DNA from: Burkholderiaceae bacterium
GTDB lineage: Bacteria; Pseudomonadota; Gammaproteobacteria; Burkholderiales; Burkholderiaceae_C
DNA: 64,000 nucleotides
Direction: 5' to 3'
Assembly: GCA_024710165.1 (NCBI GenBank)
Contig: JANJVG010000004.1
Coordinates: forward strand, 1 to 64,000
A program made the translations under genes and the position numbers. Positions 1 through 64,000 of the stretch are shown one piece after another. A model generated the notes under the pieces. It saw nothing but the letters and a program-made list of their open reading frames with translations, was not told the DNA's origin and did no database searches. How positions within the stretch are numbered: the first letter of the stretch is position 1; each line of letters opens with the position of its first letter.

Positions 1-1
1 C

Positions 2-649
2 TGGGGCCACGATTCGGCCAAGTCGTTCGAGGCAGCCGTGACTGCGCAGGGCAAGAAGGTGTCCCTCAAACTCTTCGTGCCCATGGGGACCAAGGACTAC
101 GCACCCTACATCCAGCAGCTCAAGGCCGCCAACGTCGATGCCATCTGGGTGGCGGAAGTGGCGGGCGCCATTCCCTTCATCAAGCAGGCTGCAGACTTTG
201 GCCTGAAGACGCCGATGATCGGCCACGCCGTGGTGTCCGACTTCATCATCAACGCCACGGGCAAACTGATGGAGGGGATGCCGGGCAATGTGGGCTACAC
301 GCCCGACATCGATTCCGAGGCCTCCAAGGCCTTCGTGGCCGCATTCAAGGCCAAACACAACCGTCTGCCGTCCGACACCGAAGCCCAGGCCTACAACGGC
401 GCCATGGTGCTGTTCCAGGGCGTGACGCTGGCCAAGAGCGTCAAGCCCGAGGACGTGACCAAGGCCCTGCGCGGTGCCCAGGTGGACACGCTGTACGGCA
501 AGGCCACCGTGCGCGCGGCCGACAACCAGATGGTCATTCCCAATTACGTCGCGCGCGTCAAGATGGCCGACGGCGTGCTGCGCCCTGTGATCGAGCAGAC
601 CTACCCGGCCTCGATCGTTCCGGCGGCATCGCCTCTGTGCAAGATGTGA
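2..649 (+). CDS. Branched-chain amino acid-type ABC transporter substrate-binding protein, 3' part only
   Basis: The reading frame is open from the first bases of the window and ends at TGA 649, so the real start lies upstream; the GTG at 38 is internal. The visible 215 or so residues look like the C-terminal lobe of a LivK-type periplasmic receptor (Peripla_BP_6), with an alternating alpha/beta pattern and the segment AYNGAMVLFQGV typical of the late helix. Such proteins deliver amino acids, amides or aromatic acids to an ABC permease. It is 13 bases upstream of a dehydrogenase on the same strand, suggesting one operon. The ligand cannot be told from sequence. Confidence 0.85.
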   Translation, partial: WGHDSAKSFEAAVTAQGKKVSLKLFVPMGTKDYAPYIQQLKAANVDAIWVAEVAGAIPFIKQAADFGLKTPMIGHAVVSDFIINATGKLMEGMPGNVGYTPDIDSEASKAFVAAFKAKHNRLPSDTEAQAYNGAMVLFQGVTLAKSVKPEDVTKALRGAQVDTLYGKATVRAADNQMVIPNYVARVKMADGVLRPVIEQTYPASIVPAASPLCKM

Positions 650-662
650 CGGGACGGGCGTC

Positions 663-1700
663 GTGAAAGCCGCCTATATCACCGGCCATGGGGGCAACGA
701 GGTTGTCCAGGTCGGGCAGCGCGAGAAGCCGGCCGCCGCCCCCGGGCAGGTGGTGGTGCGCATGCATGCGGCCACGCTCAACCGCGTGGACCTCTACATG
801 CGCGACAGTGGCGCGGGCATCACGCACCGCCTGCCGCAGATTCTGGGGCTTGACGGTGCCGGCATGGTGGAGGCCGTCGATTCCGGCGAGCCCCTGCTGC
901 GCCCGGGCCAGGAGGTGGTGTTGCACCCCGGCATCGGCTGCGGCCGCTGCGAGTTCTGCCAACGCGGTGACACGGCGCTGTGCACATGCATCCAGTTCCT
1001 GGGCGAGCACCGCGACGGCACCTTTGCCCAGTGGGTGGGGCTGCCCGTGGCGCAGGTGTTTCCCAAGCCCGCCCATCTGGATTTTGCCGAGGCGGCGGCC
1101 CTCGGCGTCAACCATCTCACGGCCTGGCGCATGCTGTTTTCCAAGGCACGCCTCCAGCCGTGGGAGACGGTGCTGGTCTTCGGCATCGGCGGCGGCGTGT
1201 CGCTCGCTGCCCTGCAACTGGCCAAGGCCGTCGGCGCGCGCGTGATCGTGACCTCGCGCGACGATGCCAAGCTCGACCGCGCGCGCGCCCTGGGGGCCGA
1301 CCACGCGGTCAACGGCAAGACCCAGGACGTGGCCAGGGAGGTCATGGCCCTTACGGGCGGGCGCGGTGTGGACGTGGTGTTCGAGAACACGGGCGCGGCC
1401 ACCTGGCCGTCGGCCCTGAAGTCGCTGGTGCGCGGTGGCCGCCTGGTCACCTGCGGCGCCACCACGGGCGACCAGCCAGGTGCGGACCTGCGCCGCCTCT
1501 TCGTGCGCCAGTTGCAGGTTTTTGGCTCCAGCCTGGGCAGCCTCGGCGAGTTCCGTGATCTGCTCGGCTTTGTCGAGCGCACCGGCCTGCGGCCGGTGAT
1601 CGACAGTGAATACCCGCTCGACGATGTGCATGCCGCGCTCGACCGCCTGGAGTCGGGCGCGCAGTTCGGCAAGGTGGTGCTGCGTATCGATGGGCACTGA
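663..1700 (+). CDS. Zinc-type alcohol dehydrogenase / quinone oxidoreductase family protein
   Basis: Predicted 345-aa medium-chain dehydrogenase (MDR). The N-terminal GroES-like domain contains the structural-zinc cysteine cluster GCGRCEFCQRGDTALC near residues 94-109. The Rossmann domain has the glycine-rich GIGGGVS turn near residue 175, so it should use NAD(P)H. The GTG start at 663 is chosen because the MKAAYI N-terminus is the family norm and it follows the previous stop by 13 bases. Co-transcription with a LivK-type receptor suggests oxidation of an imported organic substrate, which is inference. Confidence 0.88.
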   Translation: MKAAYITGHGGNEVVQVGQREKPAAAPGQVVVRMHAATLNRVDLYMRDSGAGITHRLPQILGLDGAGMVEAVDSGEPLLRPGQEVVLHPGIGCGRCEFCQRGDTALCTCIQFLGEHRDGTFAQWVGLPVAQVFPKPAHLDFAEAAALGVNHLTAWRMLFSKARLQPWETVLVFGIGGGVSLAALQLAKAVGARVIVTSRDDAKLDRARALGADHAVNGKTQDVAREVMALTGGRGVDVVFENTGAATWPSALKSLVRGGRLVTCGATTGDQPGADLRRLFVRQLQVFGSSLGSLGEFRDLLGFVERTGLRPVIDSEYPLDDVHAALDRLESGAQFGKVVLRIDGH

Positions 1701-1782
1701 CGGCCCACCGCATTCCGTTGCGATGGCGGCGTCCATGTGCGGGCGCCGCACCAATCCACCACCAGTCTGGTCCACAAGAGTC

Positions 1783-1816
1783 GTATAAAGTGCTATAGAT
1801 TAAATAGCTAGTCGCC
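1783..1816. repeat. Degenerate copy of dispersed hairpin repeat
   Basis: The 175-base gap between the dehydrogenase and the convergent diguanylate cyclase holds GCTAT...ATAGCT followed by CTTGTTTCATAAAGGCTT. This has the same order of blocks as the clearer repeat copies at 3851 and 8048 but with several mismatches. No other feature is seen in the gap. It may serve as a weak bidirectional terminator. Confidence 0.35.
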
Positions 1817-1875
1817 CTTGTTTCATAAAGGCTTAAAGCGAATTTGGTTCGGATTTTTGCAGACTGGCACAGGGA

Positions 1876-3753
1876 TCAGGCCAGCACGATGCGGTTGCGC
1901 CCCTCGGACTTGGCGCGGTAGAGCGCCTCGTCGGCGCGGCGTACCAGTACATCGGGGCCTTCGCCCTGTGTGGGCACCAGGGCTGCCACGCCGATGCTCA
2001 CGGTCACCAGCCCACTGGGCGTGTCGGGATGCACCAGCGCCAGCCGGTGCAGTGCCTCCTGGATTTTGTGGGCGATCTCTACCACCCCGGCGCTGTCCGT
2101 TGCGGGTGCCAGAAAGGCGAATTCCTCGCCGCCGTAGCGCGCCACCAGGTCGCCTTCTCGGCATACGCTGGCGGCGAGCACCCTGGCGATGCTTCGCAGG
2201 CATTCATCGCCGGCGAGGTGACCCAGATGGTCGTTGTAGGCCTTGAACCAGTCCACGTCGAGCAGGGCCAGGGTCAGTGGCTGGCGGCTGCGCTGCGCGC
2301 GCTGCCATTCGGTGGCCAGCACCTCGTCGAAGTGGCGGCGATTGGCGATGCCTGTCAGGCCGTCGGTCATGCTCAGGGCGGCCAGCTTGCGGTTCAGTGC
2401 CTGCAGTTCGCTGGTGCGCTCTTGCACCCGTTGCTCCAGTTTCTGCTCGGACTGCTTGAGGCTGCCGATCAGTGTGGTCTGCGCTTCGAGCAGCTTTTTC
2501 TGGATGCCGGCTTTCTCGCGCCGCATTTCGTTGAAGCGGTCCGCCAGGGCAAAGGCCAGCAGCACCATCTCCAGTGCCGAGCCCACTTGCATGGCATGGG
2601 TGGTGAGCAGGTTGGTGGGCACCAGCCCGATGGCGCGCAGTGCATTGGTGATGGCCCCCAGCGCCAGCAGCAGGAAGGCCCCCAGAAAGAAATAGGCGCT
2701 GCGCTGGCGCCGCAGCGCGCCCCGCAGACCAATGGCGACGGCGGTCATCACGGCGCCCAGGTAGACGATGGCAGCCGTCTGGATGAAGGTCTGCCCGGTG
2801 AACAGAAAAACGAACGGGCTCAGGATGAAGAAGAGCACCAGCCACCAAAGTCCGCCATCCCAGCGAGCGAGGGTACGGGGGGTATCGAGCATGTGGCGCA
2901 TGAACTGCAGTCCGGCAGCGATGGAGAAGGAGTAACCGAAGGTGGATGCCAGGTCTGACCACAGGGGTGATTGCAGCCGCAGGAATTCCTTGACCAGCCC
3001 GTTTTGCGCCGCTAACGCAAAAGCCATGCAGAACGCGAAGGCCACGTAATGGATGTAGACGCGGTCGCGCAGGCGCACGAACAGCAGAAGATTGAACAGC
3101 ACCATGGCTGTGGCCATGCCGAAATACCAGGCCTGGGCCAGATAGTCGTTGCGCTCGTGCGCGTGGAAGGCGGCGGGCTCCCACAGCCGTGCGGGAACGA
3201 TGAAAGCGGTGGTGGATTGCACACGCAGGAAATACGTCTGCTCGGAGTGTGCCGGGAGCTGAAGCGGAAACACGAAGAAGCGGTGCGCGTAGGGGCGCGA
3301 TTCAAACAGCGCAGTGGCGCCGGTCTGCACGCTCTCGGCGCCACCGCCGGGCAGGGGGCGGTGCAGGCTGACGTGGGACAGGCGCGCATAGCCAACCTCC
3401 AGCATGCGCTGTAGCGGCTCGTCACCCGTATTGCGCAGCACCACCTGGAACCAGTAGGCCGAGGGCGTGATGCCGAAGCTGATGCCCTCGGCGGGAGGAT
3501 GGCCTGCCTCAAAGCGCCCGGCGCTCGCGGCGTGCAGCACCTCGTCCAGCGTGAGGCGGGCTTGTGAGTCCTCCAGCACGCCCAGATAGGGTGTCAGCGA
3601 GAGCACACCGGCATTGAGTGATTGGGCGTCAACAACCCGCGCCGGCCCCGCCTGCGCCCACGCCCCGGTGGCTGCCAGACCCATCAGCAGGACGATGGCG
3701 GTTGCGGCATGGCGCAGTAAGGGAAGCAGTGCAAGAAGGCGTGGCAAAGGCAT
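1876..3753 (-). CDS. Membrane diguanylate cyclase with 7TMR-DISM sensor and GGDEF domain
   Basis: Predicted 625-aa protein that would make cyclic di-GMP from two GTP. From the N-terminus: a signal peptide ending near GAWAQA; an extracytoplasmic 7TMR-DISM-type domain (about residues 40-190); roughly seven hydrophobic helices (about 195-400); a short coiled coil; and a C-terminal GGDEF domain. The active-site loop is YGGEEF, and the inhibitory I-site RxxD (REGD) lies five residues before it, so product inhibition is expected. ATG 3753 is preferred over the longer frame from 3906 because it places the signal peptide at the N-terminus. The sensed ligand is unknown. Confidence 0.9.
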   Translation of the reverse strand: MPLPRLLALLPLLRHAATAIVLLMGLAATGAWAQAGPARVVDAQSLNAGVLSLTPYLGVLEDSQARLTLDEVLHAASAGRFEAGHPPAEGISFGITPSAYWFQVVLRNTGDEPLQRMLEVGYARLSHVSLHRPLPGGGAESVQTGATALFESRPYAHRFFVFPLQLPAHSEQTYFLRVQSTTAFIVPARLWEPAAFHAHERNDYLAQAWYFGMATAMVLFNLLLFVRLRDRVYIHYVAFAFCMAFALAAQNGLVKEFLRLQSPLWSDLASTFGYSFSIAAGLQFMRHMLDTPRTLARWDGGLWWLVLFFILSPFVFLFTGQTFIQTAAIVYLGAVMTAVAIGLRGALRRQRSAYFFLGAFLLLALGAITNALRAIGLVPTNLLTTHAMQVGSALEMVLLAFALADRFNEMRREKAGIQKKLLEAQTTLIGSLKQSEQKLEQRVQERTSELQALNRKLAALSMTDGLTGIANRRHFDEVLATEWQRAQRSRQPLTLALLDVDWFKAYNDHLGHLAGDECLRSIARVLAASVCREGDLVARYGGEEFAFLAPATDSAGVVEIAHKIQEALHRLALVHPDTPSGLVTVSIGVAALVPTQGEGPDVLVRRADEALYRAKSEGRNRIVLA

Positions 3754-3836
3754 GGCGCTGGCGTGTGGGACCTGCCGGTATTCTCGTCCATGCCTGCAGC
3801 CGAGCGTGAAAGCCCGTATGCGAACCTGAAAATCGC

Positions 3837-3884
3837 TATTTAAAAAATAGCTGCCAACGCTTGTCTGGCAAGCGTTAGCAGCCA
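3837..3884. repeat. Dispersed hairpin repeat, intergenic copy
   Basis: Lies between metY and the diguanylate cyclase, both on the minus strand. A 13-base stem (3851-3863 with 3869-3881, one G:T-type mismatch) encloses the loop TCTGG and is preceded by an A-rich ATTTAAAAAATAG block. The core AACGCTTG...CAAGCGTT matches the copies at 8054, 18412 and 58762. It could act as terminator of metY on the minus strand. Confidence 0.7.
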
Positions 3885-3927
3885 AAAAGACCTGAAACCT
3901 GGCCACACTTGGCGGCCCGGAGGTTCG

Positions 3928-5211
3928 TCAGACCTTGTCCAGTGCCTGATCCAGGTCGGCCTGCAGGTCTTGCAGGTGCTCGATGCCCACCGACAGGCGC
4001 ACCATGTTCTCGCTGACACCAGCCTTGGCCAGTTCCTCGGGGTTGAGCTGGCGGTGCGTGGTCGAGGCCGGGTGCGTGGCCAGCGACTTGGCGTCGCCGA
4101 TGTTGACCAGGCGCGTGAACAGTTGCAGTGCGTCGAGGAAGCGCGCCCCGGCGGCGCGCGGGTCGGCGTCGCTGCTCTTGAGGCCAAAGCTCAGGATGCC
4201 CGAGGCGCGGCCGCCCATCTGGCGCTGCACCACGGCGTGGTCGGCATGGTCGGGCAAGCCGGCGTAGCGCACCCACTCCACCTTGGGGTGGGTCTGCAGG
4301 AACTGGGCCAGGGCCAGGGAGTTGTCGCAGATGCGGTCCATGCGCAGCGGCAACGTCTCGATGCCCTGCAGCGTGAGCCAGGCGTTGAAGGGCGAGAGTG
4401 CCGCGCCCATGTTGCGCAGCGGCACGACGCGTGCGCGGCCGATGAACGCCGCAGCGCCCAGGGCCTCGGTATAGACCACGCCGTGGTAGCTCACGTCAGG
4501 CTCGTTCAGGCGCTTGAAGCGCTCCTTGTGCTGAGCCCAGGGGAATTTGCCGCTGTCCACGATGATGCCGCCGATGCTGTTGCCATGGCCGTTCATGTAC
4601 TTGGTGAGCGCGTGCACCACGATGTCGGCGCCGTGCTCGATGGGGCGGCACAGGTAGGGGCTGGGCACGGTGTTGTCCACGATCAGCGGCACGCCATGGT
4701 CGTGCGCCACCTTGGCCAGCGCGGCGATGTCGGTCACGTTGCCCAGCGGGTTGCCGATGGATTCGCAATACACCGCCTTGGTGCGCGCGTCGATCAGTTG
4801 GGCAAAGCTGGCGGGGTCGCGCGGGTCGGCAAAGCGCACCTCGATGCCCTGCTGCGGGAAGGTGTGGGCGAACAGGTTGTAGGTGCCGCCGTAGAGCGTG
4901 CTGGCCGAGATGATGTTGTCACCGGTCTCGGCAATGGTCTGGATGGCCGCCGTGATGGCCGCCATGCCCGAGGCCACGGCCAGTGCGGCGATGCCGCCTT
5001 CGAGCGCCGCGACGCGCTTTTCGAGCACGTCGTTGGTCGGGTTCATGATGCGCGTGTAGATGTTGCCTGGCACCTTCAGGTCGAACAGGTCGGCGCCGTG
5101 CTGGGCGTTGTCGAACGCGTAGGCCACGGTCTGGTACAGCGGCACGGCGGCAGACTTGGTGGTGGGGTCGGGCGTGTAGCCGCCATGGACGGCCAGGGTT
5201 TCGATGTGCAT
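3928..5211 (-). CDS. metY: O-acetylhomoserine sulfhydrylase (aminocarboxypropyltransferase)
   Basis: Predicted 427-aa PLP enzyme of the Cys/Met metabolism family. It would convert O-acetylhomoserine plus sulfide (or methanethiol) to homocysteine (or methionine) in the cytoplasm. Family marks: the N-terminus THGGY-like LAVHGGYTPDPTT, the phosphate-binding YTRIMNPTNDVLE, the VASGMAA turn and the PLP-lysine segment HALTKYMNGHG. Full length for MetY. ATG 5211 is chosen over the frame start at 5244 because MHIETLAVHGG is the conserved N-terminus and a GAGGGA purine tract lies upstream. It stands alone between an ATPase gene and the cyclase. Confidence 0.92.
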   Translation of the reverse strand: MHIETLAVHGGYTPDPTTKSAAVPLYQTVAYAFDNAQHGADLFDLKVPGNIYTRIMNPTNDVLEKRVAALEGGIAALAVASGMAAITAAIQTIAETGDNIISASTLYGGTYNLFAHTFPQQGIEVRFADPRDPASFAQLIDARTKAVYCESIGNPLGNVTDIAALAKVAHDHGVPLIVDNTVPSPYLCRPIEHGADIVVHALTKYMNGHGNSIGGIIVDSGKFPWAQHKERFKRLNEPDVSYHGVVYTEALGAAAFIGRARVVPLRNMGAALSPFNAWLTLQGIETLPLRMDRICDNSLALAQFLQTHPKVEWVRYAGLPDHADHAVVQRQMGGRASGILSFGLKSSDADPRAAGARFLDALQLFTRLVNIGDAKSLATHPASTTHRQLNPEELAKAGVSENMVRLSVGIEHLQDLQADLDQALDKV

Positions 5212-5334
5212 GGGTGAGTGTCCCTCAGTAAGAAAATGCGCCAAGGCATCCGCAAGGCTGCGGGCCGACCGGCATTGTGCATGCCGTGGCGGCGGGCTGG
5301 TTCGAATCGTTTGTCATGTGCTTATGGCGACGCA

Positions 5335-8028
5335 TCAGCGCCGGAGGGCGGCGGGCGGTTCGTCCATGGCCAGGGCGGCAGGCTGGCGCTTGCGGCGCCA
5401 GGCTTTTTCGAGCTCGACCGCCAAAAAGACCACTAGCGCGGCGCCCAGACAGATGGCCAGCTCCGCCAGACTCAGTGGCTGAGTCTTGAAGATCGGGTTG
5501 AGCCAGGGCACATAGATGGTGGCCATTTGCAGAGCAAAGGTCAGCAGCACGGCATACAGCAGTGGCCTGTTGGTGCCCAGACCCAGGCGCCAGAGCGGCT
5601 CGCTTTCGGAGCGGATGGCCAGCACATGGGCCATCTGCGCCAGCGTGAGCACCGTGAACACCATGGTCTGCCAGTGTGCGTGGCCGGTGGAAATCGCCCA
5701 GGCCTGCACGCCCAGGCACAGCCCTCCAATCAGCAGGCCGATGAACAGGATGTGCTGCCACATGCCACCGGCAAACATGCTTTCGGTGGGTGCGCGCGGC
5801 GGGCGCCGCATGATGCCGCGCTCGGCCGGTTCGGCCGCGAGCGCCAGGCCGGGCAGCCCGTCGGTGACGAGGTTCACCCACAGGATGTGGATGGGCAGCA
5901 GCGGAATGGGCAGCAGCAGCAGGGGCGCGAGGAAGATCGTCCAGATCTCGCCCGAGTTGCTGGTCATGGTGTAGCGCACGAACTTGCGGATGTTGTCGTA
6001 GATGCGCCGCCCCTCTTTCACCGCTGCGACGATGGTGGCGAAGTTGTCGTCCAGCAGCACCAGGCTGCTGGCCTCACGCGCCACATCGGTGCCGCCCTTG
6101 CCCATGGCCACGCCGATGTCGGCACGCTTGAGCGCGGGGGCGTCGTTCACGCCGTCACCCGTCATGGCGACAAAGTGGCCGCGTGCCTGCAGAGCCTCGA
6201 CGATGCGGATTTTTTGTGCGGGATCGACGCGCGCGTAGATGCGTACCTGCTCCACGCGCTGGGCAAGCGTGGCGGTGTCGAGCTCGGTCAGGTCGGTGCC
6301 GGTGAGCACGGGGGCATCGATGCTGCTGACAATGCCCAGCCGGTGGGCAATGGCGCGCGCGGTGGCGGGGTGGTCGCCGGTGATCATCACCGGCACGATG
6401 CCCGCGCTGACGCAGTCGCGCACGGCCGCCATGGCTTCGGGGCGGGGTGGGTCGATGAGGGCGATCAGGCCTAGCAGTTCGAGCTGGCTTTCCACGGCGT
6501 CGATGGCGTTGGTGTCGGGCAGGCGTGCGTGCTGGCGTCGGGCCAGTGCCAGCACGCGCAGGCCTTGCGCTGCCAGCTGCTCGGCGCTGGCCAGCACGGC
6601 GGCCGTGTCCAGGGGCGTGCTGCCGTCGAGCGACCATTGCGCGGTGCAGCAGGGCAGCATCGATTCGGGGGCGCCCTTGGTGTAGGCCACAAAGCCGTCA
6701 CCGTCCTTGTGGAAGGTGGTCATGCGCTTGCGGTCGGAGTCAAAGGGCTGCTCCTGCACGCGCGGGCTGGCGGCGTCCAGCACCGTTTTGTCCAGCCCAC
6801 CAGCGTGGGCGGCAAGCACCAGGGCGGTTTCGGTGGGGTCACCCAGCCAGGTGCCTGGTGCACCGCCCTGCGGGCTTTGGTGGCTGGCGTCGTTGCACAG
6901 GGCGGCGGCGCGCAGGGTCTCGTGGTGCACAGCGCCGGGCAGCGCGTCGCCGGGTATCCAGCGCTGGTGGTGTGCCAGTACCAGCTCGGCGTGCATGCGG
7001 TTTTGCGTGAGGGTGCCGGTTTTGTCGGAGCAGATCGTGGTGACCGAGCCCAGCGTTTCCACCGAGGGCAGGCGCCGCACCAGTGCTTTGATGGCCACCA
7101 TGCGCCGTGCGCCCAGTGCCAGCAACACGGTGACCACGGCGGGCATGGCCTCGGGGATGGCGGCCACGGCCAGACTGATGGCCGTGAGGGCCATGAGCAG
7201 CGGCGCCTCGCCACGCAGCACGCCCACCACGAAGACGACGGCGCAAATGCCCAGCACCGCCAGTGCCAGCCGTTTGCCAAAAGCCGCCAGACGCCGCTGC
7301 AGCGGGGTGGTACGGTCTTCGGTATCGAGCAGGGTGGCCACCTTGCCCAGTTCGGTATGCATGCCGGTGGCCACCACCAGGCCGCGTGCGCGCCCGTGCG
7401 TCGCCGTGGTGCCTTTGAATGCCATGTTCAGGCGGTCGCCCAGTGCGCTGTGGGCGTCGCCTGTCAGGGTGTCTGACTGCTTGGCCACGGTGACCGATTC
7501 GCCCGTGAGGGCAGATTCATCCACCTGCAGCTGCGCAATTTCGAACAGGCGCAGGTCGGCCGGAATCTGGTTGCCCGCCTCCAGCAGCACGATGTCGCCA
7601 GGCACCAGCGCGCTGGCAGGCACTACCTGCACCTCGCCCCCGCGCAGCACGGTGGCGTGCGCTGCCGCCAGTTGGCGCAGCGCCGCCATGGCCTGATCGG
7701 CCCGCCAGGCCTGCACAAAACCGATGATGGCGTTGAGCACCACGATGACGAGGATGACGATGGTGTCGGTCAGCTCGCCCACCAGCCCCGCCACTACGGC
7801 CGCGCCCAACAGCACCAGCACCATGAAGTCCTTGAACTGGTCCAACAGCAAGTGGAGCCAGGTGCGGTTCTGGGTGCTGATCAGCTCGTTGGGCCCGTGC
7901 CGTGCAACGCGGCGTTCGGCTTCATCGGCACTCAAGCCGTTGCTCATATCCACAGCGTGAACCTGGGCCAGGACATCGGTGTCCTGCAGGTGCCAGTCAC
8001 TGTGGTGGGGTGGGGGAGAGGGCGACAT
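5335..8028 (-). CDS. P2-type cation-transporting ATPase (calcium-pump-like)
   Basis: Predicted 897-aa inner-membrane ATPase. Order of domains: N-terminal cation-ATPase segment, first helix pairs, actuator domain with LTGES (about residue 175), the phosphorylation site CSDKTGTLTQ (about 345), the nucleotide-binding domain with the KGAPE motif, the hinge MTGDGVNDAPALK, and six C-terminal helices. Helix M4 carries the AAIPEAMP ion-site motif of calcium/manganese or Na/K-type pumps. The substrate is probably Ca2+ or a related divalent cation, by family resemblance only. No clear Shine-Dalgarno is visible before ATG 8028; the upstream region is AT-rich. Confidence 0.9.
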   Translation of the reverse strand: MSPSPPPHHSDWHLQDTDVLAQVHAVDMSNGLSADEAERRVARHGPNELISTQNRTWLHLLLDQFKDFMVLVLLGAAVVAGLVGELTDTIVILVIVVLNAIIGFVQAWRADQAMAALRQLAAAHATVLRGGEVQVVPASALVPGDIVLLEAGNQIPADLRLFEIAQLQVDESALTGESVTVAKQSDTLTGDAHSALGDRLNMAFKGTTATHGRARGLVVATGMHTELGKVATLLDTEDRTTPLQRRLAAFGKRLALAVLGICAVVFVVGVLRGEAPLLMALTAISLAVAAIPEAMPAVVTVLLALGARRMVAIKALVRRLPSVETLGSVTTICSDKTGTLTQNRMHAELVLAHHQRWIPGDALPGAVHHETLRAAALCNDASHQSPQGGAPGTWLGDPTETALVLAAHAGGLDKTVLDAASPRVQEQPFDSDRKRMTTFHKDGDGFVAYTKGAPESMLPCCTAQWSLDGSTPLDTAAVLASAEQLAAQGLRVLALARRQHARLPDTNAIDAVESQLELLGLIALIDPPRPEAMAAVRDCVSAGIVPVMITGDHPATARAIAHRLGIVSSIDAPVLTGTDLTELDTATLAQRVEQVRIYARVDPAQKIRIVEALQARGHFVAMTGDGVNDAPALKRADIGVAMGKGGTDVAREASSLVLLDDNFATIVAAVKEGRRIYDNIRKFVRYTMTSNSGEIWTIFLAPLLLLPIPLLPIHILWVNLVTDGLPGLALAAEPAERGIMRRPPRAPTESMFAGGMWQHILFIGLLIGGLCLGVQAWAISTGHAHWQTMVFTVLTLAQMAHVLAIRSESEPLWRLGLGTNRPLLYAVLLTFALQMATIYVPWLNPIFKTQPLSLAELAICLGAALVVFLAVELEKAWRRKRQPAALAMDEPPAALRR

Positions 8029-8045
8029 AAAATTTCGAATAAAAA

Positions 8046-8084
8046 ATGGCTATAGCGCTTGATCAGAAAGCGCTTAAAGCTATC
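8046..8084. repeat. Dispersed hairpin repeat filling the gap between two genes
   Basis: The 68-base gap between the U32 gene and the ATPase gene is almost entirely this element. AGCGCTT (8054-8060) and AAGCGCT (8068-8074) form a stem around GATCAGA, flanked by GGCTAT and AAGCTATC blocks shared with other copies. Its position just after the U32 stop suggests a transcription-attenuating hairpin between the two minus-strand genes. Confidence 0.7.
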
Positions 8085-8096
8085 AATGTAATAGCA

Positions 8097-10106
8097 TCAG
8101 GGGCGCTGTGATGCACTGGGGCGGGTGCGGTAGAACTGCAGCGGCAGGGTCTGCTGGTCTTTCTGCTGCTGGTTGAGCACCGAGCGCTTGATTTTCCCCA
8201 CCACATGCATTTCGCAGGGCTTGCAGTCAAAGCGCAGGGTGAGCTTTTCCTTGCCGTTGATCAGTTGCAGGGGGTCGGCTTTGATGGTGCCCTTGACGCC
8301 AATCACGCCCTTGGCCTGTTTGGGGCACAGGCTCAGGCTGAAGCGCACGCAATGCTTGGTGATCATCAGGCTCACTTCGCCTTCCTCTTCCTGGCTTTCG
8401 TAGGCAGCCGCGATCACCCGCACACCGTGGCGGGCGTAAAAGTCTCGCGCCTTGTGGTTGAACACGTTGGCCAGGTAGCTCAGGGTGTCTTCGGGGTAGG
8501 GCACCGGCGGTTCAGCCGGCCGTGCGCGTGGCAGGCGCGGCAGGCCCGCAGCGCGCTCGGCTTCGAGGGCCGCCACGGCATCGCGGCGCAGCTGGTTGAG
8601 CACGGATGCGGGCACAAACCATGGCTGCGAGAGCTGCAGGGCGATGTCATGCACCGAGAAGATGGTGTTGCCAAAGCGTCCGAGCTGCTCGCGCAGCGTG
8701 GCCTGCGCCTGGGCGGTATCGCTGGCAAGCCGGTGCGGCTGCGTAATGCGGGCGCTGGCAGCAAAGCCGTCTTCATCGGTCAGGGTCAGTTCGAAGCCGT
8801 CCGGCGTCTGGGCCAGTTGCGCCCACAGGCCCACGCGCCGTTCGCTGGATTTTTTCTCCAGCATGCGCACCCAATCCATGTCGCGGTTGCGGTTGATTTC
8901 CAGTCCTTTGCGCAGGTCCTTCAGATCGGCCACCGGGTCTTTGGGGTACACGCGCCACAGGCTGGCGCCGCGCGAGGGCAGGGGCTCTGCGGTGTTGATG
9001 GCCATGCCCACCAGCTCTTTTTGCAGGTCGTAGTAGCAAAGTCCGTCACCGTTGTGCAGCACCGTGTCGGGGCTGGAGGTTTCAAGTTCCACACAGTCGG
9101 GCCCCACTTTGGTGACCCAGCCGATCGCCCGGCCGGGTGTTTTGGGGGTATCGAAGGCGCCGATGTCGTCTTTGCGGCCGTTGACGAAGTAGTCGGTGAA
9201 CTCGCGGTTGAAATTCTGCTGGGGGTCGGGCGTGAAAAAAAAGCGCGTGTGCCCGCTGGAGGCGCGTGCCACGGGTTGGGCGGTGTATTCGCGCTCCTCG
9301 ATGATGGCGTCCAGCAGCGTCCGGTAGTGCGCCGTGATGTTCTTCACGTAGCCCATGTCCTTGTACCGACCTTCGATCTTGAAGCTGCGCACACCGGCGT
9401 CGATCAGAGCGCGCAGGTTGCCGGACTGGTTGTTGTCCTTCATCGACAGCACATGTTTGTCATGGGCAATGAAGCGGCCCTGATCGTCCGTCACCTGGTA
9501 AGGCAGGCGGCAGGCCTGATTGCAGTCACCGCGGTTGGCGCTGCGCCCGGTGTGGGCGTGGGTGATGTAGCACTGGCCTGAATACGCCACGCATAGCGCA
9601 CCATGAATGAAAAACTCGATGTTGCAGCGTGCCGGGTCGGTGGCGGCGCGGATGGCGGCAATCTGCTCGATGGTCAGTTCGCGCGCGAGCACGATCTGCG
9701 ACAGGCCGGCGTCCTGCAGAAAGCGGGCTTTCTCCGGGGTGCGGATGTCGGTCTGGGTGCTGGCGTGCAACTGGATTGGCGGCAGGTCGATTTCGAGCAG
9801 CCCCATGTCCTGGATGATGAGCGCATCGGCCCCGGCCTCGTAGACCTGCCAGGCCATGCGGCGCGCGTCTTCGAGCTCGTCGTCCCGCAGAATGGTGTTG
9901 AGCGTGATGAAGATGCGGCTGTGAAAGCGGTGTGCGTGGGTGATCAGGCGCTCGAGTTCGCGGAGTTCGTTGCCCGCGCCGGCGCGCGCGCCGAAGGCCG
10001 GGCCGCCGATGTAGACGGCATCGGCACCGTGGTTGATGGCTTCGATACCAATGGCGGCATCGCGTGCGGGCGAAAGCAATTCAAGCGGGTGGGGCAACAG
10101 TGACAT
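8097..10106 (-). CDS. U32 peptidase-family protein, RlhA-like
   Basis: Predicted 669-aa protein. It opens with LELLSPARDAAIGIEAINHGADAVYIGG, the U32 barrel start, and carries the conserved cysteine region GDCNQACRLPYQV (about residue 200) expected to bind an iron-sulfur cluster. The long C-terminal part, with paired cysteines in RFDCKPCEMHVVGK, matches the long U32 subgroup that includes E. coli RlhA (YdcP, 23S rRNA C2501 hydroxylation) rather than the shorter TrhP (YegQ). ATG 10106 is preferred over 10157 because MSLLPHPLELLSPA is the usual N-terminus. The exact substrate is not proven by sequence. Confidence 0.82.
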   Translation of the reverse strand: MSLLPHPLELLSPARDAAIGIEAINHGADAVYIGGPAFGARAGAGNELRELERLITHAHRFHSRIFITLNTILRDDELEDARRMAWQVYEAGADALIIQDMGLLEIDLPPIQLHASTQTDIRTPEKARFLQDAGLSQIVLARELTIEQIAAIRAATDPARCNIEFFIHGALCVAYSGQCYITHAHTGRSANRGDCNQACRLPYQVTDDQGRFIAHDKHVLSMKDNNQSGNLRALIDAGVRSFKIEGRYKDMGYVKNITAHYRTLLDAIIEEREYTAQPVARASSGHTRFFFTPDPQQNFNREFTDYFVNGRKDDIGAFDTPKTPGRAIGWVTKVGPDCVELETSSPDTVLHNGDGLCYYDLQKELVGMAINTAEPLPSRGASLWRVYPKDPVADLKDLRKGLEINRNRDMDWVRMLEKKSSERRVGLWAQLAQTPDGFELTLTDEDGFAASARITQPHRLASDTAQAQATLREQLGRFGNTIFSVHDIALQLSQPWFVPASVLNQLRRDAVAALEAERAAGLPRLPRARPAEPPVPYPEDTLSYLANVFNHKARDFYARHGVRVIAAAYESQEEEGEVSLMITKHCVRFSLSLCPKQAKGVIGVKGTIKADPLQLINGKEKLTLRFDCKPCEMHVVGKIKRSVLNQQQKDQQTLPLQFYRTRPSASQRP

Positions 10107-10248
10107 GACCGGGATTATCCGGTGAAGTCCCACGGGATGTGGGGTTGCTGCCTGCACGGTAAGCGCGTTTTGCTACGATTAAAAGAGCAAATCGTGTCAC
10201 GGAATTGGCCCGGCCAACGCATCACAGTCCCCAAACAGAGTGCAGACC

Positions 10249-10449
10249 ATGGACAGCGCTGCCTTTTTTCGCATGCCACTTTTCAAGCCTGGTACCCTGG
10301 TGCGCCTCGGACACCGGCAGGAAACCGTCAGCCACGTTCTGATCCGGCGCGGAATGTTGATGGTGCACCTGGTAGGCCACGGTGCACCGGTCGATGCAGA
10401 TGCACTGACGCTGGAGCCATCGGTGTTTGTGCTGGCACGCCGGTCCTGA
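10249..10449 (+). CDS. Small hypothetical protein
   Basis: A 66-aa reading frame starting MDSAAFFRMPLFKPGTLVRLG; an in-frame ATG three codons earlier at 10240 is possible. It predicts mostly beta strands (VRLG..., VLIRRGMLMVHLVG) and no membrane segment. It sits between the U32 gene and psd, which both run the other way. The family is not recognised. Codon use is GC-rich and coding-like, and no competing frame looks better. Confidence 0.5.
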   Translation: MDSAAFFRMPLFKPGTLVRLGHRQETVSHVLIRRGMLMVHLVGHGAPVDADALTLEPSVFVLARRS

Positions 10450-10464
10450 ACCGGGGCGCGGATC

Positions 10465-11313
10465 TTACGGGGCCATGCTGGCCATGGCTTCGCCCAGGCG
10501 GATGGGGCGGGCCGGTGCCCAGGCGGGATTGAACTGCAGCGGCCCGCGGGGAAACAGCATCACCACCGTGGAGCCCAGCAGGAACCGTCCCATTTCCTCG
10601 CCCTGCCCGAGCGTGATGGAGCGGTCGTGGTAATCCCATTGGCGCACCGTGCCCGGGCGCGGCGGGTTCACCACCCCATGCCACACGGTCGCCATGCTGC
10701 CCACGATGGTGGCACCCACCAGCACCAGCACAAAAGGCCCGCGGGGCCCATCGAATACGCAGACCACGCGCTCGTTGCGCGCAAACAGCCCGGGCACGCC
10801 GCGTGCGGTGGCGGGATTGACCGAAAACAGATCTCCCGGCACATGCACCATGCGACGCAACTGTCCTTCGCAGGGCATGTGAATGCGGTGGTAATCGCGC
10901 GGGCTCAGGTACAAGGTGGCAAAGTGGCCGCCTTCAAACTCGGTTGCAAGCTGCGCATCTCCGCCGACCAGCGCCGTGGTGGTGTAGTGGTGCCCCTTGG
11001 CCTGGAAAATCTGGTCGCCCTGCACCGGTCCGAACTGGCTGATCGCGCCGTCAACCGGGCAGATCAGATCGGCAGCAGCCAGGGGGCGGGCACCTGACCG
11101 CAGCGGACGGGTGAAAAAATCATTGAAGCTGGCGTAGCTGGCCGGGTCGGGGTTGGCGGCCTCTGACAGGTCTACACCGTAGCGGGCCACAAAGCGGCGA
11201 ATCAGCGCGGTGGTCAGTGCACCGCCGCGTGCGCAGGCGATGCGTCCTGCCGCTACAGTGAGGGCCCTCTGGGGCATCAGGTACTGGGGCAGTACGGCAA
11301 GGCGGTCGGACAC
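10465..11313 (-). CDS. psd: Phosphatidylserine decarboxylase proenzyme
   Basis: Predicted 282-aa inner-membrane enzyme making phosphatidylethanolamine. The self-cleavage motif LGST is present near the C-terminus (FLLGSTVVML), where the serine becomes the pyruvoyl cofactor. Other conserved parts are the FNDFFTR segment, CPVDGAISQFG and YLSPRDYHRIHMP with the catalytic histidines. Length is normal for bacterial Psd. It is the only gene on its strand between the small ORF and infA. Confidence 0.95.
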   Translation of the reverse strand: MSDRLAVLPQYLMPQRALTVAAGRIACARGGALTTALIRRFVARYGVDLSEAANPDPASYASFNDFFTRPLRSGARPLAAADLICPVDGAISQFGPVQGDQIFQAKGHHYTTTALVGGDAQLATEFEGGHFATLYLSPRDYHRIHMPCEGQLRRMVHVPGDLFSVNPATARGVPGLFARNERVVCVFDGPRGPFVLVLVGATIVGSMATVWHGVVNPPRPGTVRQWDYHDRSITLGQGEEMGRFLLGSTVVMLFPRGPLQFNPAWAPARPIRLGEAMASMAP

Positions 11314-11685
11314 GGCGGTGAGGGTGTGTAGTGGAGCAAGCGAACCATTCTATCGGCCTACCCGAACGGCCACGGGTGGCGCCAGAGCTACCGCTTACAT
11401 CGAAAGCGCTCTGCGGCTGCACGGCGCCAGGCCTTGCTCCCGGCCCAGGCCTCTGCGCAGGCAAGCCACATCGCGGTACAATTGCAAGGCTCATGCACAG
11501 CGCCTTGCCTGTCCATTGATGCCGTCTCTCCCGGCATTCTTTCTGAACTGCGCCCCGGGTGCAGCGAACCCCTCAGCACGCAAAGCACACCGCGCCTGCC
11601 CTTGCAGACAGGCGTTTGACCCTGTGGGGAGAACGCAATTTCGCAGGCGCCGTACACAGACTGAATCGTTTTTTAGAGATTGAAC
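11314..11685. other. 372-base intergenic region between psd and infA
   Basis: Divergent spacer upstream of both psd (minus) and infA (plus). No convincing gene is seen; the longer frames here are GC-rich and lack family features. A TACAAT box at 11477-11482 could be the -10 of the infA promoter, leaving a leader of about 200 bases. The A/T-rich stretch just before infA (GTTTTTTAGAGATTGAAC) carries a weak AGAG Shine-Dalgarno. The promoter call is tentative. Confidence 0.4.
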
Positions 11686-11709
11686 ATGGCCAAAGAATAA
11701 CTCATTGAA

Positions 11710-11943
11710 ATGCAGGGCAGCGTCACCGAAGTGCTGCCAGACTCCCGTTTTCGCGTCACGCTGGACAACGGTCACCAACTGATTGCCTACACCGGCGGCA
11801 AGATGCGCAAGCACCACATCCGCATCCTCGCGGGCGACAAGGTGTCCCTGGAGTTGTCTCCCTACGACCTGACCAAGGGTCGCATTACCTTCCGCCATCT
11901 GGCCGGTCGCGGCCCCGGGCCAGGCCAGTCGGCTTCCCGCTGA
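11710..11943 (+). CDS. infA: Translation initiation factor IF-1 (second betaproteobacterial copy), N-terminus interrupted by a stop codon
   Basis: Residues from [21 protein letters not shown] onward are a canonical IF-1 OB fold (binds the 30S A site with IF-2 and IF-3), ending KGRITFRH plus a short Gly-rich tail. The normal start is eight codons upstream at ATG 11686, but the frame there reads M-A-K-E-stop-L-I-E-M. Codon 5, usually GAA, is TAA (11698-11700). The only way to make most of the protein is to restart at ATG 11710, giving 77 aa. Betaproteobacteria usually keep another infA in the spc ribosomal operon, so loss here may be tolerated. A sequencing error is possible. Confidence 0.85.
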
Positions 11944-11996
11944 GGTACCCCAGGTCCAGGGACTGGCCTGAAAAGCAAATATTCATGCCCGGCCTC

Positions 11997-12026
11997 CTGA
12001 AATTGGGGTATTTGTCGGGTTAGAAT
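11997..12026 (+). promoter_or_regulatory. Probable sigma-70 promoter of tRNA-Pro
   Basis: CTGAAA (11997-12002) and TAGAAT (12021-12026) are 18 bases apart, and the -10 box ends 9 bases before the tRNA 5' end. This fits a stable-RNA promoter whose transcript starts at or just before the tRNA. Confidence 0.45.
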
Positions 12027-12035
12027 GCCAGCTGT

Positions 12036-12112
12036 CGGAGCGTAGCGCAGCCTGGTAGCGCATCTGCTTTGGGAGCAGAGGGTCGCGAGTTCGAATCCCG
12101 CCGCTCCGACCA
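12036..12112 (+). tRNA. tRNA-Pro (anticodon TGG), prophage integration target
   Basis: 77 bases. The acceptor stem CGGAGCG pairs with CGCTCCG and is followed by ACCA, so CCA is encoded. The anticodon loop TTTGGGA gives TGG. The D arm and the TPsiC arm (GGTTCGAATCC-like) are intact. The prophage integrated in the 3' half and restored the tRNA, because the phage supplies the same 53 bases (12064-12116). A 49-base remnant of the 3' half lies at attR (55342-55390). Confidence 0.97.
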
Positions 12113-12116
12113 TTGT
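12064..12116. other. attL core (53-bp direct repeat)
   Basis: Identical to 55342-55394 over 53 bases, covering the anticodon arm to the CCA end of tRNA-Pro plus TTGT. The identity stops abruptly on both sides (T versus G before, A versus T after), which defines the crossover segment. Confidence 0.95.
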
Positions 12117-12120
12117 ACGT

Positions 12121-12154
12121 AAGGGCTCCTAGCTATCAAGTTAGGAGCCCTTTT
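12121..12154. terminator. Intrinsic terminator carried by the phage just after the tRNA
   Basis: The stem GGGCTCCTA (12123-12131) pairs with TAGGAGCCC (12142-12150), with the loop GCTATCAAGT, followed by TTTT; AA on the other side makes it usable in both directions. It begins 5 bases after the att core. It replaces the host terminator that integration displaced to 55398 and also stops the leftward operon. Confidence 0.85.
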
Positions 12155-12413
12155 CGCTTTCTGTTAGACAGGTGTCTAACGGCCTGTGCTTTCCGCATGT
12201 GCTGCGATAGCCAGTTGGCGTGGGCGTACCGCATGAAACAGTCTCCCAGCATCCCGGCTCGTCGCAAGCCAAGTACAGCGAGTCAATGCTCTTGCACTTC
12301 GGGCATCCCCATACTTTCTCGCCTGGGTCAAACGGGTGTGGCGCACACAGCACCTCGTCACTTGTCCCGCGCCAGTTGCAACGTCTGGCGTCACATACTT
12401 GTCGTGTCGTCAT
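12141..12413 (-). CDS. Zinc-ribbon-like phage protein at the attL end
   Basis: Predicted 90-aa protein starting MTTRQVCDARRCNWRG. Cysteine pairs CPKC, DEPGC and further Cys/His residues (STCGKH) suggest two small zinc ribbons. ATG 12413 has GGAG at good spacing (GGAGAAAAC-ATG). It follows the integrase by 17 bases, so it is the last gene of the leftward operon. Its stop codon lies inside the terminator hairpin, and its last codons contain the inverted octamers at 12163-12180. Function unknown; a DNA- or RNA-binding accessory is plausible. Confidence 0.72.
   Translation of the reverse strand: MTTRQVCDARRCNWRGTSDEVLCAPHPFDPGEKVWGCPKCKSIDSLYLACDEPGCWETVSCGTPTPTGYRSTCGKHRPLDTCLTESEKGS
12163..12180. 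promoter_or_regulatory. Candidate integrase arm-type sites on the attL side
   Basis: GTTAGACA (12163-12170) and TGTCTAAC (12173-12180) form an inverted pair two bases apart, 47 bases inside the att core. The same octamer occurs twice inside the attR side (55240-55247, 55296-55303). This clustering near both att cores fits arm-type binding sites of a tyrosine recombinase. The assignment is inference. Confidence 0.55.
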
Positions 12414-12430
12414 GTTTTCTCCAATGATTT

Positions 12431-13456
12431 TTAACGGGTCGCCGTGGACTTGATCGCCTTCTTGTTGCGAATGTAGTCCGCAGTCTGGGCTTGGGTGCTG
12501 TGCGCTCCCATCCTTTGCGCGGCGATGATGCCGCTCCTTTCGTCCACGTCTGTCAGGGCTTTGGCCCGCAAGTCCCTGAACTGGGTGTTCGGAATGCCCG
12601 CCCGCTGGGTGCCACGCTTCCAGGCCGTGGACGCCCCGCTGTAGGTGTACCGCTGGCCGTCCTGTTTGCAGAACACATGGCGCAGGTTGGCATTGGGAAA
12701 AGAGCGCAGGCGGGCCACCAGCTTTTCGAGCCTGGGCGTCCACCCAATCAGCACTTCGACCCCGGTGGAATGCAGCGTCTTGCCGGGTTGGAACAGGATT
12801 CCCTGCTTGCCAATCTCCGACCACTCCATCCTCAGCAAGTCACTCGCCCGTTGCCCTGTCAGATAGGCCATTTCCACAAGGCAGCAGATCATGGGGCCGC
12901 TGGGCGTGCGCTTGCCGTCCTTGCCGTAGCAGATGCCCACCTTGATGCGGCGCAGTTCGGAGTCGGTGATGTACCGGCGCCTGGCCTTTGTGGTCATGGT
13001 GCGCAAGCTGTCCACCGGATTCGATCCCGGCTCGCGCAAGCCACGTTCCTCCGCATACCGCATCAGCTCCCTGAGCATGGCCCGGTATGCGTTGTACGTC
13101 CGGGGCTTGTCGCGCAGCAGCTTCAGAAAGTCCACGATGTGCGGCGGGCGAATGTCGCAGGCGCGGAACTCGGCAAAGGCTTGGGCAATGGCCCGCGTCT
13201 GGTAGGCGTCGTTGGCCTGCGTCTTTTTGCTGTGCCGACTGCCCACGTCACGCAGCCAATCCGCGATCATTCTGGGCATGGTGTCGGCCTGTATCTCGGC
13301 TGTCTCAATGTCCGCCAGCGCCCGGTACATGGCCGGTATGCCGTCAGCAATTGAGCACAGCCGCGTCCATATGCGCTTGTCGCCTTGCGCCGCAACATGC
13401 CAGAACGCGCCATGTTTGCGGTACACACGCGGAGGCAGGTCACGACGCGCTTTCAT
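12431..13456 (-). CDS. int: Phage tyrosine integrase
   Basis: Predicted 341-aa site-specific recombinase. The N-terminal half is an arm-binding/core-binding region (SAM-like, about residues 60-160). The catalytic domain has box-I arginine in TGQRASDLLRM, a second arginine in QFRDLRAKAL (the usual box-II histidine is replaced by arginine), histidine in MGAHSTQAQT and the tyrosine nucleophile in TADYIRN. ATG 13456 overlaps the stop of the preceding gene (ATGA), which favours it over 13516. It should catalyse recombination at tRNA-Pro, 300 bases from attL. Confidence 0.93.
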   Translation of the reverse strand: MKARRDLPPRVYRKHGAFWHVAAQGDKRIWTRLCSIADGIPAMYRALADIETAEIQADTMPRMIADWLRDVGSRHSKKTQANDAYQTRAIAQAFAEFRACDIRPPHIVDFLKLLRDKPRTYNAYRAMLRELMRYAEERGLREPGSNPVDSLRTMTTKARRRYITDSELRRIKVGICYGKDGKRTPSGPMICCLVEMAYLTGQRASDLLRMEWSEIGKQGILFQPGKTLHSTGVEVLIGWTPRLEKLVARLRSFPNANLRHVFCKQDGQRYTYSGASTAWKRGTQRAGIPNTQFRDLRAKALTDVDERSGIIAAQRMGAHSTQAQTADYIRNKKAIKSTATR

Positions 13457-13671
13457 GCCAGCCTCAAAAACGGATTGCGCACGGCCGGCTCCTTCGCGGG
13501 CTTGTCGCCTGCACATACGGCGTCATAGTGTGCGCGCTCAAGAATCACATTGCCAGCGGCTGAGATTCTGGCGCGGTAGAAGCCCTGGCGGTGCAGCTCG
13601 TCAAGCTGGCGCTTGGGCGTGCGGTAGCCTGTCACGCCTGCCAGTTCGTCGCTTGAGAGAATGATGCTCAT
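13453..13671 (-). CDS. DUF4224 domain protein, excisionase-like
   Basis: Predicted 72-aa protein starting MSIILSSDELAGVTGYRTPKRQ. The ELAxxTGxxxPxxQxxxLxxxG pattern is that of DUF4224, small helix-turn-helix proteins commonly next to phage integrases. Its ATG and stop both overlap neighbours by ATGA, so it is translationally coupled to int. A directionality factor role (Xis-like) is inferred from position. Confidence 0.75.
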   Translation of the reverse strand: MSIILSSDELAGVTGYRTPKRQLDELHRQGFYRARISAAGNVILERAHYDAVCAGDKPAKEPAVRNPFLRLA

Positions 13672-13748
13672 GGCATTGCCTCCGGTGTGTCGTCAAAGTC
13701 GGGGATTGGCTGGCGCTTGTCGCGCTGGTTGCGGGCGCGGCGGCTCAT
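13668..13748 (-). CDS. 26-aa coupled small ORF
   Basis: Encodes MSRRARNQRDKRQPIPDFDDTPEAMP. Its ATG overlaps the stop of the 90-aa gene upstream, and its TGA overlaps the ATG of the DUF4224 gene, both as ATGA. That exact fit into the chain of overlaps argues that it is translated. It has a basic N-terminal half and an acidic end. It may only pass ribosomes along, or be a small regulator; no family recognised. Confidence 0.55.
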   Translation of the reverse strand: MSRRARNQRDKRQPIPDFDDTPEAMP

Positions 13749-14017
13749 GCGCCGAGTCCCGCCCACGGGTTGAACCGCACTGCTGGCTGGGGCATTTTCA
13801 GGGTACGTGGCCGCGATGGCCTGCGCTGCGGCATCCTCTCCCTGTACTCCCGAGACAGCGCAAGGTAGCGCTCGCTGCTGCCGGTGTACGTGGCTTTGTA
13901 GCTGTCGTCGTAGCTGACCTCCAGCCGATCATCCAGCGCGGCGCGGCGCAGCAGCTTTGATGCGTCGGCTTCTTTGATGCGGTAGCGCTCGGCGAACTCG
14001 AGGACTGTCAGGCGCAT
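13745..14017 (-). CDS. Phage hypothetical protein (90 aa)
   Basis: Starts MRLTVLEFAERYRIKEADASKLLRR. The first 45 residues resemble a small winged-helix or MerR/excisionase-like DNA-binding fold (a helix, TVLEFAERYRI, then a second helix). The tail is basic and proline-rich. Its start abuts the previous stop (TAA 14018-14020). Position in the integration region allows a role in recombination or regulation, but no family is certain. Confidence 0.65.
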   Translation of the reverse strand: MRLTVLEFAERYRIKEADASKLLRRAALDDRLEVSYDDSYKATYTGSSERYLALSREYRERMPQRRPSRPRTLKMPQPAVRFNPWAGLGA

Positions 14018-14224
14018 TTATCGCTCCAGGCTATTTGTGGATAGTTGCGGATGGCAGCGACGTCGCTCCGTCATCCGCTCCAAAAGCAGAGCGCACGCTT
14101 TTCGCTCTGCTTCGGAGGCAAGGGCGGCGAAGGCGCGGAAGCGATTAAGTGCCTCGTCCGTTGCGCTGTCTGCAAGCTCAAAGCCCGCTTCGCGCGCCAT
14201 GCGGATGATGTCTTCGCGGCTCAT
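14018..14224 (-). CDS. Small conserved phage protein (68 aa)
   Basis: Starts MSREDIIRMAREAGFELADS, a beginning shared by many short phage proteins of Pseudomonas and Burkholderiales that continue into FAALASEAERKACA. Mostly helical and soluble. Its ATG overlaps the preceding stop by four bases. Function unknown. Confidence 0.72.
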   Translation of the reverse strand: MSREDIIRMAREAGFELADSATDEALNRFRAFAALASEAERKACALLLERMTERRRCHPQLSTNSLER

Positions 14225-14856
14225 GGCTTGCCCTCCAGCCGCGCGCGGGCGGCGTCGATGATTTTCCGAGCGCTGCCCTGGGCCACCTTAGGTGCGAACA
14301 GCACCCACATGTTGTAGCCGCTACCATGCCCATGCTTGGCATCCCACTCGGGCATTTCGCGGTAGAAAATGTTTTTGTCGAGCCAGTCCAAACGGGCAGT
14401 ATCCAGCTCATTCTCCTGCGATGCGGGCGAGGGCTGGGTGGTGGGCGCGGCGGCGAAGTTCGGTTTCGCGTCCTGAACCAGCAATGTGACGCCATGCTTG
14501 TCTGCGATGTCGTCCATCACTTCGGTGACTGTACCGAAGTACCTATGCCCAGCATCGTGATCGCCTGTGCTCACATCAACAGACACCGTCATGCCTTCAA
14601 TAACGCTGCGCAGTTCATCGCTCAGTCTGCCACTCGGCCCCGCCACAGCGGCAGGCGCTTCCTGTGCGGCCCGCAGCGCCTCAATCTCCAGCCGAGCGGC
14701 TGCGTAGCCGATGCGCAGGGTTTCGTTTTCGGCGTGCATCCGCTGCATCTCGTCCGACACTTCGCGCGCTTCCTTCACGGTCAACGTGACCGGATCGCGC
14801 ACCATCGCAAGCTCAGTCGCCCAGCAGAACGCCTCGGGTTGTGTGTTGTCTGTCAT
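14221..14856 (-). CDS. Phage hypothetical protein with coiled coil (211 aa)
   Basis: Residues 20-65 form a helix/coiled coil (VKEAREVSDEMQRMHAENETLRIGYAAARLEIEALRAAQE). The C-terminal part, LDTARLDWLDKNIFYREMPEWD, resembles a short segment repeated in many phage proteins of this length. The middle is low-complexity Ala/Pro. Coupled by ATGA to both neighbours. Function unknown. Confidence 0.7.
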   Translation of the reverse strand: MTDNTQPEAFCWATELAMVRDPVTLTVKEAREVSDEMQRMHAENETLRIGYAAARLEIEALRAAQEAPAAVAGPSGRLSDELRSVIEGMTVSVDVSTGDHDAGHRYFGTVTEVMDDIADKHGVTLLVQDAKPNFAAAPTTQPSPASQENELDTARLDWLDKNIFYREMPEWDAKHGHGSGYNMWVLFAPKVAQGSARKIIDAARARLEGKP

Positions 14857-15062
14857 GGCTCAATCCTCATAGGGCACGTTCCGTCCACGAATGCGGGCGG
14901 GTTCATGTGTGTCTGGTGGTCTGGGTGGCCTGGTTCGCGCCTGCGGCATTTGATGCATTCTCTGTGGCGCCGGTTGTCGGGGAAAAGCGCGGCGGCAATG
15001 TCTCCGACTGTGCGGTTGACCATGACGCCTTTGCAGCGCGCTACGTCGTAGGGCGTGGTCAT
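14853..15062 (-). CDS. Small cysteine-containing phage protein (69 aa)
   Basis: Starts MTTPYDVARCKGVMVNRTVGD. The motif CIKCRRREPGH plus a later cysteine suggests a single metal site. It overlaps both neighbours by ATGA. A 72-aa frame in another phase (14860-15078) is a shadow rich in Arg/His. Function unknown. Confidence 0.6.
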   Translation of the reverse strand: MTTPYDVARCKGVMVNRTVGDIAAALFPDNRRHRECIKCRRREPGHPDHQTHMNPPAFVDGTCPMRIEP

Positions 15063-15301
15063 CTGCGTATCTCCACAAGTGCTTTGCTCAGATCAAGGCT
15101 GGCGCGCTTGACTGCTGCGGTGTACTTCCCGTAGTAGAAGACGTCTTCCGGGTGCGGCTTGCTGGTTGCATGGTCGTAATTTCCGGCTGCATTTTGTGTG
15201 GAGCTGTACCGTGTCCATCCTGCGCATCGCTCCATGTCGTCAATGCGTTGTAGAAGGCGGGCGACTTCGGCCTTGATGGCGTCGATTTCTTTTCGCTTCA
15301 C
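15059..15301 (-). CDS. Phage hypothetical protein (80 aa)
   Basis: Starts MKRKEIDAIKAEVARLLQRIDDMERC, a 25-residue amphipathic helix, then a short region with YYGKYTAAVKRASLDLSKAL. Likely a small coiled-coil protein. ATGA overlaps on both sides. Function unknown. Confidence 0.65.
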   Translation of the reverse strand: MKRKEIDAIKAEVARLLQRIDDMERCAGWTRYSSTQNAAGNYDHATSKPHPEDVFYYGKYTAAVKRASLDLSKALVEIRR

Positions 15302-15558
15302 GACTCACCCCCCTTCACCCGATCTTCGGCAATCACATTCAGGGCATCCATGATCCGGCCTGCCAGCCCGTTCAGGCGGGCATCGCTATCGTCGTCGCCG
15401 GGCACTTGCATCAGCGCGTCAATCACCGGAAGGCACTCGCCCAGCAGCGAGCACAGCACGCGGCGCTGGCCCCGTAGCTTTGCCATTTCTGCGGCACCAT
15501 CGCGGAATCCTTCGGCGGCTGCTGTTGCCATGTCGGCTGGGGTAAATTGGTCTGTCAT
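15298..15558 (-). CDS. Phage hypothetical protein (86 aa)
   Basis: Starts MTDQFTPADMATAAAEGFRDGAAEMAKL and is helical throughout. A GGAG Shine-Dalgarno lies about ten bases before ATG 15558 (GGAGAACACGAA-ATG). Its stop overlaps the next start. Function unknown. Confidence 0.68.
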   Translation of the reverse strand: MTDQFTPADMATAAAEGFRDGAAEMAKLRGQRRVLCSLLGECLPVIDALMQVPGDDDSDARLNGLAGRIMDALNVIAEDRVKGGES

Positions 15559-15590
15559 TTCGTGTTCTCCTTCATGCTAACTCCTGGTAT

Positions 15591-15941
15591 TCATCCGGCA
15601 CTTCGACGGAGTGGCCTATCTCCCGCAGGACGATGTGCTCTGCACAGCGCTATTTGCAGCGTCTCACCAGTTGCCTCGCGGTCAACAAGTGTTGCAGTCC
15701 AAACTCCGTCCGCGCACACGAGAGACATGCGCTTTCCGGCAAACTGCCCCAGCTTCGGAATCCATTTCGGGTCGTCGTGGAACACAGGGACACTCCGGCT
15801 ATACCCGTGTGTGACGATGCTTGTGCGGGGCCAGAACCAGCCAGCTTGGCGGGGCGCCACCGCTGGCGAATACACGCCGTTGACTGCAACACCTACTGCG
15901 TAATCAAGGGCGCGGCCCGTGAGGGTATGGGTTTTGGTCAT
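15591..15941 (-). CDS. DUF2591 (NinX)-like phage protein, apparently frameshifted near its end
   Basis: The N-terminus MTKTHTLTGRALDYAVGVAVNG is the DUF2591/NinX pattern (LTGxxLDxxVAxxxG). In this frame the protein ends LCRAHRPAGDRPLRRSAG, unlike the family. One base out of frame, the DNA reads HIVLREIGHSVEVPDEYQELA to a TGA at 15572-15574, which matches the expected family C-terminus (ReiGxxVxVPxE). A one-base indel near 15640 is therefore likely, either a real mutation or a sequencing error. The intact gene would be 15572-15941. Confidence 0.65.
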   Translation of the reverse strand: MTKTHTLTGRALDYAVGVAVNGVYSPAVAPRQAGWFWPRTSIVTHGYSRSVPVFHDDPKWIPKLGQFAGKRMSLVCADGVWTATLVDREATGETLQIALCRAHRPAGDRPLRRSAG

Positions 15942-15950
15942 GCGGGCACC

Positions 15951-16508
15951 TCAAATCGCCATCACATGCACCCCATCGGGCAGATGGTCGATGCGGCCAA
16001 AAATTTCGCGGATGCGCTTTTCTGTGGCGCGGTGGCAGCGCACCATGGTGCGGGCTGGCAGGCATTCCAGCGCGGTCTGGTAGTCCTCCAGCACGGCGCG
16101 CACGGCCTGCAGGCCGGGGCCGTCCAGGCGCATGGGCTTGCCATCAAACGCACGCTCGCCCGCCTTTGCCATGGCGGTGATGGCGTCGAGCAGCAGGCCG
16201 CTGGTGTCGGCAATCTCCACGGGCTGGCCGTCGCAGCCGCGCCAGTGGCTGGCGATGGTCTTGCCTGTGGTGGCGTCTTTCACCGGTGCTTCGCCGCAGA
16301 GCACTAGCGTTTCGAGCAGGTTGACTGCATCGCTGATGACGCGCCAGGCTTCATTGCCGGGCCGGGGGGCGTGCATCATTTCGTTCAGCGCGTCGGCCAT
16401 GCGCGTGAGCTGGTGGCGACGGGTGTGCGCGGGCATGGGGGCGCTGTCGCTGGCGAAGAGTTCGTGCACCAGGCTGTAGTGGGTTTTGGGTTGGCGTTTG
16501 CGGGTCAT
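15951..16508 (-). CDS. Phage hypothetical protein (185 aa)
   Basis: Starts MTRKRQPKTHYSLVHELFASD. Mostly helical, with a conserved-looking middle (LNEMMHAPRPGNEAWRVISDAVNLLETLV) and an IREIFGRIDHLPDGVHVM end. Similar proteins are common in the early operons of Comamonadaceae and Burkholderia prophages, but no function is known. Overlaps its upstream neighbour by ATGA. Confidence 0.72.
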   Translation of the reverse strand: MTRKRQPKTHYSLVHELFASDSAPMPAHTRRHQLTRMADALNEMMHAPRPGNEAWRVISDAVNLLETLVLCGEAPVKDATTGKTIASHWRGCDGQPVEIADTSGLLLDAITAMAKAGERAFDGKPMRLDGPGLQAVRAVLEDYQTALECLPARTMVRCHRATEKRIREIFGRIDHLPDGVHVMAI

Positions 16509-16981
16509 GCCACCCCCTCCACCCGACCATCCCGATACACCCGCTGGTTAAACCAGCGGCTGGGCAGGGCAAAGGCATCCATTGCGCCGGGGCGGGCGCC
16601 GAAGGGGCGCAGCTCGGGGCAGGTGTACGGCGCGCCGCGCATCACGCTGTTGCAGATGATGGCCCGGGCCGTGGCGCCCATGGCCGGGATGGGTGCGGGG
16701 CCGTAGGGGGTGGCGGTGGCCATGATGTCTTGCAGGCCCGCGCCGGGCTTGGGGCGGGCGGTGCGGTGGATGTGGGCCGACTCGGGGTTGGCCTTGCGCG
16801 CGCGGTTGTCTTCTTTGCGCAGTCGGATGCGGTTGGCCCGGCCCGAGAGGCTGAGCACGGGGCGGCCAATGAGGTCAGCCAGGGCTTGGTCGGGCATCAG
16901 GCCGAAGTGCTGACGCAGCAGGGCGTCTTCTTCGGGGCGCCAGGCGTTGCGGTTGGGGTTGTTGTTGAAGGTCATGGTCAT
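16505..16981 (-). CDS. SANT/Myb-like DNA-binding phage protein (158 aa)
   Basis: Residues 12-55 (AWRPEEDALLRQHFGLMPDQALADLIGRPVLSLSGRANRIRL) fit a SANT/Myb-like helix-turn-helix, as in small phage DNA-binding proteins. The rest is Pro/Ala-rich with two cysteines and a basic end. Coupled by ATGA to the HD-domain gene upstream. May regulate early transcription; inferred only from the fold. Confidence 0.68.
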   Translation of the reverse strand: MTMTFNNNPNRNAWRPEEDALLRQHFGLMPDQALADLIGRPVLSLSGRANRIRLRKEDNRARKANPESAHIHRTARPKPGAGLQDIMATATPYGPAPIPAMGATARAIICNSVMRGAPYTCPELRPFGARPGAMDAFALPSRWFNQRVYRDGRVEGVA

Positions 16982-17622
16982 GCGGCAGTGGTTGCGGTGG
17001 GTGGGATGGCGGCTGCGGCCTGCAGGCGGGCGCGGTCGAGCTGCTCAAAGCGCTGGATGAAGTCGTCACGCCAGTGGTGCCACTGGCAGGCCGTGCGCTC
17101 GGGGGTGTTCAGCCGCAGCTTGGCGGTGGGTACTTCGGCGCCGGGGGCGTCGAGCACGGGCCAGGGCATGCAGGCTTCGTGCGCAAAGGGCAGTAGGTCG
17201 CGCCGCTCGGTGGCCAGGGCCACGAGGTCGGCTCGCTTGATAGCGGCGCGGTGGGCGGTGTGCGCGGCGCGGATCTGGAATGCCTCGCGCACCAGCAGGG
17301 CCTGGGTGTTCTCGAAGGCCATCCATGCCATGCCCAGCACCTGTTTGACGGGCGTGGCGGCGTCGCCGCAATAGGCCTCGTGTGCGTCGTGCAGCAGGGC
17401 GGCCATTTGGGCGTGGCAGTCCAGGCCGTCGGCCTGCACCAGGTCGCACACCAGCAGGCTGTGCTCTGCCACGCTGTAGGGGCGGGCGGCGTGGCCGGTG
17501 TAGCGGTTGATCTGCGCCAGGGCGTGGGCGATTTCTTCAATCTGCGGGGTGTTGCCGGGGCGCAGGGCAGAGCACGCGCCCAGGTGGTGCTCGCGGCCGG
17601 TGGCGGTGAGGAGCCAGGTCAT
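16978..17622 (-). CDS. HD-domain phosphohydrolase (YfbR-like)
   Basis: Predicted 214 aa. The metal site is complete: YSVAEHSLLVC, then ALLHDAHEAYCGD, i.e. the H...HD...E...D arrangement of YfbR-type 5'-deoxynucleotidases. Many phages carry such enzymes to alter nucleotide pools. The C-terminal region (CQWHHWRDDFIQRFEQLDRARL) is helical. It overlaps the DUF6378-like gene by ATGA. Substrate unknown; a dNMP or modified nucleotide is likely by family. Confidence 0.8.
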   Translation of the reverse strand: MTWLLTATGREHHLGACSALRPGNTPQIEEIAHALAQINRYTGHAARPYSVAEHSLLVCDLVQADGLDCHAQMAALLHDAHEAYCGDAATPVKQVLGMAWMAFENTQALLVREAFQIRAAHTAHRAAIKRADLVALATERRDLLPFAHEACMPWPVLDAPGAEVPTAKLRLNTPERTACQWHHWRDDFIQRFEQLDRARLQAAAAIPPTATTAA

Positions 17623-18002
17623 GCCTTGCCCGCCCCGCCTGCTGCGGCCTCGGCGCCCAGGGCGGCATAGGCTGCGCCGTCGAGGTAGTCGTCTGGGTTG
17701 TACCGGCCATTGCGCGCGGTGTTGGCTGCGCGCACCAGCTTCAAGGTCTGCATAAAGGCCCAGCCCTGGCGCTCGCTCAGGGCCGTGCCCTCGATGGCGT
17801 TGAACGCGGCCACGGTGGCGGCCATGCTGCGCTCTTGCGCCTGGCCATCCTGGCTGGTGTCGCGCTCCTGCCCGCGCTGCAGGATGGTGGTGGCGGCGCT
17901 TTGGAGCATTCGCACCGGGTAGGGGTGGCTGATGCTGGCGGGCGGCTCGGCTGCGGGCGCCGGGCGGGCGATGGCGGGGCGGATGGGGCGGGGTTTGGTC
18001 AT
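17619..18002 (-). CDS. DUF6378-like phage protein (127 aa)
   Basis: Starts MTKPRPIRPAIARPAPAAEPP; the N-terminal third is a Pro/Ala linker. Residues 40-120 (RGQERDTSQDGQAQERSMAATVAAFNAIEG...LKLVRAANTARNGRYNPDDYLDGAAYAALGAE) match the DUF6378 pattern, which is common in phages and ends DxxGYAALGxE. A longer frame to 18320 exists but its N-terminal extension is a Pro/Arg-rich shadow of the upstream gene. Function unknown. Confidence 0.78.
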   Translation of the reverse strand: MTKPRPIRPAIARPAPAAEPPASISHPYPVRMLQSAATTILQRGQERDTSQDGQAQERSMAATVAAFNAIEGTALSERQGWAFMQTLKLVRAANTARNGRYNPDDYLDGAAYAALGAEAAAGGAGKA

Positions 18003-18388
18003 GTCGGGCTGGTGGTGGGTGAATGGGTCATGCGGCCACGCTGGCCGGTTGCTCTTGGGTTGATAGCTGCTGGCGCACGGCTGGCGTGCCTTTGGGTTCG
18101 ATTTGTATGCAAACCACCCGGGCGCGAATTTCGGGCACGTTGGCCTGGCCCAGGTGCGAGCGGGCTGCGCTCCAGCTGCACGCGCAGCACGGCGCCGGGC
18201 TCCGGCAGGTGCTGGTGCTGCGCATGCCAGGCGCGGGCCGCGTCGCCCACCCAGCGCACGCGCCAGGCCTCGGTCTCGTGCGTGCCCTGGCGGTCGAGCA
18301 GCAGCAGGGTCAGGCGCCACGCGCCATCGGGCGCCGTGTCGACCACGGGCCGCGTGCGGCTGAGGTACAGGGTGCCGGTGTGGTGCAT
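17999..18388 (-). CDS. Phage hypothetical protein, possibly frameshifted (129 aa)
   Basis: Starts MHHTGTLYLSRTRPVVDTAPDGAWRLTLLLLDRQG, a beta-rich fold. After VLRVQLER the sequence turns into Arg/Pro/Ser-rich text. In another phase the DNA reads HLGQANVPEIRARVVCIQIEPKGTP and stops at 18028-18030, which looks like the natural continuation of a beta-barrel domain. A one-base indel near 18165 is suspected. The downstream half overlaps a half copy of the dispersed repeat (18055-18077). Confidence 0.55.
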   Translation of the reverse strand: MHHTGTLYLSRTRPVVDTAPDGAWRLTLLLLDRQGTHETEAWRVRWVGDAARAWHAQHQHLPEPGAVLRVQLERSPLAPGPGQRARNSRPGGLHTNRTQRHASRAPAAINPRATGQRGRMTHSPTTSPT

Positions 18389-18410
18389 GGTGCTATTTGT
18401 TTTGTAGCTA

Positions 18411-18436
18411 CTAGCGCTTGCCCATCAAGCGCTAAG
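18411..18436. repeat. Dispersed hairpin repeat, copy inside the prophage
   Basis: A perfect 9-bp stem TAGCGCTTG (18412-18420) and CAAGCGCTA (18426-18434) with loop CCCAT, preceded by TGCTATTTGTTTTGTAGCTAC. This is the cleanest copy in the window and shows that the element also invades phage DNA. The small membrane-protein gene on the minus strand terminates inside it. Confidence 0.8.
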
Positions 18437-18700
18437 GGCCGTTTTGACCAAACAAACTACCCCGGCCACGCACACCAGCAGCACCAGGGCGATGGCAGCC
18501 AGTTCGGCGCGGGTGGGTGGGGCGTCTGCCAGGTGGTGGCCCCGCGCGCCCAAGGGCTCGGGCACCTCGCAGGCGGTGGGGCAGGGGCAGGGCGCGCGGC
18601 CCTGCTGGCATTGGTCGGCGCTGCACATGCGGTGCGAGCGGCGCGGCGCTGGGGTGCAGCCGTTGCAGGGCTGGGCGCGGTGGGTGGTGGTGCTGGTCAT
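18425..18700 (-). CDS. Cysteine-rich protein with C-terminal membrane helix (91 aa)
   Basis: Starts MTSTTTHRAQPCNGCTPAPRRS; seven cysteines occur in the first 45 residues. A single hydrophobic helix (AAIALVLLVCVAGVVCLVKT) lies at the end. ATG 18700 overlaps the stop of the upstream small gene. The last residues L-S-A and the stop codon are encoded by the dispersed repeat, so the original C-terminus may have been replaced. Function unknown. Confidence 0.6.
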   Translation of the reverse strand: MTSTTTHRAQPCNGCTPAPRRSHRMCSADQCQQGRAPCPCPTACEVPEPLGARGHHLADAPPTRAELAAIALVLLVCVAGVVCLVKTALSA

Positions 18701-18843
18701 TTCAGCCACCCGGCCAGCACGGCCAGCGCCACGCCGTTGATCAAGCCCACGGCCATGCCGCTGTACCAGCCTGCGGCCCATTCGCGCTGGGCGGCTTGTT
18801 CCACCACGGGCAGGGTGGTGGGCTTCATGGGGCGGGTGGTCAT
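18697..18843 (-). CDS. Small membrane protein (48 aa)
   Basis: Encodes MTTRPMKPTTLPVVEQAAQR followed by a hydrophobic helix (MAVGLINGVALAVLAGWL). Start and stop both overlap neighbours by ATGA. One transmembrane helix with N-in orientation is likely. Too small to assign; phage early operons often contain such proteins. Confidence 0.6.
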   Translation of the reverse strand: MTTRPMKPTTLPVVEQAAQREWAAGWYSGMAVGLINGVALAVLAGWLK

Positions 18844-19001
18844 GCGGCGCCCCCTGTCAGCCGCAGGGGCTTGGCCGTGATGGTTTGCGCGCCGTGCAGG
18901 GCAATGGCGTCGGCAATGGCCTGGCAGGGGCCGGTGGCCAGGGCGATGTATTGCAGGCCGGCGCAGGTGATGCGGTAGGGGCGCAGGGTGGGGGGGGTCA
19001 T
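18840..19001 (-). CDS. Small phage protein (53 aa)
   Basis: Starts MTPPTLRPYRITCAGLQYIALA; short beta strands followed by a helix (CQAIADAIALHG). ATGA overlaps with both neighbours support it. The longer frame to 19163 is an arginine-rich shadow. Function unknown. Confidence 0.6.
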   Translation of the reverse strand: MTPPTLRPYRITCAGLQYIALATGPCQAIADAIALHGAQTITAKPLRLTGGAA

Positions 19002-19333
19002 GCTGCCTCCTGGGCCAGCACGGCGGCGGGCAGGGTTTCGATGTCGTGCGCGGCGTCGAGCAGGCAGGCGGCCAGCTCGCGCAGCTCGGCGAGGTTGAGG
19101 CGGGCGGTGATTGATGCGTTGGTGTAGGTGCCGAGACTGATGGTTACTTCGGCGAGGTCGCATTCGCCATCGCGGTACACCACCAGCGAGGCGCCCATTG
19201 CGCAGGCTTCGCGGTCGGCAGGCCGCAGGTTGTAGTCACACGGGAACTTTCCCGGGCCGAACCGGCGTTGGGTGGTGTGGCCCTCCGTGGTCGGCACGAT
19301 GGCCGGGCGGGGGGTGTGGGTGAAGGTGCTCAT
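18998..19333 (-). CDS. Phage hypothetical protein (111 aa)
   Basis: Starts MSTFTHTPRPAIVPTTEGHTTQ; contains CDYNLRPADREACAMGASLVVYRDGECDLAEVTISLGTYTNAS and a helical end (LNLAELRELAACLLDAAHDIETL). The start at 19333 is set by ATGA overlap with the KilA-N gene. The middle resembles small beta-sandwich phage proteins. Function unknown. Confidence 0.65.
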   Translation of the reverse strand: MSTFTHTPRPAIVPTTEGHTTQRRFGPGKFPCDYNLRPADREACAMGASLVVYRDGECDLAEVTISLGTYTNASITARLNLAELRELAACLLDAAHDIETLPAAVLAQEAA

Positions 19334-20052
19334 GCCGCCACCTGCATCAGCTTCGCCACGGACCATGCCGCGTGGTCGCACGAATCGGCACAGGCTTTGT
19401 TGCCGCGCTGGTTCTTCACCTCAATGCGGCGCTGGGCCACCAGCTCGCTCATGGCGGTCATGGTGAGCTGCTCCACGCTCATCACATCGCGCAGGTTGGT
19501 GCTCTTGCGCAGGCCGCGCTGGGCGCACACCTCGCTCTTTTTGCCGCCCAGGATGTTTTTGTAGATGGCGTTGGTGCAGTCGGCAAAGCCCTTGCCCGCC
19601 ACGCCATGGGCGGCCAGCGTGCTGGTGAGCTGGTTGCGCGCCACGGTGCTCTGCACCCGCTTTGCAAGCCACACGGCATCGGCGGGCTTGGCCTTGTCGG
19701 CAATCTCGGCGGCCAGGGTTACGTCGCCGGTCTTGAAGCGGGCATAAACCTCGTTGACCTGCATGTGCAGCTCGGGGCTGAGGTACTTGGCGTAGGCCAG
19801 GGCGATCTGCCAGTGGGCAAAGGTGCCGCCGCCTTTGCCCTTGGTGGCTTTGTAAATGCCCGTTTTGCGGGTATTCAACTGGTCAGCCACAAAGTCGATG
19901 AACTGAGCGCCTGCCTCGCGCGCCCAGTCACCGGGTTTGCGCTTTCCTTCTGCCCATCCTGCACTCAGTGCGGCCTGGTGCAGGTCCGTCAGGCTGACCA
20001 GGCCTTCATCGTTGGTCTTGAGCGGCTGGCCGCCCAGGGGGATTGCTTGCAT
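19330..20052 (-). CDS. KilA-N domain phage protein, first gene of the leftward operon
   Basis: Predicted 240 aa. The N-terminal 110 residues match the KilA-N fold (NDEGLVSLTDLHQAA..., GTFAHWQIALAYAKYLSPELHMQVNEVY). The C-terminal part contains a probable second DNA-binding region (VARNQLTSTLAAHGVAGKGFADCTNAIYKNILGGKKSE). ATG 20052 has GGAG at 5-base spacing. Transcription should start at the PL promoter 40 bases upstream under repressor control. KilA-N proteins of phages bind DNA; some are toxic to the host when derepressed. Its exact role is unknown. Confidence 0.85.
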   Translation of the reverse strand: MQAIPLGGQPLKTNDEGLVSLTDLHQAALSAGWAEGKRKPGDWAREAGAQFIDFVADQLNTRKTGIYKATKGKGGGTFAHWQIALAYAKYLSPELHMQVNEVYARFKTGDVTLAAEIADKAKPADAVWLAKRVQSTVARNQLTSTLAAHGVAGKGFADCTNAIYKNILGGKKSEVCAQRGLRKSTNLRDVMSVEQLTMTAMSELVAQRRIEVKNQRGNKACADSCDHAAWSVAKLMQVAA

Positions 20053-20090
20053 CTCGACTCCATGCGCCCGTTGGGGTGGGCGATGAGTCA

Positions 20091-20130
20091 ATAGTAGTCG
20101 GACTATTTGAAATAGTCAACAGTCGGACTA
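20091..20130 (-). promoter_or_regulatory. PL-like promoter with two operators
   Basis: On the minus strand TTGACT (20119-20114) and TACTAT (20096-20091) are 17 bases apart, reading toward the KilA-N gene. The palindrome TAGTCGGACTA (20095-20105) overlaps the -10 box by two bases. A second site, AGTCGGACTA (20121-20130), flanks the -35 box. The same palindrome and geometry recur at 24343-24353 before the Cro-like gene. Confidence 0.75.
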
Positions 20131-20256
20131 TTTATTTAATTAGTCGTTGGAACTGATTGTTTTGGCTGTAACAGTGTGTGGCGGCTAGACTGTCGCCATT
20201 CCGTGACCAACCTCTTGTTTGCCATGCGCTACAGCCCTGTTTGCCGAAAGCCCGCC

Positions 20257-20820
20257 ATGCAACGCCAGCGTGGCGTGTCCGTCCTCGCCATCATTGCCGT
20301 GGTGGCGGTCATCGTGGTGGGGTTGGTGGTCTACAAAGAGCGCAGCCGCGCTGCGGCCAAGGCCGAGCAGCAGCGCATAGAGCTGGTGCAGCGGCAAGAG
20401 GCCGAGCGGGCCGCCGCCGCAGCGCAGCGCGAGCGCGAGGCGCTGCAAGAGCAGGCAAAAAAGGCTGAGCAGGAAAAGAGCGACCTGCTGGCTCAGGCCC
20501 TCAAGCAGTTTGACGATGTGGTGGTGCGCTTCAACGATGCGAGCCGCGTGGCGGGCGGCACGGGGCGCATAGCACTGGCGCAGCCTGTGGCCACTATGCA
20601 GGCGCTACACCGAGAGGCAGCGCAACTGGCGGCGCCGCCTTGCCTTGCCACTGGCCGCGATGACCTGGCAGACGCCATGAAGGAAACCGTGGAGGCCTAC
20701 CTGGTGTTCATGCAAAACCGCGACAAGTTGGGCGATATTCTGGCTTCTGCCCACTTTGACAGGGCCACCAAGAGCATGGAGCGCTACCGCTCTGCGCGCT
20801 CTGCGTGCCCGGCGCCGTAA
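20257..20820 (+). CDS. Membrane-anchored coiled-coil protein (187 aa)
   Basis: Starts MQRQRGVSVLAIIAVVAVIVVGLVVYKERS: a short basic tail, one membrane helix, then a long coiled coil (about residues 30-90, rich in A/E/Q/R), then a compact helical domain with two cysteines. In-frame upstream ATGs at 20176 and 20224 are less likely because they place 11-27 residues before the membrane anchor. It is the only rightward gene in the lysogeny region and ends back to back with the SecB-like gene. It may be a lysogenic-conversion surface protein; inference. Confidence 0.65.
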   Translation: MQRQRGVSVLAIIAVVAVIVVGLVVYKERSRAAAKAEQQRIELVQRQEAERAAAAAQREREALQEQAKKAEQEKSDLLAQALKQFDDVVVRFNDASRVAGGTGRIALAQPVATMQALHREAAQLAAPPCLATGRDDLADAMKETVEAYLVFMQNRDKLGDILASAHFDRATKSMERYRSARSACPAP

Positions 20821-21243
20821 TCAAGGTGCGGTGGGGTTGCGGGGGCGCAGCACAGACAGGCCCAGCATCAAGGGCCCGTAGGGCTGGCGCCCGGTGATCC
20901 AGGCCACGGTTTCGCGGATGGCGCCAAACAGAACGCTGTGGGCTGTGATGGTGATGCCGCGCAGGGCTTCTTGCTTGTTCAGCGTGCTGTCTGCGTGCAG
21001 CAATGCCATGCACTCAATGTTGATCTGGTAGGGGTGGGCTTTGTCCCCATCGGGGTTGACCACGGTGGTCATCACCGCCTGGTAGCGCCCTTCGTCGCCT
21101 TTGATTTCTTCCACATGCAGTGCGTTTTCGGGCTCTGCGGTTTCGGCGTCTTCCTGGTACACATGGCCGGGTATGGCGGCAACGTGCACCTTGAGAAACA
21201 GCACCTGCTCAAGTGCAATAGGGTGGGGGGTGTCTTGCGTCAT
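20821..21243 (-). CDS. SecB-like chaperone of a toxin-antitoxin-chaperone (TAC) cassette
   Basis: Predicted 140 aa. The central strands (YQAVMTTVVNPDGDKAHPYQINIECMALLHA) and the end (HSVLFGAIRETVAWITGRQPYGPLMLGLSVLRP) follow the SecB pattern of antiparallel strands and a helix with (L/F)xxxRExVxxxTxRGxxxPLxL. It is the third gene after a HigB-like toxin and an XRE antitoxin and overlaps the antitoxin stop by ATGA. In known TAC systems such a chaperone protects the antitoxin from degradation. General protein export is less likely given the context. Confidence 0.72.
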   Translation of the reverse strand: MTQDTPHPIALEQVLFLKVHVAAIPGHVYQEDAETAEPENALHVEEIKGDEGRYQAVMTTVVNPDGDKAHPYQINIECMALLHADSTLNKQEALRGITITAHSVLFGAIRETVAWITGRQPYGPLMLGLSVLRPRNPTAP

Positions 21244-21656
21244 GCCGCCAGCTTTTCGTGTGCTGCCCAGTGCCTGCCGTTGGCGGCAAATTCCACATTG
21301 ATCACTGTTTCACTGGCACCCGTAGGGCGTGGTTTGTGGCCGCGATGGAGGTCGCGGATGTCCCATGCGGCCGGCGGTGCGCTGGCATCGGCGATGTGCA
21401 GCTCAAGCCGCCCGCCGGTGGCGCGCGCCAGCTTGACCATGGTCTCGATGGTCAGGTTTGCATCGCCCCGGAACACCTTGGTTACGTAGGGCTGGCTGGT
21501 GCCAATCTTGGTGGCAACGTCCTTGTAGCTCAGGTTGTTGGAGCGCCGGAGGTTTTCGAGCGCAATCGAAAAATCGAGCTTGGCTTTTTCGACCCAGTAG
21601 CTGTCTGTCAGCTTGGCGCTTTCAAGCAGCTTCTTGATGGAATCAATCATCTTCAT
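21240..21656 (-). CDS. XRE-family antitoxin (HigA-like) of the TAC cassette
   Basis: Predicted 138 aa. The helix-turn-helix is at about residues 37-75 (NLSYKDVATKIGTSQPYVTKVFRGDANLTIETMVKLARATG). The 50-residue extension after it (ending ETVINVEFAANGRHWAAHEKLAA) could be the chaperone-addiction segment that TAC antitoxins carry. The start overlaps the toxin end by 14 bases. It likely binds and silences the toxin and represses the operon at the palindrome 22061-22076. Confidence 0.78.
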   Translation of the reverse strand: MKMIDSIKKLLESAKLTDSYWVEKAKLDFSIALENLRRSNNLSYKDVATKIGTSQPYVTKVFRGDANLTIETMVKLARATGGRLELHIADASAPPAAWDIRDLHRGHKPRPTGASETVINVEFAANGRHWAAHEKLAA

Positions 21657-22056
21657 TTTTTTTGACCTTTAAGGTACCCGATTGCAGCGCTGCAAAGTAT
21701 GCGCTCTTGATGCTTGCCGACAGGCTGACCATGCCCTTGTCGGCCTTTTGCCCCTTCTTCATCACCCCGGCAGTGCACACCGCGATCTGGCGACCCTGGC
21801 CTTTGAAGAAGAAGAGGCGCAAGTCGCCTTTGACAAATTCATAAATCTGTTCGCTCTTGTTGGCCTCGTGCGTCCATTTGGCGGGCACGCCTTGAAACCC
21901 GAGCTCTGCCACCCTCATGAGCATTTCCAGCAAACCCTGCCGAGAGGCCGCCGTGGAGGCTTCACCGTCCAGCAAAAACTCCAGTGCAGGGCAGGTGTCG
22001 CCATCCATTGCAGCCACCACTTGAAACTTGTCGTCAAAAAGCTCTTGAAGGTCCAA
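21643..22056 (-). CDS. HigB/Gp49-like toxin of the TAC cassette
   Basis: Predicted 137 aa, starting MDLQELFDDKFQVVAAMDGDTCPALEFLLDG. The pattern CPALEFL...LLEMLMRVAELG...HEANKSEQIYEFVKGDLRLFFFKGQGRQIAVCTAGVMKKGQKA is that of phage-derived Gp49-like/HigB (RelE superfamily) mRNA interferases: a helical front, then the strands RLFFFKG and IAVCTAGVMKK with basic residues. The toxin-first gene order fits higBA. It presumably cleaves mRNA at the ribosome when the antitoxin is lost. Confidence 0.75.
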   Translation of the reverse strand: MDLQELFDDKFQVVAAMDGDTCPALEFLLDGEASTAASRQGLLEMLMRVAELGFQGVPAKWTHEANKSEQIYEFVKGDLRLFFFKGQGRQIAVCTAGVMKKGQKADKGMVSLSASIKSAYFAALQSGTLKVKKNEDD

Positions 22057-22060
22057 GACT

Positions 22061-22076
22061 TTAACCTATAGGTTAA
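22061..22076. promoter_or_regulatory. 16-bp perfect palindrome before the TAC operon
   Basis: TTAACCTATAGGTTAA is its own reverse complement and ends 5 bases before the toxin start codon. A TTGACG box (22085-22080, minus strand) lies just upstream. The site is the natural candidate for autorepression by the HigA-like antitoxin. The exact promoter is unclear because a -10 spaced from TTGACG would fall almost on the start codon. Confidence 0.6.
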
Positions 22077-22120
22077 TTCCGTCAATCGTAGGGGTATACA
22101 GGTGCTGGCTAGGTGGCGGG

Positions 22121-22999
22121 CTACTGGCTATCTTGGTACCAATCCACCACTTGGTCTGCCAGGTTTTCTGCGGTGTGTGCTTCGGCCAGCAGCACCAAGT
22201 CTGATTTGCGCAGCTTGTACGAGTAGTTTGCCCACCAGTCTTGCCAGGTGCGCACTGTCTCGGCGGGGAGCAGGTCTGTGGATGGTGTAAGCACCGCCAG
22301 GCCGATTTGCTCGCGCTTGCGAATGCGCATGAATGTTTCAAGATCGGTGGTGGCCTCCATCACGTTCAGTCGCGCCGTGTCGAGGCCGGCGTAGCAGGCG
22401 GAGACGACGCACGATGCGGTCTTGTGGTCGTCGTAGGTGATGTCAAAGGTGTGCATCTGGCCTTTGTCGGAAATCTGCAGTCCGGCCTCTGGCTGCGAGA
22501 TGCTTTCATACCGCGTGTTCATGCGCAACTTCAGCATGCGTGCCATGGTTTCGCGCAGTTCGCCTTGTGCTATTCCTTGGGTGCGTGGCTTTCTGCCGTC
22601 GGTCACAACGGTCACCACGCGCTCGAAAGCACGCGACAGGGCCGCATCGGCGCTGCTTCCACTGGCGTAGTGGCCCTCGCCAATGCCGATTTGGGGGCTC
22701 GCGCTCAGGTAGCGCAGCACGGCAGTGCCCTTGGCTTGTGCGAGTTCGGTGGTCAGTTCGCTGTGCATCCAAGCCCACGTTTCTTTGCTGAACCGGTTGC
22801 CATAGAAGCACTTGAGGCGCCCGGCCTCGTTTGCCACCCTGAAATGCGTCAGTTTGCCTTTTTGTGCAATGGCCACGCCAATGACGAAGCGCTGAGGCAC
22901 GCTCAGGTCGGGCTGAAATTCGATGGGGTGCCACTTGCCCTCAAACTCGGGGCTGGCTGTGCTGGGCTGGGGTGCGAGATGGCTTAAATTCATCATCAA
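22121..22999 (-). CDS. Partner protein of the HipA-like kinase, possibly DUF3037-like (292 aa)
   Basis: Starts MMMNLSHLAPQPSTASPEFEGKWHP. Residues 20-60 (IEFQPDLSVPQRFVIGVAIAQKGKLTHFRVANEAGRLKCFYG) resemble the opening of DUF3037 proteins, which commonly neighbour HipA-family kinases. The remainder is mixed alpha/beta with many charged residues. Its ATG overlaps the kinase stop. It is more likely part of the kinase cassette than of the TAC cassette, which starts 65 bases downstream. The family assignment is weak. Confidence 0.5.
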   Translation of the reverse strand: MMMNLSHLAPQPSTASPEFEGKWHPIEFQPDLSVPQRFVIGVAIAQKGKLTHFRVANEAGRLKCFYGNRFSKETWAWMHSELTTELAQAKGTAVLRYLSASPQIGIGEGHYASGSSADAALSRAFERVVTVVTDGRKPRTQGIAQGELRETMARMLKLRMNTRYESISQPEAGLQISDKGQMHTFDITYDDHKTASCVVSACYAGLDTARLNVMEATTDLETFMRIRKREQIGLAVLTPSTDLLPAETVRTWQDWWANYSYKLRKSDLVLLAEAHTAENLADQVVDWYQDSQ

Positions 23000-23838
23000 A
23001 TGACTCCCAGTCTGTCTTTAATCCATTGCTGAGCTGTGCGCTCGGCGATGAATGATAAGACTCGGGTGCTCATCTCGTCGGCCTGCTGCGGGTAAATCTG
23101 TTGTAACAGTTGGGTTATCTGCCCCCTGCATGCTCTCAGCGCCTGGGCGTGCGATTCTGCATGGTAGGCCATGCGATTCAAGGCTTGTTCAAAGGTGGCT
23201 CGCGCCATGGTGCCGCCTGCCTGGGCTTGCCTGAGCCTGCGCAGGGAGTCGCCGTCTGCGGGGTGGTGTGCAAGGTTGTTACGGGTCCAGTCTTGCATGC
23301 CAAAACACAGCTCGTGGTCTATCGGCACGAAGGAGTCTTTGCTGATGTAGAGAACGTTCCCGGGGTTGCGGTCGATGTTGAGAAAGACTTCGTCAAACGC
23401 TGCGATGGCCAGCCCTTCGGCGGTGCACAGTGCGGTCAGCCAGCGGTCGGCGCCCGCAGTGCCGGCAAATAAAGCTTTGATGCTGGAAAAGTCCAGCTTC
23501 TTGGACGCCCAGGCCAGCACAAAGCCTTGGTGCACCAGCTCGGGGTGAATGGTCTTTTTGCCCAGCGCCTTGATGGCCTTGGCTTCGCTCAAGGTCAGTA
23601 TTGCGGCGTGGCGCGGGGCGGGCACCCCGGCGGCCCGCAAAAACAGCCAGGCCATTGCTTCGTTGCATGCGCACAGCCCATTCGGATCCAGCAGTTTGAC
23701 CACGCTCACCACGGGTGCTGTCTGCACTGGGTAGCGTACCTCAGCCAGGTGGGTTGTGGGGTTTGCGCCCCTGTGGGCCAGTGCCCCCACGTAGGTGACG
23801 TAGGCCGCGTCGCCAAGCAGTGGGAAGGCGCCGTTCAT
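22996..23838 (-). CDS. HipA-like kinase (280 aa)
   Basis: The fold is read from: N-terminal VVSVVKLLDPNGLCACNEAMAWLFLRAAGVPAPRHAAILTL (nucleotide-binding lobe with the lysine in VVKLL), catalytic loop NIDRNPGNVLY (about residue 166) and metal-binding PIDHELCFG (about 180). This is the pattern of short HipA-family kinases (NTDRHPGNLL...IDHG). These phosphorylate proteins or tRNA ligases in persistence and defence modules. It overlaps the repressor gene upstream and the partner gene downstream by ATGA, so the three form one unit. Confidence 0.68.
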   Translation of the reverse strand: MNGAFPLLGDAAYVTYVGALAHRGANPTTHLAEVRYPVQTAPVVSVVKLLDPNGLCACNEAMAWLFLRAAGVPAPRHAAILTLSEAKAIKALGKKTIHPELVHQGFVLAWASKKLDFSSIKALFAGTAGADRWLTALCTAEGLAIAAFDEVFLNIDRNPGNVLYISKDSFVPIDHELCFGMQDWTRNNLAHHPADGDSLRRLRQAQAGGTMARATFEQALNRMAYHAESHAQALRACRGQITQLLQQIYPQQADEMSTRVLSFIAERTAQQWIKDRLGVI

Positions 23839-24281
23839 GTGCCTGGCGTGTCGTCTGCGGCTATCGCGGTTTTCACCATGCGCACCATGGCGACGATGCT
23901 GGGGCTGAGCTGCTGCAGGGCTGCGTCGCCTTCTTCCAGTAGCGCAATCTCCACCAGCTTGCGCGTAGTTTCGTCCGCTGTCGCAAGGCGTGCGGCCAGT
24001 TGGGTTGGGATGGCGGGCTTAGAGGGTAGTTGGGCGGCCAGGGTGGGGGAAATGGTCGATGCATCTACACCCAAGACGCGGCTCATTTTCAAGAGCGCAT
24101 TAAGGTTCAGCGGGATTTTCCCGTGCAGGTACTGATTGAAGGATCCCTGGGTTTTCCAGCCACATTCGGCGGCGAACTTTTCCTGAGATGCCCCTGGATT
24201 GGCTGCTTTGTAAGACTCCCACGACGCCAGAAGCCTGGCGGCGTCTTGCTTCTGCTCTGGGGAGAGTGGTAGTGCTGGCAT
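23835..24281 (-). CDS. XRE-family phage repressor candidate (148 aa)
   Basis: Starts MPALPLSPEQKQDAARLLASWESYKAANPG. The helix-turn-helix spans about residues 33-70 (ASQEKFAAECGWKTQGSFNQYLHGKIPLNLNALLKMSRVLGVD), as in CI-like N-terminal domains. There is no S24 peptidase domain, so RecA-stimulated self-cleavage is not expected; the C-terminal part is helical. It is transcribed away from the Cro-like gene across the two operators at 24318-24353. It is the best candidate for the immunity repressor, and heads the operon with the HipA-like kinase, where it may also act as a HipB-like antitoxin. Confidence 0.78.
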   Translation of the reverse strand: MPALPLSPEQKQDAARLLASWESYKAANPGASQEKFAAECGWKTQGSFNQYLHGKIPLNLNALLKMSRVLGVDASTISPTLAAQLPSKPAIPTQLAARLATADETTRKLVEIALLEEGDAALQQLSPSIVAMVRMVKTAIAADDTPGT

Positions 24282-24317
24282 GGCGCGATTAAATAGCCTT
24301 GCTACTTTTTGTTCAAA

Positions 24318-24357
24318 TAGTCTGACCATTTACAAAAGCAAATAGTCCGACTACTAT
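24318..24357 (+). promoter_or_regulatory. PR-like promoter with two operators
   Basis: TTTACA (24329-24334) and TACTAT (24352-24357) are 17 bases apart, reading toward the Cro-like gene. The palindrome TAGTCCGACTA (24343-24353) overlaps the -10 box by two bases. TAGTCTGACCA (24318-24328) is a second site with one mismatch just upstream of the -35 box. Layout and sequences mirror the PL region at 20091-20130. Confidence 0.75.
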
Positions 24358-24363
24358 TGGGGT

Positions 24364-24633
24364 ATGGACCTCAAGACCTACTTCAAAACCCACAAGCAAA
24401 CCGATCTTGCTCGCACACTGGGTGTCACCCAGGGGGCTGTGAACCAGTGGGCCAGTGGCCTTACCCGCGTGGCTGTCGAGCGCTGCATCGAAATCGAGCG
24501 GGCCACCGCTCGCGCCGTGACCTGCGAGGACTTGCGGCCCGATGTGGATTGGGGATTCATTCGAGGAACGGCCCCCGCCCATCAAGCGCGGGTAGCTATC
24601 AATTCCGAAGTAATGGAGGCCGCCCATGGGTGA
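24364..24633 (+). CDS. YdaS/Cro-like DNA-binding protein (89 aa)
   Basis: Starts MDLKTYFKTHKQTDLARTLGVTQGAVNQWASGLTRVAVERCIEIERATARAVTCEDLRPDVDW, the YdaS/Cro helix-turn-helix pattern, ending in the usual DLRPD(V)xW. The rest of the protein (about 20 residues, HQARVAINSEVMEAAHG) is encoded by half of the dispersed repeat and is unlike the family. With the -10 box ending at 24357, the predicted transcript starts at or beside the ATG, so it may be leaderless. It probably opposes the repressor at the same operators. Confidence 0.82.
   Translation: MDLKTYFKTHKQTDLARTLGVTQGAVNQWASGLTRVAVERCIEIERATARAVTCEDLRPDVDWGFIRGTAPAHQARVAINSEVMEAAHG
24587..24612. repeat. Half copy of the dispersed repeat inside the Cro-like gene
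   Basis: CCCATCAAGCGCGGGTAGCTATCAATT matches one arm and flank of the repeat (CATCAAGCGC-aagc-AGCTATCAA elsewhere). The other arm is absent. It encodes the C-terminal tail of the Cro-like protein. Confidence 0.5.
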
Positions 24634-24817
24634 CACGAAATCCCTGGCGCACATCGCCATCGATCTGCTGCCCGATGGCAGGGCGCGGGTTATCAGCACA
24701 TGCGCTGGCAGGCCAGATGCGTCGTATGCGCCGCTGCCGGATGCCCGGCTGGGTGCTGAGGTGCAGGCGCTTGTGGCTGAGCTGCGCGAGCGTCTTGCGG
24801 GAGTCAGTCCGGTATGA
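24626..24817 (+). CDS. Small phage protein (63 aa)
   Basis: Starts MGDTKSLAHIAIDLLPDGRARVISTCAGRPDA. Two or three strands followed by a helix (LGAEVQALVAELRERLAG). It overlaps the Cro-like gene by 8 bases and the opposing 66-aa gene by 14. Function unknown. Confidence 0.6.
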   Translation: MGDTKSLAHIAIDLLPDGRARVISTCAGRPDASYAPLPDARLGAEVQALVAELRERLAGVSPV

Positions 24818-25004
24818 CGTTGTACGGCTCGTTGAACGCTATTTGCACCATGCGCGGGCCTTCCAGCGGGCCGCGTTCTTTGATTCGGTACAGGCTCAGG
24901 TCTGCATTGCCAAAGTACACCAGGTCGGTGTCTTTGAGGTTGCGCACCAGCTCTGCAAATTCGGCTTTGAATTCTGCGCCGCTCATCATGTTTTCTTTGC
25001 TCAT
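24804..25004 (-). CDS. Counter-oriented small protein (66 aa)
   Basis: Starts MSKENMMSGAEFKAEFAELVRNLKDTDLVYFGNADLSLYRIKERGP. A helix followed by strands; soluble. It runs against the rightward early operon and overlaps its neighbour's end by 14 bases. Likely expressed in the lysogen or as an antisense-limited gene. Family not recognised. Confidence 0.6.
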   Translation of the reverse strand: MSKENMMSGAEFKAEFAELVRNLKDTDLVYFGNADLSLYRIKERGPLEGPRMVQIAFNEPYNVIPD

Positions 25005-25097
25005 GTCCGCCCTTCGTGGTTTGCGTGGTTGTGTTGGAGCTTCCATCGTAGGCCATGAATGGGCGGGCGCCCGTCAAGTGCAGGGGGTGGCCTGATG

Positions 25098-25469
25098 TCA
25101 GCCCCCCAGTTGCTTCGTCACCAGGTTGGCGGCGACCTGGCTGAACACGCCAAACACCCATCCGGCCCCGAAGCTGAGCAGGCCAAAGGCGGTTTGCCGC
25201 AGGCGGTAGCGCAGGGTGCTTTTGCGCAGCAGTTCGGCCAGTTCGTCTGCGTACAGGCGGCCCGCCATGGTGGAGCTGAAGCCCACCACGGTGATCACTT
25301 CGCCGTGGTTGGTGTGCGAGCGGCTCACTTGGTAATGCCCTTGTGCGTAGCCGCTGTCGATCAGCTCCGGGACGGCCCAGTAGTCGGGTTGTTTTGGTTC
25401 CTCGCCATTCAACAGCCGGAGGTAAGTGGCCTTGAAATTCTTTGACGTTGTGCTGGTGGTGTTGTTCAT
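25098..25469 (-). CDS. Counter-oriented protein with C-terminal membrane region (123 aa)
   Basis: Starts MNNTTSTTSKNFKATYLRLLNGEEPKQPDYWAVPELIDSGYAQG. A soluble N-terminal domain is followed by LRQTAFGLLSFGAGWVFGVFSQVAANLV, a probable membrane-inserted helix. A membrane protein expressed against the lytic operon suggests superinfection exclusion or another lysogen function; this is inference from position and topology. Confidence 0.62.
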   Translation of the reverse strand: MNNTTSTTSKNFKATYLRLLNGEEPKQPDYWAVPELIDSGYAQGHYQVSRSHTNHGEVITVVGFSSTMAGRLYADELAELLRKSTLRYRLRQTAFGLLSFGAGWVFGVFSQVAANLVTKQLGG

Positions 25470-25604
25470 CGTGGGCTGCTTTGTCGGCGCGGTGATGGCC
25501 AAAACATACCTGATTCCCCGGTTTTTCCCAGGTGTTGTGCTGGAGGTGCCCGGTGTCTGACGTGTTCGCCCGCATCGCTGCGCTGGATGCGGTGGTTGGC
25601 CGCG

Positions 25605-25904
25605 TCACCCTGCGCCGGGTGTTCCCCGTAGGGCAGCCAGCTCCCGAACGTATCGCTGCCGATCTGATAGCAGGGTTGACCACTGCTGCCAAACATCCGG
25701 CCGTTGCATGTCTGGCGGCAGCCCTTCGGCAAGCCGCAGCAGCGCAGCGTCGTATTCCTCCGCAATCGCAGGCAGGGCCTGCGGATCCACTCGATCCAGT
25801 AGCGCCTCCAGCATCGCCTCGGTGGCCAGCTGGCGGTTCAGGTGCGTCAGCTGTGTGTTGTTGAGATCTGCAATGGCCTGCATCACCTGTTTTTCGAATG
25901 TCAT
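25605..25904 (-). CDS. Counter-oriented helical protein (99 aa)
   Basis: Starts MTFEKQVMQAIADLNNTQLTHLNRQLATEAMLEALLDRVDPQALPAIAEEYDAALLRLAEG. Almost entirely helical. The opposing plus-strand frame (25532-25864) is a Pro/Ala-rich shadow. It is the upstream gene of the counter-oriented trio, separated by 135 bases from the next. Function unknown. Confidence 0.6.
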   Translation of the reverse strand: MTFEKQVMQAIADLNNTQLTHLNRQLATEAMLEALLDRVDPQALPAIAEEYDAALLRLAEGLPPDMQRPDVWQQWSTLLSDRQRYVRELAALRGTPGAG

Positions 25905-25990
25905 GGGCGCCCCTTTCGGTGGGTGGTGTGGTGTGGAAATCGCATTTTCTGCCGTCCGTGGGCGCCCGCCCTTTCCCCTTGGAGGTTTTG

Positions 25991-26305
25991 ATGCCTGAAC
26001 ACTTGATGCTGGCCCTGCTCGACCGCGCAGAGGGCTGGGCCAATCGCGCCGGCAACACGCTGGCGCGCCGCCACCAATGGACGCCCGCCGCCTTTGCCGT
26101 GGGCCGCAAGCCTGAAGAACGGGCGTTGCTGTCGGCCGCTGCCGAGGTGTTCGACCTGATCGGCGCCACGCCCGAGGGCTGCGTGCTCATGGCCGAGCTG
26201 AACCTGAACCCCGAGGCTGGCGCGCTGCCGTCGCACGATGCCCTGGCCGCCCGGTATGCCGAGCACCGCGCCCTTGTGGCCGATGGGGCCGGGGGTGCTG
26301 CGTGA
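25991..26305 (+). CDS. Phage hypothetical protein (104 aa)
   Basis: Starts MPEHLMLALLDRAEGWANRAGNTLARRHQWTPAAFAVGRKPEERALLSAAAEVFDLIG. ATG 25991 has a strong GGAGG Shine-Dalgarno (GGAGGTTTTG-ATG), which settles the start. Helical. Its end overlaps the next gene by ATGA. Function unknown. Confidence 0.7.
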   Translation: MPEHLMLALLDRAEGWANRAGNTLARRHQWTPAAFAVGRKPEERALLSAAAEVFDLIGATPEGCVLMAELNLNPEAGALPSHDALAARYAEHRALVADGAGGAA

Positions 26306-26565
26306 TGTGCGCCGAGCTGGCCAGCCTGCATGTGGGCAAGCGCACCGAGGAGGCCAAGACGCTGGTAACCCCGGCCATGCATGACCTGTTGGCCGAGAAG
26401 GCTCGCGCGGCCCGCTGCACGCCGTCGGACCTGCTGCACGACGCGCTGTATCTGGTCATCACGGGCAAGACGTATGCGGAACATGTGGCCAATGATCGTC
26501 GCGCTGTGCTGGGCCTGGAAGGGCGACCGGTGGGCGATGCCATGGCGACAGGAGGCCACGAATGA
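26302..26565 (+). CDS. Ribbon-helix-helix-like small protein (87 aa)
   Basis: Starts MMCAELASLHVGKRTEEAKTLVTPAMHDLLAEKARAARCTPSDLLHDALYLVITGKTY. The strand followed by two helices (KTLVTPAMHDLLAEKARAARCTPSDLLHDALYLVITG) is typical of Arc/MetJ-like DNA-binding proteins. Overlaps both neighbours. A regulator of replication or early genes is plausible. Confidence 0.66.
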   Translation: MMCAELASLHVGKRTEEAKTLVTPAMHDLLAEKARAARCTPSDLLHDALYLVITGKTYAEHVANDRRAVLGLEGRPVGDAMATGGHE

Positions 26566-26924
26566 ACCAAACCGTAGATATCCAGCCGGTGGAGAAGGTG
26601 CGGCAGCGTGCCACCGACACCAGCGCCCAGGCGCTCGATGCCATGGGCCTGCGCCGCATGGCCGGGCAGCGACGTAAGATTTTCGACATTGTGGTGGCTG
26701 CGCAGCGGCGCGGGGTGCAGGACATGAGCTTGCGCGAGATTCAGGGGCGCTATGAGTCCCTGGAAGACCGCCGCATTGACGTTGGCACCGTGAGTGCCCG
26801 GGTGAACAACCTGGTGGCTGCTGGGTGGCTGCACAGGCGCAGCGATATCAGGCCGTGCAGGGTGACGGGCCACGGTGTGCACCCGGTGTATGTGCTGCCC
26901 CAGCAAGAGAGGCTGTGCCCATGA
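26562..26924 (+). CDS. Winged-helix-like phage protein (120 aa)
   Basis: Starts MNQTVDIQPVEKVRQRATDTSAQALD. Residues 40-105 (RRKIFDIVVAAQRRGVQDMSLREIQGRYESLEDRRIDVGTVSARVNNLVAAGWLHRRSD) read as a winged helix-turn-helix with a recognition helix at VGTVSARVNNLVAAGWL. Likely binds DNA in early regulation or at the origin. Confidence 0.7.
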   Translation: MNQTVDIQPVEKVRQRATDTSAQALDAMGLRRMAGQRRKIFDIVVAAQRRGVQDMSLREIQGRYESLEDRRIDVGTVSARVNNLVAAGWLHRRSDIRPCRVTGHGVHPVYVLPQQERLCP

Positions 26925-27133
26925 CTGCCCGGCGATATCAAGATGAATGTATTGCCCGGCTGATTGACCAGCGGCGCGAGCTGGCTGCACAGCTTGCTGG
27001 GGTGGATTTGCAGCTTGCCATGGCCATTGGCGACCGCGATGCGGCCCAGCGCCACCTGCGCGAGATGAACGCACAGACCGAGGCCCGCCGTGCTGCGCGC
27101 TTCGCTATGTGCAGGGCTATGGGGGCGCACTGA
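26921..27133 (+). CDS. Small coiled-coil phage protein (70 aa)
   Basis: Starts MTARRYQDECIARLIDQRRELAAQLAGVDLQLAMAIGDRDAAQRHLREM; one long amphipathic helix. ATG 26921 overlaps the preceding stop (ATGA). Function unknown. Confidence 0.62.
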   Translation: MTARRYQDECIARLIDQRRELAAQLAGVDLQLAMAIGDRDAAQRHLREMNAQTEARRAARFAMCRAMGAH

Positions 27134-27225
27134 TGTTTTTTCACCCGGCTAGGTTCGCTACCGAAAAGCAGCCTCACCCACTGCCTGCCGACGTGATTTT
27201 TTGGGGTGTTTTGAGGGTGATACGC

Positions 27226-27771
27226 ATGAATGCCACAAAACGAAAATCAATTTCCAAGAAGGCTCGGTTTGAAGTTTTCAAGCGCGATGGCTTCACCTGC
27301 CAATACTGCGGAGCGCATCCGCCCGCGGTGATTCTTCATCTAGACCATATCAATCCAGTCGCCCAAGGTGGCGGCAATGAAGACGACAACCTGGTTACGT
27401 CTTGCGATTCCTGCAATCTGGGTAAGTCCGATCGTTTGCTTTCCGAGATTCCCCAGAGCCTGCAAGAGAAGGCTGCGCTCATCATCGAAAAAGAAGAGCA
27501 GATCAAGGGCTACAAGCGCGTGATGGCGGCCAAGCGCCAGCGCCTTGAAGATGAGTGTGACGAGGTGGTTGGTGTGTACGAGCGCTTTATGGATGGCTTT
27601 ACCCTAAATGACAAAGCAAGGGTGACGGTGCGCACTTTTATTGAAAAGCTGGGTGTTCATGAAGTCATAGGGGCCATGGAGCGCGCCTACACCAACACCA
27701 AGATTCGGAGCGGACAAGAGTTCAAGTACTTCTGCGGTATCTGCTGGAACAAGATACGGGAGGCCGAGTAA
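27226..27771 (+). CDS. HNH endonuclease-domain protein
   Basis: Predicted 181 aa. The HNH site is clear: FEVFKRDGFTCQYCG, then HLDHINPVAQGG and CDSCNLGKSD, with two CxxC zinc pairs. The C-terminal 90 residues are helical and charged. ATG 27226 with GAGGGTGAT upstream is preferred over ATG 27133, whose extra 31 residues are not family-like. It sits in the replication module. A free HNH nuclease, or a replication/recombination partner of the next gene, is possible. Confidence 0.82.
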   Translation: MNATKRKSISKKARFEVFKRDGFTCQYCGAHPPAVILHLDHINPVAQGGGNEDDNLVTSCDSCNLGKSDRLLSEIPQSLQEKAALIIEKEEQIKGYKRVMAAKRQRLEDECDEVVGVYERFMDGFTLNDKARVTVRTFIEKLGVHEVIGAMERAYTNTKIRSGQEFKYFCGICWNKIREAE

Positions 27772-28613
27772 TGGCCCGTGCCCGCAACATCAAACCCGGT
27801 TTTTTTCGTAACTCAGACCTTGTCGAGTTACCAATGGAGGCGCGGCTTTTGTTCATTGGCCTGTGGACGCTGGCAGACAGGGAGGGGAGGCTTGAAGACC
27901 GGCCAAAGCAAATCAAGATGGAAATCTTCCCGGCCGACAATGTGGATTGCGATGTTTTGCTTGGTTTGCTGGCGTCTACGGGCATGGTTGCACGGTATGA
28001 AGTGGGTGGAAAGCGCTTCTTGCAGGTGGTGAACTTCACCAGGCACCAGAACCCGCACCGCGACGAAAAGGCAAGCACCATGCCAGACCAGCACGGGAAC
28101 ATTGCCACAACAGCACCAGCACCACGCAAGCACAGTGCAAACACTGTGCAAGCACCGTGCAACGGAGATAGTAACCCTGTGGTAATCGGGCTGAATCCTG
28201 ATACCCTGATTCCTGATTCCCTGACTGAACCTAACGGTTCTGTCGGCAGGGCCGACCAAAAACCGGCAATGCCTCGCTGCGACGTGCAAGCCGTGGTTGA
28301 CCTGTTTCACGAAACCTTGCCCGAGCTGCCTGCCGTGCGGCTGATGAGCGATGAGCGACGAAAGCGGGTCGGGGCGCTGTGGCGGTTTGTGCTGACCTCG
28401 AAGCGGTCAGACGGCACGCCCCGGGCCACCACCGCCGCCGAGGCGTTGGACTGGATCGGCGGCTACTTCGCCCGGGCGCGGGACAACGATTTTTTGATGG
28501 GCCGGGGCGGCAGGGCGCCCGGGCACGAAAGCTGGCAGTGTGACTTTGACTTTTTGCTAAGCGAGAAGGGCAAAAAGCACGTCATCGAGAAAACCCAGGC
28601 GGTGGCGGCATGA
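27771..28613 (+). CDS. Phage replication-initiation / helicase-loader-like protein (280 aa)
   Basis: The N-terminal domain (GFFRNSDLVELPMEARLLFIGLWTLADREGRLEDRPKQIKMEIFPADN... FLQVVNFTRHQNPHRDEK) is the winged-helix form of phage replisome organisers. A variable linker follows, then a C-terminal domain (LRLMSDERRKRVGALWRFVLTSKR...W..YFARARDNDFLMGR.....WQCDFDFLL) typical of phage replication proteins that load DnaB. It precedes the helicase with an ATGA overlap. Confidence 0.75.
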   Translation: MARARNIKPGFFRNSDLVELPMEARLLFIGLWTLADREGRLEDRPKQIKMEIFPADNVDCDVLLGLLASTGMVARYEVGGKRFLQVVNFTRHQNPHRDEKASTMPDQHGNIATTAPAPRKHSANTVQAPCNGDSNPVVIGLNPDTLIPDSLTEPNGSVGRADQKPAMPRCDVQAVVDLFHETLPELPAVRLMSDERRKRVGALWRFVLTSKRSDGTPRATTAAEALDWIGGYFARARDNDFLMGRGGRAPGHESWQCDFDFLLSEKGKKHVIEKTQAVAA

Positions 28614-30001
28614 GCGCGTTTGACCTGCCCGACGACCTGGCCTGCGGCCTGGATGCCGCCCCTGCCGAGCCGCGCCACTACTCGGCCAATGCCGAGGGGG
28701 CCGTCATTGGCGCGGTGCTGTCCTACGGCCCTGCGGCCTACGATGCTGCGGGCCTGCAGGCGGCTGATTTCTTCCTGCCGCTGCACCGCGTGCTGTGGCG
28801 CGCTGCCGAGGCCCTGGTGCTGGCGGGCAAGCATGTGGACGTGGTGGCCGTGCTCGAATCCGTGGACGCCGAGCACTGGCCCTACGTGCACGACCTGACC
28901 GGCTCTGGCCTGGCCGGCCTGCGCGCAGTGCCGGGCCATGCGCAAACCGTGGCCGCCCACGCCAAAGCCCGCGCCCTGTGCGCTGCTGCCCGCGATGTGG
29001 TGGGCATCGCCGACGATGATTCCGCGCCGGTTGAGCAGCGCGTTGCGCAGTCCGTGGCGCTGCTGGAGGCCGTGGTGGACGACCGCACACAGGCCGATGC
29101 GCTGCCGGTGGCAGACTTTGCCGCCGCCTTCATCGACCGCCTGCAGGCCCTGGCCGATGGCAGTGTGCAGCCCGGCCGGCCCACGCAAATCCCCACGCTT
29201 GACCGCCTGCTGTCGGGTGGCCTGCGCGATGGGCAATTGGTCATCGTGGCGGCCCGGCCGTCGGTGGGCAAGTCGTCATTCGCGCAGCAGCTGGCCCTGA
29301 CGCATGCGCGCGACGGCATCCCCGCCGCCTTCTTCGGAATGGAGATGACAAGCCAAGAGCTGACCGCCCGCGCCGTGGCCAACCTGGGCCGGGTGGGGCT
29401 GTCGGGCCTCAAGACCGGGCGCCTGTCGGATGACGACTGGAGCCGCGTGTCGGAAGGCGTGGAGTGCCTGCGCGGCCTGGGCCTGTACCTGTACGACCGC
29501 CCCGCCATGACCCTGCAGGACGTGGCCGCCAAAGCCCGTCGCCTGGTGCGCCGCTATGGCCTGAAGACCTTGGCGGTGGATTACCTGCAGCTTATGAAGG
29601 GCACGGGCAGCAAGGCCGACCGCCGCACCGAGCTGGAGGAAGTCACGCGCGGCCTCAAGCAACTGGCAAAGCAGCTGGGTATCACGGTGGTGCTGCTGTC
29701 GCAGCTGAACCGTGAAGTGGAGAAGCGCAGCAACCCGCGACCCGTCATGTCCGACCTGAAAGAGTGCGGCGCCATCGAAGAGGATGCCGACGTCATCATT
29801 GCCCTGTGGACGCACCGCAAAGGCGGCGAGGGCGAGTCCGACGTGAAGGGCTGCACCGTGCTGAAGAACCGCGATGGGCAAACGGGCGAGCTGGCTCTGC
29901 ACTTCCACGGGCCGCACCAGCACTGGACGGAATCTACCGAGTCGCTCACCAGCCCCGTGCGCGCTGTGCGCGGTGGCTATGGCTACGCAGAAGAACTGTG
30001 A
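28610..30001 (+). CDS. dnaB: DnaB-family replicative helicase
   Basis: Predicted 463 aa. The N-terminal DnaB domain starts EAEGAVIGAVL-like (residues 20-125). The RecA-like domain has Walker A ARPSVGKSSFA (about residue 214), Walker B LKTLAVDYLQLM, the LLSQLNREVEKR motif with the arginine-rich finger region, and DLKECGAIEEDADVIIALWTHR. Length and order match hexameric DnaB/phage helicases. It is expected to unwind the phage origin after loading by the upstream protein. Confidence 0.93.
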   Translation: MSAFDLPDDLACGLDAAPAEPRHYSANAEGAVIGAVLSYGPAAYDAAGLQAADFFLPLHRVLWRAAEALVLAGKHVDVVAVLESVDAEHWPYVHDLTGSGLAGLRAVPGHAQTVAAHAKARALCAAARDVVGIADDDSAPVEQRVAQSVALLEAVVDDRTQADALPVADFAAAFIDRLQALADGSVQPGRPTQIPTLDRLLSGGLRDGQLVIVAARPSVGKSSFAQQLALTHARDGIPAAFFGMEMTSQELTARAVANLGRVGLSGLKTGRLSDDDWSRVSEGVECLRGLGLYLYDRPAMTLQDVAAKARRLVRRYGLKTLAVDYLQLMKGTGSKADRRTELEEVTRGLKQLAKQLGITVVLLSQLNREVEKRSNPRPVMSDLKECGAIEEDADVIIALWTHRKGGEGESDVKGCTVLKNRDGQTGELALHFHGPHQHWTESTESLTSPVRAVRGGYGYAEEL

Positions 30002-30228
30002 AGGCCGCCGCACCATGCCCGCACTGCACCCAGCACCAAGCGCGCGCCCAGGCCGGCCAGCCCTGTGGCGCCTACCACATGGCCTGCCTGCAATGCTGCG
30101 CCCGGCTGGTGGCCAGCGCACGGCCCTTGCGCCGTCAGCAGGAGGCGCTGCTGGCGGCCATCGCCCGGCACGAGGGCGCGCCATCGCGTGCGGATGTGTT
30201 GGCGGCGATGGTGGCCCACCCCCACTAG
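29998..30228 (+). CDS. Small cysteine-rich protein after dnaB (76 aa)
   Basis: GTG 29998 overlaps the helicase stop (GTGA). The protein reads KAAAPCPHCTQHQARAQAGQPCGAYHMACLQCCARLVASARPLRRQQEALLAAIARHEG: a CxxC...CxxC zinc ribbon followed by a helix. Such tiny zinc proteins after dnaB are common in related prophages. Function unknown. Confidence 0.65.
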   Translation: MKAAAPCPHCTQHQARAQAGQPCGAYHMACLQCCARLVASARPLRRQQEALLAAIARHEGAPSRADVLAAMVAHPH

Positions 30229-30327
30229 GTTCTCCCGACGCCCCGAACCAGAAGGGTAATTCGGCCCCCCCGGGAAGGTTTGTGGAAGGAATTTCGGAGC
30301 AGGTTAAGCGGTGAAGCGGGTTAATAA

Positions 30328-30945
30328 ATGATCGATTCAGTTAATCAGGACATGCCTTCGCAGCTATTGAATCAGAAGCAGCTCGCCAAGCTTCTGGACG
30401 TGAGTGCGCCCTATCTTTCGCGCCTGACGAAGGAGGGGCGGATTGCGTTTGCGGACCCAGACCGCAAGCTGTACGACGTCGATCAGGTGCGTGCCCAGCT
30501 TGAGCGCTCGCGCGATGTGCGCCAGGTGGTGGCGACCGAGACGCGGCGTCAGGCGCGGGATGCGGGTGTTGCCGTGGCTGCGCCGCCGCCCGTGGTCGAT
30601 GGCGCGGCAGGGCTGGACGAAGACGAGCCCGAGTACGGCATCGACCACCACGAAAACTACAAGATCGCTGCCAGCTTCGAGAAGCGCGAGGCCGCCCGCA
30701 TTGCGCGCATCGAGCGCATGGAGCTGGAGAAGTCGGTGGGCCGCGTGGCCGACATGGAGCGCGAGGCCTACACCGAGGCCCGAATCATCCGCGACACCCT
30801 GCTCGGCGCATTGCCTACCAAGCTTGCGCCCACGCTGGCACCCATCGCCGACCCGTTTGCGCTGGAGCAAGCCCTGCGCGAAGGCCTGCGCGCCGCACTG
30901 CACGACATCGTGCGCAAGATCGAGGGTGCCGATGCCGCTGGCTGA
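30328..30945 (+). CDS. Terminase small subunit, Nu1-like (205 aa)
   Basis: The N-terminal helix-turn-helix (LLNQKQLAKLLDVSAPYLSRLTKEGRIAFADPDRKLYDVDQVRAQLE) is the gpNu1/MerR-like DNA-binding domain that recognises the packaging site. A helical dimerisation region and a C-terminal segment for contact with the large subunit follow. A second in-frame ATG at 30352 is possible. It overlaps the large subunit by 14 bases. No cos site is visible to me in the short upstream gap. Confidence 0.8.
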   Translation: MIDSVNQDMPSQLLNQKQLAKLLDVSAPYLSRLTKEGRIAFADPDRKLYDVDQVRAQLERSRDVRQVVATETRRQARDAGVAVAAPPPVVDGAAGLDEDEPEYGIDHHENYKIAASFEKREAARIARIERMELEKSVGRVADMEREAYTEARIIRDTLLGALPTKLAPTLAPIADPFALEQALREGLRAALHDIVRKIEGADAAG

Positions 30946-32998
30946 TGCCGCCACCTGCTACCGGGGCAGCTTCACCGCTGGCCTGCGCCCCGACCCGCCC
31001 CTGTGGGTGGACGAGTGGGTGGATGAGCACGCCTACATCCCGTCCGAAGGCAACGCCGAGCCCGGCAAATACGACACTGCCCGCACACCCTTTGCGCGCC
31101 AGGTCATGCGCGTGCTCAGCCCCGGCCACCCGGCCAACCGCGTGGTGGTGATGGGCGCCAGCCAGCTGCTCAAGACGCAATCGGCCATGAACTGGATGAT
31201 GGCCAGCGTGGACGGCGCAGCGGCCAACATCCTGGCGCTGATGCCCACGCTGGACCTGGCACGGCGCCTTTCGGCCCGCATCAACAACACCATCAAGGCG
31301 ACACCCAAGGTGCGCGGGTTGTTCTCCGAGCCGCGCAGCCGCCACGGCAAGAACACCGACGACACCAAAACCTTCCGGGGCGGCACGGTGTACATCAGCA
31401 CGGCGGGCAGCGCGGCCAACTTGGCCGAAATCCCGGCCCGCTACGGCTACGGCGACGAAATCGACGACTGGGAGTTTGACCTGCAAGGGCAGGGCGACCC
31501 GATCGAGATCTTCGAGAACCGGGGCAGCACCTACGGCCGAAACCGCAAGTGGTACTACTCCAGCAGCCCCAAGCGGCCCAAGGAGATGAGCAAGATCGCC
31601 CAGCTGTTCGAGCGCGGCAACCAGCAGCACTACCACGTACCGTGCCCGCACTGCGACCACCTGCACGAGCTGGTGTGGGAGAACATGCGCACCGACGAAG
31701 CGCAGACCCGCGCCTGGATGGTCTGCCCCGGATGCGGCGCCGATATTGAAGAAAGCCACAAAGGCCAAATGCTGCGCGACGAGGCCATGGGCGGCCAGGC
31801 CCGCTGGGTAGCCTATGCCGACAGCGTGGACGGCACCGAGAGCTTCACCATCAGCCAGCTCTACGCCCCCACCGGCTGGACCAGCTGGCTCGACCTGGCC
31901 CGCCTGCACCGCCAGGCCGAAGACGCGCTGCGCGAAGGCGACCACACCAAAATGGCCGCGTTCTGGAACACGCGCCTGGCCCGCTGCTACGACATTGCCC
32001 AGTCCGTCACCTCGGCCGACAAGCTCAAGGCCCGCGCCGAGCCGTACCCGCCGCGCGTGGTGCCCGACCCTGCGCTGGTGCTGACCATGGCGGTGGACAC
32101 CCAGCCCGACCGGCTGGAGCTGCAGATCGAAGCCTGGGGCCCCGGCATGGAGCACTGGATTGTGGACCACCAGGTGCTGCCCGGCAGCCCGGCCATCCCG
32201 CCCATCGACCCCGCCAGCGTGTGGGCCGCGTTGGATCGCATCGTCACCACCCCCATCGCGCACGCCAGCGGCGCGCTCATCAAGATCAGCGCCTACGGCA
32301 TCGACTCGGGCGGCCACAATACGCAAGACGTGTACAACTACGCCACCCAGCGCCGCCACCTGCACTGCGTGATCTTGGCCGGCGCGCGCAAGCCGCACAG
32401 GCCCATCATGGCCAGCAAGCCCAGCAACCAGGACGTGGACTGGGGCGGAAAAGTGCGCCAGGGCATGGCAGAACTGTGGTTTGTCGGCACCGACGTGGCC
32501 AAAGACTACCTGTTCAACCGCATCGACGTAACCAGCGGCCCCGGTGCCATGCACTGGCACAACCAAATGCCCGCAGAGTGGTTTGACCAGATGTGCGCCG
32601 AGCGCCTCGTGCCCGTAATGCGCAACGGCCAGCTCGTGCGCGTGTGGCGCAAGCTCAACGACCACGCACGCAACGAAGCCATCGACATCAGCGTCTACAA
32701 CCTGGCCGTGGCCCACAAGCTGCGCCTGCACACCTGGAGCCATGCCGACTGGGAGCGCCTGCGCGAAAAGCTCATACCCCGGTCCATGACGCCCGACCTG
32801 TTCGCCGCGCCGCAGTTTCCGCGCCCCGCAGACTTTGCAGAAATTCAAGTGCCAAAAGCACCGCAAGCCCATTCCAATCAAGCGCAAGCAGCTATCAAAA
32901 CAGAAGCAACAGAGACGACCCCAACCCCCACAGCCGCCTACATCCCCCCTGCTCCTCCGGCCACCGGCCGCCGAATGTTCTCAAAAGGAATCGCATGA
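30932..32998 (+). CDS. Terminase large subunit, lambda gpA family (688 aa)
   Basis: ATPase/nuclease that packages DNA into proheads. Visible parts: Walker-A-like GASQLLKT (about residue 76), DE box in YGDEIDDW (about 168), a CPHC...CPGC zinc pair (about 235-270) and the nuclease domain opening LTMAVDTQPDRLELQIEAWG (about 383). ATG 30932 is inside the TerS gene and is preferred over longer frames, which are shadows. Near its end, 32876-32904 matches half of the dispersed repeat and encodes NQAQAAIKTEA, so the C-terminal tail has been altered by insertion. Confidence 0.93.
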   Translation: MPLADAATCYRGSFTAGLRPDPPLWVDEWVDEHAYIPSEGNAEPGKYDTARTPFARQVMRVLSPGHPANRVVVMGASQLLKTQSAMNWMMASVDGAAANILALMPTLDLARRLSARINNTIKATPKVRGLFSEPRSRHGKNTDDTKTFRGGTVYISTAGSAANLAEIPARYGYGDEIDDWEFDLQGQGDPIEIFENRGSTYGRNRKWYYSSSPKRPKEMSKIAQLFERGNQQHYHVPCPHCDHLHELVWENMRTDEAQTRAWMVCPGCGADIEESHKGQMLRDEAMGGQARWVAYADSVDGTESFTISQLYAPTGWTSWLDLARLHRQAEDALREGDHTKMAAFWNTRLARCYDIAQSVTSADKLKARAEPYPPRVVPDPALVLTMAVDTQPDRLELQIEAWGPGMEHWIVDHQVLPGSPAIPPIDPASVWAALDRIVTTPIAHASGALIKISAYGIDSGGHNTQDVYNYATQRRHLHCVILAGARKPHRPIMASKPSNQDVDWGGKVRQGMAELWFVGTDVAKDYLFNRIDVTSGPGAMHWHNQMPAEWFDQMCAERLVPVMRNGQLVRVWRKLNDHARNEAIDISVYNLAVAHKLRLHTWSHADWERLREKLIPRSMTPDLFAAPQFPRPADFAEIQVPKAPQAHSNQAQAAIKTEATETTPTPTAAYIPPAPPATGRRMFSKGIA
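32870..32904. repeat. Dispersed repeat arm inside the terminase gene
   Basis: CCAATCAAGCGCAAGCAGCTATCAAAA matches the CATCAAGCGC...AGCTATCAA arm of the repeat, and GCAAGCCCATTCC before it may be the decayed other arm. It lies in the poorly conserved C-terminal tail of the terminase and keeps the reading frame. Confidence 0.55.
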
Positions 32999-33516
32999 CC
33001 CCCGTACTTGCCGCCCCCGCCCGCCCCCTGCCGATGGAAGAAGACGCCCCCGCCCTGAGCGCCCAAGACCGCGACCTGCACCTCGTGTGCGAGCGCTGGG
33101 TGAACTGGTGCATCACCCGCCGCCTGTACGGCCCCAAGCCCATCACCGGCACCATCTTGGGGCGCCTGAGCGGCTGCAGCATGCGCCCCACGGAAGACGG
33201 CGGGCCCAACGCCATCAGCAGCGCAGAGCTGTCGGCCTTCCACATCGCCTACACCTGCCAGCCCGATGCACTCGACAAGCGCGTGTTCGACCTGTATTAC
33301 GTGCACCGCATCAAGCCCGTCAAGGCCGCCGCCGCCGCGCTGGGCATTGGCAGGGCGCACTTCTACACCGTGCTGGGCGAATTCCGCCGGCGTGTTGCGC
33401 ACGCTGCCGACGCCATCGCAGACGACAACGCCCAGGCGCTGCAGGCTATGGAAGCGCGCCGGGCTGCGCGGGTGCAGTCTGGCGTTCAATTAACAGAAAC
33501 CGTGCAAAAAATCTAG
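32995..33516 (+). CDS. Q-like / sigma-region-4-like phage regulator (173 aa)
   Basis: ATG 32995 overlaps the terminase stop. The core (CERWVNWCITRRLYGPKPITGTILGRLSGCSM..., then LDKRVFDLYYVHRIKPVKAAAAALGIGRAHFYTVLGEFRRRVAHA) resembles antitermination Q-like and ArpU-like proteins, ending in a sigma-70 region-4-type helix-turn-helix. Such proteins turn on late genes, but they are usually upstream of the terminase or lysis genes, not after the large subunit. The family is fairly confident, the exact action is not. Confidence 0.68.
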   Translation: MTPVLAAPARPLPMEEDAPALSAQDRDLHLVCERWVNWCITRRLYGPKPITGTILGRLSGCSMRPTEDGGPNAISSAELSAFHIAYTCQPDALDKRVFDLYYVHRIKPVKAAAAALGIGRAHFYTVLGEFRRRVAHAADAIADDNAQALQAMEARRAARVQSGVQLTETVQKI

Positions 33517-33730
33517 GTCAAAAATGAGCAAACCGTCGCCTAAATTGTCGCCCCCAGAGCAGACACTTTAGTTCTAGTCTCCACCAGACACTTTGCCCCA
33601 AAATTGACCCCAATTCAGGTAAGTATCAAAAGTCCGTCAGCCTGAAACGAACCCATCACAACCCCGTTGTGACCACCGCCCCCGGTAGCCGAAAGGCCCC
33701 GGGGGCTTTGTTTTGGAGCGCCCCAAAAGC
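33517..33730. other. Non-coding gap with direct repeats and a hairpin before the head genes
   Basis: This 214-base gap holds two direct copies of CAGACACTTT (33560-33569 and 33585-33594, 25 bases apart), a TTGACC box (33604-33609) and the hairpin TCACAAC-CCC-GTTGTGA (33655-33671), then the terminator at 33678. It looks like a late regulatory region for the Q-like protein encoded just upstream. No gene is seen in it. Confidence 0.45.
33678..33714 (+). terminator. Intrinsic terminator between the Q-like gene and the head genes
   Basis: The stem GCCCCCGG (33678-33685) pairs with CCGGGGGC (33699-33706) and is followed by TTTGTTTT. A terminator here, 17 bases before the next structural gene start, suits antitermination control. 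Confidence 0.7.
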
Positions 33731-34498
33731 ATGATCGAAGTTCGCCACAGCGGTGCCAGCATTGCCGATGTGATCGCGTCGGTGCGCGGCGTGCAGAGCT
33801 ACATGGTGCCCTACGCCACGGCCACCGCCCTCACGCGCACGGCCAAGCACGCGGCAGACAAGGCCCTGCCTGACGAAATGCGCTCTGTTTTTGGCAACCC
33901 TGTGGCCTACACCCTCAAGTCGCTGCGCGTCGAGCCCGCCACCAAGGACAGCCTCAGCGCCCGGGTGATGGTCAAAAACACCGCCGCTGGCGGCGTGGCG
34001 CCTGAAAACTTCCTGTTTCCCCAGGTCGAAGGCGGGAGCCGCAAACACAAGCGTGCTGAAGCCGCTATGCGCTACGCGGGCGTGCTGCGCGCCGGCCAGT
34101 TCGCCATGCCCGGCGCGGGCCTGAGCATGGACGCCAATGGCAATGTCAAGGGCGCCGAGGTGCGCACCATCCTGACAGCGCTCAAGAACATTCGCGCCGC
34201 CAGCTCCACGGGCATCAAGCTACGCAAAGGCGGCAGGCTCAAAAACGACCTGTTCGTGGGCAAGCCACGCGGCGGCAGCCGCCCGGACGGCATCTGGCGC
34301 CGGGAAGGCGGCAGCGGCCAGGGAAAGAAGGAAGGGTATGGGCGCATCCGTCCGCTCTTTATCTTCACCAGCCAGGCGCCGCAATATGGCCGCCGCCTGA
34401 ACTTCGACGGCGTGGTGCAGCGCGTGGCGCAAGACCGCTTCAAGGTCGAGTTTGACAAAGCGCTTCAGGCCATGGTTGCCAAAGGGGGGCGCGCATGA
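33731..34498 (+). CDS. Neck/tail-completion protein, GpZ-like (255 aa)
   Basis: Starts MIEVRHSGASIADVIASVRGVQSYMVPYATATALTRTAKHAADKALPDEMRSVFG. The opening, with a long helix before a beta-rich basic domain, is like lambda gpZ/minor tail proteins that complete the tail-to-head junction. The second half (FDGVVQRVAQDRFKVEFDKALQAMVAKGG) fits the same group. It is placed before the connector gene, ahead of the usual order. Exact family is uncertain. Confidence 0.6.
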   Translation: MIEVRHSGASIADVIASVRGVQSYMVPYATATALTRTAKHAADKALPDEMRSVFGNPVAYTLKSLRVEPATKDSLSARVMVKNTAAGGVAPENFLFPQVEGGSRKHKRAEAAMRYAGVLRAGQFAMPGAGLSMDANGNVKGAEVRTILTALKNIRAASSTGIKLRKGGRLKNDLFVGKPRGGSRPDGIWRREGGSGQGKKEGYGRIRPLFIFTSQAPQYGRRLNFDGVVQRVAQDRFKVEFDKALQAMVAKGGRA

Positions 34499-34725
34499 GC
34501 ACGGGCACCAAGCTCGAACAGGCCCAGCAGCGCCTGCAGCAATACCTCGACGCCGAGGCGCGCATCCTGCAATCGCAGGAATACACCGTAGGGCAGGGCG
34601 GCACCGCCCGGCGCAACCGCCGGGCCGACCTGGAGCAGGTGCGCGCAGGCATCAAAGAATGCCGCGACGAAATCGCCCGCTTGCAGCCCGCGCCGCGCCG
34701 CGTCTCCTACCTTCGCCCCTACTAA
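34495..34725 (+). CDS. gpW-like head-tail joining protein (76 aa)
   Basis: Starts MSTGTKLEQAQQRLQQYLDAEARILQSQEYTVGQGGTARRNRRADLEQVRAGIKECRDEIARL. The helix, beta-turn, helix pattern with (L)xxYLxAExxILxxQxYxxGxGxxxRxxxRADLxxVRxGI matches gpW/DUF6148 connectors. It stabilises packaged heads and accepts the tail. It directly precedes the portal gene, as expected. Confidence 0.8.
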   Translation: MSTGTKLEQAQQRLQQYLDAEARILQSQEYTVGQGGTARRNRRADLEQVRAGIKECRDEIARLQPAPRRVSYLRPY

Positions 34726-34728
34726 ACC

Positions 34729-36348
34729 ATGCAGTCCAACATTCTTGACCGCGCCATCGCAGCGGTGGCGCCAGCCTGGGCGTCGCAGCGGCAACTGGCC
34801 CGCGCCCGCATGGACGCCATGAGCGTGCTCGACCAGCTCATGCCGCAGGCGCAGGCATCGGCCAACAGCGATGGCGCCCCTGCCGCACCCAGCGGCGGCG
34901 CTGGCCGCTGGTGGCGCCCCATGGCCCGCGATGCCAAGGCCGACACCCTGCGAGCCCTCACCGGCCAGCGCGGCGCCTCGCGCGAGCTGGTGCGCACCAG
35001 CCCCATTGCGGCCGGCGCCATCAATGTGAACGTGGATCGCGTGGTCGGCACCGGCCTGGCGCTCAGCGCGCAGCCCAACCGCGCCGTGCTGGGCTGGTCG
35101 CTGGAACAAGCCCTGGAGTGGAAAGCCATCACCCAGCGCGAATTCAGCCTGTTTGCCGACAGCGCCGAGTGCGACATCGAAAACACCCTCAACTTCTACC
35201 AGCAGCAGGCCCTGGTGCTGCGCTCCGTGCTGGAAAGCGGCGACTGCTTCACCCTGCTGCCCGATGGCCCGCGCACCAGCACCCAGCCCTACGCGCTGCG
35301 CCTGCAGGTGCTGGAGGCTGACCGTGTTGGCAACCCGCGCGGCGCGGTAGACACGGCCCGCATTGCCGGTGGCATCCGCACCGACGACACCGGCGCGCCC
35401 CAGGCGGCCTTCATTTTCGACCAGCACCCCGGCGGCTGGCTGCCAGGCAGCAACGCCACGCTGTACGCCGGTGAATGGTGCGACTTTGTCGGCCACAGTG
35501 GCCGCCGCCGCCTGCTGCACCACTACCGCAAGCTGCGCCCCGGCATGCCGCGCGGCGTGCCCTACCTGGCGCCCATCATCGACGCCATCAAGCAAATATC
35601 GCGCTACACCGAGGCCGAGATCATGGCCGCCGTCATCACCAGCTACCTCACGGTGTTCATCGAAACTCCCGGCGGTGGCAGCGCGCCGGTGTTTGATGGC
35701 ACCGCTCCTGGCGCCGGAGTCCCCGGGCAAGAAATTGGCTTGGGCATGGGCGCCGTGGTGGGCCTGGCGCCCGGCGAAAAGCCCCACATGGTCAACCCAG
35801 GCCGGCCAAACCCCAACTTCGAGCCCTTCGTGCTGGGCATCATCACCCAGATCGGCATGGCCCTTGGCATCCCGCGCGAGCTGCTCATCAAGCAGTTCAA
35901 CAGCAGCTACTCGGCCAGCAAGGCCGCGCTGCTCGATGCATGGGTGTACTTCCGGGGCCTGCGCCAGTGGCTGGCGCTCAGCATCTGCCAGCCCATCTAC
36001 GAAACGTGGATGGCCGAGGCCGTGGCCATTGGCCGCATCCAGGCGCCGGGCTTCTTTTCTGACCCGCTCTTGCGCTGGGCCTACACCCGCGCCGCCTGGC
36101 CGGGCGACAGCATGGGCTCCATCAACCCCAAGGACGAAGTGGCAGCCTACGTGGCCGCCATCGACGCGCGCCTCATGACCCGCGAGCGCGCCGAATGGGA
36201 GCTGTGGGGCACCGACTTCAACGACACCTTCGACCAAAAGCAAGGCGAGCAAGACCGCCTGCGCGCGGCCGACCTGCTGCCCGTGCCCAAGGCCGGTGCA
36301 GCCGCACCGCAGGCCGCACCAGCGCCTGATGCAGAGGAAACACCATGA
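34729..36348 (+). CDS. Portal protein, lambda gpB family (539 aa)
   Basis: Forms the dodecameric ring for DNA entry. Features: N-terminal helical region, SRELVRTSPIAAGAINVNVDRVVGTGL, the ADRVGNPRG segment, HHYRKLRPGMPRGVPYLAPIIDAIKQISRYTEAEIMAAVITSYLTVFIETP and IPRELLIKQFNSSYSASKAALLDAWVYF, all characteristic of lambda-type portals. Full length. It overlaps the protease gene by ATGA. Confidence 0.93.
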   Translation: MQSNILDRAIAAVAPAWASQRQLARARMDAMSVLDQLMPQAQASANSDGAPAAPSGGAGRWWRPMARDAKADTLRALTGQRGASRELVRTSPIAAGAINVNVDRVVGTGLALSAQPNRAVLGWSLEQALEWKAITQREFSLFADSAECDIENTLNFYQQQALVLRSVLESGDCFTLLPDGPRTSTQPYALRLQVLEADRVGNPRGAVDTARIAGGIRTDDTGAPQAAFIFDQHPGGWLPGSNATLYAGEWCDFVGHSGRRRLLHHYRKLRPGMPRGVPYLAPIIDAIKQISRYTEAEIMAAVITSYLTVFIETPGGGSAPVFDGTAPGAGVPGQEIGLGMGAVVGLAPGEKPHMVNPGRPNPNFEPFVLGIITQIGMALGIPRELLIKQFNSSYSASKAALLDAWVYFRGLRQWLALSICQPIYETWMAEAVAIGRIQAPGFFSDPLLRWAYTRAAWPGDSMGSINPKDEVAAYVAAIDARLMTRERAEWELWGTDFNDTFDQKQGEQDRLRAADLLPVPKAGAAAPQAAPAPDAEETP

Positions 36349-37709
36349 CCCTTGTTGAACTCCTGGCCTCCCCCTGGGCCATCGTGCCCGAATCGCTGCG
36401 CGAGATCCAGCAGATCTACAACGTGCACATGAAGGGCGAAAAAATCGACATCGCCGCCGTAGAAGCGCGCGTGGGCCACAAGCTGGCCAACGAGCCGCAG
36501 CAGTACGTCGTGCGCGACGGCGGCATTGCCGTGCTCAGCATCGATGGCCCCATTGCCCCCAAGGCCAACCTGTTCACGCAAATCAGCGGCGGCGCCAGTG
36601 CCCAGCTTCTCACGCGCCAGGTCGAAGCCGCCGTGGCCGACAGCCGCGTCAAGGGCCTGGTGCTGGCCATCGACTCGCCCGGCGGCAGCGTGTTTGGCAC
36701 GCCCGAGCTGGCCGCCGCCGTGCGCCGCGCCGGGCAAATCAAGCCCGTGGCCACCGTCAGCGAGGCAACAATAGCCAGCGCCGCCTACTGGGTTGGCTCT
36801 GCCGCCAATAGCCTGTACCTCAGCGGCCCCACGGTCGAGGCGGGCAGCATCGGCGTGTACGCCCGCATGCACCTGAGCGAAGCCCATCCCGGCACGGTCG
36901 AATTTGTGCGCGGAAAGTACAAGCGCGGCGGCATCAATGGCGAAGCCCCCAGCGCCGAATACATGGCCGACTTTGAAAACAAGCTCGACCACCTGTACGG
37001 CGTGTTTGTGGATGCCGTGGCGGAGCAGCGCGGCACCACGGTCGAAAACGTGTTAGAGACCATGGCCGACGGCCGCGTCTTCATCGGCCAGCGCGCCATC
37101 GATGCGGGCCTGGCCGATGGCTTTGCCACCGTGGACGAACTGGTCGAACGCATGGCCACCGCCCCCGACAAATTCAAGGCCCGGCGCAAAGCACGCTTTG
37201 CACCCGCCCACCACAACCCCAAGCCCGCCGGTGCGCGGGCCGAAGGCGACCCCACCGAGCCGGTGCTGCTCGAACTCCCACCCCCTGAAACCGAAAGGAC
37301 CTCTATGGACCGCGCCACCCTGGAGCAGCAGCATCCCGCGCTGTTTGCCCAACTTCAATCCGAGTTTTCCGCCAGCGGTGCCACCGCCGAGCGCGAACGC
37401 ATCCAGGCCGTGCTGGCTGTGGGCGAAGGCCTGCCTGGCCACGAAAAGCTGCTGGGCACCCTGGCCTACGACGGCAAAACCACCGCTGCAGATGCATCGC
37501 TGGCTGTGCTGGCCGCTGAAAAAGCCACCCGCGCCGCAGCCATCGCCGCCCACGCCGCCGACGCCCCGCCCGCTGCCAAGCCCAGTGCCGCCCCTGAAGA
37601 CAAGGGCGCCACCAGCAAGCAGCAGCAAGTGGTGGAGGCCCAGGCCTACGCCCAAGAGAACAACACCGATCTGGTGACCGCGCTCAAGAAGCTCGGCTAC
37701 GCCTCCTGA
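36345..37709 (+). CDS. S49-family head maturation protease with fused scaffold (454 aa, GpC-like)
   Basis: The N-terminal 270 residues are an S49/SppA-type protease: VAVLSIDGPI-like strand, LVLAIDSPGGSVFGTPEL, and TIASAAYWVGSAANSLYLSGPTVEAGSIGVYARM with the catalytic serine in the IASAAYW segment. The remainder (from about residue 320) is an Ala/Glu-rich helical scaffold. An internal ATG at 37305 with a Shine-Dalgarno makes the scaffold alone, as Nu3 does in lambda. It processes portal, scaffold and itself during head assembly. Confidence 0.9.
   Translation: MTLVELLASPWAIVPESLREIQQIYNVHMKGEKIDIAAVEARVGHKLANEPQQYVVRDGGIAVLSIDGPIAPKANLFTQISGGASAQLLTRQVEAAVADSRVKGLVLAIDSPGGSVFGTPELAAAVRRAGQIKPVATVSEATIASAAYWVGSAANSLYLSGPTVEAGSIGVYARMHLSEAHPGTVEFVRGKYKRGGINGEAPSAEYMADFENKLDHLYGVFVDAVAEQRGTTVENVLETMADGRVFIGQRAIDAGLADGFATVDELVERMATAPDKFKARRKARFAPAHHNPKPAGARAEGDPTEPVLLELPPPETERTSMDRATLEQQHPALFAQLQSEFSASGATAERERIQAVLAVGEGLPGHEKLLGTLAYDGKTTAADASLAVLAAEKATRAAAIAAHAADAPPAAKPSAAPEDKGATSKQQQVVEAQAYAQENNTDLVTALKKLGYAS
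37305..37709 (+). CDS. Internal scaffold protein (Nu3-like, 134 aa), nested in the protease gene
   Basis: ATG 37305 is in frame with the protease and preceded by AAAGGA at 5-base spacing. The protein starts MDRATLEQQHPALFAQLQSEFSASGA and is almost all helix, ending DLVTALKKLGYAS, which fits a capsid scaffold. Separate production is inferred from the ribosome-binding site and from the lambda C/Nu3 arrangement. Confidence 0.75.
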   Translation: MDRATLEQQHPALFAQLQSEFSASGATAERERIQAVLAVGEGLPGHEKLLGTLAYDGKTTAADASLAVLAAEKATRAAAIAAHAADAPPAAKPSAAPEDKGATSKQQQVVEAQAYAQENNTDLVTALKKLGYAS

Positions 37710-37740
37710 TCGGCCCCAACCCATCCACAGGAGATTTCCC

Positions 37741-38109
37741 ATGTCCGGAAGCATTTCTACCCTCACGCTGACCGTGGCCGCCGCTGGCGCCCTGGCCGCC
37801 AGCCGCTTTGTCACCCAGGCCGGCGCCTACCCCTCCGCAGGCGCTGCCGCCTTTGGCGTCACCCGCACCAGCGCCGCCGCTGCGGGCGACCTGGTGCCCG
37901 TGGACGTGTACGGCACCGCCATCGTCGAAGTTGGCACCGGCGGTGTCACCAAAGACGCAGCCCTGATGGTCGACGCCACTGGCTGCGTCGTCGCCCTCAG
38001 TGGCCTGAGCAAAAGCCCCGTCGGCCGCGCCATGGGCGCCGCCAGCGCTGGCGGCTTTGTCGAGGTGCTGCTTGTGCCCAGCGCAGGCCTGCTGACCCCC
38101 GCCGCCTGA
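37741..38109 (+). CDS. Capsid decoration / cement protein (122 aa)
   Basis: Starts MSGSISTLTLTVAAAGALAASRFVTQAGAYPSAGAAAFGVTRTSAAAAGDLVPVDVYGTAIVEVGTGGV, the DUF2190-like beta fold that coats lambdoid capsids at the trimer positions. AGGAGA lies 9 bases before the start. It is located between scaffold and capsid genes, as gpD is in lambda. Confidence 0.85.
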   Translation: MSGSISTLTLTVAAAGALAASRFVTQAGAYPSAGAAAFGVTRTSAAAAGDLVPVDVYGTAIVEVGTGGVTKDAALMVDATGCVVALSGLSKSPVGRAMGAASAGGFVEVLLVPSAGLLTPAA

Positions 38110-38143
38110 CCCAACCACCACCCCATAAAACAGGAGCATCTAC

Positions 38144-39082
38144 ATGTCCCAGCAAACCACCGGTCAGGCCCGCGTCCTCGACCCCATCCTCTCCGCCGTT
38201 GCTCGCGGCTACCGCAGCCCCAAGGCCGCCGTGGCCAATGTGCTGTTCCCCATCGTCACGGTGGGCCAGCGTGCCGGCCGCATCCTGTCGTTCGGCCCGG
38301 ATGACTTCAAGCTCGTCAGCACGGCGCGCGCGCCCGGTGCCAACACCAAGCGCATCCAGTTCGGCTACGCCAGCGAGCCCTTCAGTTTGGTGGACTACCG
38401 CCTGGAAGGCGCCGTGCCCGTCGAGCTGATGGAAGAAGCCCAGGCCGTGCCCGGCATCGACCTGCAATCGAACGCCGTGCGCCGCGTGCAGAACGTCATG
38501 GCGCTGGAGCGCGAAAAGAAGGCCGCCGACCTGGCGCGCGACGCCTCCAAGTACGACAGTGCCAACAAGGCCACGCTCACCACCGACACCCAGTGGGACG
38601 ACGTTGACAGCGACCCCTTCACCGCCATCATCACCGCCAAGGAAGTCATCCGAGGCAAGACCGGCGAAACGCCCAACGTGCTCACGCTGGGCCCCAAGGT
38701 GCTCACCGCGCTGCGCACCCACCCCAAGGTGCTCGCGCGCCTGTCCACCGCCAGCGACCGCCCACCGGCCACCATCGCCCAGCTGCAAGCCCTGTTTGAG
38801 CTGCAGCAAATCGTGACCGGCGAAGCCGTGTACCACGACGGCACCGCCTTTGTGGACGTGTGGGGCAAAGACGCCATTCTTGCCTTCACCACCCCCGCCA
38901 GCCAGCAGGAAATGGGCTCGCCATCCTACGGCTACACCTACCAGCTGCAGGGCCGCCCCAGCGTTGAAGAAGGCTACTTCGACGACAACACCAACACCTG
39001 GTACTACCCCACCACCGACGCTTACCAGCCCGTGCTGGCTGGCGCATCGGCGGGCTTCTTGTTCAAGGCAGCGGTGGCCTGA
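38144..39082 (+). CDS. Major capsid protein (312 aa)
   Basis: Starts MSQQTTGQARVLDPILSAVARGYRSPKAAVANVLFPIVTVGQRAGRIL, a HK97-fold capsid of the type that follows DUF2190 proteins. The N-arm, E-loop (LVSTARAPGANTKRIQFGYASEPFSLVDYRLEGAVPVELMEEA) and spine helix region are visible. AGGAG precedes the ATG. Expected to form the icosahedral shell after protease action. Confidence 0.88.
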   Translation: MSQQTTGQARVLDPILSAVARGYRSPKAAVANVLFPIVTVGQRAGRILSFGPDDFKLVSTARAPGANTKRIQFGYASEPFSLVDYRLEGAVPVELMEEAQAVPGIDLQSNAVRRVQNVMALEREKKAADLARDASKYDSANKATLTTDTQWDDVDSDPFTAIITAKEVIRGKTGETPNVLTLGPKVLTALRTHPKVLARLSTASDRPPATIAQLQALFELQQIVTGEAVYHDGTAFVDVWGKDAILAFTTPASQQEMGSPSYGYTYQLQGRPSVEEGYFDDNTNTWYYPTTDAYQPVLAGASAGFLFKAAVA

Positions 39083-39084
39083 CC

Positions 39085-39261
39085 ATGGCCAAGTACACCA
39101 CCATTGAGCCCCTGCTGCTCAAAGCGGGGCGCGTGGAGCCCGGCGAGACTGTGGAGCTTGGCGAGCGCCAGGCAAAACAGTTGCTGGAGCTGGGGGCTAT
39201 CAAGCCCGCAGCGCAGCCCAAGCCCAAAGCGCCAGAGCCGCCAGCCACCAAGCCAGACTGA
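39085..39261 (+). CDS. Small post-capsid protein, DUF7210-like (58 aa)
   Basis: Encodes MAKYTTIEPLLLKAGRVEPG then ETVELGERQAKQLLELGAIKP and a Pro/Lys tail. The pattern (hydrophobic strand, G-x-x-Y/V-x-x-G-x-x-V-E-L, x-QAKxLLELGAI) is shared by short proteins placed after capsid genes. It starts 3 bases after the capsid stop. Probably contributes to the neck or capsid surface. Confidence 0.7.
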   Translation: MAKYTTIEPLLLKAGRVEPGETVELGERQAKQLLELGAIKPAAQPKPKAPEPPATKPD

Positions 39262-39269
39262 CCCCAGCC

Positions 39270-39605
39270 ATGCTTGACCTCGCAGAAGACCTGGCAGCCG
39301 TGTTCTTCGGCCCCGACTTCGCCACCACCTTCACGCGCCAGCGGCCCGCCGCTGCCGATGTGTCGGTGGCGGCAATCATCGGCGTTGCCGACGACGAAGC
39401 CCTGGACGGCCGCGCCCTGGCCACCACGCGCACCGCCCTCATGCCCGCCACGGCGGACGTGCGGGCAGACGACGTGCTGATGGCAGTGCAGGCCATCCCG
39501 GGCACGGGCATTGCAGCGGGCCAGCGCTTTGCCGTGCTGGACACCCCCCGCCGCACGGTGGATGGCGCCGAAATGGAGGCGCTGCTCGGCAGCGCAGCGC
39601 CATGA
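39270..39605 (+). CDS. Head-tail joining protein, gpFII-like (111 aa)
   Basis: Starts MLDLAEDLAAVFFGPDFATTFTRQRPAAADVSVAAIIGVADDEALDGRA. A small beta-rich neck protein with the order strand-loop-strand and the VLMAVQAIPGTGIAAGQRFAVLDTPRRTVDGAEM end typical of gpFII-type joiners. Position and size agree. It overlaps the next gene by ATGA. Confidence 0.68.
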   Translation: MLDLAEDLAAVFFGPDFATTFTRQRPAAADVSVAAIIGVADDEALDGRALATTRTALMPATADVRADDVLMAVQAIPGTGIAAGQRFAVLDTPRRTVDGAEMEALLGSAAP

Positions 39606-40060
39606 GCCTTCCCGCCGACAAGTGCCCCCAGGGCGTGCCCTACGTCATGGGCGCGGCCATCGTGCAGGCCCTGCGCGATGCGCCCGCCCTGGCGGGGGCC
39701 ATGGTGCTGGACAACCCGCGCCGCGCCAGCGGCCTGTCCGAAGGCGCGCGCATTGTCTTCTTCGAGGATGCAGGCGACCGCCCGCGCAGCAACGAAGCCC
39801 AGGTGCAACACCGCACCTACAGCTTCACGCTGGGCGTCATCAGCCGCGCGGCGAATGCCAGGCAGGCCGCCCACGCCGACTACCGCGCCGCCAAGCGCGT
39901 GCTGCGGCTCGTGTGCATGACTGCCATGACACAGGTCGGCGTTGAAGTGACCGGCGGCGGCCTGCGCGAGGGCGAGGTCATCTACCGGCTTGAAAACATC
40001 GACGTGGGCGGCGAGCTGGTGCTCGGCACGTTCACCGTTGACTACCGCGACCCGAGCTGA
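39602..40060 (+). CDS. Tail terminator / minor tail protein U-like (152 aa)
   Basis: Starts MSLPADKCPQGVPYVMGAAIVQALRDAPALAGAMVLDNPRRASGL. The fold (helix AIVQALRDAP, strands around ARIVFFEDAG and YSFTLGVISR, C-terminal LVLGTFTVDYRDPS) is that of tail-terminator proteins such as lambda gpU. It sits just before the major tail gene. Confidence 0.7.
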   Translation: MSLPADKCPQGVPYVMGAAIVQALRDAPALAGAMVLDNPRRASGLSEGARIVFFEDAGDRPRSNEAQVQHRTYSFTLGVISRAANARQAAHADYRAAKRVLRLVCMTAMTQVGVEVTGGGLREGEVIYRLENIDVGGELVLGTFTVDYRDPS

Positions 40061-40090
40061 CACCCAGCCCGTATCGAACCCCCAAACCAC

Positions 40091-40116
40091 GGCCCGCCAC
40101 TGAGCGGGCCTTTTTG
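40091..40116 (+). terminator. Intrinsic terminator before the major tail gene
   Basis: GGCCCGC (40091-40097) pairs with GCGGGCC (40104-40110) around CACTGA, followed by TTTTT. It separates the head/neck operon part from the major tail gene; attenuation or antitermination would set their ratio. Confidence 0.75.
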
Positions 40117-40136
40117 TTTCCGCAACGGAGATGGAC

Positions 40137-40898
40137 ATGACAACTACAGCACGCGCAATCCTGGCCGGTGGCCTGGTCGAGTTCTCGATCTGGGACACCC
40201 TGACCCAAAAGTTCTACGGCTTCGGCGAAGCGGTGGACGCCGACAAGTTCGAGATCAAACCCGATTTTGAGGAAAAGGTCAGCGAATCCCGCAGCCACCT
40301 GGACTACGGCCAGGCCCGCGCCACAGTCATCCTGCCCAAGCCTACCGAGGTCACGGTGGAACTCTCGGCCTCCAGTGTCAAGGCGCTGGCCATGCAGTTC
40401 CAGGGCAAAGTGGAAGAACTCACGCAAGCGTCCGGCAGCCAGACCGCCACCAGCCTGGAGGTGGCCGAAGTCGGTATCTGGCTGCCGCTTGGCAAGCGCA
40501 ACATCAGCGACACGGGCCTGGTCATCACCGACAGCACCGCCACCACCACCTACGTGCTGGGCACGCACTACAAGGTCAACTGGCTGCGCGGCGAAGTCAT
40601 GTTCCTGGCCGTTGCGGGCGCCCCTGCCAAGGCCGACACCGTCAAGGTGGCCGCGTCCTGGGTGGCGGTGGACGGCAAGAAGATTCTGGGCGGCCGCATC
40701 GCCCAGGTGCGCTGCAACCTGCGCCTGAACGGCCAGAACATGGTCAACGGCGAAGTGGTTGAGGTGGACGTGAACGACGTTGCCCTGGGCAGCAACAACG
40801 GCTTCGACTTCCTGGGCTCCGACTTCTCGGCCATCACCCTGAGCGGAAAGATTTCCGGGGGCTACGAAATCCGCTTCCCGCAGCGCAGCGGGGATTGA
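40137..40898 (+). CDS. Major tail protein (253 aa)
   Basis: Starts MTTTARAILAGGLVEFSIWDTLTQKFYGFGEAV. Beta-rich with KFEIKPDFEEKVSESRSHLDYGQARATVILPKPTEVTVELSASSVKALAMQFQG, typical of tube proteins. ATG 40137 is chosen because GGAG at 40127-40130 gives good spacing there but none to ATG 40131. Ends ISGGYEIRFPQRSGD. Confidence 0.78.
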   Translation: MTTTARAILAGGLVEFSIWDTLTQKFYGFGEAVDADKFEIKPDFEEKVSESRSHLDYGQARATVILPKPTEVTVELSASSVKALAMQFQGKVEELTQASGSQTATSLEVAEVGIWLPLGKRNISDTGLVITDSTATTTYVLGTHYKVNWLRGEVMFLAVAGAPAKADTVKVAASWVAVDGKKILGGRIAQVRCNLRLNGQNMVNGEVVEVDVNDVALGSNNGFDFLGSDFSAITLSGKISGGYEIRFPQRSGD

Positions 40899-40905
40899 TG
40901 CCGCC

Positions 40906-41085
40906 CTAGCGCCGTGCGGACGTCTGCACGGCGCCCATGAGCAGCAACACGGGCCATCCCACCACCACGGTGGCGATGGCTCCGCCGCCAAGCGCCATGA
41001 GGCGCTCGGACTCCACATGCAGGCCCAGCAGGGCCAGCACAGCACCAGCGCCCACCAGGGCGATGCACCACACCAAACCGATCAT
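40906..41085 (-). CDS. Antisense small membrane protein in the tail region (59 aa)
   Basis: Encodes two hydrophobic helices (GLVWCIALVGAGAVLALLGL and IATVVVGWPVLLLMGAV) separated by HVESERLMALGGG. The start is MIGLVWC at 41085; codon use is typical of the phage (mostly GC-ending). It occupies the only gap between the major tail protein and the tape measure, on the opposite strand. A moron gene expressed independently of the late operon is likely. Not recognised as a known family. Confidence 0.62.
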   Translation of the reverse strand: MIGLVWCIALVGAGAVLALLGLHVESERLMALGGGAIATVVVGWPVLLLMGAVQTSARR

Positions 41086-41099
41086 TTCGAGAGCCCTCC

Positions 41100-44000
41100 A
41101 TGGCAGATCCCAAGATCAGATACGACATTGAAGCCGCCGTCAAGGGCGAAGCCGATGCCGAGCAGCTTGCGAAAGCCTTGCGCAATGTGGGGGATGCGCT
41201 CGAAGGCGATCTGCAACAGGGCGCGCAGGAGGCGGCCCAGGCGCTTGAGGCCCTTGCGGCCAAACAGCGGGCGCTGGAAAGCTTCACCGCACTGCGCCGC
41301 GAGACTGAGCAGCTATCTACTTCCCTCGCCACGGCTACCGGCGTGGTTGACCGCCTGGGCGCCGAACTGCCCCAGGTTGCAGCGCAAACCCAGGCCTTTG
41401 CAACGGCTGAAAGGGCTGCAGGCACAGCCCTGCAGCAAGCACAGGCAGACCTGGCGCGCAAGCGCGATGCACTCAAGGCACTGAGGGAAGAAAACACCGG
41501 CGCAGCCCGCAAGACCGACGAATACAAAGCCGCCGTGGAGGGGTTGAAGAACGGCATCAAGGCGGCCACCGTGGAAGTGAGGGCCCAGCAGGCCGCACAG
41601 CGCACTGCAGCCCAGGCAGCAGCCCAGGCGCAAGGCGCAGAGGCCGCGCTGCGCAAGGAATACGACATTGCCATTGGCAGCGCCGCCCGCCTGTCGGGGG
41701 AGCTTCGCAACAAGAACACCGTGCTGGTGCAGACGCGCGAAACCATGCAGACGCTGGGCGTCAGCACCACCAACTTGGCCCAGTCAGAGCGCAACCTGAA
41801 AGGCGCCGTGGAGCAGGTGCGCCAAAGCGTTGCATCTATGGCCCCGGCGTACCAACAGGCCGCAGCCGCATCCAGCCAGTCAACCCAGGTGCAGGCGCAA
41901 AACCAGCGCACCCTGCGGGAGGGCATGACGTCCATCAGCACACAGTTGCAGCGCATACAACAAATTGCCACCGTGGCACTGGGTGGCAGCTACGCGGGGG
42001 GGCTCATCAAGGATGTGGCTGACACCGCCGACGCCTTCAAGAACCTGGAGGCCCGCATCAAGCTGGCCACTGGCGAAGGCCCGCTGTTTCAGGAGGCGTT
42101 CCGGGGCGTGGCTGAGATCTCGCTGCGCACCAACAGTGCGCTGGACGAAACAGGCACCCTGTTCACCAAGCTGGCAAAGGCCGGGCAAGAGGCCGGCAAG
42201 AGCGCGCAGGATGCGCAGCGCGAGGCTCTGGCGCTTACCGAGACCATCAATCAGACCATCCAGCTGTCGGGGGGCTCTGCAGACTCTGCCAAGGCTGCCA
42301 TCGTGCAGCTCATCCAAGGCCTGCAGTCGGGGGTGCTGCGCGGCGAAGAATTCAACAGCGTGATGGAGCAGGCGCCTCGCCTTGCGCAGGCCATGGCAAA
42401 CGGCCTGGGGGTGACAACGGGCGAACTGCGCAAACTGGCAAACCAAGGCGCCCTTACAGCCGAGACCGTGATGGGCGCATTGCGCGGCCAGGCCGATGTG
42501 GTGGCGGGCGAGTTTGCCAAGCTGCCGCCAACCGTGGGCCGCGCCCTGCAAAACCTCAGCTCGCAATGGACGCTTTATGTCGGCTCTGCCGACAGCGGCC
42601 TGGTCTCCAGCGCGAACGCGGCAAAGGTCATCAACGCCCTGGCCGCGAACCTCGACACACTGGTCACTACCCTGCAGACGGCGGGCAAGCTGTGGGCCGC
42701 CATCAAGATTGCCGGGCTGGCCAGCGACTTCGGTGCCTGGGCGCTCAAAACCCTGAGCGCTACCACGGCGGTGGAAGCCAACACCATCGCCGTGGGCGCC
42801 AACACCGTGGCGCAGCGCGGCAACAGCGCGGCCATTGCAGCCAGCGCAGCGGCGCAGGCGGCCAACACCGCCGCAACCGTTGCCAGCACAGCAGCCAAGG
42901 CGGCAAACGCTGCATCCTGGGCATCCATTGCCACCTTTGCAGGCCAGGCCACCAGGGCCACCCAGGCGGCCACTGCGGCCACGACCGCGGGCGCAGCTGC
43001 GGTGGCAGCCAAGACGGCCGGCCTGGGCCTGCTGGGCGGGGCGCTGCGCGGCGTCACATCGCTGCTGGGCGGCCCGGTGGGCCTGCTCGCCACCGTGGTG
43101 CTGTTCAACGGGGAAATCAAGCGCGGCGCCACTGCGGTGTTTGAGTGGGGCATGTCGTTCACCGAGGCCGGTCAAAAGCTCAAGCAATACGAACAATCGC
43201 AGCGCGACGCCGAAACCCGCCAGCGCGCCGCCACCGAAGCCATCAAAGAGCAGCAGGCCGCACTGGAGCGCCAGGCTGCTGCGCAAGAGCAGGCGCGCAT
43301 CAAGACCTTCGAGCTATCTAAAGAGTCTGTGGGGCTGATCGCCCAGTTCGACAAGCTGCGCAAGGACGGTGACAGCGTCGCCGAGGCCATCGGCAAGATT
43401 GGCAAGGACTTCGACCTGTCCAACGTGCCGGGCATCAAAAACGCCTCCGCCGTGCTCGACATGCTGCTGGCAGACGGCAAGTTGACCGCCGAGCAGTTTC
43501 AGGCCGCGTGGTCCAACGCACTCAGCGGAAAAGACCTGGCGCAGTTTGAAGTGCAGGCCCGCACCGCATTCATTGGCGCAGCCCGCGAGGGCGAGCGAAT
43601 CGGGCAGATGCTTGATGCCACGGTGCGAGAAGCCGTCAAGCGCAGCGGCCTCGATTTTGAGCAACTGCAGGGCAAGATCGGCGCCGCATCGCGCAGCGCC
43701 TTGAACGACCTGGACTCCATTGTGGGTGGCCTGGATCGCCTCAAAGCGCAGGGCCTGGACACGGGCCGCGTGCTGGTGGCCAGCCTTTCCAAGGCCATCG
43801 ACACCGCTGACAGCCAGAAAGCCATTGATGAGGTGCGCGCGCGCATCGAGAGCCTGCGCAAAGAGCTGGGCAACAAGGTAACAGACGGGCTGCTGGATCA
43901 GGTCAAGGATAAGGCCGACGCCCTCAAGGACTCGCTTGACAAAGCGCTTCCTGGCGTAAGCAGTCTGCGCGAGGCCATGAAAGATTTAGGCGTTGTTTCT

Positions 44001-45086
44001 GATGAAACGCTGCGCAGGACCGCAGCCACATCAAAAGAAGCCTATGACTTCATGGCGGCGTCCGGCAAGTCCAGCGCCCGCGAGCTGGCCGACGGCTTTC
44101 GGCGTGCGGCAGAGGAAGCGATTGCGGCAAACAAGGGCATCGCCCCATCGTGGGTAACAGCCCAGGCTGCCACACGCGGCTACCGGGTTGAAGTGGATGA
44201 CGCCGGCAAGGCTACGCTGGTGCTTGCCGACAAAACAGAACAGGCAACCGGCCGCATGGCCCGGGGCTGGCACGCCTCGCGCGAAGCCATCGAGGCGCAG
44301 CAAGACGCCATGGACAAGCTCATGATGAAGTACACCATGAGCGCCAAATACACCGAGCGCCAAATCGCGCTACTCGAACGCGAAGCCGCCGCCGCCGAGA
44401 AAGCAGCCGAGGCCTACCGCAAAAAGTGGAACATGGACAAAGAGGGTTACTCCCTCAATACCGCTGGCGAGCGCGTGCTGGGCGGAGAGTCGCAGGACAA
44501 GGTAAACAAAGAGATTGCCGAGATGTATGGCGCCGAAAACGTGGACAACCCAGACGCCCAGCGCGCCCGTCAGTTGCGCGCGCTGGGCAGGCTGCGCAGC
44601 AAGGGCAACGGGCTGGTGACGCAGCGCGACTTCAGTGCGGACGAGCGCCGGGAGTTGCAAGAGCTGGAAGCCCGCCTGCTGAACGGCATCGGCGCGGCGC
44701 CCAAAGATGCCCAGACGCGCGAGCCCACTCGCACCCAGCCAGCCCCCCAGCGCGCCGTACCACCCCCGCCACCAGCACCAGCACGGCCAAAAAATCCGCC
44801 GGGAGGCTTGAATGACTCTGTCAGGTCACCAGCAGCAAATCAGCGGTTCATTACACAAGAAGAGCAACTCGCGGCGATGAAGCAAGGCGGAGTCGATGCT
44901 CTTGCTGCTTTGATCAGTGGCGCTAAATATTCGGCCGACAAAGGCCCCGCCGCCAAACCGACCCCCACCCAGGTCACCATCAACCTCGAAGGCCGCGCCC
45001 GCACCGTCAACACCGACACCGCAGGTGCCAACGTGCTGCAAGACCTGCTGCGCGAGCTGGGCAACGGCAAGGGCACCTACCAATGA
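41100..45086 (+). CDS. Tape measure protein (1328 aa)
   Basis: Determines tail length and is injected. The N-terminus is a long coiled coil (residues 1-290). The tape-measure domain follows (about 300-490: GGLIKDVADTADAFKNLEARIKLATGEGPLFQEAFRG... ETINQTIQLSGGSADSAKAAIVQLIQGLQSGVLRGEEFNSVMEQAPRLAQAMANGLG...). Then an Ala-rich hydrophobic segment (about 580-680) and further coiled coils to the end. At about 0.15 nm per residue a tail near 190-200 nm would be expected. It overlaps the next gene by ATGA. Confidence 0.93.
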   Translation: MADPKIRYDIEAAVKGEADAEQLAKALRNVGDALEGDLQQGAQEAAQALEALAAKQRALESFTALRRETEQLSTSLATATGVVDRLGAELPQVAAQTQAFATAERAAGTALQQAQADLARKRDALKALREENTGAARKTDEYKAAVEGLKNGIKAATVEVRAQQAAQRTAAQAAAQAQGAEAALRKEYDIAIGSAARLSGELRNKNTVLVQTRETMQTLGVSTTNLAQSERNLKGAVEQVRQSVASMAPAYQQAAAASSQSTQVQAQNQRTLREGMTSISTQLQRIQQIATVALGGSYAGGLIKDVADTADAFKNLEARIKLATGEGPLFQEAFRGVAEISLRTNSALDETGTLFTKLAKAGQEAGKSAQDAQREALALTETINQTIQLSGGSADSAKAAIVQLIQGLQSGVLRGEEFNSVMEQAPRLAQAMANGLGVTTGELRKLANQGALTAETVMGALRGQADVVAGEFAKLPPTVGRALQNLSSQWTLYVGSADSGLVSSANAAKVINALAANLDTLVTTLQTAGKLWAAIKIAGLASDFGAWALKTLSATTAVEANTIAVGANTVAQRGNSAAIAASAAAQAANTAATVASTAAKAANAASWASIATFAGQATRATQAATAATTAGAAAVAAKTAGLGLLGGALRGVTSLLGGPVGLLATVVLFNGEIKRGATAVFEWGMSFTEAGQKLKQYEQSQRDAETRQRAATEAIKEQQAALERQAAAQEQARIKTFELSKESVGLIAQFDKLRKDGDSVAEAIGKIGKDFDLSNVPGIKNASAVLDMLLADGKLTAEQFQAAWSNALSGKDLAQFEVQARTAFIGAAREGERIGQMLDATVREAVKRSGLDFEQLQGKIGAASRSALNDLDSIVGGLDRLKAQGLDTGRVLVASLSKAIDTADSQKAIDEVRARIESLRKELGNKVTDGLLDQVKDKADALKDSLDKALPGVSSLREAMKDLGVVSDETLRRTAATSKEAYDFMAASGKSSARELADGFRRAAEEAIAANKGIAPSWVTAQAATRGYRVEVDDAGKATLVLADKTEQATGRMARGWHASREAIEAQQDAMDKLMMKYTMSAKYTERQIALLEREAAAAEKAAEAYRKKWNMDKEGYSLNTAGERVLGGESQDKVNKEIAEMYGAENVDNPDAQRARQLRALGRLRSKGNGLVTQRDFSADERRELQELEARLLNGIGAAPKDAQTREPTRTQPAPQRAVPPPPPAPARPKNPPGGLNDSVRSPAANQRFITQEEQLAAMKQGGVDALAALISGAKYSADKGPAAKPTPTQVTINLEGRARTVNTDTAGANVLQDLLRELGNGKGTYQ

Positions 45087-45490
45087 GCATCACCCTTGCG
45101 CGCGGCCTGGAGGTCATCACCCTGCCGCCAGATTTGCTGTGGGAAGACGAGTTCGCATGGTCCCCCGTTTCGCAATCCACAGAGCGCAGTCTTACCGGCG
45201 CTCTGCTGGTGGATGTTGGCAGCCGGCATGACGGCATGCCCATCACCTTGACCGGCACAGAGAGGCACGCATGGCAGCAGCGCACCGAGGTGCAGGCCCT
45301 GCGCGCGTGGGTTGCGCTGCCAGGGCAGGTGTTCACGCTGTCAATCAACGGCGCAGCGTTCGATGTGCTGTTTGACCACGGCACGGATGAAACCTCGCGC
45401 GCATTCGTCGTAGCCCCGCTCGTCGATTACAGCGACCCGCAAGGCCATCACTACTACTGCAGCGTGACGCTGCGCTTCCTCACCGTCTGA
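45083..45490 (+). CDS. Tail protein after tape measure (135 aa)
   Basis: Starts MSITLARGLEVITLPPDLLWEDEFAWSPVSQSTERSLTGALLVDVGSR. A beta-sandwich-like protein with a DGMPITLTGTERHAWQQRTEVQALRAWVALPGQVFTL core. In related phages this position holds a distal tail/minor tail protein. The family cannot be fixed from sequence alone. Confidence 0.65.
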   Translation: MSITLARGLEVITLPPDLLWEDEFAWSPVSQSTERSLTGALLVDVGSRHDGMPITLTGTERHAWQQRTEVQALRAWVALPGQVFTLSINGAAFDVLFDHGTDETSRAFVVAPLVDYSDPQGHHYYCSVTLRFLTV

Positions 45491-45497
45491 CCCCACC

Positions 45498-48400
45498 ATG
45501 ACCATCCTATCCAGCGACATTCGCCTGCTCGAATCCGAGCGCATGACCGACACCACCGACGGCGGTGGTCGGCGCACCAACCGCGTGATCCCCGACGGCG
45601 TGGCGGGCAACATTTTTCCCAAGGTCTCGCGGGTCGATTCGGTGTACGGCCGGGTCAACCTCCGCAAGATTTACCCGCACATCAACACCGCAAACCTGGA
45701 CGTGTACGCGGGCGCGCACATGATCGTCACCGACGCGCCAGACAACGACCGCATAAGCGTGCTAGCGTTTTCCACCGGGAGCGACTTCGACAACCGCACC
45801 GCTGCACGCGACCGAATCGAGAGCTACGTCATCGCCGGGCCACTGAGCCGAATGACGCTGTACGGTCGCCAGCTCAGCGGCGCGGGGGCCATCCTGGCGT
45901 ACCAACGCGAAGATGAGCCGCTGCCAGAGATTGGCGAGGTTTACTCCATCAGTTCGGAGACGCTCGGCAGCACGACCGCCCAGCAGTATGTCCGGCTGCA
46001 GGACGTTGCCCACGAAGTGCGGACATTCGAGGATGGCTCCGGGTCTTTTCGCATGCGCGTACTGACTCTCAAAATTGGCTCTCCGCTGCGATACGAGTTC
46101 CATGGCGTTGCAACTCCAAGCCGGTTCTCCGGAGCGCATGAGTCGATCACTGGCAAGATGCGGACGACCACAGTTGCCGATGCCGCTCGGTACTACGGCA
46201 TTCAGCCGCTGTCCGCTGCGGTTTCGTCTGGCGCGCTGGATTTGTCGGTGGCGTCTGTTTACGCGCCCATCGTGCCGACCACACAGCGCGAGACTGCACT
46301 GAGTTTGGCGAGTGTTGCGGGGGCGGCGTTTGGGCTCGATTGCGCTGCTGTCGCTGTGAACGAGCCCACCTACAACCGTGTGGTGGGCGCGACCAACTTT
46401 GTGTACCGCACGGCGCTGCCCATCAAGCCGGGCACGTTGGTGATTTCAGACGGCTATATCAGTAGCGACAACGGCGTGGGGGGCATCGCGCCACCGCCGT
46501 CGATAAACAACGGGTACGTGGGGACTATAGATTACGAATCCGGCACGCTGAACCTGACAGCGGTGAACATCCACAGCTACCCGCCAATGAACATCAGCTA
46601 CGTGCCGCAGGTATACGTCAACCAGGCCGCCCACACGCACGCTATCGAGATCACTCTAGGTACACGCGGCACGGTATACGCAGTGCCGCTGCTGCCATTG
46701 CCAGCGCCCGGCACGCTGATCGTGGACTACCGCGCGCTCGGAAAGTGGTACCGCCTGCGCGACGATGGCACGGGTGCGCTGTCCGGGGGCGATGCGCAAT
46801 ACGGCACCGGCACGGTGGATTACGTCACGGGCGGCGCCACCGTCACCCTGGGGGCTTTGCCAGACGTGGGCAGCAGCGTGCTGCTGTCATGGGGCAGCCC
46901 GGTGCACTACGAAGTGCTGACCGCAGCGCCCGTGGCCGGTTTTGAAACAACACTTTCACTGACGCCCGTCAAGCCCGGCACCGTGGTGCTGACGTGGGAC
47001 GAAGATGGCACCACGAAAACCGCAACAGACAACGGCACAGGCGGCTTCACCGGCGCAGCCACGGGCACCATTGCCTACCAGACCGGGCAGCTAAAAATCG
47101 TCATGCCAAAGCCCATCGTGGGCGATGTGGACATTGCGTATGAGCAGTACACCGCACCGCCCGTGCAGCCTGCATTGGGCCGTGTGCACGACTTTGGCGG
47201 CGCCATCAGGCCGCTCACCGTGGTGGTGGAAGGTGCCCGCTACACCCTGCCAGACGGCAGCGTCCACACCACCGTCCTTATCGACATCGGCGATGGCCGC
47301 CTGGTGCCCAGCTACTCCAGCTTGATGGGGAACAACTACGCGCTGACATCGCACGTCGTCGGCACGGTGGACTATGCCACCGGCGCGCTGGAGCTTTTTG
47401 AGCAAGTAGGCGTCGAGGGCCGGGGCGTGTGGGACGCCGAAAACAAATACTGGACATCACCGCCGCCAGGCGATGTGGCGAGCATCACATCCGTCGCCGC
47501 CTACAGTGCAGCGCTAGTGTCCGCTGGTGAAGGCGTCACAGAGCGCTCCACCGTCGTAGCCGTGGGCAACGAAGGCCTTGGCCTGCGGCTCAAGATGGGC
47601 AACTCACTCCCGCGCGCCATCGTCCCTGGTTCCGTCATGTTCACGTTGGGCGGCAAAACCCATGTGGACCGCAGCGGCGCCATCTACACCGACCTGAGCG
47701 CCACAACGGGAAGCGGGCGCGTCGTTGGCAGCATCAACTACGACACCGGCGATGTGTCCATGAGCGACTTCCCAGACGGAGTCTCGACCGGCATCACTAT
47801 CCAGTCGTGCCTGGCCGTAAAAGGCAGCTTCACAGCGCTGGAGACAGCCTTCCGCACCGCAGGCAGCCCCATCCGCCCGGCCAGCCTGTACATCCAGTGC
47901 ACCGCCCTCGATGGCGAGCTGCTCACGGCCACGACAGACCAAAACGGCGTCATCACCGGCGTACCCACCACAGTGGCCTACCTCGATGTCGTAGGGGCCA
48001 CGGGCATGACCGGAACCATCGAGCAAAGCATGGGCGTGGTGCGCCTGACCTTTGCCAAGCCCGTGCTGCCCGGCACCCTGCGTTACAGCGCGGTGGTGCT
48101 GTCCAACTTGCCGCTCAACGCCGACATTCTTGGCCTCGACCCCGTGCGCCTGCCCAGCGACGGCCGCGTGCCCATCTACCGCCCTGCCGATGTGACGGTG
48201 ATCCACCACACCGACATCCACAACGCAGGCACGCCCGAGGCGGCAGAAGTGATCGACGTGGGTCGCACCGATCTGTCTGCCCTGTGGCTGGAGGATGCCG
48301 ACAAAAAGAAGCTGGCAGCAGGCATGTATGCCGTGGACCTGGCCGCAGGCACCGCCACCATGGCCGCAGACCTGGACCTGACGGGCTACACGTCGCCCAT

Positions 48401-48974
48401 CGTGGCAAAACATCGCATCGAAGAAATGAACCTGCTGTCGGATGTGCAGATCAACGGCCAGGTCACGCTCACGGCGCCCCTGCTGCGCGACTACCCCGCA
48501 GGCAGCCTGTTGAGCAGCGCTCTTTTGTATGGAGACCTGCAGGCCCGCGCGACAAATCTTTTCGACCAGCAGACATGGACTGGCGTGTGGCAAAACACCC
48601 TGATCGGCAGCGGCGCCACAGCGCAGTACAACGATGTGGACTACCCAATCGAAATCCTCAACAACGGCGCCATCACCGAACGCTGGCGACTCAATTTCAC
48701 CAGCACCACCAGCTTCCAGATCATCGGCGAGAACATGGGCGTGATCGGCACCGGCACCACCGGCGTGGACTTGCAGCCCGTCAACCCGCTCACCAGTCAG
48801 CCCTATTTCACGCTGCGCGCCGCAGGCTGGGGCAGTGGCTGGGCAACTGGCAACCAGCTACGCTTTGACACCATCGCCGCCGCTCCGCCCACCTGGCTGG
48901 CGCGTTGCGTGCTGCCCGGCGCTGCCCTCACTGGCGACAGCTTCGACGCGCAACTGCGCGGCGATGTGGATTAA
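45498..48974 (+). CDS. Large modular tail-tip protein (1158 aa)
   Basis: N-terminal 240 residues are a unique domain (ILSSDIRLLESERMTDTTDGGGRRTNRVIPDGVAGNIFPKVSRVDSVYGRVNLRKIYPHI...). From about residue 300 to 880, at least five degenerate beta modules repeat a G(T/S)(V/I)xYxTGxxxL-type strand pair (GTIDYESGTLNL, GTVDYVTGGATV, GTIAYQTGQLKI, GTVDYATGALEL, GSINYDTGDVSM), each preceded by a (K/A)PGT(L/V)-type start. The C-terminal 220 residues form another unique beta domain. It probably forms part of the tail tip, possibly receptor-facing. Confidence 0.7.
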   Translation: MTILSSDIRLLESERMTDTTDGGGRRTNRVIPDGVAGNIFPKVSRVDSVYGRVNLRKIYPHINTANLDVYAGAHMIVTDAPDNDRISVLAFSTGSDFDNRTAARDRIESYVIAGPLSRMTLYGRQLSGAGAILAYQREDEPLPEIGEVYSISSETLGSTTAQQYVRLQDVAHEVRTFEDGSGSFRMRVLTLKIGSPLRYEFHGVATPSRFSGAHESITGKMRTTTVADAARYYGIQPLSAAVSSGALDLSVASVYAPIVPTTQRETALSLASVAGAAFGLDCAAVAVNEPTYNRVVGATNFVYRTALPIKPGTLVISDGYISSDNGVGGIAPPPSINNGYVGTIDYESGTLNLTAVNIHSYPPMNISYVPQVYVNQAAHTHAIEITLGTRGTVYAVPLLPLPAPGTLIVDYRALGKWYRLRDDGTGALSGGDAQYGTGTVDYVTGGATVTLGALPDVGSSVLLSWGSPVHYEVLTAAPVAGFETTLSLTPVKPGTVVLTWDEDGTTKTATDNGTGGFTGAATGTIAYQTGQLKIVMPKPIVGDVDIAYEQYTAPPVQPALGRVHDFGGAIRPLTVVVEGARYTLPDGSVHTTVLIDIGDGRLVPSYSSLMGNNYALTSHVVGTVDYATGALELFEQVGVEGRGVWDAENKYWTSPPPGDVASITSVAAYSAALVSAGEGVTERSTVVAVGNEGLGLRLKMGNSLPRAIVPGSVMFTLGGKTHVDRSGAIYTDLSATTGSGRVVGSINYDTGDVSMSDFPDGVSTGITIQSCLAVKGSFTALETAFRTAGSPIRPASLYIQCTALDGELLTATTDQNGVITGVPTTVAYLDVVGATGMTGTIEQSMGVVRLTFAKPVLPGTLRYSAVVLSNLPLNADILGLDPVRLPSDGRVPIYRPADVTVIHHTDIHNAGTPEAAEVIDVGRTDLSALWLEDADKKKLAAGMYAVDLAAGTATMAADLDLTGYTSPIVAKHRIEEMNLLSDVQINGQVTLTAPLLRDYPAGSLLSSALLYGDLQARATNLFDQQTWTGVWQNTLIGSGATAQYNDVDYPIEILNNGAITERWRLNFTSTTSFQIIGENMGVIGTGTTGVDLQPVNPLTSQPYFTLRAAGWGSGWATGNQLRFDTIAAAPPTWLARCVLPGAALTGDSFDAQLRGDVD

Positions 48975-48995
48975 CTCAACAAGGACACCAGCACC

Positions 48996-49409
48996 ATGAT
49001 TTTGCGACTCATCCCCGCGCTGCGCAGCGCCATTGCCGACCTGTGGATTTCGTACTTTGACGCTGGCACCGGCCCGGCCACCATCGAGTTTTACACCGGC
49101 GCCATTCCGGCAACACTGGGCGACGCCCTGACCGACCAGGTTAAGCTGGGCACGCTCACCTGCAGCGACCCTGCTGCGACCCAGACTGCGGGCGTCATCA
49201 CCTTCGCCACCATCACCCAAGACAGCGCGGCAGACGCCAGCGGCACCGCCGCCTGGGCCTACATCAAAGACAGCACGGGCGCCATCGTCAACGCGGTGGA
49301 CGTGACAGACACCGCTGGCGACGGCCTCATCAAGGTCAACACCACCACGGTGGTGGCCGGTGGCCCCATTGCAATCACATCGCTCACGTTCACCGTGGGT
49401 GGAGCCTAG
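48996..49409 (+). CDS. Tail-tip structural protein (137 aa)
   Basis: Starts MILRLIPALRSAIADLWISYFDAGTGPATIEFYTGAIPATLGDAL. A single beta domain (LGTLTCSDPAATQTAGVITFATITQDSAADASGTAAWAYIKDSTGAIVNAVDVTD) like small virion proteins of related prophages. AAGGACA precedes the start. Role inferred from place only. Confidence 0.65.
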   Translation: MILRLIPALRSAIADLWISYFDAGTGPATIEFYTGAIPATLGDALTDQVKLGTLTCSDPAATQTAGVITFATITQDSAADASGTAAWAYIKDSTGAIVNAVDVTDTAGDGLIKVNTTTVVAGGPIAITSLTFTVGGA

Positions 49410-49411
49410 AC

Positions 49412-50320
49412 ATGGCGAAAGACGCAGATTTCGACAAGGTCAGCCTGCTGCTGCATTGCGATGGGGCGAACGGGTCGACCAACATTGTGGACAGCAGCCC
49501 GGCGGGGCATGTGGTGACAGCGTATGGCAATGCGGCCATCAGTACGGCGCAGGGCGTTTTTGGCCTGCCGTCGCTCGCCTTTGACGGTGCGGACGACTAC
49601 TGCACGCTGCCCGATGTGGCGGCTCTGGAGTTTGGCGCGGCTGACTTCACAGTCGAGTTCTTCATCCGCACCACGCAAACGTTGACGTACGCCTGCCCTA
49701 TGGGGCGCGACACCGGCAGTTTTCCGGTAGGGGCCTGGGCGATTCTTATAAATGGCAACGGCAGCGGGTCAATCCAGTTATGGAACGCCAGCTACAGTCA
49801 AGGCTCGGTACACCTGAGTACCTCGGCATCACCGCCCCTGAATGACGGCGCTTGGCACCATGTGGCCCTGGTGCGCAATGGCTCTGCATGGGCCTTGTAT
49901 GTGGACGGCACATCCCGCGCCACGAACACCTGGGCGGGCACCATGGCCGACGTGGCGCTGCCTATCAACCTGGGGCGCGACCCCGGTTACGGGCGCGACT
50001 TTTCCGGGCACCTGGCGCAGGTCCGCATCACCAAGGGCCTGGCCCGCTACACCGCCAATTTCACCCCGCCCACGGAGCCATTTCCCATGGCCGGGAGTTT
50101 CTCCGGCACGGTGATGAGCGCCAGCGGCGCCCCGGCGGCGCGTCTTGTTCGGGCCATGCGTGAGGATACCGGGGCTTTTGGCGGCAGCGCCACAAGTGAT
50201 GCCGGCACCGGGGCCTACTCCATCCCTGCCACAAGCGAAGGCGCCCACACTCTGATCGCCTACCCCGGCACGGGCGAGGACTTGCCCGCCCTGCTGCTGC
50301 GCGGGGTAACCCCGGTATGA
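49412..50320 (+). CDS. LamG/concanavalin-like lectin tail protein (302 aa)
   Basis: Residues 8-225 match the LamG-like jelly roll: VSLLLHCDGANGSTNIVDSSPAGHVVTAYGNAAIS...FDGADDYCTLPDVAALEFGAADFTVEFFIRTTQ...DGAWHHVALVRNGSAWALYVDGT...LGRDPGYGRDFSGHLAQVRITKGLARYTANFTPPTEPF. Such domains bind sugars in many phage tails. A C-terminal domain (SGTVMSASGAPAARLVRAMREDTG...) resembles a carboxypeptidase-regulatory-like beta sandwich. It may bind the host surface. Confidence 0.82.
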   Translation: MAKDADFDKVSLLLHCDGANGSTNIVDSSPAGHVVTAYGNAAISTAQGVFGLPSLAFDGADDYCTLPDVAALEFGAADFTVEFFIRTTQTLTYACPMGRDTGSFPVGAWAILINGNGSGSIQLWNASYSQGSVHLSTSASPPLNDGAWHHVALVRNGSAWALYVDGTSRATNTWAGTMADVALPINLGRDPGYGRDFSGHLAQVRITKGLARYTANFTPPTEPFPMAGSFSGTVMSASGAPAARLVRAMREDTGAFGGSATSDAGTGAYSIPATSEGAHTLIAYPGTGEDLPALLLRGVTPV

Positions 50321-50985
50321 GCTACACGCCGCCCGCTGGCGACGCCGCGAACTTTTCCTGGGTGGGGGTTGCGGCCTACACGCCGCCTGCTGGCGACGCT
50401 GCCAATTTCGCTTGGGCGCCCTCTGGCACAACTGGCACTGGCGCGGGCACGCTCACATTCACAGGCACCGCCACCGCCGCCCACGGCATTGCCGGTACCG
50501 GTGCGGGTGCTCTGGCCTTCACCGGCGCCGGTACCGCAGAGCACACCAGCACGGGCGTGGAGGGCGTGGGCGCTGGCACGCTGCCATTCACCGGCGCGGG
50601 CACCGCCGCCCACGGCATCGCGGGCACCGCAGCCGGTGCGCTCGCCTTTACCGGCTCGGCTACAGCGGTCCACGGCATTGCCGCCACGGGCGCGGGTGCC
50701 ATCGGCTTCACTGGCGCAGGCGTGGCCCTGCACCCCCGGTATGAGGTGCGCGGCGAGGTGCGCCTGGGCGGCATTTTGGTAAACCGGCGCGTGCGCTGCT
50801 ACAAGCGCAGCACGGGCGAGCTGGTGGGCCAGACCGACACCGTGGCCGGGCTGTACCGCGTGCCTGCAGGCTTTGACGCTGGCGAGGTGTACGTCACTGC
50901 CATCCATCTCGCTGACGCCGCCACCGACTGGATACCTCCCACCGCAAACCGCCTGGTGCCCGTGCTGGCCGAGGACACCGCATGA
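50317..50985 (+). CDS. Tail protein with tandem Gly/Ala/Thr repeats (222 aa)
   Basis: The N-terminus has a duplicated YTPPAGDAANF(S/A)W motif. Residues 38-140 hold five tandem units near 20-21 residues of the form GTGAGTLxFTGxGTAxHGxA. The last 80 residues form a separate domain (RYEVRGEVRLGGILVNRRVRCYKRSTGELVGQTDTVAGLYRVPAGF...) like the tail of the lectin protein upstream. Likely a tail-tip or receptor-binding part. It overlaps both neighbours by ATGA. Confidence 0.72.
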   Translation: MSYTPPAGDAANFSWVGVAAYTPPAGDAANFAWAPSGTTGTGAGTLTFTGTATAAHGIAGTGAGALAFTGAGTAEHTSTGVEGVGAGTLPFTGAGTAAHGIAGTAAGALAFTGSATAVHGIAATGAGAIGFTGAGVALHPRYEVRGEVRLGGILVNRRVRCYKRSTGELVGQTDTVAGLYRVPAGFDAGEVYVTAIHLADAATDWIPPTANRLVPVLAEDTA

Positions 50986-52652
50986 GCGCCCAGCCCGCCA
51001 CCGCCGTCATCCTGGCCTACGGCCCGCAGGGAGCGCAGCAGGCCGCCACGGCTGTGCTGCTGTCATACAGCCCGCCGCCCGGGGCTGCCCGCCGCGTGGC
51101 GGCCACGTTCGGTGCGCCGTGGGGCCAATCCACCCCCCGTGCCCTTGAGGCGCGCGGGGCCGCAAACCACCCCGACCCGCTCGACACCGAAGCCCGCGCG
51201 CCTTGGGGCGAGGGCGCACCGCAGCACAGCGATGCGCGCGCCGCCTGGGCGCCGCCCAGCACGCTCGACCGCGAGCGCAGTGCCCCCTGGCAGCAGTTCG
51301 CCCGCCGCCTGCAGCCGCAGGCCACCGGCCCGTGGGGCATCGCCAGCAAGCAAGACGCCACAGGCGCCTACCCATGGGGCGAGTTCGCAGGCCGTCCAGC
51401 GCTCACTGCGTCATCCGAGTGGCTGCGCGCGCTGGTCGAAGACCAGCAGGCCACCGGGCCATGGGGTGAGTTCGCCAGCCGCCCCGCGCTGCTGGTGCGC
51501 CCCGTGTGGGCCATTGCGCGCCACGCCGATGCCGAGCGCTGGATTCCGTGGACACGCTTCAGCCGCACCCTGCAGCCTGGTTGGGGCGTTGTCACCCCAC
51601 CCGGCGGCCCGCCAATTGACGAACACGGCACCGTGCTGGTGCCCGTGCGAAGGGTTTACATGACGACCAACAACCTAACTCTAATGCGCGCATCAGACGG
51701 TGCCAGCATCCCGGCCTACAGCATCGGCATGTCGCTAGATGCCGACTCGTGGACCTGGAGCTGGCAGGCCACGCTGCACGCCGCTGCGCTGCCGCTGATC
51801 CAGCCCGGCCCCGGCGGCGACCCGGTGGACGTGCTGGCCACCGTCAACGGCACGCCCTACCGCCTGTGCGTGGAGCAATACGCCCGCCAGCGCAGCTTTG
51901 AGAGCACCCGCATCAGCGTGCGCGGCCGGGGCCGGGCAGCCATCCTCGATGCACCCTACGCGCCCACCCTCAACCACGGCAACACCGAGCCGCGCACTGC
52001 AGAGCAGCTCATGGCCGACGTGCTCACGATCAACGGCGTTGGCATCGGGTGGGATGTGGACTTTGCCCTGACCGATTGGCTGATCCCCGGCAACGTGTGG
52101 ACCCACCAGGGCAGCTACATCAGCGCCATCCTTGAGATTGCCGCCGCCGCCGGCGGCTACGTGCAGCCGCACGACACCGCCGCCACCCTGCGCATCCTGC
52201 CCCGCTACCCGGCTGCGCCATGGGCGTGGGGCGACCTCACACCGCACTTCGAGCTGCCCAGCGCCGTCGTCAGCGTGGAAGGCATCGACTGGCGGCGCAA
52301 GGCCGCATACAACCGCGTGCACGTCAGCGGCACCAGCGCCGGAGTGCTGGGCGAAGTCACCCGGGGCGGAACCGCAGGCGACGTAGTGGCGCCCATGGTC
52401 ACAGACGCCCTCATCACCCATGCCGACGCCGCACGCCAGCGCGGCCTGGCCGTGCTGGGCGACACCGGCACGCAGGCCCACATCAGCCTTCGCCTGCCAG
52501 TATTGGACGAAACGGGCGTCATCCCGCCCGGCGCGCTGGTGCGCTATGTAGACGGCGCCACCACGCACCTGGGCCTGGTGCGCGCCACGTCGCTGGAGTG
52601 GGGCGCCCCCAAGCTGCGCCAGACCCTCACCGTGGAGACGCACCCAGCATGA
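50982..52652 (+). CDS. Tail hub-like protein with Trp-rich repeat region (556 aa)
   Basis: Residues 40-205 contain six or more units built around (A/G)PWG or RxPWxxF (for example ARAPWGEGAP, ERSAPWQQFARRLQ, TGPWGEFASR). From about residue 225 the protein is a regular tail-hub-like fold (MTTNNLTLMRASDGASIPAYSIGMSLDADSWTWSWQATLHAAALPLI...VSVEGIDWRRKAAYNRVHVSGTSAG...), similar to gp27/baseplate-hub domains of phage tails. It probably crowns the tail tube and anchors the tip proteins. Confidence 0.75.
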   Translation: MSAQPATAVILAYGPQGAQQAATAVLLSYSPPPGAARRVAATFGAPWGQSTPRALEARGAANHPDPLDTEARAPWGEGAPQHSDARAAWAPPSTLDRERSAPWQQFARRLQPQATGPWGIASKQDATGAYPWGEFAGRPALTASSEWLRALVEDQQATGPWGEFASRPALLVRPVWAIARHADAERWIPWTRFSRTLQPGWGVVTPPGGPPIDEHGTVLVPVRRVYMTTNNLTLMRASDGASIPAYSIGMSLDADSWTWSWQATLHAAALPLIQPGPGGDPVDVLATVNGTPYRLCVEQYARQRSFESTRISVRGRGRAAILDAPYAPTLNHGNTEPRTAEQLMADVLTINGVGIGWDVDFALTDWLIPGNVWTHQGSYISAILEIAAAAGGYVQPHDTAATLRILPRYPAAPWAWGDLTPHFELPSAVVSVEGIDWRRKAAYNRVHVSGTSAGVLGEVTRGGTAGDVVAPMVTDALITHADAARQRGLAVLGDTGTQAHISLRLPVLDETGVIPPGALVRYVDGATTHLGLVRATSLEWGAPKLRQTLTVETHPA

Positions 52653-52870
52653 CCAACCTCTACCGCCAGTTTCTGGACCTGCTGCCAGCCCGCCCCCTGC
52701 AAGTGGGCACCGTCACCGCATCCGCCAGCGGTGTGAGCACGATCGAACTGCCCGGAGGCGGCCTGCTGCAAGTGCGCGGCACCGCCACGGTGGGCCAGCA
52801 GGTGTTTGTGCGCGACGGCGCCATCGAAGGCAACGCACCCGCGCTGGCCGTGGTGCAGATCGAAATTTGA
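52649..52870 (+). CDS. Small OB-fold-like tail protein (73 aa)
   Basis: Starts MTNLYRQFLDLLPARPLQVGTVTASASGVSTIELPGGGLLQVRGTATVGQQVFVRDGAIEG. Five short strands suggest a small barrel (the LQVGTVTASASGVSTIELPGGGLLQVRG pattern is common in baseplate/spike-associated proteins). It overlaps the hub gene by ATGA. Confidence 0.68.
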   Translation: MTNLYRQFLDLLPARPLQVGTVTASASGVSTIELPGGGLLQVRGTATVGQQVFVRDGAIEGNAPALAVVQIEI

Positions 52871-52885
52871 CGGGCTGCAGAAACC

Positions 52886-53329
52886 ATGACCTGCAAACTC
52901 ACCCACCGCGTGGCGGTTGCCATCTTTGACAGCGACTTGAGCGCAACCCGGTTGCTGCTGGCTTTCGCTGAATTTCTCTGGGCCGTCATGCTGTTCTGGC
53001 CGGGCGAAACCTTCGGGCGCCCTACGTACCACCTCCTGGCCGCGCTCGCTCCGGAGACCGTCTGGGCCTGCGCCTTTGGCATCACCTCGTACCTGCAACT
53101 GCACATCGTGCTGGCCGAAAAGCAGCAGACGCTGTGGGCGCACTACTTCGCTCTGTGGAACTCGCTGCTGTGGGCCTACGTAGTGGGCTCCATGCTGCTG
53201 TCGGTGTACCCGCCACCCGCTGCCATCGCGGGCGAGATTTCCCTGATGGTCGCTGCTGCCTGGGTGTGGGTGCGGCCAATGATTCTCCTGCACTACGCGA
53301 GGCTCGCATATGGACACGCCCAACACTGA
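52886..53329 (+). CDS. Polytopic membrane protein, start of the lysis region (147 aa)
   Basis: About four hydrophobic helices (LLLAFAEFLWAVMLFW, HLLAALAPETVWACAFGITSYL, FALWNSLLWAYVVGSMLLSV, EISLMVAAAWVWVRPMILL). No enzymatic motif. In this position it could be a holin or antiholin, or a lysogenic-conversion membrane protein. It overlaps the next gene by 20 bases. Confidence 0.65.
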   Translation: MTCKLTHRVAVAIFDSDLSATRLLLAFAEFLWAVMLFWPGETFGRPTYHLLAALAPETVWACAFGITSYLQLHIVLAEKQQTLWAHYFALWNSLLWAYVVGSMLLSVYPPPAAIAGEISLMVAAAWVWVRPMILLHYARLAYGHAQH

Positions 53330-53651
53330 CGAGCCCGTGTGGCCGATCATCGACCGACGCAAACCTGGCGAGGCGTGCGAAGAGATGCACAACGCGCTGT
53401 CAAAAACCAATGAGCGTGTGGCCGCGCTCGAACGAGAGTGCGAAGCCATGCGGTCCGCATTCATCCGCGACGACCTTGGCGGGCCTGACTTTGCCGGGCA
53501 CCGCGCCGCGCACTTGGAGCAAAAGGCAGCAGCCGCCCGCATGGGCGAACTCAAGCAGTCAGGGGCAAAAAAAATGATCGACCTGATCCTGGCATTCCTG
53601 TTCGGCGTATTCACGCTGGGGGCCGTGGCATGGTTCAAAAACCCAAAGTAG
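53310..53651 (+). CDS. Coiled-coil protein with C-terminal membrane helix (113 aa)
   Basis: Starts MDTPNTDEPVWPIIDRRKPGEACEEMHNALSKTNERVAALERECEAM, a coiled coil, and ends in KKMIDLILAFLFGVFTLGAVAWF, one helix. The topology (soluble coiled coil, C-tail anchor) is like XhlA-type lysis accessory proteins. It overlaps both neighbours by about 20 bases. Confidence 0.62.
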   Translation: MDTPNTDEPVWPIIDRRKPGEACEEMHNALSKTNERVAALERECEAMRSAFIRDDLGGPDFAGHRAAHLEQKAAAARMGELKQSGAKKMIDLILAFLFGVFTLGAVAWFKNPK

Positions 53652-53869
53652 GCACGACCTGGCGCGAGGTGCTGCGCAAAGCCTGGAGCGTGCGCCTGTC
53701 TGCGCTGGCAGCCGTTTTCATGGCCGCAGAAATCGGTATGCCCATGCTGGCATCCAGTATGCCGCCATACCTGTTTGTGTGCCTTGCCCTTGTGGCGTCC
53801 ATCGGCTCCATCTGGGCGCGCGTCCTTGTGCAAAAAACCATGCAGGAGGCCGTCAATGACGCAGAGTAA
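53630..53869 (+). CDS. Holin-like membrane protein, DUF7940-like (79 aa)
   Basis: Starts MVQKPKVGTTWREVLRKAWSVRLSALAAVFMAAEIGMPMLASSMPPYLFVCLALVASIGSIWARVLVQK. The (L)RKAWSVRLxxLAAxxxxxE...P....F..LA...S..S..AR.VxQK pattern matches small phage holin-like proteins with two or three helices. It directly precedes the endolysin and overlaps it by 14 bases. Best holin candidate. Confidence 0.75.
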   Translation: MVQKPKVGTTWREVLRKAWSVRLSALAAVFMAAEIGMPMLASSMPPYLFVCLALVASIGSIWARVLVQKTMQEAVNDAE

Positions 53870-54488
53870 GGTTCCAACCCAGCTCAAAGCAGGCATCGCC
53901 GCGCTGATGATCGCCCTGGGTGGTGGGTATGCCGCGTACACCCATATCGACGGCGAGACCGCGGCCCTGCTGCGCAATCAGTACGTGCAGGCCGTGGCCG
54001 CGGACAAGGGTACCAGCGAGGCCGTGAAGGTGGCGATGGTGATGGGCGCCTACTACGAAAGCAGCTACAAGCACATCGGCACGCCTTACGTTGATCGCTT
54101 AGGTAAGGGGCAGCCCCTGACGGTGTGCAACGGCATCACAGGTGCGCAGGTAGTGCCAGGCCGGTACTACACGCCAGGAGACTGCTACCGGCTGGAGCGT
54201 GTCAAGTACGTGAGCAACGAAGCGCACCTCAATGGCACGCTGCCCAAGTGGGCCAGCTACACGGTCTTGCAGCAAGCCACCTTTATTGACTTCCTGCACA
54301 ACAAGGGCGCGGGCGCTTTCGACGGCTCCACTATGCGCCGCAAGCTGCTGGCCGGGGACGTGGCCGGGGCGTGCCGTGAGAACGTGCGCTGGAACAAGGG
54401 CACCGTGAACGGTGCTTCGACCGTGCTGCCTGGGCTCAAGGTGCGGGCGGATGCCAACGCTGAACTGTGCGAAGGGGGACTGCAATGA
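53856..54488 (+). CDS. SAR-type phage lysozyme (endolysin, 210 aa)
   Basis: Starts MTQSKVPTQLKAGIAALMIALGGGYAAYTHI; the Gly/Ala-rich weakly hydrophobic segment (about residues 11-27) is typical of a signal-anchor-release domain. The catalytic triad of GH24-like lysozymes is placed as E in YYESSYKH, D in VDRLGKG and T in LTVCNG. A strong AGGAGG precedes ATG 53856. It would be exported by Sec, held inactive in the membrane, and released on depolarisation. Confidence 0.85.
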   Translation: MTQSKVPTQLKAGIAALMIALGGGYAAYTHIDGETAALLRNQYVQAVAADKGTSEAVKVAMVMGAYYESSYKHIGTPYVDRLGKGQPLTVCNGITGAQVVPGRYYTPGDCYRLERVKYVSNEAHLNGTLPKWASYTVLQQATFIDFLHNKGAGAFDGSTMRRKLLAGDVAGACRENVRWNKGTVNGASTVLPGLKVRADANAELCEGGLQ

Positions 54489-54538
54489 ACCCGATCATCC
54501 TGGCCATGCTGTGGTGCTGGTGGAGGTGGTGGGAGTGA
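54485..54538 (+). CDS. 17-aa tryptophan-rich ORF between endolysin and Rz
   Basis: Encodes MNPIILAMLWCWWRWWE. ATG 54485 overlaps the endolysin stop (ATGA), and its stop overlaps the Rz start (GTGA at 54535). It contains the GGAGG that serves Rz. It may simply couple translation; whether the peptide acts is unknown. Confidence 0.4.
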   Translation: MNPIILAMLWCWWRWWE

Positions 54539-55071
54539 TCCCGTTCGGCACACACATCGCAGCCGCAGCCGTCGCTGGTGTGCTGGCCTTTGGCGCCGCA
54601 TGGCAGGTGCAAGCCTGGCGCTGGGGCGCGGCCGATGCCGACCGCCTGCGCGCCGAGCAGACGGCGGCCGCCGCCCGCGAATCTGACGCCCGCCAGCAGC
54701 GCCGCTTTGCCGACCAGGCCGCCGCCCGCCACGCTGCCACGCTGGCCCAACTGCACGCCCAACTAGGAGACGCCCGTGCCCACATCGCCCGCCTATCTGA
54801 TCGCCCTTGCCTCAGTGCTGGCACTGTCGGCATGCTCAACAACATCGGCACCACCGCCAGCGGACTCGGCGTGCGAACCCATCCCGGCCAGCTTGCGGGT
54901 GCGCCCCCAGCCCCTGCCGCCCCTGCGCCTGACAATGCCCCCGGCTACGCCACCGAGCGCGACACTGCAGAGCACATCGCCACCTGCCGCGCCAGCTACG
55001 CGGCCGTGAGCGACCAGCTCAATCAGATCCTCGACATCGAGGACAAGCGCCACCCGCCAGGCGCACAGTGA
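54535..55071 (+). CDS. Rz: Rz-like i-spanin (178 aa)
   Basis: GTG 54535 with GGAGG upstream. An N-terminal membrane anchor (AAAAVAGVLAFGAAWQV) is followed by a coiled coil (DRLRAEQTAAAARESDARQQRRFADQAAARHAATLAQLHAQLGDARAHIARL), the Rz layout, then a Pro/Ala linker and a short C-terminal helix. It would join the inner to the outer membrane through Rz1, nested inside it at 54776. Confidence 0.8.
   Translation: MIPFGTHIAAAAVAGVLAFGAAWQVQAWRWGAADADRLRAEQTAAAARESDARQQRRFADQAAARHAATLAQLHAQLGDARAHIARLSDRPCLSAGTVGMLNNIGTTASGLGVRTHPGQLAGAPPAPAAPAPDNAPGYATERDTAEHIATCRASYAAVSDQLNQILDIEDKRHPPGAQ
54776..55009 (+). CDS. Rz1: Rz1-like o-spanin lipoprotein nested in Rz (77 aa)
   Basis: Lies in the +1 frame inside Rz. 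GTG 54776 has AGGAG six bases upstream. It encodes a lipoprotein signal with lipobox (LALSAC) and a proline-rich mature part (PQPLPPLRLTMPPATPPSA), the hallmark of Rz1. The nested position is classical. Confidence 0.85.
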   Translation: MPTSPAYLIALASVLALSACSTTSAPPPADSACEPIPASLRVRPQPLPPLRLTMPPATPPSATLQSTSPPAAPATRP

Positions 55072-55229
55072 TGCGCGAGCCAGGCCCTCCGCGTCGTCGC
55101 CCCAGCGAAAAGCAGCGCGCCGACCGCCAGCGCAGAGACCGGCGCGAACTGGCGCGCGAACTCCGGGAGAGGGCAGAGCAGCAGGCAGAGCCAAGGCGCG
55201 ATGACGGGCCGCTGCCGAGGGTTGATTGA
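55071..55229 (+). CDS. Highly basic small protein at the attR end (52 aa)
   Basis: Starts MREPGPPRRRPSEKQRADRQ and continues as an Arg/Glu-rich helix. It overlaps the Rz stop (TGATG). It is the last gene before attR. No family recognised. It may bind nucleic acid or be a dispensable remnant. Confidence 0.5.
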   Translation: MREPGPPRRRPSEKQRADRQRRDRRELARELRERAEQQAEPRRDDGPLPRVD

Positions 55230-55239
55230 GCCTAAAATC

Positions 55240-55303
55240 TGTCTAACCGAGTTGCTGCGTAGCTATAGAAAACAGCCACCAATCAACCCGCCGCCGTTAG
55301 ACA
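55240..55303. promoter_or_regulatory. Candidate integrase arm-type sites on the attR side
   Basis: TGTCTAAC (55240-55247) and its reverse complement GTTAGACA (55296-55303) lie 38-101 bases inside the attR core. The same octamer pair is at 12163-12180 near attL. No gene overlaps this stretch (55230-55341). Confidence 0.5.
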
Positions 55304-55341
55304 AAAGTGAGCTAAGTTGTTGATTTATAAGGCTGGAACTG

Positions 55342-55394
55342 CTGCTTTGGGAGCAGAGGGTCGCGAGTTCGAATCCCGCCGCTCCGACCATTGT
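55342..55394. other. attR core (53-bp direct repeat with tRNA-Pro remnant)
   Basis: Identical to 12064-12116. It retains the 3' 49 bases of tRNA-Pro (anticodon arm to CCA), without a 5' half, so it is not a functional tRNA. Confidence 0.95.
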
Positions 55395-55397
55395 TTG

Positions 55398-55431
55398 AAG
55401 GACTTGCAGTCTGGTACTGCAAGTCCTTTTT
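55398..55431 (+). terminator. Original host terminator of tRNA-Pro, displaced by the prophage
   Basis: AAGGACTTGCAG (55398-55409) pairs with CTGCAAGTCCTT (55417-55428) around TCTGGTA, then a T run. It begins 4 bases after the att core, so before integration it directly followed the tRNA. Confidence 0.85.
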
Positions 55432-55512
55432 GCTTTCCGAGCCTCTGGTGTCAGTCTGCAACTCGCACCCGCGATGGCATCATGGCGTTTTGTCTTCTGA
55501 CGTCTGATCCGA

Positions 55513-56295
55513 GTGAAAAACGCCCTAGCTCCCCGATTTTTGACCATGGCGCCGGCGCGTTTTGACGCCGTGGACGCCCTGCGCGGCAGCGCCATGGTCT
55601 GGATGACGATCTTCCATTTCTGCTTCGATCTGAGCCATTTTGGCTATTGGGTGCAGGACTTTCGCAACGATCCTGTCTGGATCGGGCAGCGGACTGTGGT
55701 CGTCAGCCTGTTCCTGTTTTGTGCCGGTCTGGGTCAGGCGATTGCGGTCCATCAGGGGCAGGGCTGGGACAGATTTGGCCGACGCTGGTTGCAGATTGCT
55801 GCATGTGCCCTGCTGGTGAGTGCGGGGTCTTTCGCCATGTTTCCGCGCAGCTTCATCTATTTCGGGGTGCTTCACGCCATGGCGGTCATGTTGCCACTGG
55901 CCCGGGTCACCTATGGCTGGGGGCGATGGTTGTGGCTGGCCGGGGGGCTGGCCCTGGCCATGCCCTGGCTGGCGCAGTGGGCCTTGTCGGGACCGCTGGG
56001 TGACTGGGCCCCGTATTTCAATGGGCGTGCCCTCAACTGGCTGGGTCTGGTGTCGCGCAAGCCCTACACCGAGGACTACGTGCCGCTGTTGCCCTGGCTG
56101 GGTGTGATGTGGTGGGGCCTTGCAAGCGGCCGTTGGTTGCTGGCGCGTTTTCCGCGTGGCCTGGAGGTGAGCTTGCCCTCTGCACTGAAGGGTCTGGCGG
56201 TGCTGGGACGCTGGAGCCTGAGCTATTACATGCTGCACCAGCCCGCACTGATCGGGGTGTTGCTGGTGTGGGGCTGGTGGGGCGCTGCCTCATAA
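55513..56295 (+). CDS. DUF1624 (HGSNAT-like) membrane protein
   Basis: Predicted 260 aa. It begins FDAVDALRGSAMVWMTIFHFCFDLSHFGYW, the DUF1624/heparan-glucosaminide acetyltransferase-like start, then about six helices, with FRNDPVWIGQRTVVVSLFLFCAGLG conserved, ending LSYYMLHQPALIGVLLVWG. GTG 55513 or ATG 55546 may be the start; the latter lies 4 residues before the conserved RFDAVDALRG. An inner-membrane acyltransferase role is inferred from the family. Confidence 0.85.
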   Translation: MKNALAPRFLTMAPARFDAVDALRGSAMVWMTIFHFCFDLSHFGYWVQDFRNDPVWIGQRTVVVSLFLFCAGLGQAIAVHQGQGWDRFGRRWLQIAACALLVSAGSFAMFPRSFIYFGVLHAMAVMLPLARVTYGWGRWLWLAGGLALAMPWLAQWALSGPLGDWAPYFNGRALNWLGLVSRKPYTEDYVPLLPWLGVMWWGLASGRWLLARFPRGLEVSLPSALKGLAVLGRWSLSYYMLHQPALIGVLLVWGWWGAAS

Positions 56296-56379
56296 CCCCC
56301 GATTCCCCGGTCGGCTTTTCATTCGGGCCCGAACTGCCGCCGCAACGGCGACGACTGCCAGTCCGACCTTCGGGAATTT

Positions 56380-56410
56380 GAAACAAGAAAAACGCGGCCT
56401 GGGCCGCGTT
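56380..56410 (-). terminator. Terminator of the parvulin gene (bidirectional hairpin)
   Basis: AACGCGGCC (56391-56399) pairs with GGCCGCGTT (56402-56410). On the minus strand it is followed by TTTCTTGTTT. It ends the six-gene minus-strand group. Confidence 0.75.
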
Positions 56411-56437
56411 GTTGCAGGGCGAGGGCTGGGGCGCTCC

Positions 56438-57223
56438 TTACTCGACCTTGGCCTTGGCGCGCAGTTCTTCCTGGAATTTGGTTGCCTTCATCTGTTGCAG
56501 TTGCTGGGCAATCTGGGCCTTGACTTCGTCCAGTTTGGGCAACTGGGCTTCACGCACGTCGTCCAGGCGAATGATGTGCCAGCCAAACTGGCTCTTCACC
56601 GGTGTCTGGGTCATCTGGCCTTTTTCGAGCTTGATCATGGCCTCGGTGAATTCGGGGACATAGCTGCTGGGGGCCGCCCAGTCCAGATCGCCGCCTTTTG
56701 CTCCCGATCCGGGGTCTTTGGACTGCTTTTTGGCGATCTCTTCAAACTTGCCGCCCTTTTTCAGCGAGGCGATGATAGCCTTGGCTTCTTCTTCCTTCTC
56801 GACCAGGATGTGGCGGGCCTTGAATTCCTTGCCGCTGTTGGCGGCAACGAACTTGTCGTACTCGGCCTTGATTTCAGCGTCGGTGACCGGGTCCTTGTTC
56901 TGCTGGTTCAGAAAGAGTTCGCGGATCAGAATGGTCTGGCGGGCCAGCTCCATCTGGGACTTGAAGTCAGGCGATGCTTCCAGGCCCCGCTTTTGCGCTT
57001 CCTGCATGAAGATTTCACGGGCGATGACTTCTTCCTTGATCTGTCCTTCCATTTCGGGAGTGACGGGACGCCCTGAGCGCTCCACCTGCTGCTTGAGCGC
57101 CTCTGCGCGCTCCTTGGGGATTGCTTTGCCGTTGACGATGGCAAGATTCTGGGCAGACACGGGCAGGGCAACGGTGCCCAGCAAGGCAGCGGCCACGAGG
57201 CCGGACAAGAGCTGTTTCTTCAT
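56438..57223 (-). CDS. Periplasmic parvulin-type peptidyl-prolyl isomerase (261 aa)
   Basis: Signal peptide MKKQLLSGLVAAALLGTVALPVSAQ, an N-terminal helical SurA-like region, and the parvulin domain (about residues 135-225: KARHILVEKEEEAKAIIASLKKGGKFEEIAKKQSKDPGSGAKGGDLDWAAPSSYVPEFTEAMIKLEKGQMTQTPVKSQFGWHIIRLDD), complete with the HILV and GWHII ends. Helps fold secreted proteins. It is last in the selO-to-ppi group. Confidence 0.92.
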   Translation of the reverse strand: MKKQLLSGLVAAALLGTVALPVSAQNLAIVNGKAIPKERAEALKQQVERSGRPVTPEMEGQIKEEVIAREIFMQEAQKRGLEASPDFKSQMELARQTILIRELFLNQQNKDPVTDAEIKAEYDKFVAANSGKEFKARHILVEKEEEAKAIIASLKKGGKFEEIAKKQSKDPGSGAKGGDLDWAAPSSYVPEFTEAMIKLEKGQMTQTPVKSQFGWHIIRLDDVREAQLPKLDEVKAQIAQQLQQMKATKFQEELRAKAKVE

Positions 57224-57294
57224 TCGAAATCCAAAAAAAGAGGATGGTTTTGACCGGAGGCTGCTGGCCCTGTGGGGCTGGTGCCGGGGCTTGG

Positions 57295-57564
57295 TCAGAG
57301 CGTTTCAATGGCGAGGGCATGCGCGCCCCGGTCAATGAATTCCTGCAGCGCATCATACACAAGGCGATGCTGGTGAACGCGGGGCAAACCGGTAAACAAG
57401 GGGGACGCGATACGCACCCGGAAGTGGGTTCCAAACCCGGTTCCATTGGCTCCTGCGTGGCCTTCGTGCTTCCAGCTCTCGTCCAGCACTTCCAGCAGGC
57501 TGGGCTGGAGCTTTTCGCGCAGTCGTTGCTGCATGTCGTGGGCGGTGATGGCGGAGGTGTTCAT
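57295..57564 (-). CDS. bolA: BolA family protein
   Basis: Predicted 89 aa: [38 protein letters not shown]...THFRVRIASPLFTGLPRVHQHRLVYDALQEFIDRGAHALAIET. The class II KH-like fold with H-x-G and the histidine in RVHQHRLVY is normal. BolA works with monothiol glutaredoxins in iron-sulfur metabolism and as a regulator. Start overlaps the yciB stop (ATGA). Confidence 0.93.
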   Translation of the reverse strand: MNTSAITAHDMQQRLREKLQPSLLEVLDESWKHEGHAGANGTGFGTHFRVRIASPLFTGLPRVHQHRLVYDALQEFIDRGAHALAIETL

Positions 57565-58115
57565 GCCTGGGGGTCCTTCGCTTCGTCGGTTTCCTTGATG
57601 TAGCGGCTCATGTACAGGGCCTGGATCACCACAAACACGAGCATCAGCCCCAGGCCGCCAAACAGCTTGAAGTTGACCCAGGTGTCGGTGTCGAAGTGGT
57701 AGGCCACCCAGAGGTTGAGCACGCCCATGACCATAAAGAACCCTGTCCAGCTCCAGTTCATGGCGCGCCAGGCTGGGTCAGGCAGTTCCAACTGGGAGCC
57801 CATGAGGGTTTTGATGAAATTTTTGCGGAAGAACAACTGCCCGATCAGCAGCGAGCCGCCCATCAGCCAGTAGAGCACGGTGGGTTTCCACTTGATGAAG
57901 GTGTCGTTCTGTGCCAGCAGGGTGGCGCCGCCAAACAGCACGATCACCCCCAGGCTGAGCCACTGCATGGGTTCGACCTTGCCATGCTTGGCACGCAGGT
58001 AGGCGATTTGCGCGATGGTGGCCACGATGGCCACGCCCGTGGCCACGTAAATACCCCAGACCTTAAAGGCCACAAAGAACAGGATGATGGGGAAAAAGTC
58101 GATCAGCAGTTTCAT
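57561..58115 (-). CDS. yciB: Septation protein A (YciB/IspZ family)
   Basis: Predicted 184-aa inner-membrane protein starting [36 protein letters not shown]. About five helices; conserved [30 protein letters not shown] and [23 protein letters not shown]. Needed for normal cell-envelope/septation in some bacteria. ATG 58115 overlaps the msrB stop. An upstream extension to 58181 is not family-like. Confidence 0.93.
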
Positions 58116-58549
58116 GGCGTAGCGGGGGGATCCTGTTCGGGCGCCTCGGGGGCAAAGTCCAGGGAGGCGGAGTTCATGCAATAGCGCAGGCCCGTGGGGG
58201 CCGGGCCGTCTTCAAAGACATGGCCCAGGTGCGCCCCGCATTGTGCACAAACCGTTTCGGTGCGTCGCATGCCATGGCTGTGGTCCGTGATTTCCGTGAT
58301 GGTTCCGGGCAGAGCCTGCGAAAAACTGGGCCAGCCGCAACCGGCATCGAACTTGGTGCTGGCATCGAAGAGCTTGTTGCCGCAGCAGATGCAGTGGTAG
58401 CTGCCGTCTGCCCAGTGGGCCTCGTACTTGCCAGTGAAGGGGCGTTCCGTAGCTGCGTGGCGCGTGACCTGGAAGGCGCCAGGTTCGGCACCTTTTTCGC
58501 GCAGCAGGGCCTGCCACTGCGCGTCGGTTTTCTGGAGGGGGTAGTTCAT
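58112..58549 (-). CDS. msrB: Methionine-R-sulfoxide reductase B
   Basis: Predicted 145 aa. Two CxxC zinc pairs ([24 protein letters not shown] and [32 protein letters not shown]) and the catalytic cysteine in RYCMNSASL are present. Reduces methionine-R-sulfoxide in proteins. It overlaps selO and yciB by ATGA. Confidence 0.96.
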
Positions 58550-60036
58550 GAAGAGCAGCTGATGGAGATGTGCCGGGCCCAGTCCGGCGGAAAGCCCGCA
58601 TGGGCCTCGAAGCCGGGGTGCTCGTCGAATGGGCGCTCCAGCAAGAGTTGGAGTGCATGCACTTCGGAATAATTCCCTTCCTGGGCTGCACGGATGGCCT
58701 GCTCACCCAGGTGGTTGCGCAGCACGTAGCGCGGATTGTTTTTTAGCATCAAATTGGCATCTAGCGCTCTTCCAGTAAGCGCTGGTAGCTCTTTAAATGA
58801 GAGCAACCACCGGTCCCAACCGGCCCGATCGGCAAACAGGTCGCGCACCGGCTCGAAATCGCCGGAAGCCACCGCGTGCGTCAGGCGCCGCCAGAAGATG
58901 GGATAGTCCACCGCGTTGTCGGCCATCAGGTGCAGGAGGCTGTCGATCAGGGTGTCATCGCCATCGTGCGCCGTGGTCAGCCCCAGTTTTGCGCGCATGC
59001 GGGCCATGAATTCGGCGGGGAAGAGCGCCTTGAACGATTCCAGGGCGACCATGGCGATGGCCGGGTCGCCAATCAGTGGCTGCAGTGCCTGGCCCAGACG
59101 GTACAGGTTCCAGTACACCACCGGGGGCTGCTGCTTGAAGGCGTAGCGGCCCTGGTGGTCGCTGTGGTTGCAGATGTGGTCGGGGTCGAAGGCGTCGAGG
59201 AACTGGAATGGCCCGTAGTCGATGGTCAGCCCCAGGATGCTCATGTTGTCGGTGTTGAGCACGCCATGGCAAAACCCCACGGCCTGCCATTGCGCCACCA
59301 GGGCGGCGGTGCGCTCGCTCACGGCCTGCAGCAGCGCCGCGTAGCGGTTGCCGTCGAAGCCCGCGCCTTCGAGGCATTCGGGATAGTGGCGTTCGATCAC
59401 GTAGTCGGCCAGCTGGCGCAGTTCGTCCAGTTGCCCGCGCGCGGCGAAATGCTCGAAATGCCCGAAGCGGATGAAGCTCGGCGCCACGCGCGTGACCACG
59501 GCGGCGGTTTCGATGGACTCGCGGCGCACCGGCTCTGGCGAGCCCGTGATGCACAAGGCCCGCGTGGTGGGGATGCCCAGGGCGTGCATGGCTTCGCTGC
59601 ACAGAAACTCGCGGATGCTCGAACGCAACACGGCGCGGCCGTCGCCCATGCGTGAATACGGCGTCAGTCCGCTGCCCTTGAGCTGCAACTCCATCGGGCC
59701 TTGCGGCGTCTGCAGTTCCCCCAGCAGGAGGGCACGGCCATCGCCCAATTGCCCTGCCCACACACCAAACTGGTGCCCGCTGTAGACACTGGCCAGCGGC
59801 TCACTGCCGGGCAGCACGGTGTTGCCGCTGAAGGCATGCAGTGCGGCTTCCGAACCCAGCCAGTCAGCATTCAGGTCCAGTTCCCGGGCCAGGGCCTGGT
59901 TGGTAGCCACCCAGTAAGGGGCCGGAAGGGGTTGGGGTAGCTGGCGTGTGAAGAAGGCAGGGCCCAGGCTTGCAAAGCGGTTGTTCCAGCGCAAGCCGCA
60001 ATCGCCGGACTCTCCATCGTTGCATGACAGATTCAT
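58546..60036 (-). CDS. selO: Protein adenylyltransferase SelO (YdiU)
   Basis: Predicted 496-aa pseudokinase-fold enzyme that transfers AMP to proteins in redox stress. Family marks: [81 protein letters not shown], and the C-terminal ISCSS with the redox cysteine. The stretch around residues 413-430 ([17 protein letters not shown]) is encoded by a dispersed-repeat copy (58750-58795) sitting in the poorly conserved linker before [12 protein letters not shown] 60036 is preferred over 60066. Confidence 0.93.
58744..58795. repeat. Dispersed repeat copy inside selO
   Basis: TAGCGCTCTTCCAGTAAGCGCT (58762-58783) has arms AGCGCT repeated inversely around CTTCCAGTA, preceded by TTTTTTAGCATCAAATTGGCATC and followed by GGTAGCTCTTTAAA, the same flank order as the copies at 3837 and 8046. 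It keeps the reading frame and adds about 17 residues to SelO. Confidence 0.6.
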
Positions 60037-60108
60037 GCAGACATTGTCCCGCAGACCGCAAGGCATGCGCTTGGCAGGGCTTTCCGAAGGTGTGGTGCCC
60101 GCACTGGC

Positions 60109-60795
60109 TCAGGCGCTGGCCGTTGCCTTCAGGTGGTTTGACAGAGCCTCGTCGTCGACGATGGCTACACGACCGAAGTCGAGCGAGACGATGCCTGATT
60201 CTTCCAGCGAGCGCAGTACACGGTTGACCGTCTGGCGTGAAAGGCCCGCGAGCTGGCCGATTTCGTCCTGCGTGAGGTTGAGCCTGCGCGTGCTGCGCCA
60301 GAAGATGCGGCTCAGGTACAGCGCCACCCGGTGCTCTGGTGAGCGCATGCGGCCCGCCTCGATAATGGTCATGGCCTGACCCAGCCGCAGGTTCAGGTGC
60401 TGCACGAGAAACTGGTTGAACTCCAGGCTGCCATCGCGCAGCGCGGCAAACCAGGGCAGCGGCAGGCACAGGAGCTGCGTGGGCCGCAGCGCGACCACAT
60501 CGTATTTGCGGGGTTCGGGCTTCATGGCCGAACCTTCGCCAAACCATTCGCCATCAGGAATGCCGATGAAAGCCGAGGTGCGGGTGCGGGATGCCGGGCT
60601 GCGCAGCATCACCATGCCCGACAGCACGGCATGCCAGCCCTCTACCGAAGTGCCGGCAGGCAGCATCACCTCACCCTTGGCACCCTCTGTGACGACCACG
60701 CTATCGCGAATCTGGGCCTGCAGTGCGACTGGCAGGCCGGCAAACCAGGGCTGGGCAGCAATGAATCGCTCTGCAGTGGGGCTGGTGTCAAACAT
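60109..60795 (-). CDS. Crp/Fnr-family transcription regulator
   Basis: Predicted 228 aa. The N-terminal cyclic-nucleotide-binding-like beta roll (about residues 20-130; GEVMLPAGTSVEGWHAVLSGMVML) lacks the FNR cysteine cluster. The C-terminal helix-turn-helix (LTQDEIGQLAGLSRQTVNRVLRSLEESGIVSLDFGRVAIVD) is typical. It diverges from the acyl-CoA ligase gene, so it may control it; selO lies 73 bases downstream. Confidence 0.9.
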   Translation of the reverse strand: MFDTSPTAERFIAAQPWFAGLPVALQAQIRDSVVVTEGAKGEVMLPAGTSVEGWHAVLSGMVMLRSPASRTRTSAFIGIPDGEWFGEGSAMKPEPRKYDVVALRPTQLLCLPLPWFAALRDGSLEFNQFLVQHLNLRLGQAMTIIEAGRMRSPEHRVALYLSRIFWRSTRRLNLTQDEIGQLAGLSRQTVNRVLRSLEESGIVSLDFGRVAIVDDEALSNHLKATASA

Positions 60796-60850
60796 CCTTG
60801 GATTGTCGTCGTCTGACGGCGTGCCTCAGGGAAAACCCGTGCTAAATGTC

Positions 60851-60872
60851 AGCCAAACGACATGTCTTGGCT
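60851..60872. promoter_or_regulatory. Palindrome in the divergent gap between the Crp/Fnr gene and the ligase
   Basis: AGCCAA (60851-60856) and TTGGCT (60867-60872) flank the 8-bp palindrome GACATGTC (60859-60866); the arms are offset by two bases. It lies 56 bases upstream of the Crp/Fnr start. It is not a classical Crp/FNR box, so it may belong to another regulator. No other feature is seen in the 240-base gap. Confidence 0.4.
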
Positions 60873-61035
60873 TTTGGGTCGGCGCCCTGCACACTGTGCC
60901 GAGTTTTGCGTGGCGTCACGTGGGGCGCTGGCCGGTGCCGGGCGCCTGTACAAAAGTCAGGCTCTGTCCGCGCTTTGGAAATTCAGCGGCTAGGATGGTG
61001 GGGTTTTCGTTTCAGACATTGTTCAAGGAGTACAC

Positions 61036-62673
61036 ATGCTGGGTTTGATGCAGAGTCAGCCGTTGCTGATTTCGTCATTGATTGAATTTGCCGAGCGTCA
61101 CCATGGCGACGGCGAAATCATCTCGCGCCGCGTGGAAGGCGACTTCCACCGCTACACCTACAAAGACCTGGCGGCGCGTTCGCGCCAGTTGGCCAACGCG
61201 CTCGAGCGCGAGGGCCTGCAGTTCAGCGATCGCGTGGCCTCGCTGGCCTGGAACGGCTACCGCCATATGGAAATGTATTTCGGGGTGAGCGGTTCGGGCC
61301 GCATCCTGCACACCATCAACCCGCGCTTGCACCCCGACCAGATCGCCTGGATCGTCAACCACGCCGAAGACCAGATCCTGTGCTTTGACCTGAGCTTCCT
61401 GCCCCTGGTGCAGGCCGTGCATGCCAAGTGCCCCACCGTGAAGAAATGGGTGGCCCTGTGCGATGCCGACAGGTTGCCCGCCGACAGTGGTGTTCCCGGC
61501 CTGACAAGCTACGAAACCTGGATTGGCGCGCAGTCGTCTGACTACTCCTGGCCGGTGTTCGACGAAAACACTGCCTCGAGCATGTGCTACACCAGCGGCA
61601 CCACGGGCAACCCCAAGGCCGCGCTGTACAGCCACCGCTCAACCACGCTACACGCCTATGCAGCGGCGCTGCCCGATGTGATGTGCCTCTCGGCACGCGA
61701 CGCCGTGCTGCCCGTGGTGCCCATGTTCCACGTCAACGCCTGGGGCATTCCCTACTCGGCGGCGCTCACGGGCTGCAAGCTGGTCTACCCCGGCCCGGCC
61801 ATGGACGGCAAGTCGATCTATGAACTGATCGAGACCGAGAAGGTGACCTACGCCGCGGGCGTGCCCACGGTGTGGCAAATGATGCTGAGCCACATGAAGC
61901 CGGCCGGCCTGAAGTTCAGCTCGCTCAAGCGCACGGTGATTGGCGGCTCTGCCTGCCCGCCGGCCATGATCACCGCCTTCCAGGAAGAGTACGGCGTGGA
62001 AGTCCTGCACGCCTGGGGCATGACCGAGATGAGCCCGCTGGGCACGCTGTGCACGCTCAAGAACAAGCAACTCGGGCTGTCTGCCGACGAGCAGATGAAG
62101 GTGCGCCAGAAGCAGGGACGTGCCATCTACGGCGTGGACATGAAGATCGTGGACGGAGAAGGCAAGGAATTGCCCTGGGACGGCAAGACCTATGGCGACC
62201 TGCTGGTGCGCGGCCCCTGGATTCTGGATGCCTACTACAAGGGTGAGAGCCCCCTCGTCAAGGACGCCCAGGGTCGCGGCTGGTTCCCCACGGGCGACGT
62301 GGCGACCATCGACGCCGACGGCTTCATGCAGATCACCGACCGCAGCAAGGACGTGATCAAGTCGGGCGGCGAGTGGATCAGCTCCATCGACATCGAAAAC
62401 ATCGCCATGGGCCACCCAGGCATCGCCATGGCCGCCTGCATCGGCATGCCGCACCCCAAGTGGGACGAGCGCCCGATCGTTGCCGTGACCCGCAAGCCCG
62501 GTGCCGAAGTCACCCGTGAGGAACTGCTGCAGTTCTATGAAGGCAAGACGGCGAAGTGGCAAATCCCGGATGACGTGGTGTTTGTGGACGCCATTCCGCT
62601 GGGTGCCACCGGCAAGATGCTCAAGACGCGGCTGCGCGAGCAGCTCAAGGATTACAAGCTTCCCGGCCTGTAA
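61036..62673 (+). CDS. Acyl-CoA synthetase (AMP-dependent, 545 aa)
   Basis: Forms acyl-CoA from a fatty or aryl acid, ATP and CoA. AMP-binding motifs: [18 protein letters not shown] (P-loop), [51 protein letters not shown], and the C-terminal lysine in [13 protein letters not shown]. Closest by pattern to medium/long-chain or 3-methylthiopropionate ligases. It is followed within 130 bases by an ABC receptor gene, suggesting uptake and activation of an organic acid. Confidence 0.93.
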
Positions 62674-62801
62674 TGAACGCAGCTGCGGCGCAGGGGGTGC
62701 CGCAGCAGTCGCGTGGGTGATAGGGGATAGGGGCAATCCCTGAGCGATGACGCACCGCAACACTGTACGCTGCGCATGTTGATTTAACTGGAGACTGAAA
62801 A

Positions 62802-64000
62802 ATGAAATTTGCTATCAAGGCTGTAGCTGCTTCCGTAATCCTGGCGAGCGCTGGCGGCGCTTTTGCTCAAAAAGGCGAGACCGTCAAGATTGCCTGGCTC
62901 GACCCGCTTTCCGGCCTGATGGCGGCCGTGGGAACGAACCAGCTCAAGAGCTTCCAGTTCATTGCCGAGGAGTTCAACAAGAAGAACGCTGCCGGCGTGA
63001 AGTTCGAGATCATCGGCATCGACAACAAGCTCAGCCCCCAGGAAACCTCCAGCGCGCTGCGTTCGGCCATGGACCAGGGTGCACGCTATGTGGTGCAGGG
63101 CAACGGCTCCGGCCCTGCGCTGGCCATCATGGATGCGCTGGAAAAGCACAACGCCCGCAACCCCGGCAAGGAAGTGGTGTTCCTGAACTATGCCGCCGTC
63201 GACCCGGACCTGACCAACAGCAAGTGCAGCTACTGGCATTTCCGCCTGGATGCAGACACCTCCATGAAGATGGAGGCGCTGACGACCTACATGAAGGATC
63301 TGCCTGAGGTCAAAAAGGTCTACCTGATCAACCAGAACTACTCGCACGGCCACCAGGTTTCCAAGTTCGCCAAGGACATCATGAAGCGCAAGCGCCCCGA
63401 CGTGCAGTTTGTCGGCGACGACCTGCACCCCCTGGCGCAGGTGCGCGATTTCTCGCCCTACATTGCCAAGATCAAGGCTTCGGGCGCCGACAGCGTGATC
63501 ACGGGCAACTGGGGTTCCGACCTGGCGCTGCTCATCAAGGCCGCCAACGATGCGGGCCTGAACAACGTCAACTTCTACACCTACTACGGCTCGGTCACGG
63601 GCAGCCCCACCGCCATGGGTGCCGCTGCAGCCGGCCGTGTGTACATGGTGGCCTATGCCCACATGAACCTGCCCGGCCCCCTGAACCAGATCGTGGTGGA
63701 CTACAAGAAGAAGTTCAACGACGACATGTACACCGGCGCTGTCTATCACGCCTTCTCCATGCTGACGGAAGCCTTCGTCAAGACCAAGTCCACCGACCCC
63801 GTCAAGGTGGCGGCGGCCATGGAAGGCATGAAGTTCAAGAGCTTCAACGGCGAGGTCGAAATGCGCAAGACCGACCACCAGCTCCAGCAAGGCCTGTTCA
63901 TTTCCAAGTGGGAAAAGGCTGGTGGCAAGTACCCGCTGGACTCGGAGAACACGGGCCACACCTTTGTCCCGGTCAAGTACTACGAGCCCTACGTGGCTAG
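62802..64000 (+). CDS. Branched-chain amino acid-type ABC substrate-binding protein, cut by window end
   Basis: ATG 62802 is followed by a signal peptide (MKFAIKAVAASVILASAGGA then FA) and the mature start QKGETVKIAWLDPLSGLMAAVG. The open frame continues to the last base without a stop (about 399 residues seen), ending ...TFVPVKYYEPYVA, so only a few residues are missing. Features are those of LivK-type receptors: YVVQGNGSGPA, NYSHGHQVSKFAKDIMKRKRPDVQFVGDDLHPLAQVRDFSPYIAKIKASGADSVITGNWGSDLALLIKAA. GGAGA lies upstream of the start. Confidence 0.93.
   Translation, partial: MKFAIKAVAASVILASAGGAFAQKGETVKIAWLDPLSGLMAAVGTNQLKSFQFIAEEFNKKNAAGVKFEIIGIDNKLSPQETSSALRSAMDQGARYVVQGNGSGPALAIMDALEKHNARNPGKEVVFLNYAAVDPDLTNSKCSYWHFRLDADTSMKMEALTTYMKDLPEVKKVYLINQNYSHGHQVSKFAKDIMKRKRPDVQFVGDDLHPLAQVRDFSPYIAKIKASGADSVITGNWGSDLALLIKAANDAGLNNVNFYTYYGSVTGSPTAMGAAAAGRVYMVAYAHMNLPGPLNQIVVDYKKKFNDDMYTGAVYHAFSMLTEAFVKTKSTDPVKVAAAMEGMKFKSFNGEVEMRKTDHQLQQGLFISKWEKAGGKYPLDSENTGHTFVPVKYYEPYVA

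Follow-up and report, generated by a model that had tools for sequence, protein, structure and literature searches.

The tail fibres of the Xanthomonas oryzae phages OP1, Xp10 and Xop411 have the domain layouts 1-2-3, 1-2-2-2-3 and 1-2-3-3-3 (PMC2248197). In the Enterococcus phage EfV12-phi1, 1.8-kb in-frame tandem duplications in a tail-fibre gene arose in laboratory coevolution (PMC6365445), and duplications of small domains in the T4 adhesin gp37 are attributed to Tetart et al. 1996, as cited in PMC9603124 and PMC2248197. The repeats of Campylobacter phage CP220 were considered as a further parallel and set aside, the repeat regions being tied there to genome expansion, with no mention of tail fibres found (PMC2853527). 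A search for literature on glycine-rich tail repeats and intragenic tandem repeats found nothing on point.

Here we describe a gene for a 222-aa protein with five Gly/Ala/Thr-rich units in the window, by which we mean the whole 64,000-nucleotide stretch that was analysed (contig JANJVG010000004.1 of a Burkholderiaceae bacterium). As in the Xanthomonas phages, whole in-frame units differ in number between related phages (PMC2248197). There, however, the number changed recently, and in mutants it is tied to host range, whereas the units of the window protein have diverged and their number is constant in close orthologues; the likeness drawn here is one of pattern. The locus also resembles EfV12-phi1 in having an in-frame tandem duplication in a gene probably concerned with host contact, but in that phage the duplications are 1.8 kb long and laboratory-derived, whereas the window units are 60 bp long and appear to be old. 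T4 gp37 is a trimeric fibre. It differs as a protein from the window's and is likened to it here, for repeat gain in a tail adhesin, by description alone, as given in the papers that cite the original work.

Results

Gene order and placement at the tail tip

The features on which the analysis rests, all on the forward strand, are as follows.

45498 to 48974, forward: large tail-associated protein (phrog_6128) that opens the tail-tip block; order kept in the isolated phages S1, AS1 and Haddon
49412 to 50320, forward: 302-aa LamG (concanavalin-like) protein (PF13385, E 7.6e-22), upstream of the repeat gene; its C-terminal domain resembles that of the repeat protein
50317 to 50985, forward: open reading frame of the 222-aa repeat protein
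50317 to 50433, forward: N-terminal double hairpin module, YTPPAGDAANFxW twice, which heads many repeat proteins in viral contigs
50434 to 50493, forward: repeat unit 1, GTGAGTLTFTGTATAAHGIA
50494 to 50562, forward: repeat unit 2, GTGAGALAFTGAGTAEHTST, with a 3-aa insert (GVE) at a position common to the five-unit orthologues
50563 to 50622, forward: repeat unit 3, GVGAGTLPFTGAGTAAHGIA
50623 to 50682, forward: repeat unit 4, GTAAGALAFTGSATAVHGIA
50683 to 50742, forward: repeat unit 5, ATGAGAIGFTGAGVALHPRY
50737 to 50982, forward: C-terminal domain, the conserved part of the protein; possible beta-sandwich (CnaB/transthyretin-like), from weak fold matches
50982 to 52652, forward: tail protein (phrog_6079), downstream; hub fold in the C-terminal ~350 aa, Pro-Trp-Gly repeats in the N-terminal ~210 aa

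At each end the repeat gene overlaps its neighbour in an ATGA, the start codon with the upstream stop and the stop codon with the following ATG, an arrangement that looks like that of a translationally coupled operon. The gene sits in the tail-tip block directly beside the hub gene. Modelling of the last ~350 aa of the downstream protein gave a pLDDT of 85.7, and Foldseek matched this domain to contractile-injection (CIS), Mu gp44 and T4 gp27 hubs at E 2.9e-19 and weaker; hmmsearch related it to Mu gp44 (1wru) at E 0.0042. The 222-aa protein itself has no Pfam and no PHROG match, and the phrog_6079 hub domain belongs to the next gene and not to it. Phages S1, AS1 and Haddon carry this block after the tape measure gene or whichever gene occupies its position. 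Because the next gene has a hub fold, a LamG gene stands before the repeat gene and the block order is as in isolated phages, we infer with good reason that the product is located at the tail tip, as the original prediction had proposed.

The C-terminal domain was modelled by AlphaFold (AF2) at a pLDDT of mostly 66-79 over residues 141-200, and in Foldseek it weakly resembled SpyCatcher and the B domains of SdrD (E 0.06-0.13). In seven members no Pfam match to CnaB or CarboxypepD_reg-like families rose above the family cut-off, and PF13620 on the upstream LamG protein (E 0.037) is likewise below its cut-off. A single hhalign profile comparison weakly matched the domain to the C-terminus of that upstream protein (probability 49%). 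Together these matches hint at a CnaB/transthyretin-like fold.

The slot before the repeat gene was compared across the window and five relatives (L007, L070, L088, L089 and L090). A LamG gene fills it in the window and L070; judged by eye, L088 has an SGNH-hydrolase-like gene there and L089 one that is discoidin-like. The products often end in a similar small domain. From these comparisons the slot may be one in which host-recognition modules are swapped. On the other side of the repeat gene, the N-terminal ~210 aa of the hub protein (50982-51611) form a second repeat region with motifs around 'PWG', where dN against L006 is higher (0.13) than in the hub domain (0.07). Relatives in the family have WQEA-type repeats at the same place on the hub-type protein.

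A diverged five-unit array

The array occupies residues 40-142 (50434-50742), with units of about 20 aa starting at residues 40, 60, 83, 103 and 123 and the 3-aa insert following unit 2. Gly, Ala and Thr make up 72 of its 103 residues. Comparing the protein with itself gave an identity of 0.45 at lag 20 and of 0.52 at lag 43, whereas none of 5000 shuffles exceeded 0.375, so that its periodicity is far above chance even given its composition. The five units are thus real, as originally described, but the description of them as near-identical does not hold: identity between units averages 61% in amino acids and 64% in nucleotides, and the best pair reaches 80%. The span first assigned to the repeat, 50317-50740, does contain the array, but its first part, 50317-50433, codes for the different, two-copy hairpin. 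In the AF2 model of the whole protein, residues 1-140 have no confident structure (pLDDT < 50); a beta structure and a spacer role for this region are suggested by composition and periodicity.

The DNA had also been thought repetitive enough for slippage. Slippage in the window gene is not supported, because the units have diverged, Tandem Repeats Finder (TRF) reports no array at the gene, and at a spacing of 60, that of adjacent units, no exact run reaches 12 nt. Among direct repeats in the gene, the longest exact one measures 18 nt, with a spacing of 129; about half of the residues common to two units have different synonymous codons, and the gene lacks homopolymer and short-unit tracts, the longest run being GGGGG. 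The window gene therefore lacks what characterizes a contingency locus, DNA repeats close to perfect or simple tracts in which slippage could occur.

Unit number among orthologues and relatives

Exactly five units are found in four orthologue haplotypes with 46-79% amino acid identity to the window protein, a small sample of five haplotypes with the window counted. At the upper end is the G013 gene (79%), which is also the gene of MESL01000051.1 and of IMG/VR contig 3300002460_000052; L088 (71%) and L007 and L070 (both 47%) likewise have five units. Across these five-unit orthologues the 3-aa insert stays in place after unit 2, and for most orthologue pairs few or none of the 120 permutations of the units score better than the true order. 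Against the closest relative, L005, units in the same position are 0.83 identical and those in different positions 0.56, and the repeats contain no indel.

Selection was gauged against two relatives. In the comparison with L005 the repeats gave dS 0.50, dN 0.09 and a ratio of 0.18 (0.09-0.31), and the C-terminal domain a ratio of 0.22; with L088 the ratios were 0.33 and 0.14, respectively. This pattern points to old units held by purifying selection on the protein.

Other relatives have other counts. Four units are present in L142, where the alignment to L070 shows a gap of 19 aa; L089 has three; L090 has four, of a different motif; and in L101 (contig 3300002461_000147) there are at least six, the last complete unit being followed by an exact copy. 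This exact 60-bp tandem (L101 3295-3455) scores 231 in TRF, and its exact run at spacing 60 extends over 71 nt; the count is a lower bound, the contig ending inside the tandem, and assembly may affect both count and tandem. The contig end at this place is itself likely to be an assembly break in a longer array. Between L101 and the window, positional orthology of the units is lost (0.58 versus 0.57). Two further matches were rejected: L003 (G020, E 2.9e-4) is spurious, since it runs antisense to a normal chromosomal gene and is interrupted by stops, and L086 (G360) has no hairpin-headed open reading frame.

With three, four, four and at least six units in these relatives, unit number does change in the family. 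The comparison supports slow change, apparently by gain or loss of whole units over long times, given the five units in all four orthologue haplotypes. Constant copy number with silent divergence, which had been named as the opposite outcome, describes those four haplotypes but not L142, L089, L090 or L101.

A hairpin-headed family in viral contigs

A profile of the N-terminal hairpin matched 46 viral contigs. Internal periodicity was significant (p<0.01) in 22 of 39 distinct hairpin-headed proteins, a set that includes the window protein and two genome loci; most periods lie between 17 and 23 aa, 20 being the commonest, and the motifs are unrelated. The period rather than the motif looks to be under constraint. 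The isolated-phage records searched contained no homologue of the window protein or of the L084 repeat type, and a search of plasmid DNA gave no match.

In L111 and L116 the hairpin stretch matches phrog_26999, annotated 'tail assembly protein'. In L105, L111 and L131 the N-terminal hairpin of the window protein is fused to a hub-type tail protein with the Mu gp44/T4 gp27 type of fold (L111 matches phrog_6079), and in other relatives the phrog_6079 proteins carry N-terminal repeats of their own, whereas in the window hairpin and repeats are encoded apart from it, in a gene that supplies a C-terminal domain of its own; the window arrangement looks like a split or fusion variant. L084 (1501-2526) and L085 (1501-2388) have the same hairpin followed by about 12 'GFxATxFGTP' units, without the window-type C-terminal domain. 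Within the window gene, codons 1-36 (50317-50424) have nucleotide identities of 0.81 and 0.72 to L088 versus 0.59 and 0.37 to L005, and the remainder is mostly nearer L005 than L088, as would be expected of a mosaic gene joined where the hairpin module meets the repeats.

Discussion

We propose, with somewhat better than even confidence, that the units of the array are old and diverged, that they make up a beta-rich part of the tail tip serving as spacer or adhesive arm, and that their number changes slowly. The gene product would be a structural protein associated with the tail tip of a temperate, siphophage-like prophage of a Burkholderiales host. Its N-terminal double hairpin probably attaches the protein to the tip, the five Gly/Ala/Thr units of about 20 aa would follow as the spacer or sticky arm, and a CnaB/transthyretin-like domain may end the protein, beside the lectin-like module and the hub. 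The DNA of the units appears by now too diverged to slip easily. Over evolutionary time a whole unit would occasionally be gained or lost, after which the units would drift apart again. An effect of unit number on host contact or host range is plausible.

A faster process, in which slippage or unequal recombination rapidly varies unit number and thereby tunes host contact, as tail-fibre domain duplications do elsewhere, would account for the differing counts among relatives and for the exact 60-bp tandem of L101, and it has precedent in tail-fibre gene duplications tied to host range or infectivity (PMC2248197; PMC6365445). We nevertheless regard it as unlikely: adjacent units of the window gene share no exact run of at least 12 nt, TRF finds no array there, and all four orthologue haplotypes have five units at 46-79% amino acid identity. 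Gene conversion, which would homogenize the units within each phage and leave their number unchanged (concerted evolution), fits the fixed number and insert position, and in distant pairs identity within proteins (window 0.61, L007 0.42) equals or exceeds the 0.39 between proteins at the same position. However, this pattern would also result from parallel selection on a fold that the proteins have in common, and in the closest pair same-position identity (0.83) is far above that within each protein (0.61 and 0.53); we consider this process very improbable.

The array could instead be a low-complexity linker with a passive role: a flexible tether of Gly, Ala and Thr that keeps about the same length and looks repetitive only because it arose by duplication. 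Its composition, the very low AF2 confidence and the wide drift of the motif among relatives are all as expected of such a tether, but the conserved register and 3-aa insert are not, nor is the recurrence of a period of about 20 aa with unrelated motifs. Constraint on the repeats is no weaker than on the C-terminal domain in the comparison with L005 (0.18 versus 0.22), although with L088 the order is reversed (0.33 versus 0.14). On balance a purely passive role seems improbable, and we retain the proposal of an old, slowly changing spacer or adhesive arm. The orthologue data correct the tempting reading of the repeat as a slippage switch; the unit number of this tail-tip protein nonetheless evolves. 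From the comparisons available, the repeat would be a component of the phage tip that changes slowly, and not a fast genetic switch.

Repeat-bearing tail-tip proteins are already known as a kind, and the hairpin-headed family, for which there is no Pfam or PHROG model, is a more interesting by-product of this work than the repeat itself. The simplest account of the wider family would be that a structural period is constrained and that sequence and unit count drift. More tentatively, and at rather less than even confidence, we suggest that these proteins form a widespread, unnamed, modular tail-tip class, in which a conserved double hairpin is joined to repeats whose period of about 20 aa is fixed by structure, with turnover of both motif and unit count and an internally similar motif peculiar to each phage; beside the tail hub, the repeats could then act as a length ruler open to evolution or as an adhesive arm. 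The period of about 20 aa kept across unrelated motifs offers a testable case in which structure may constrain the period, and sequence and count drift, in a region that is probably one of host contact.
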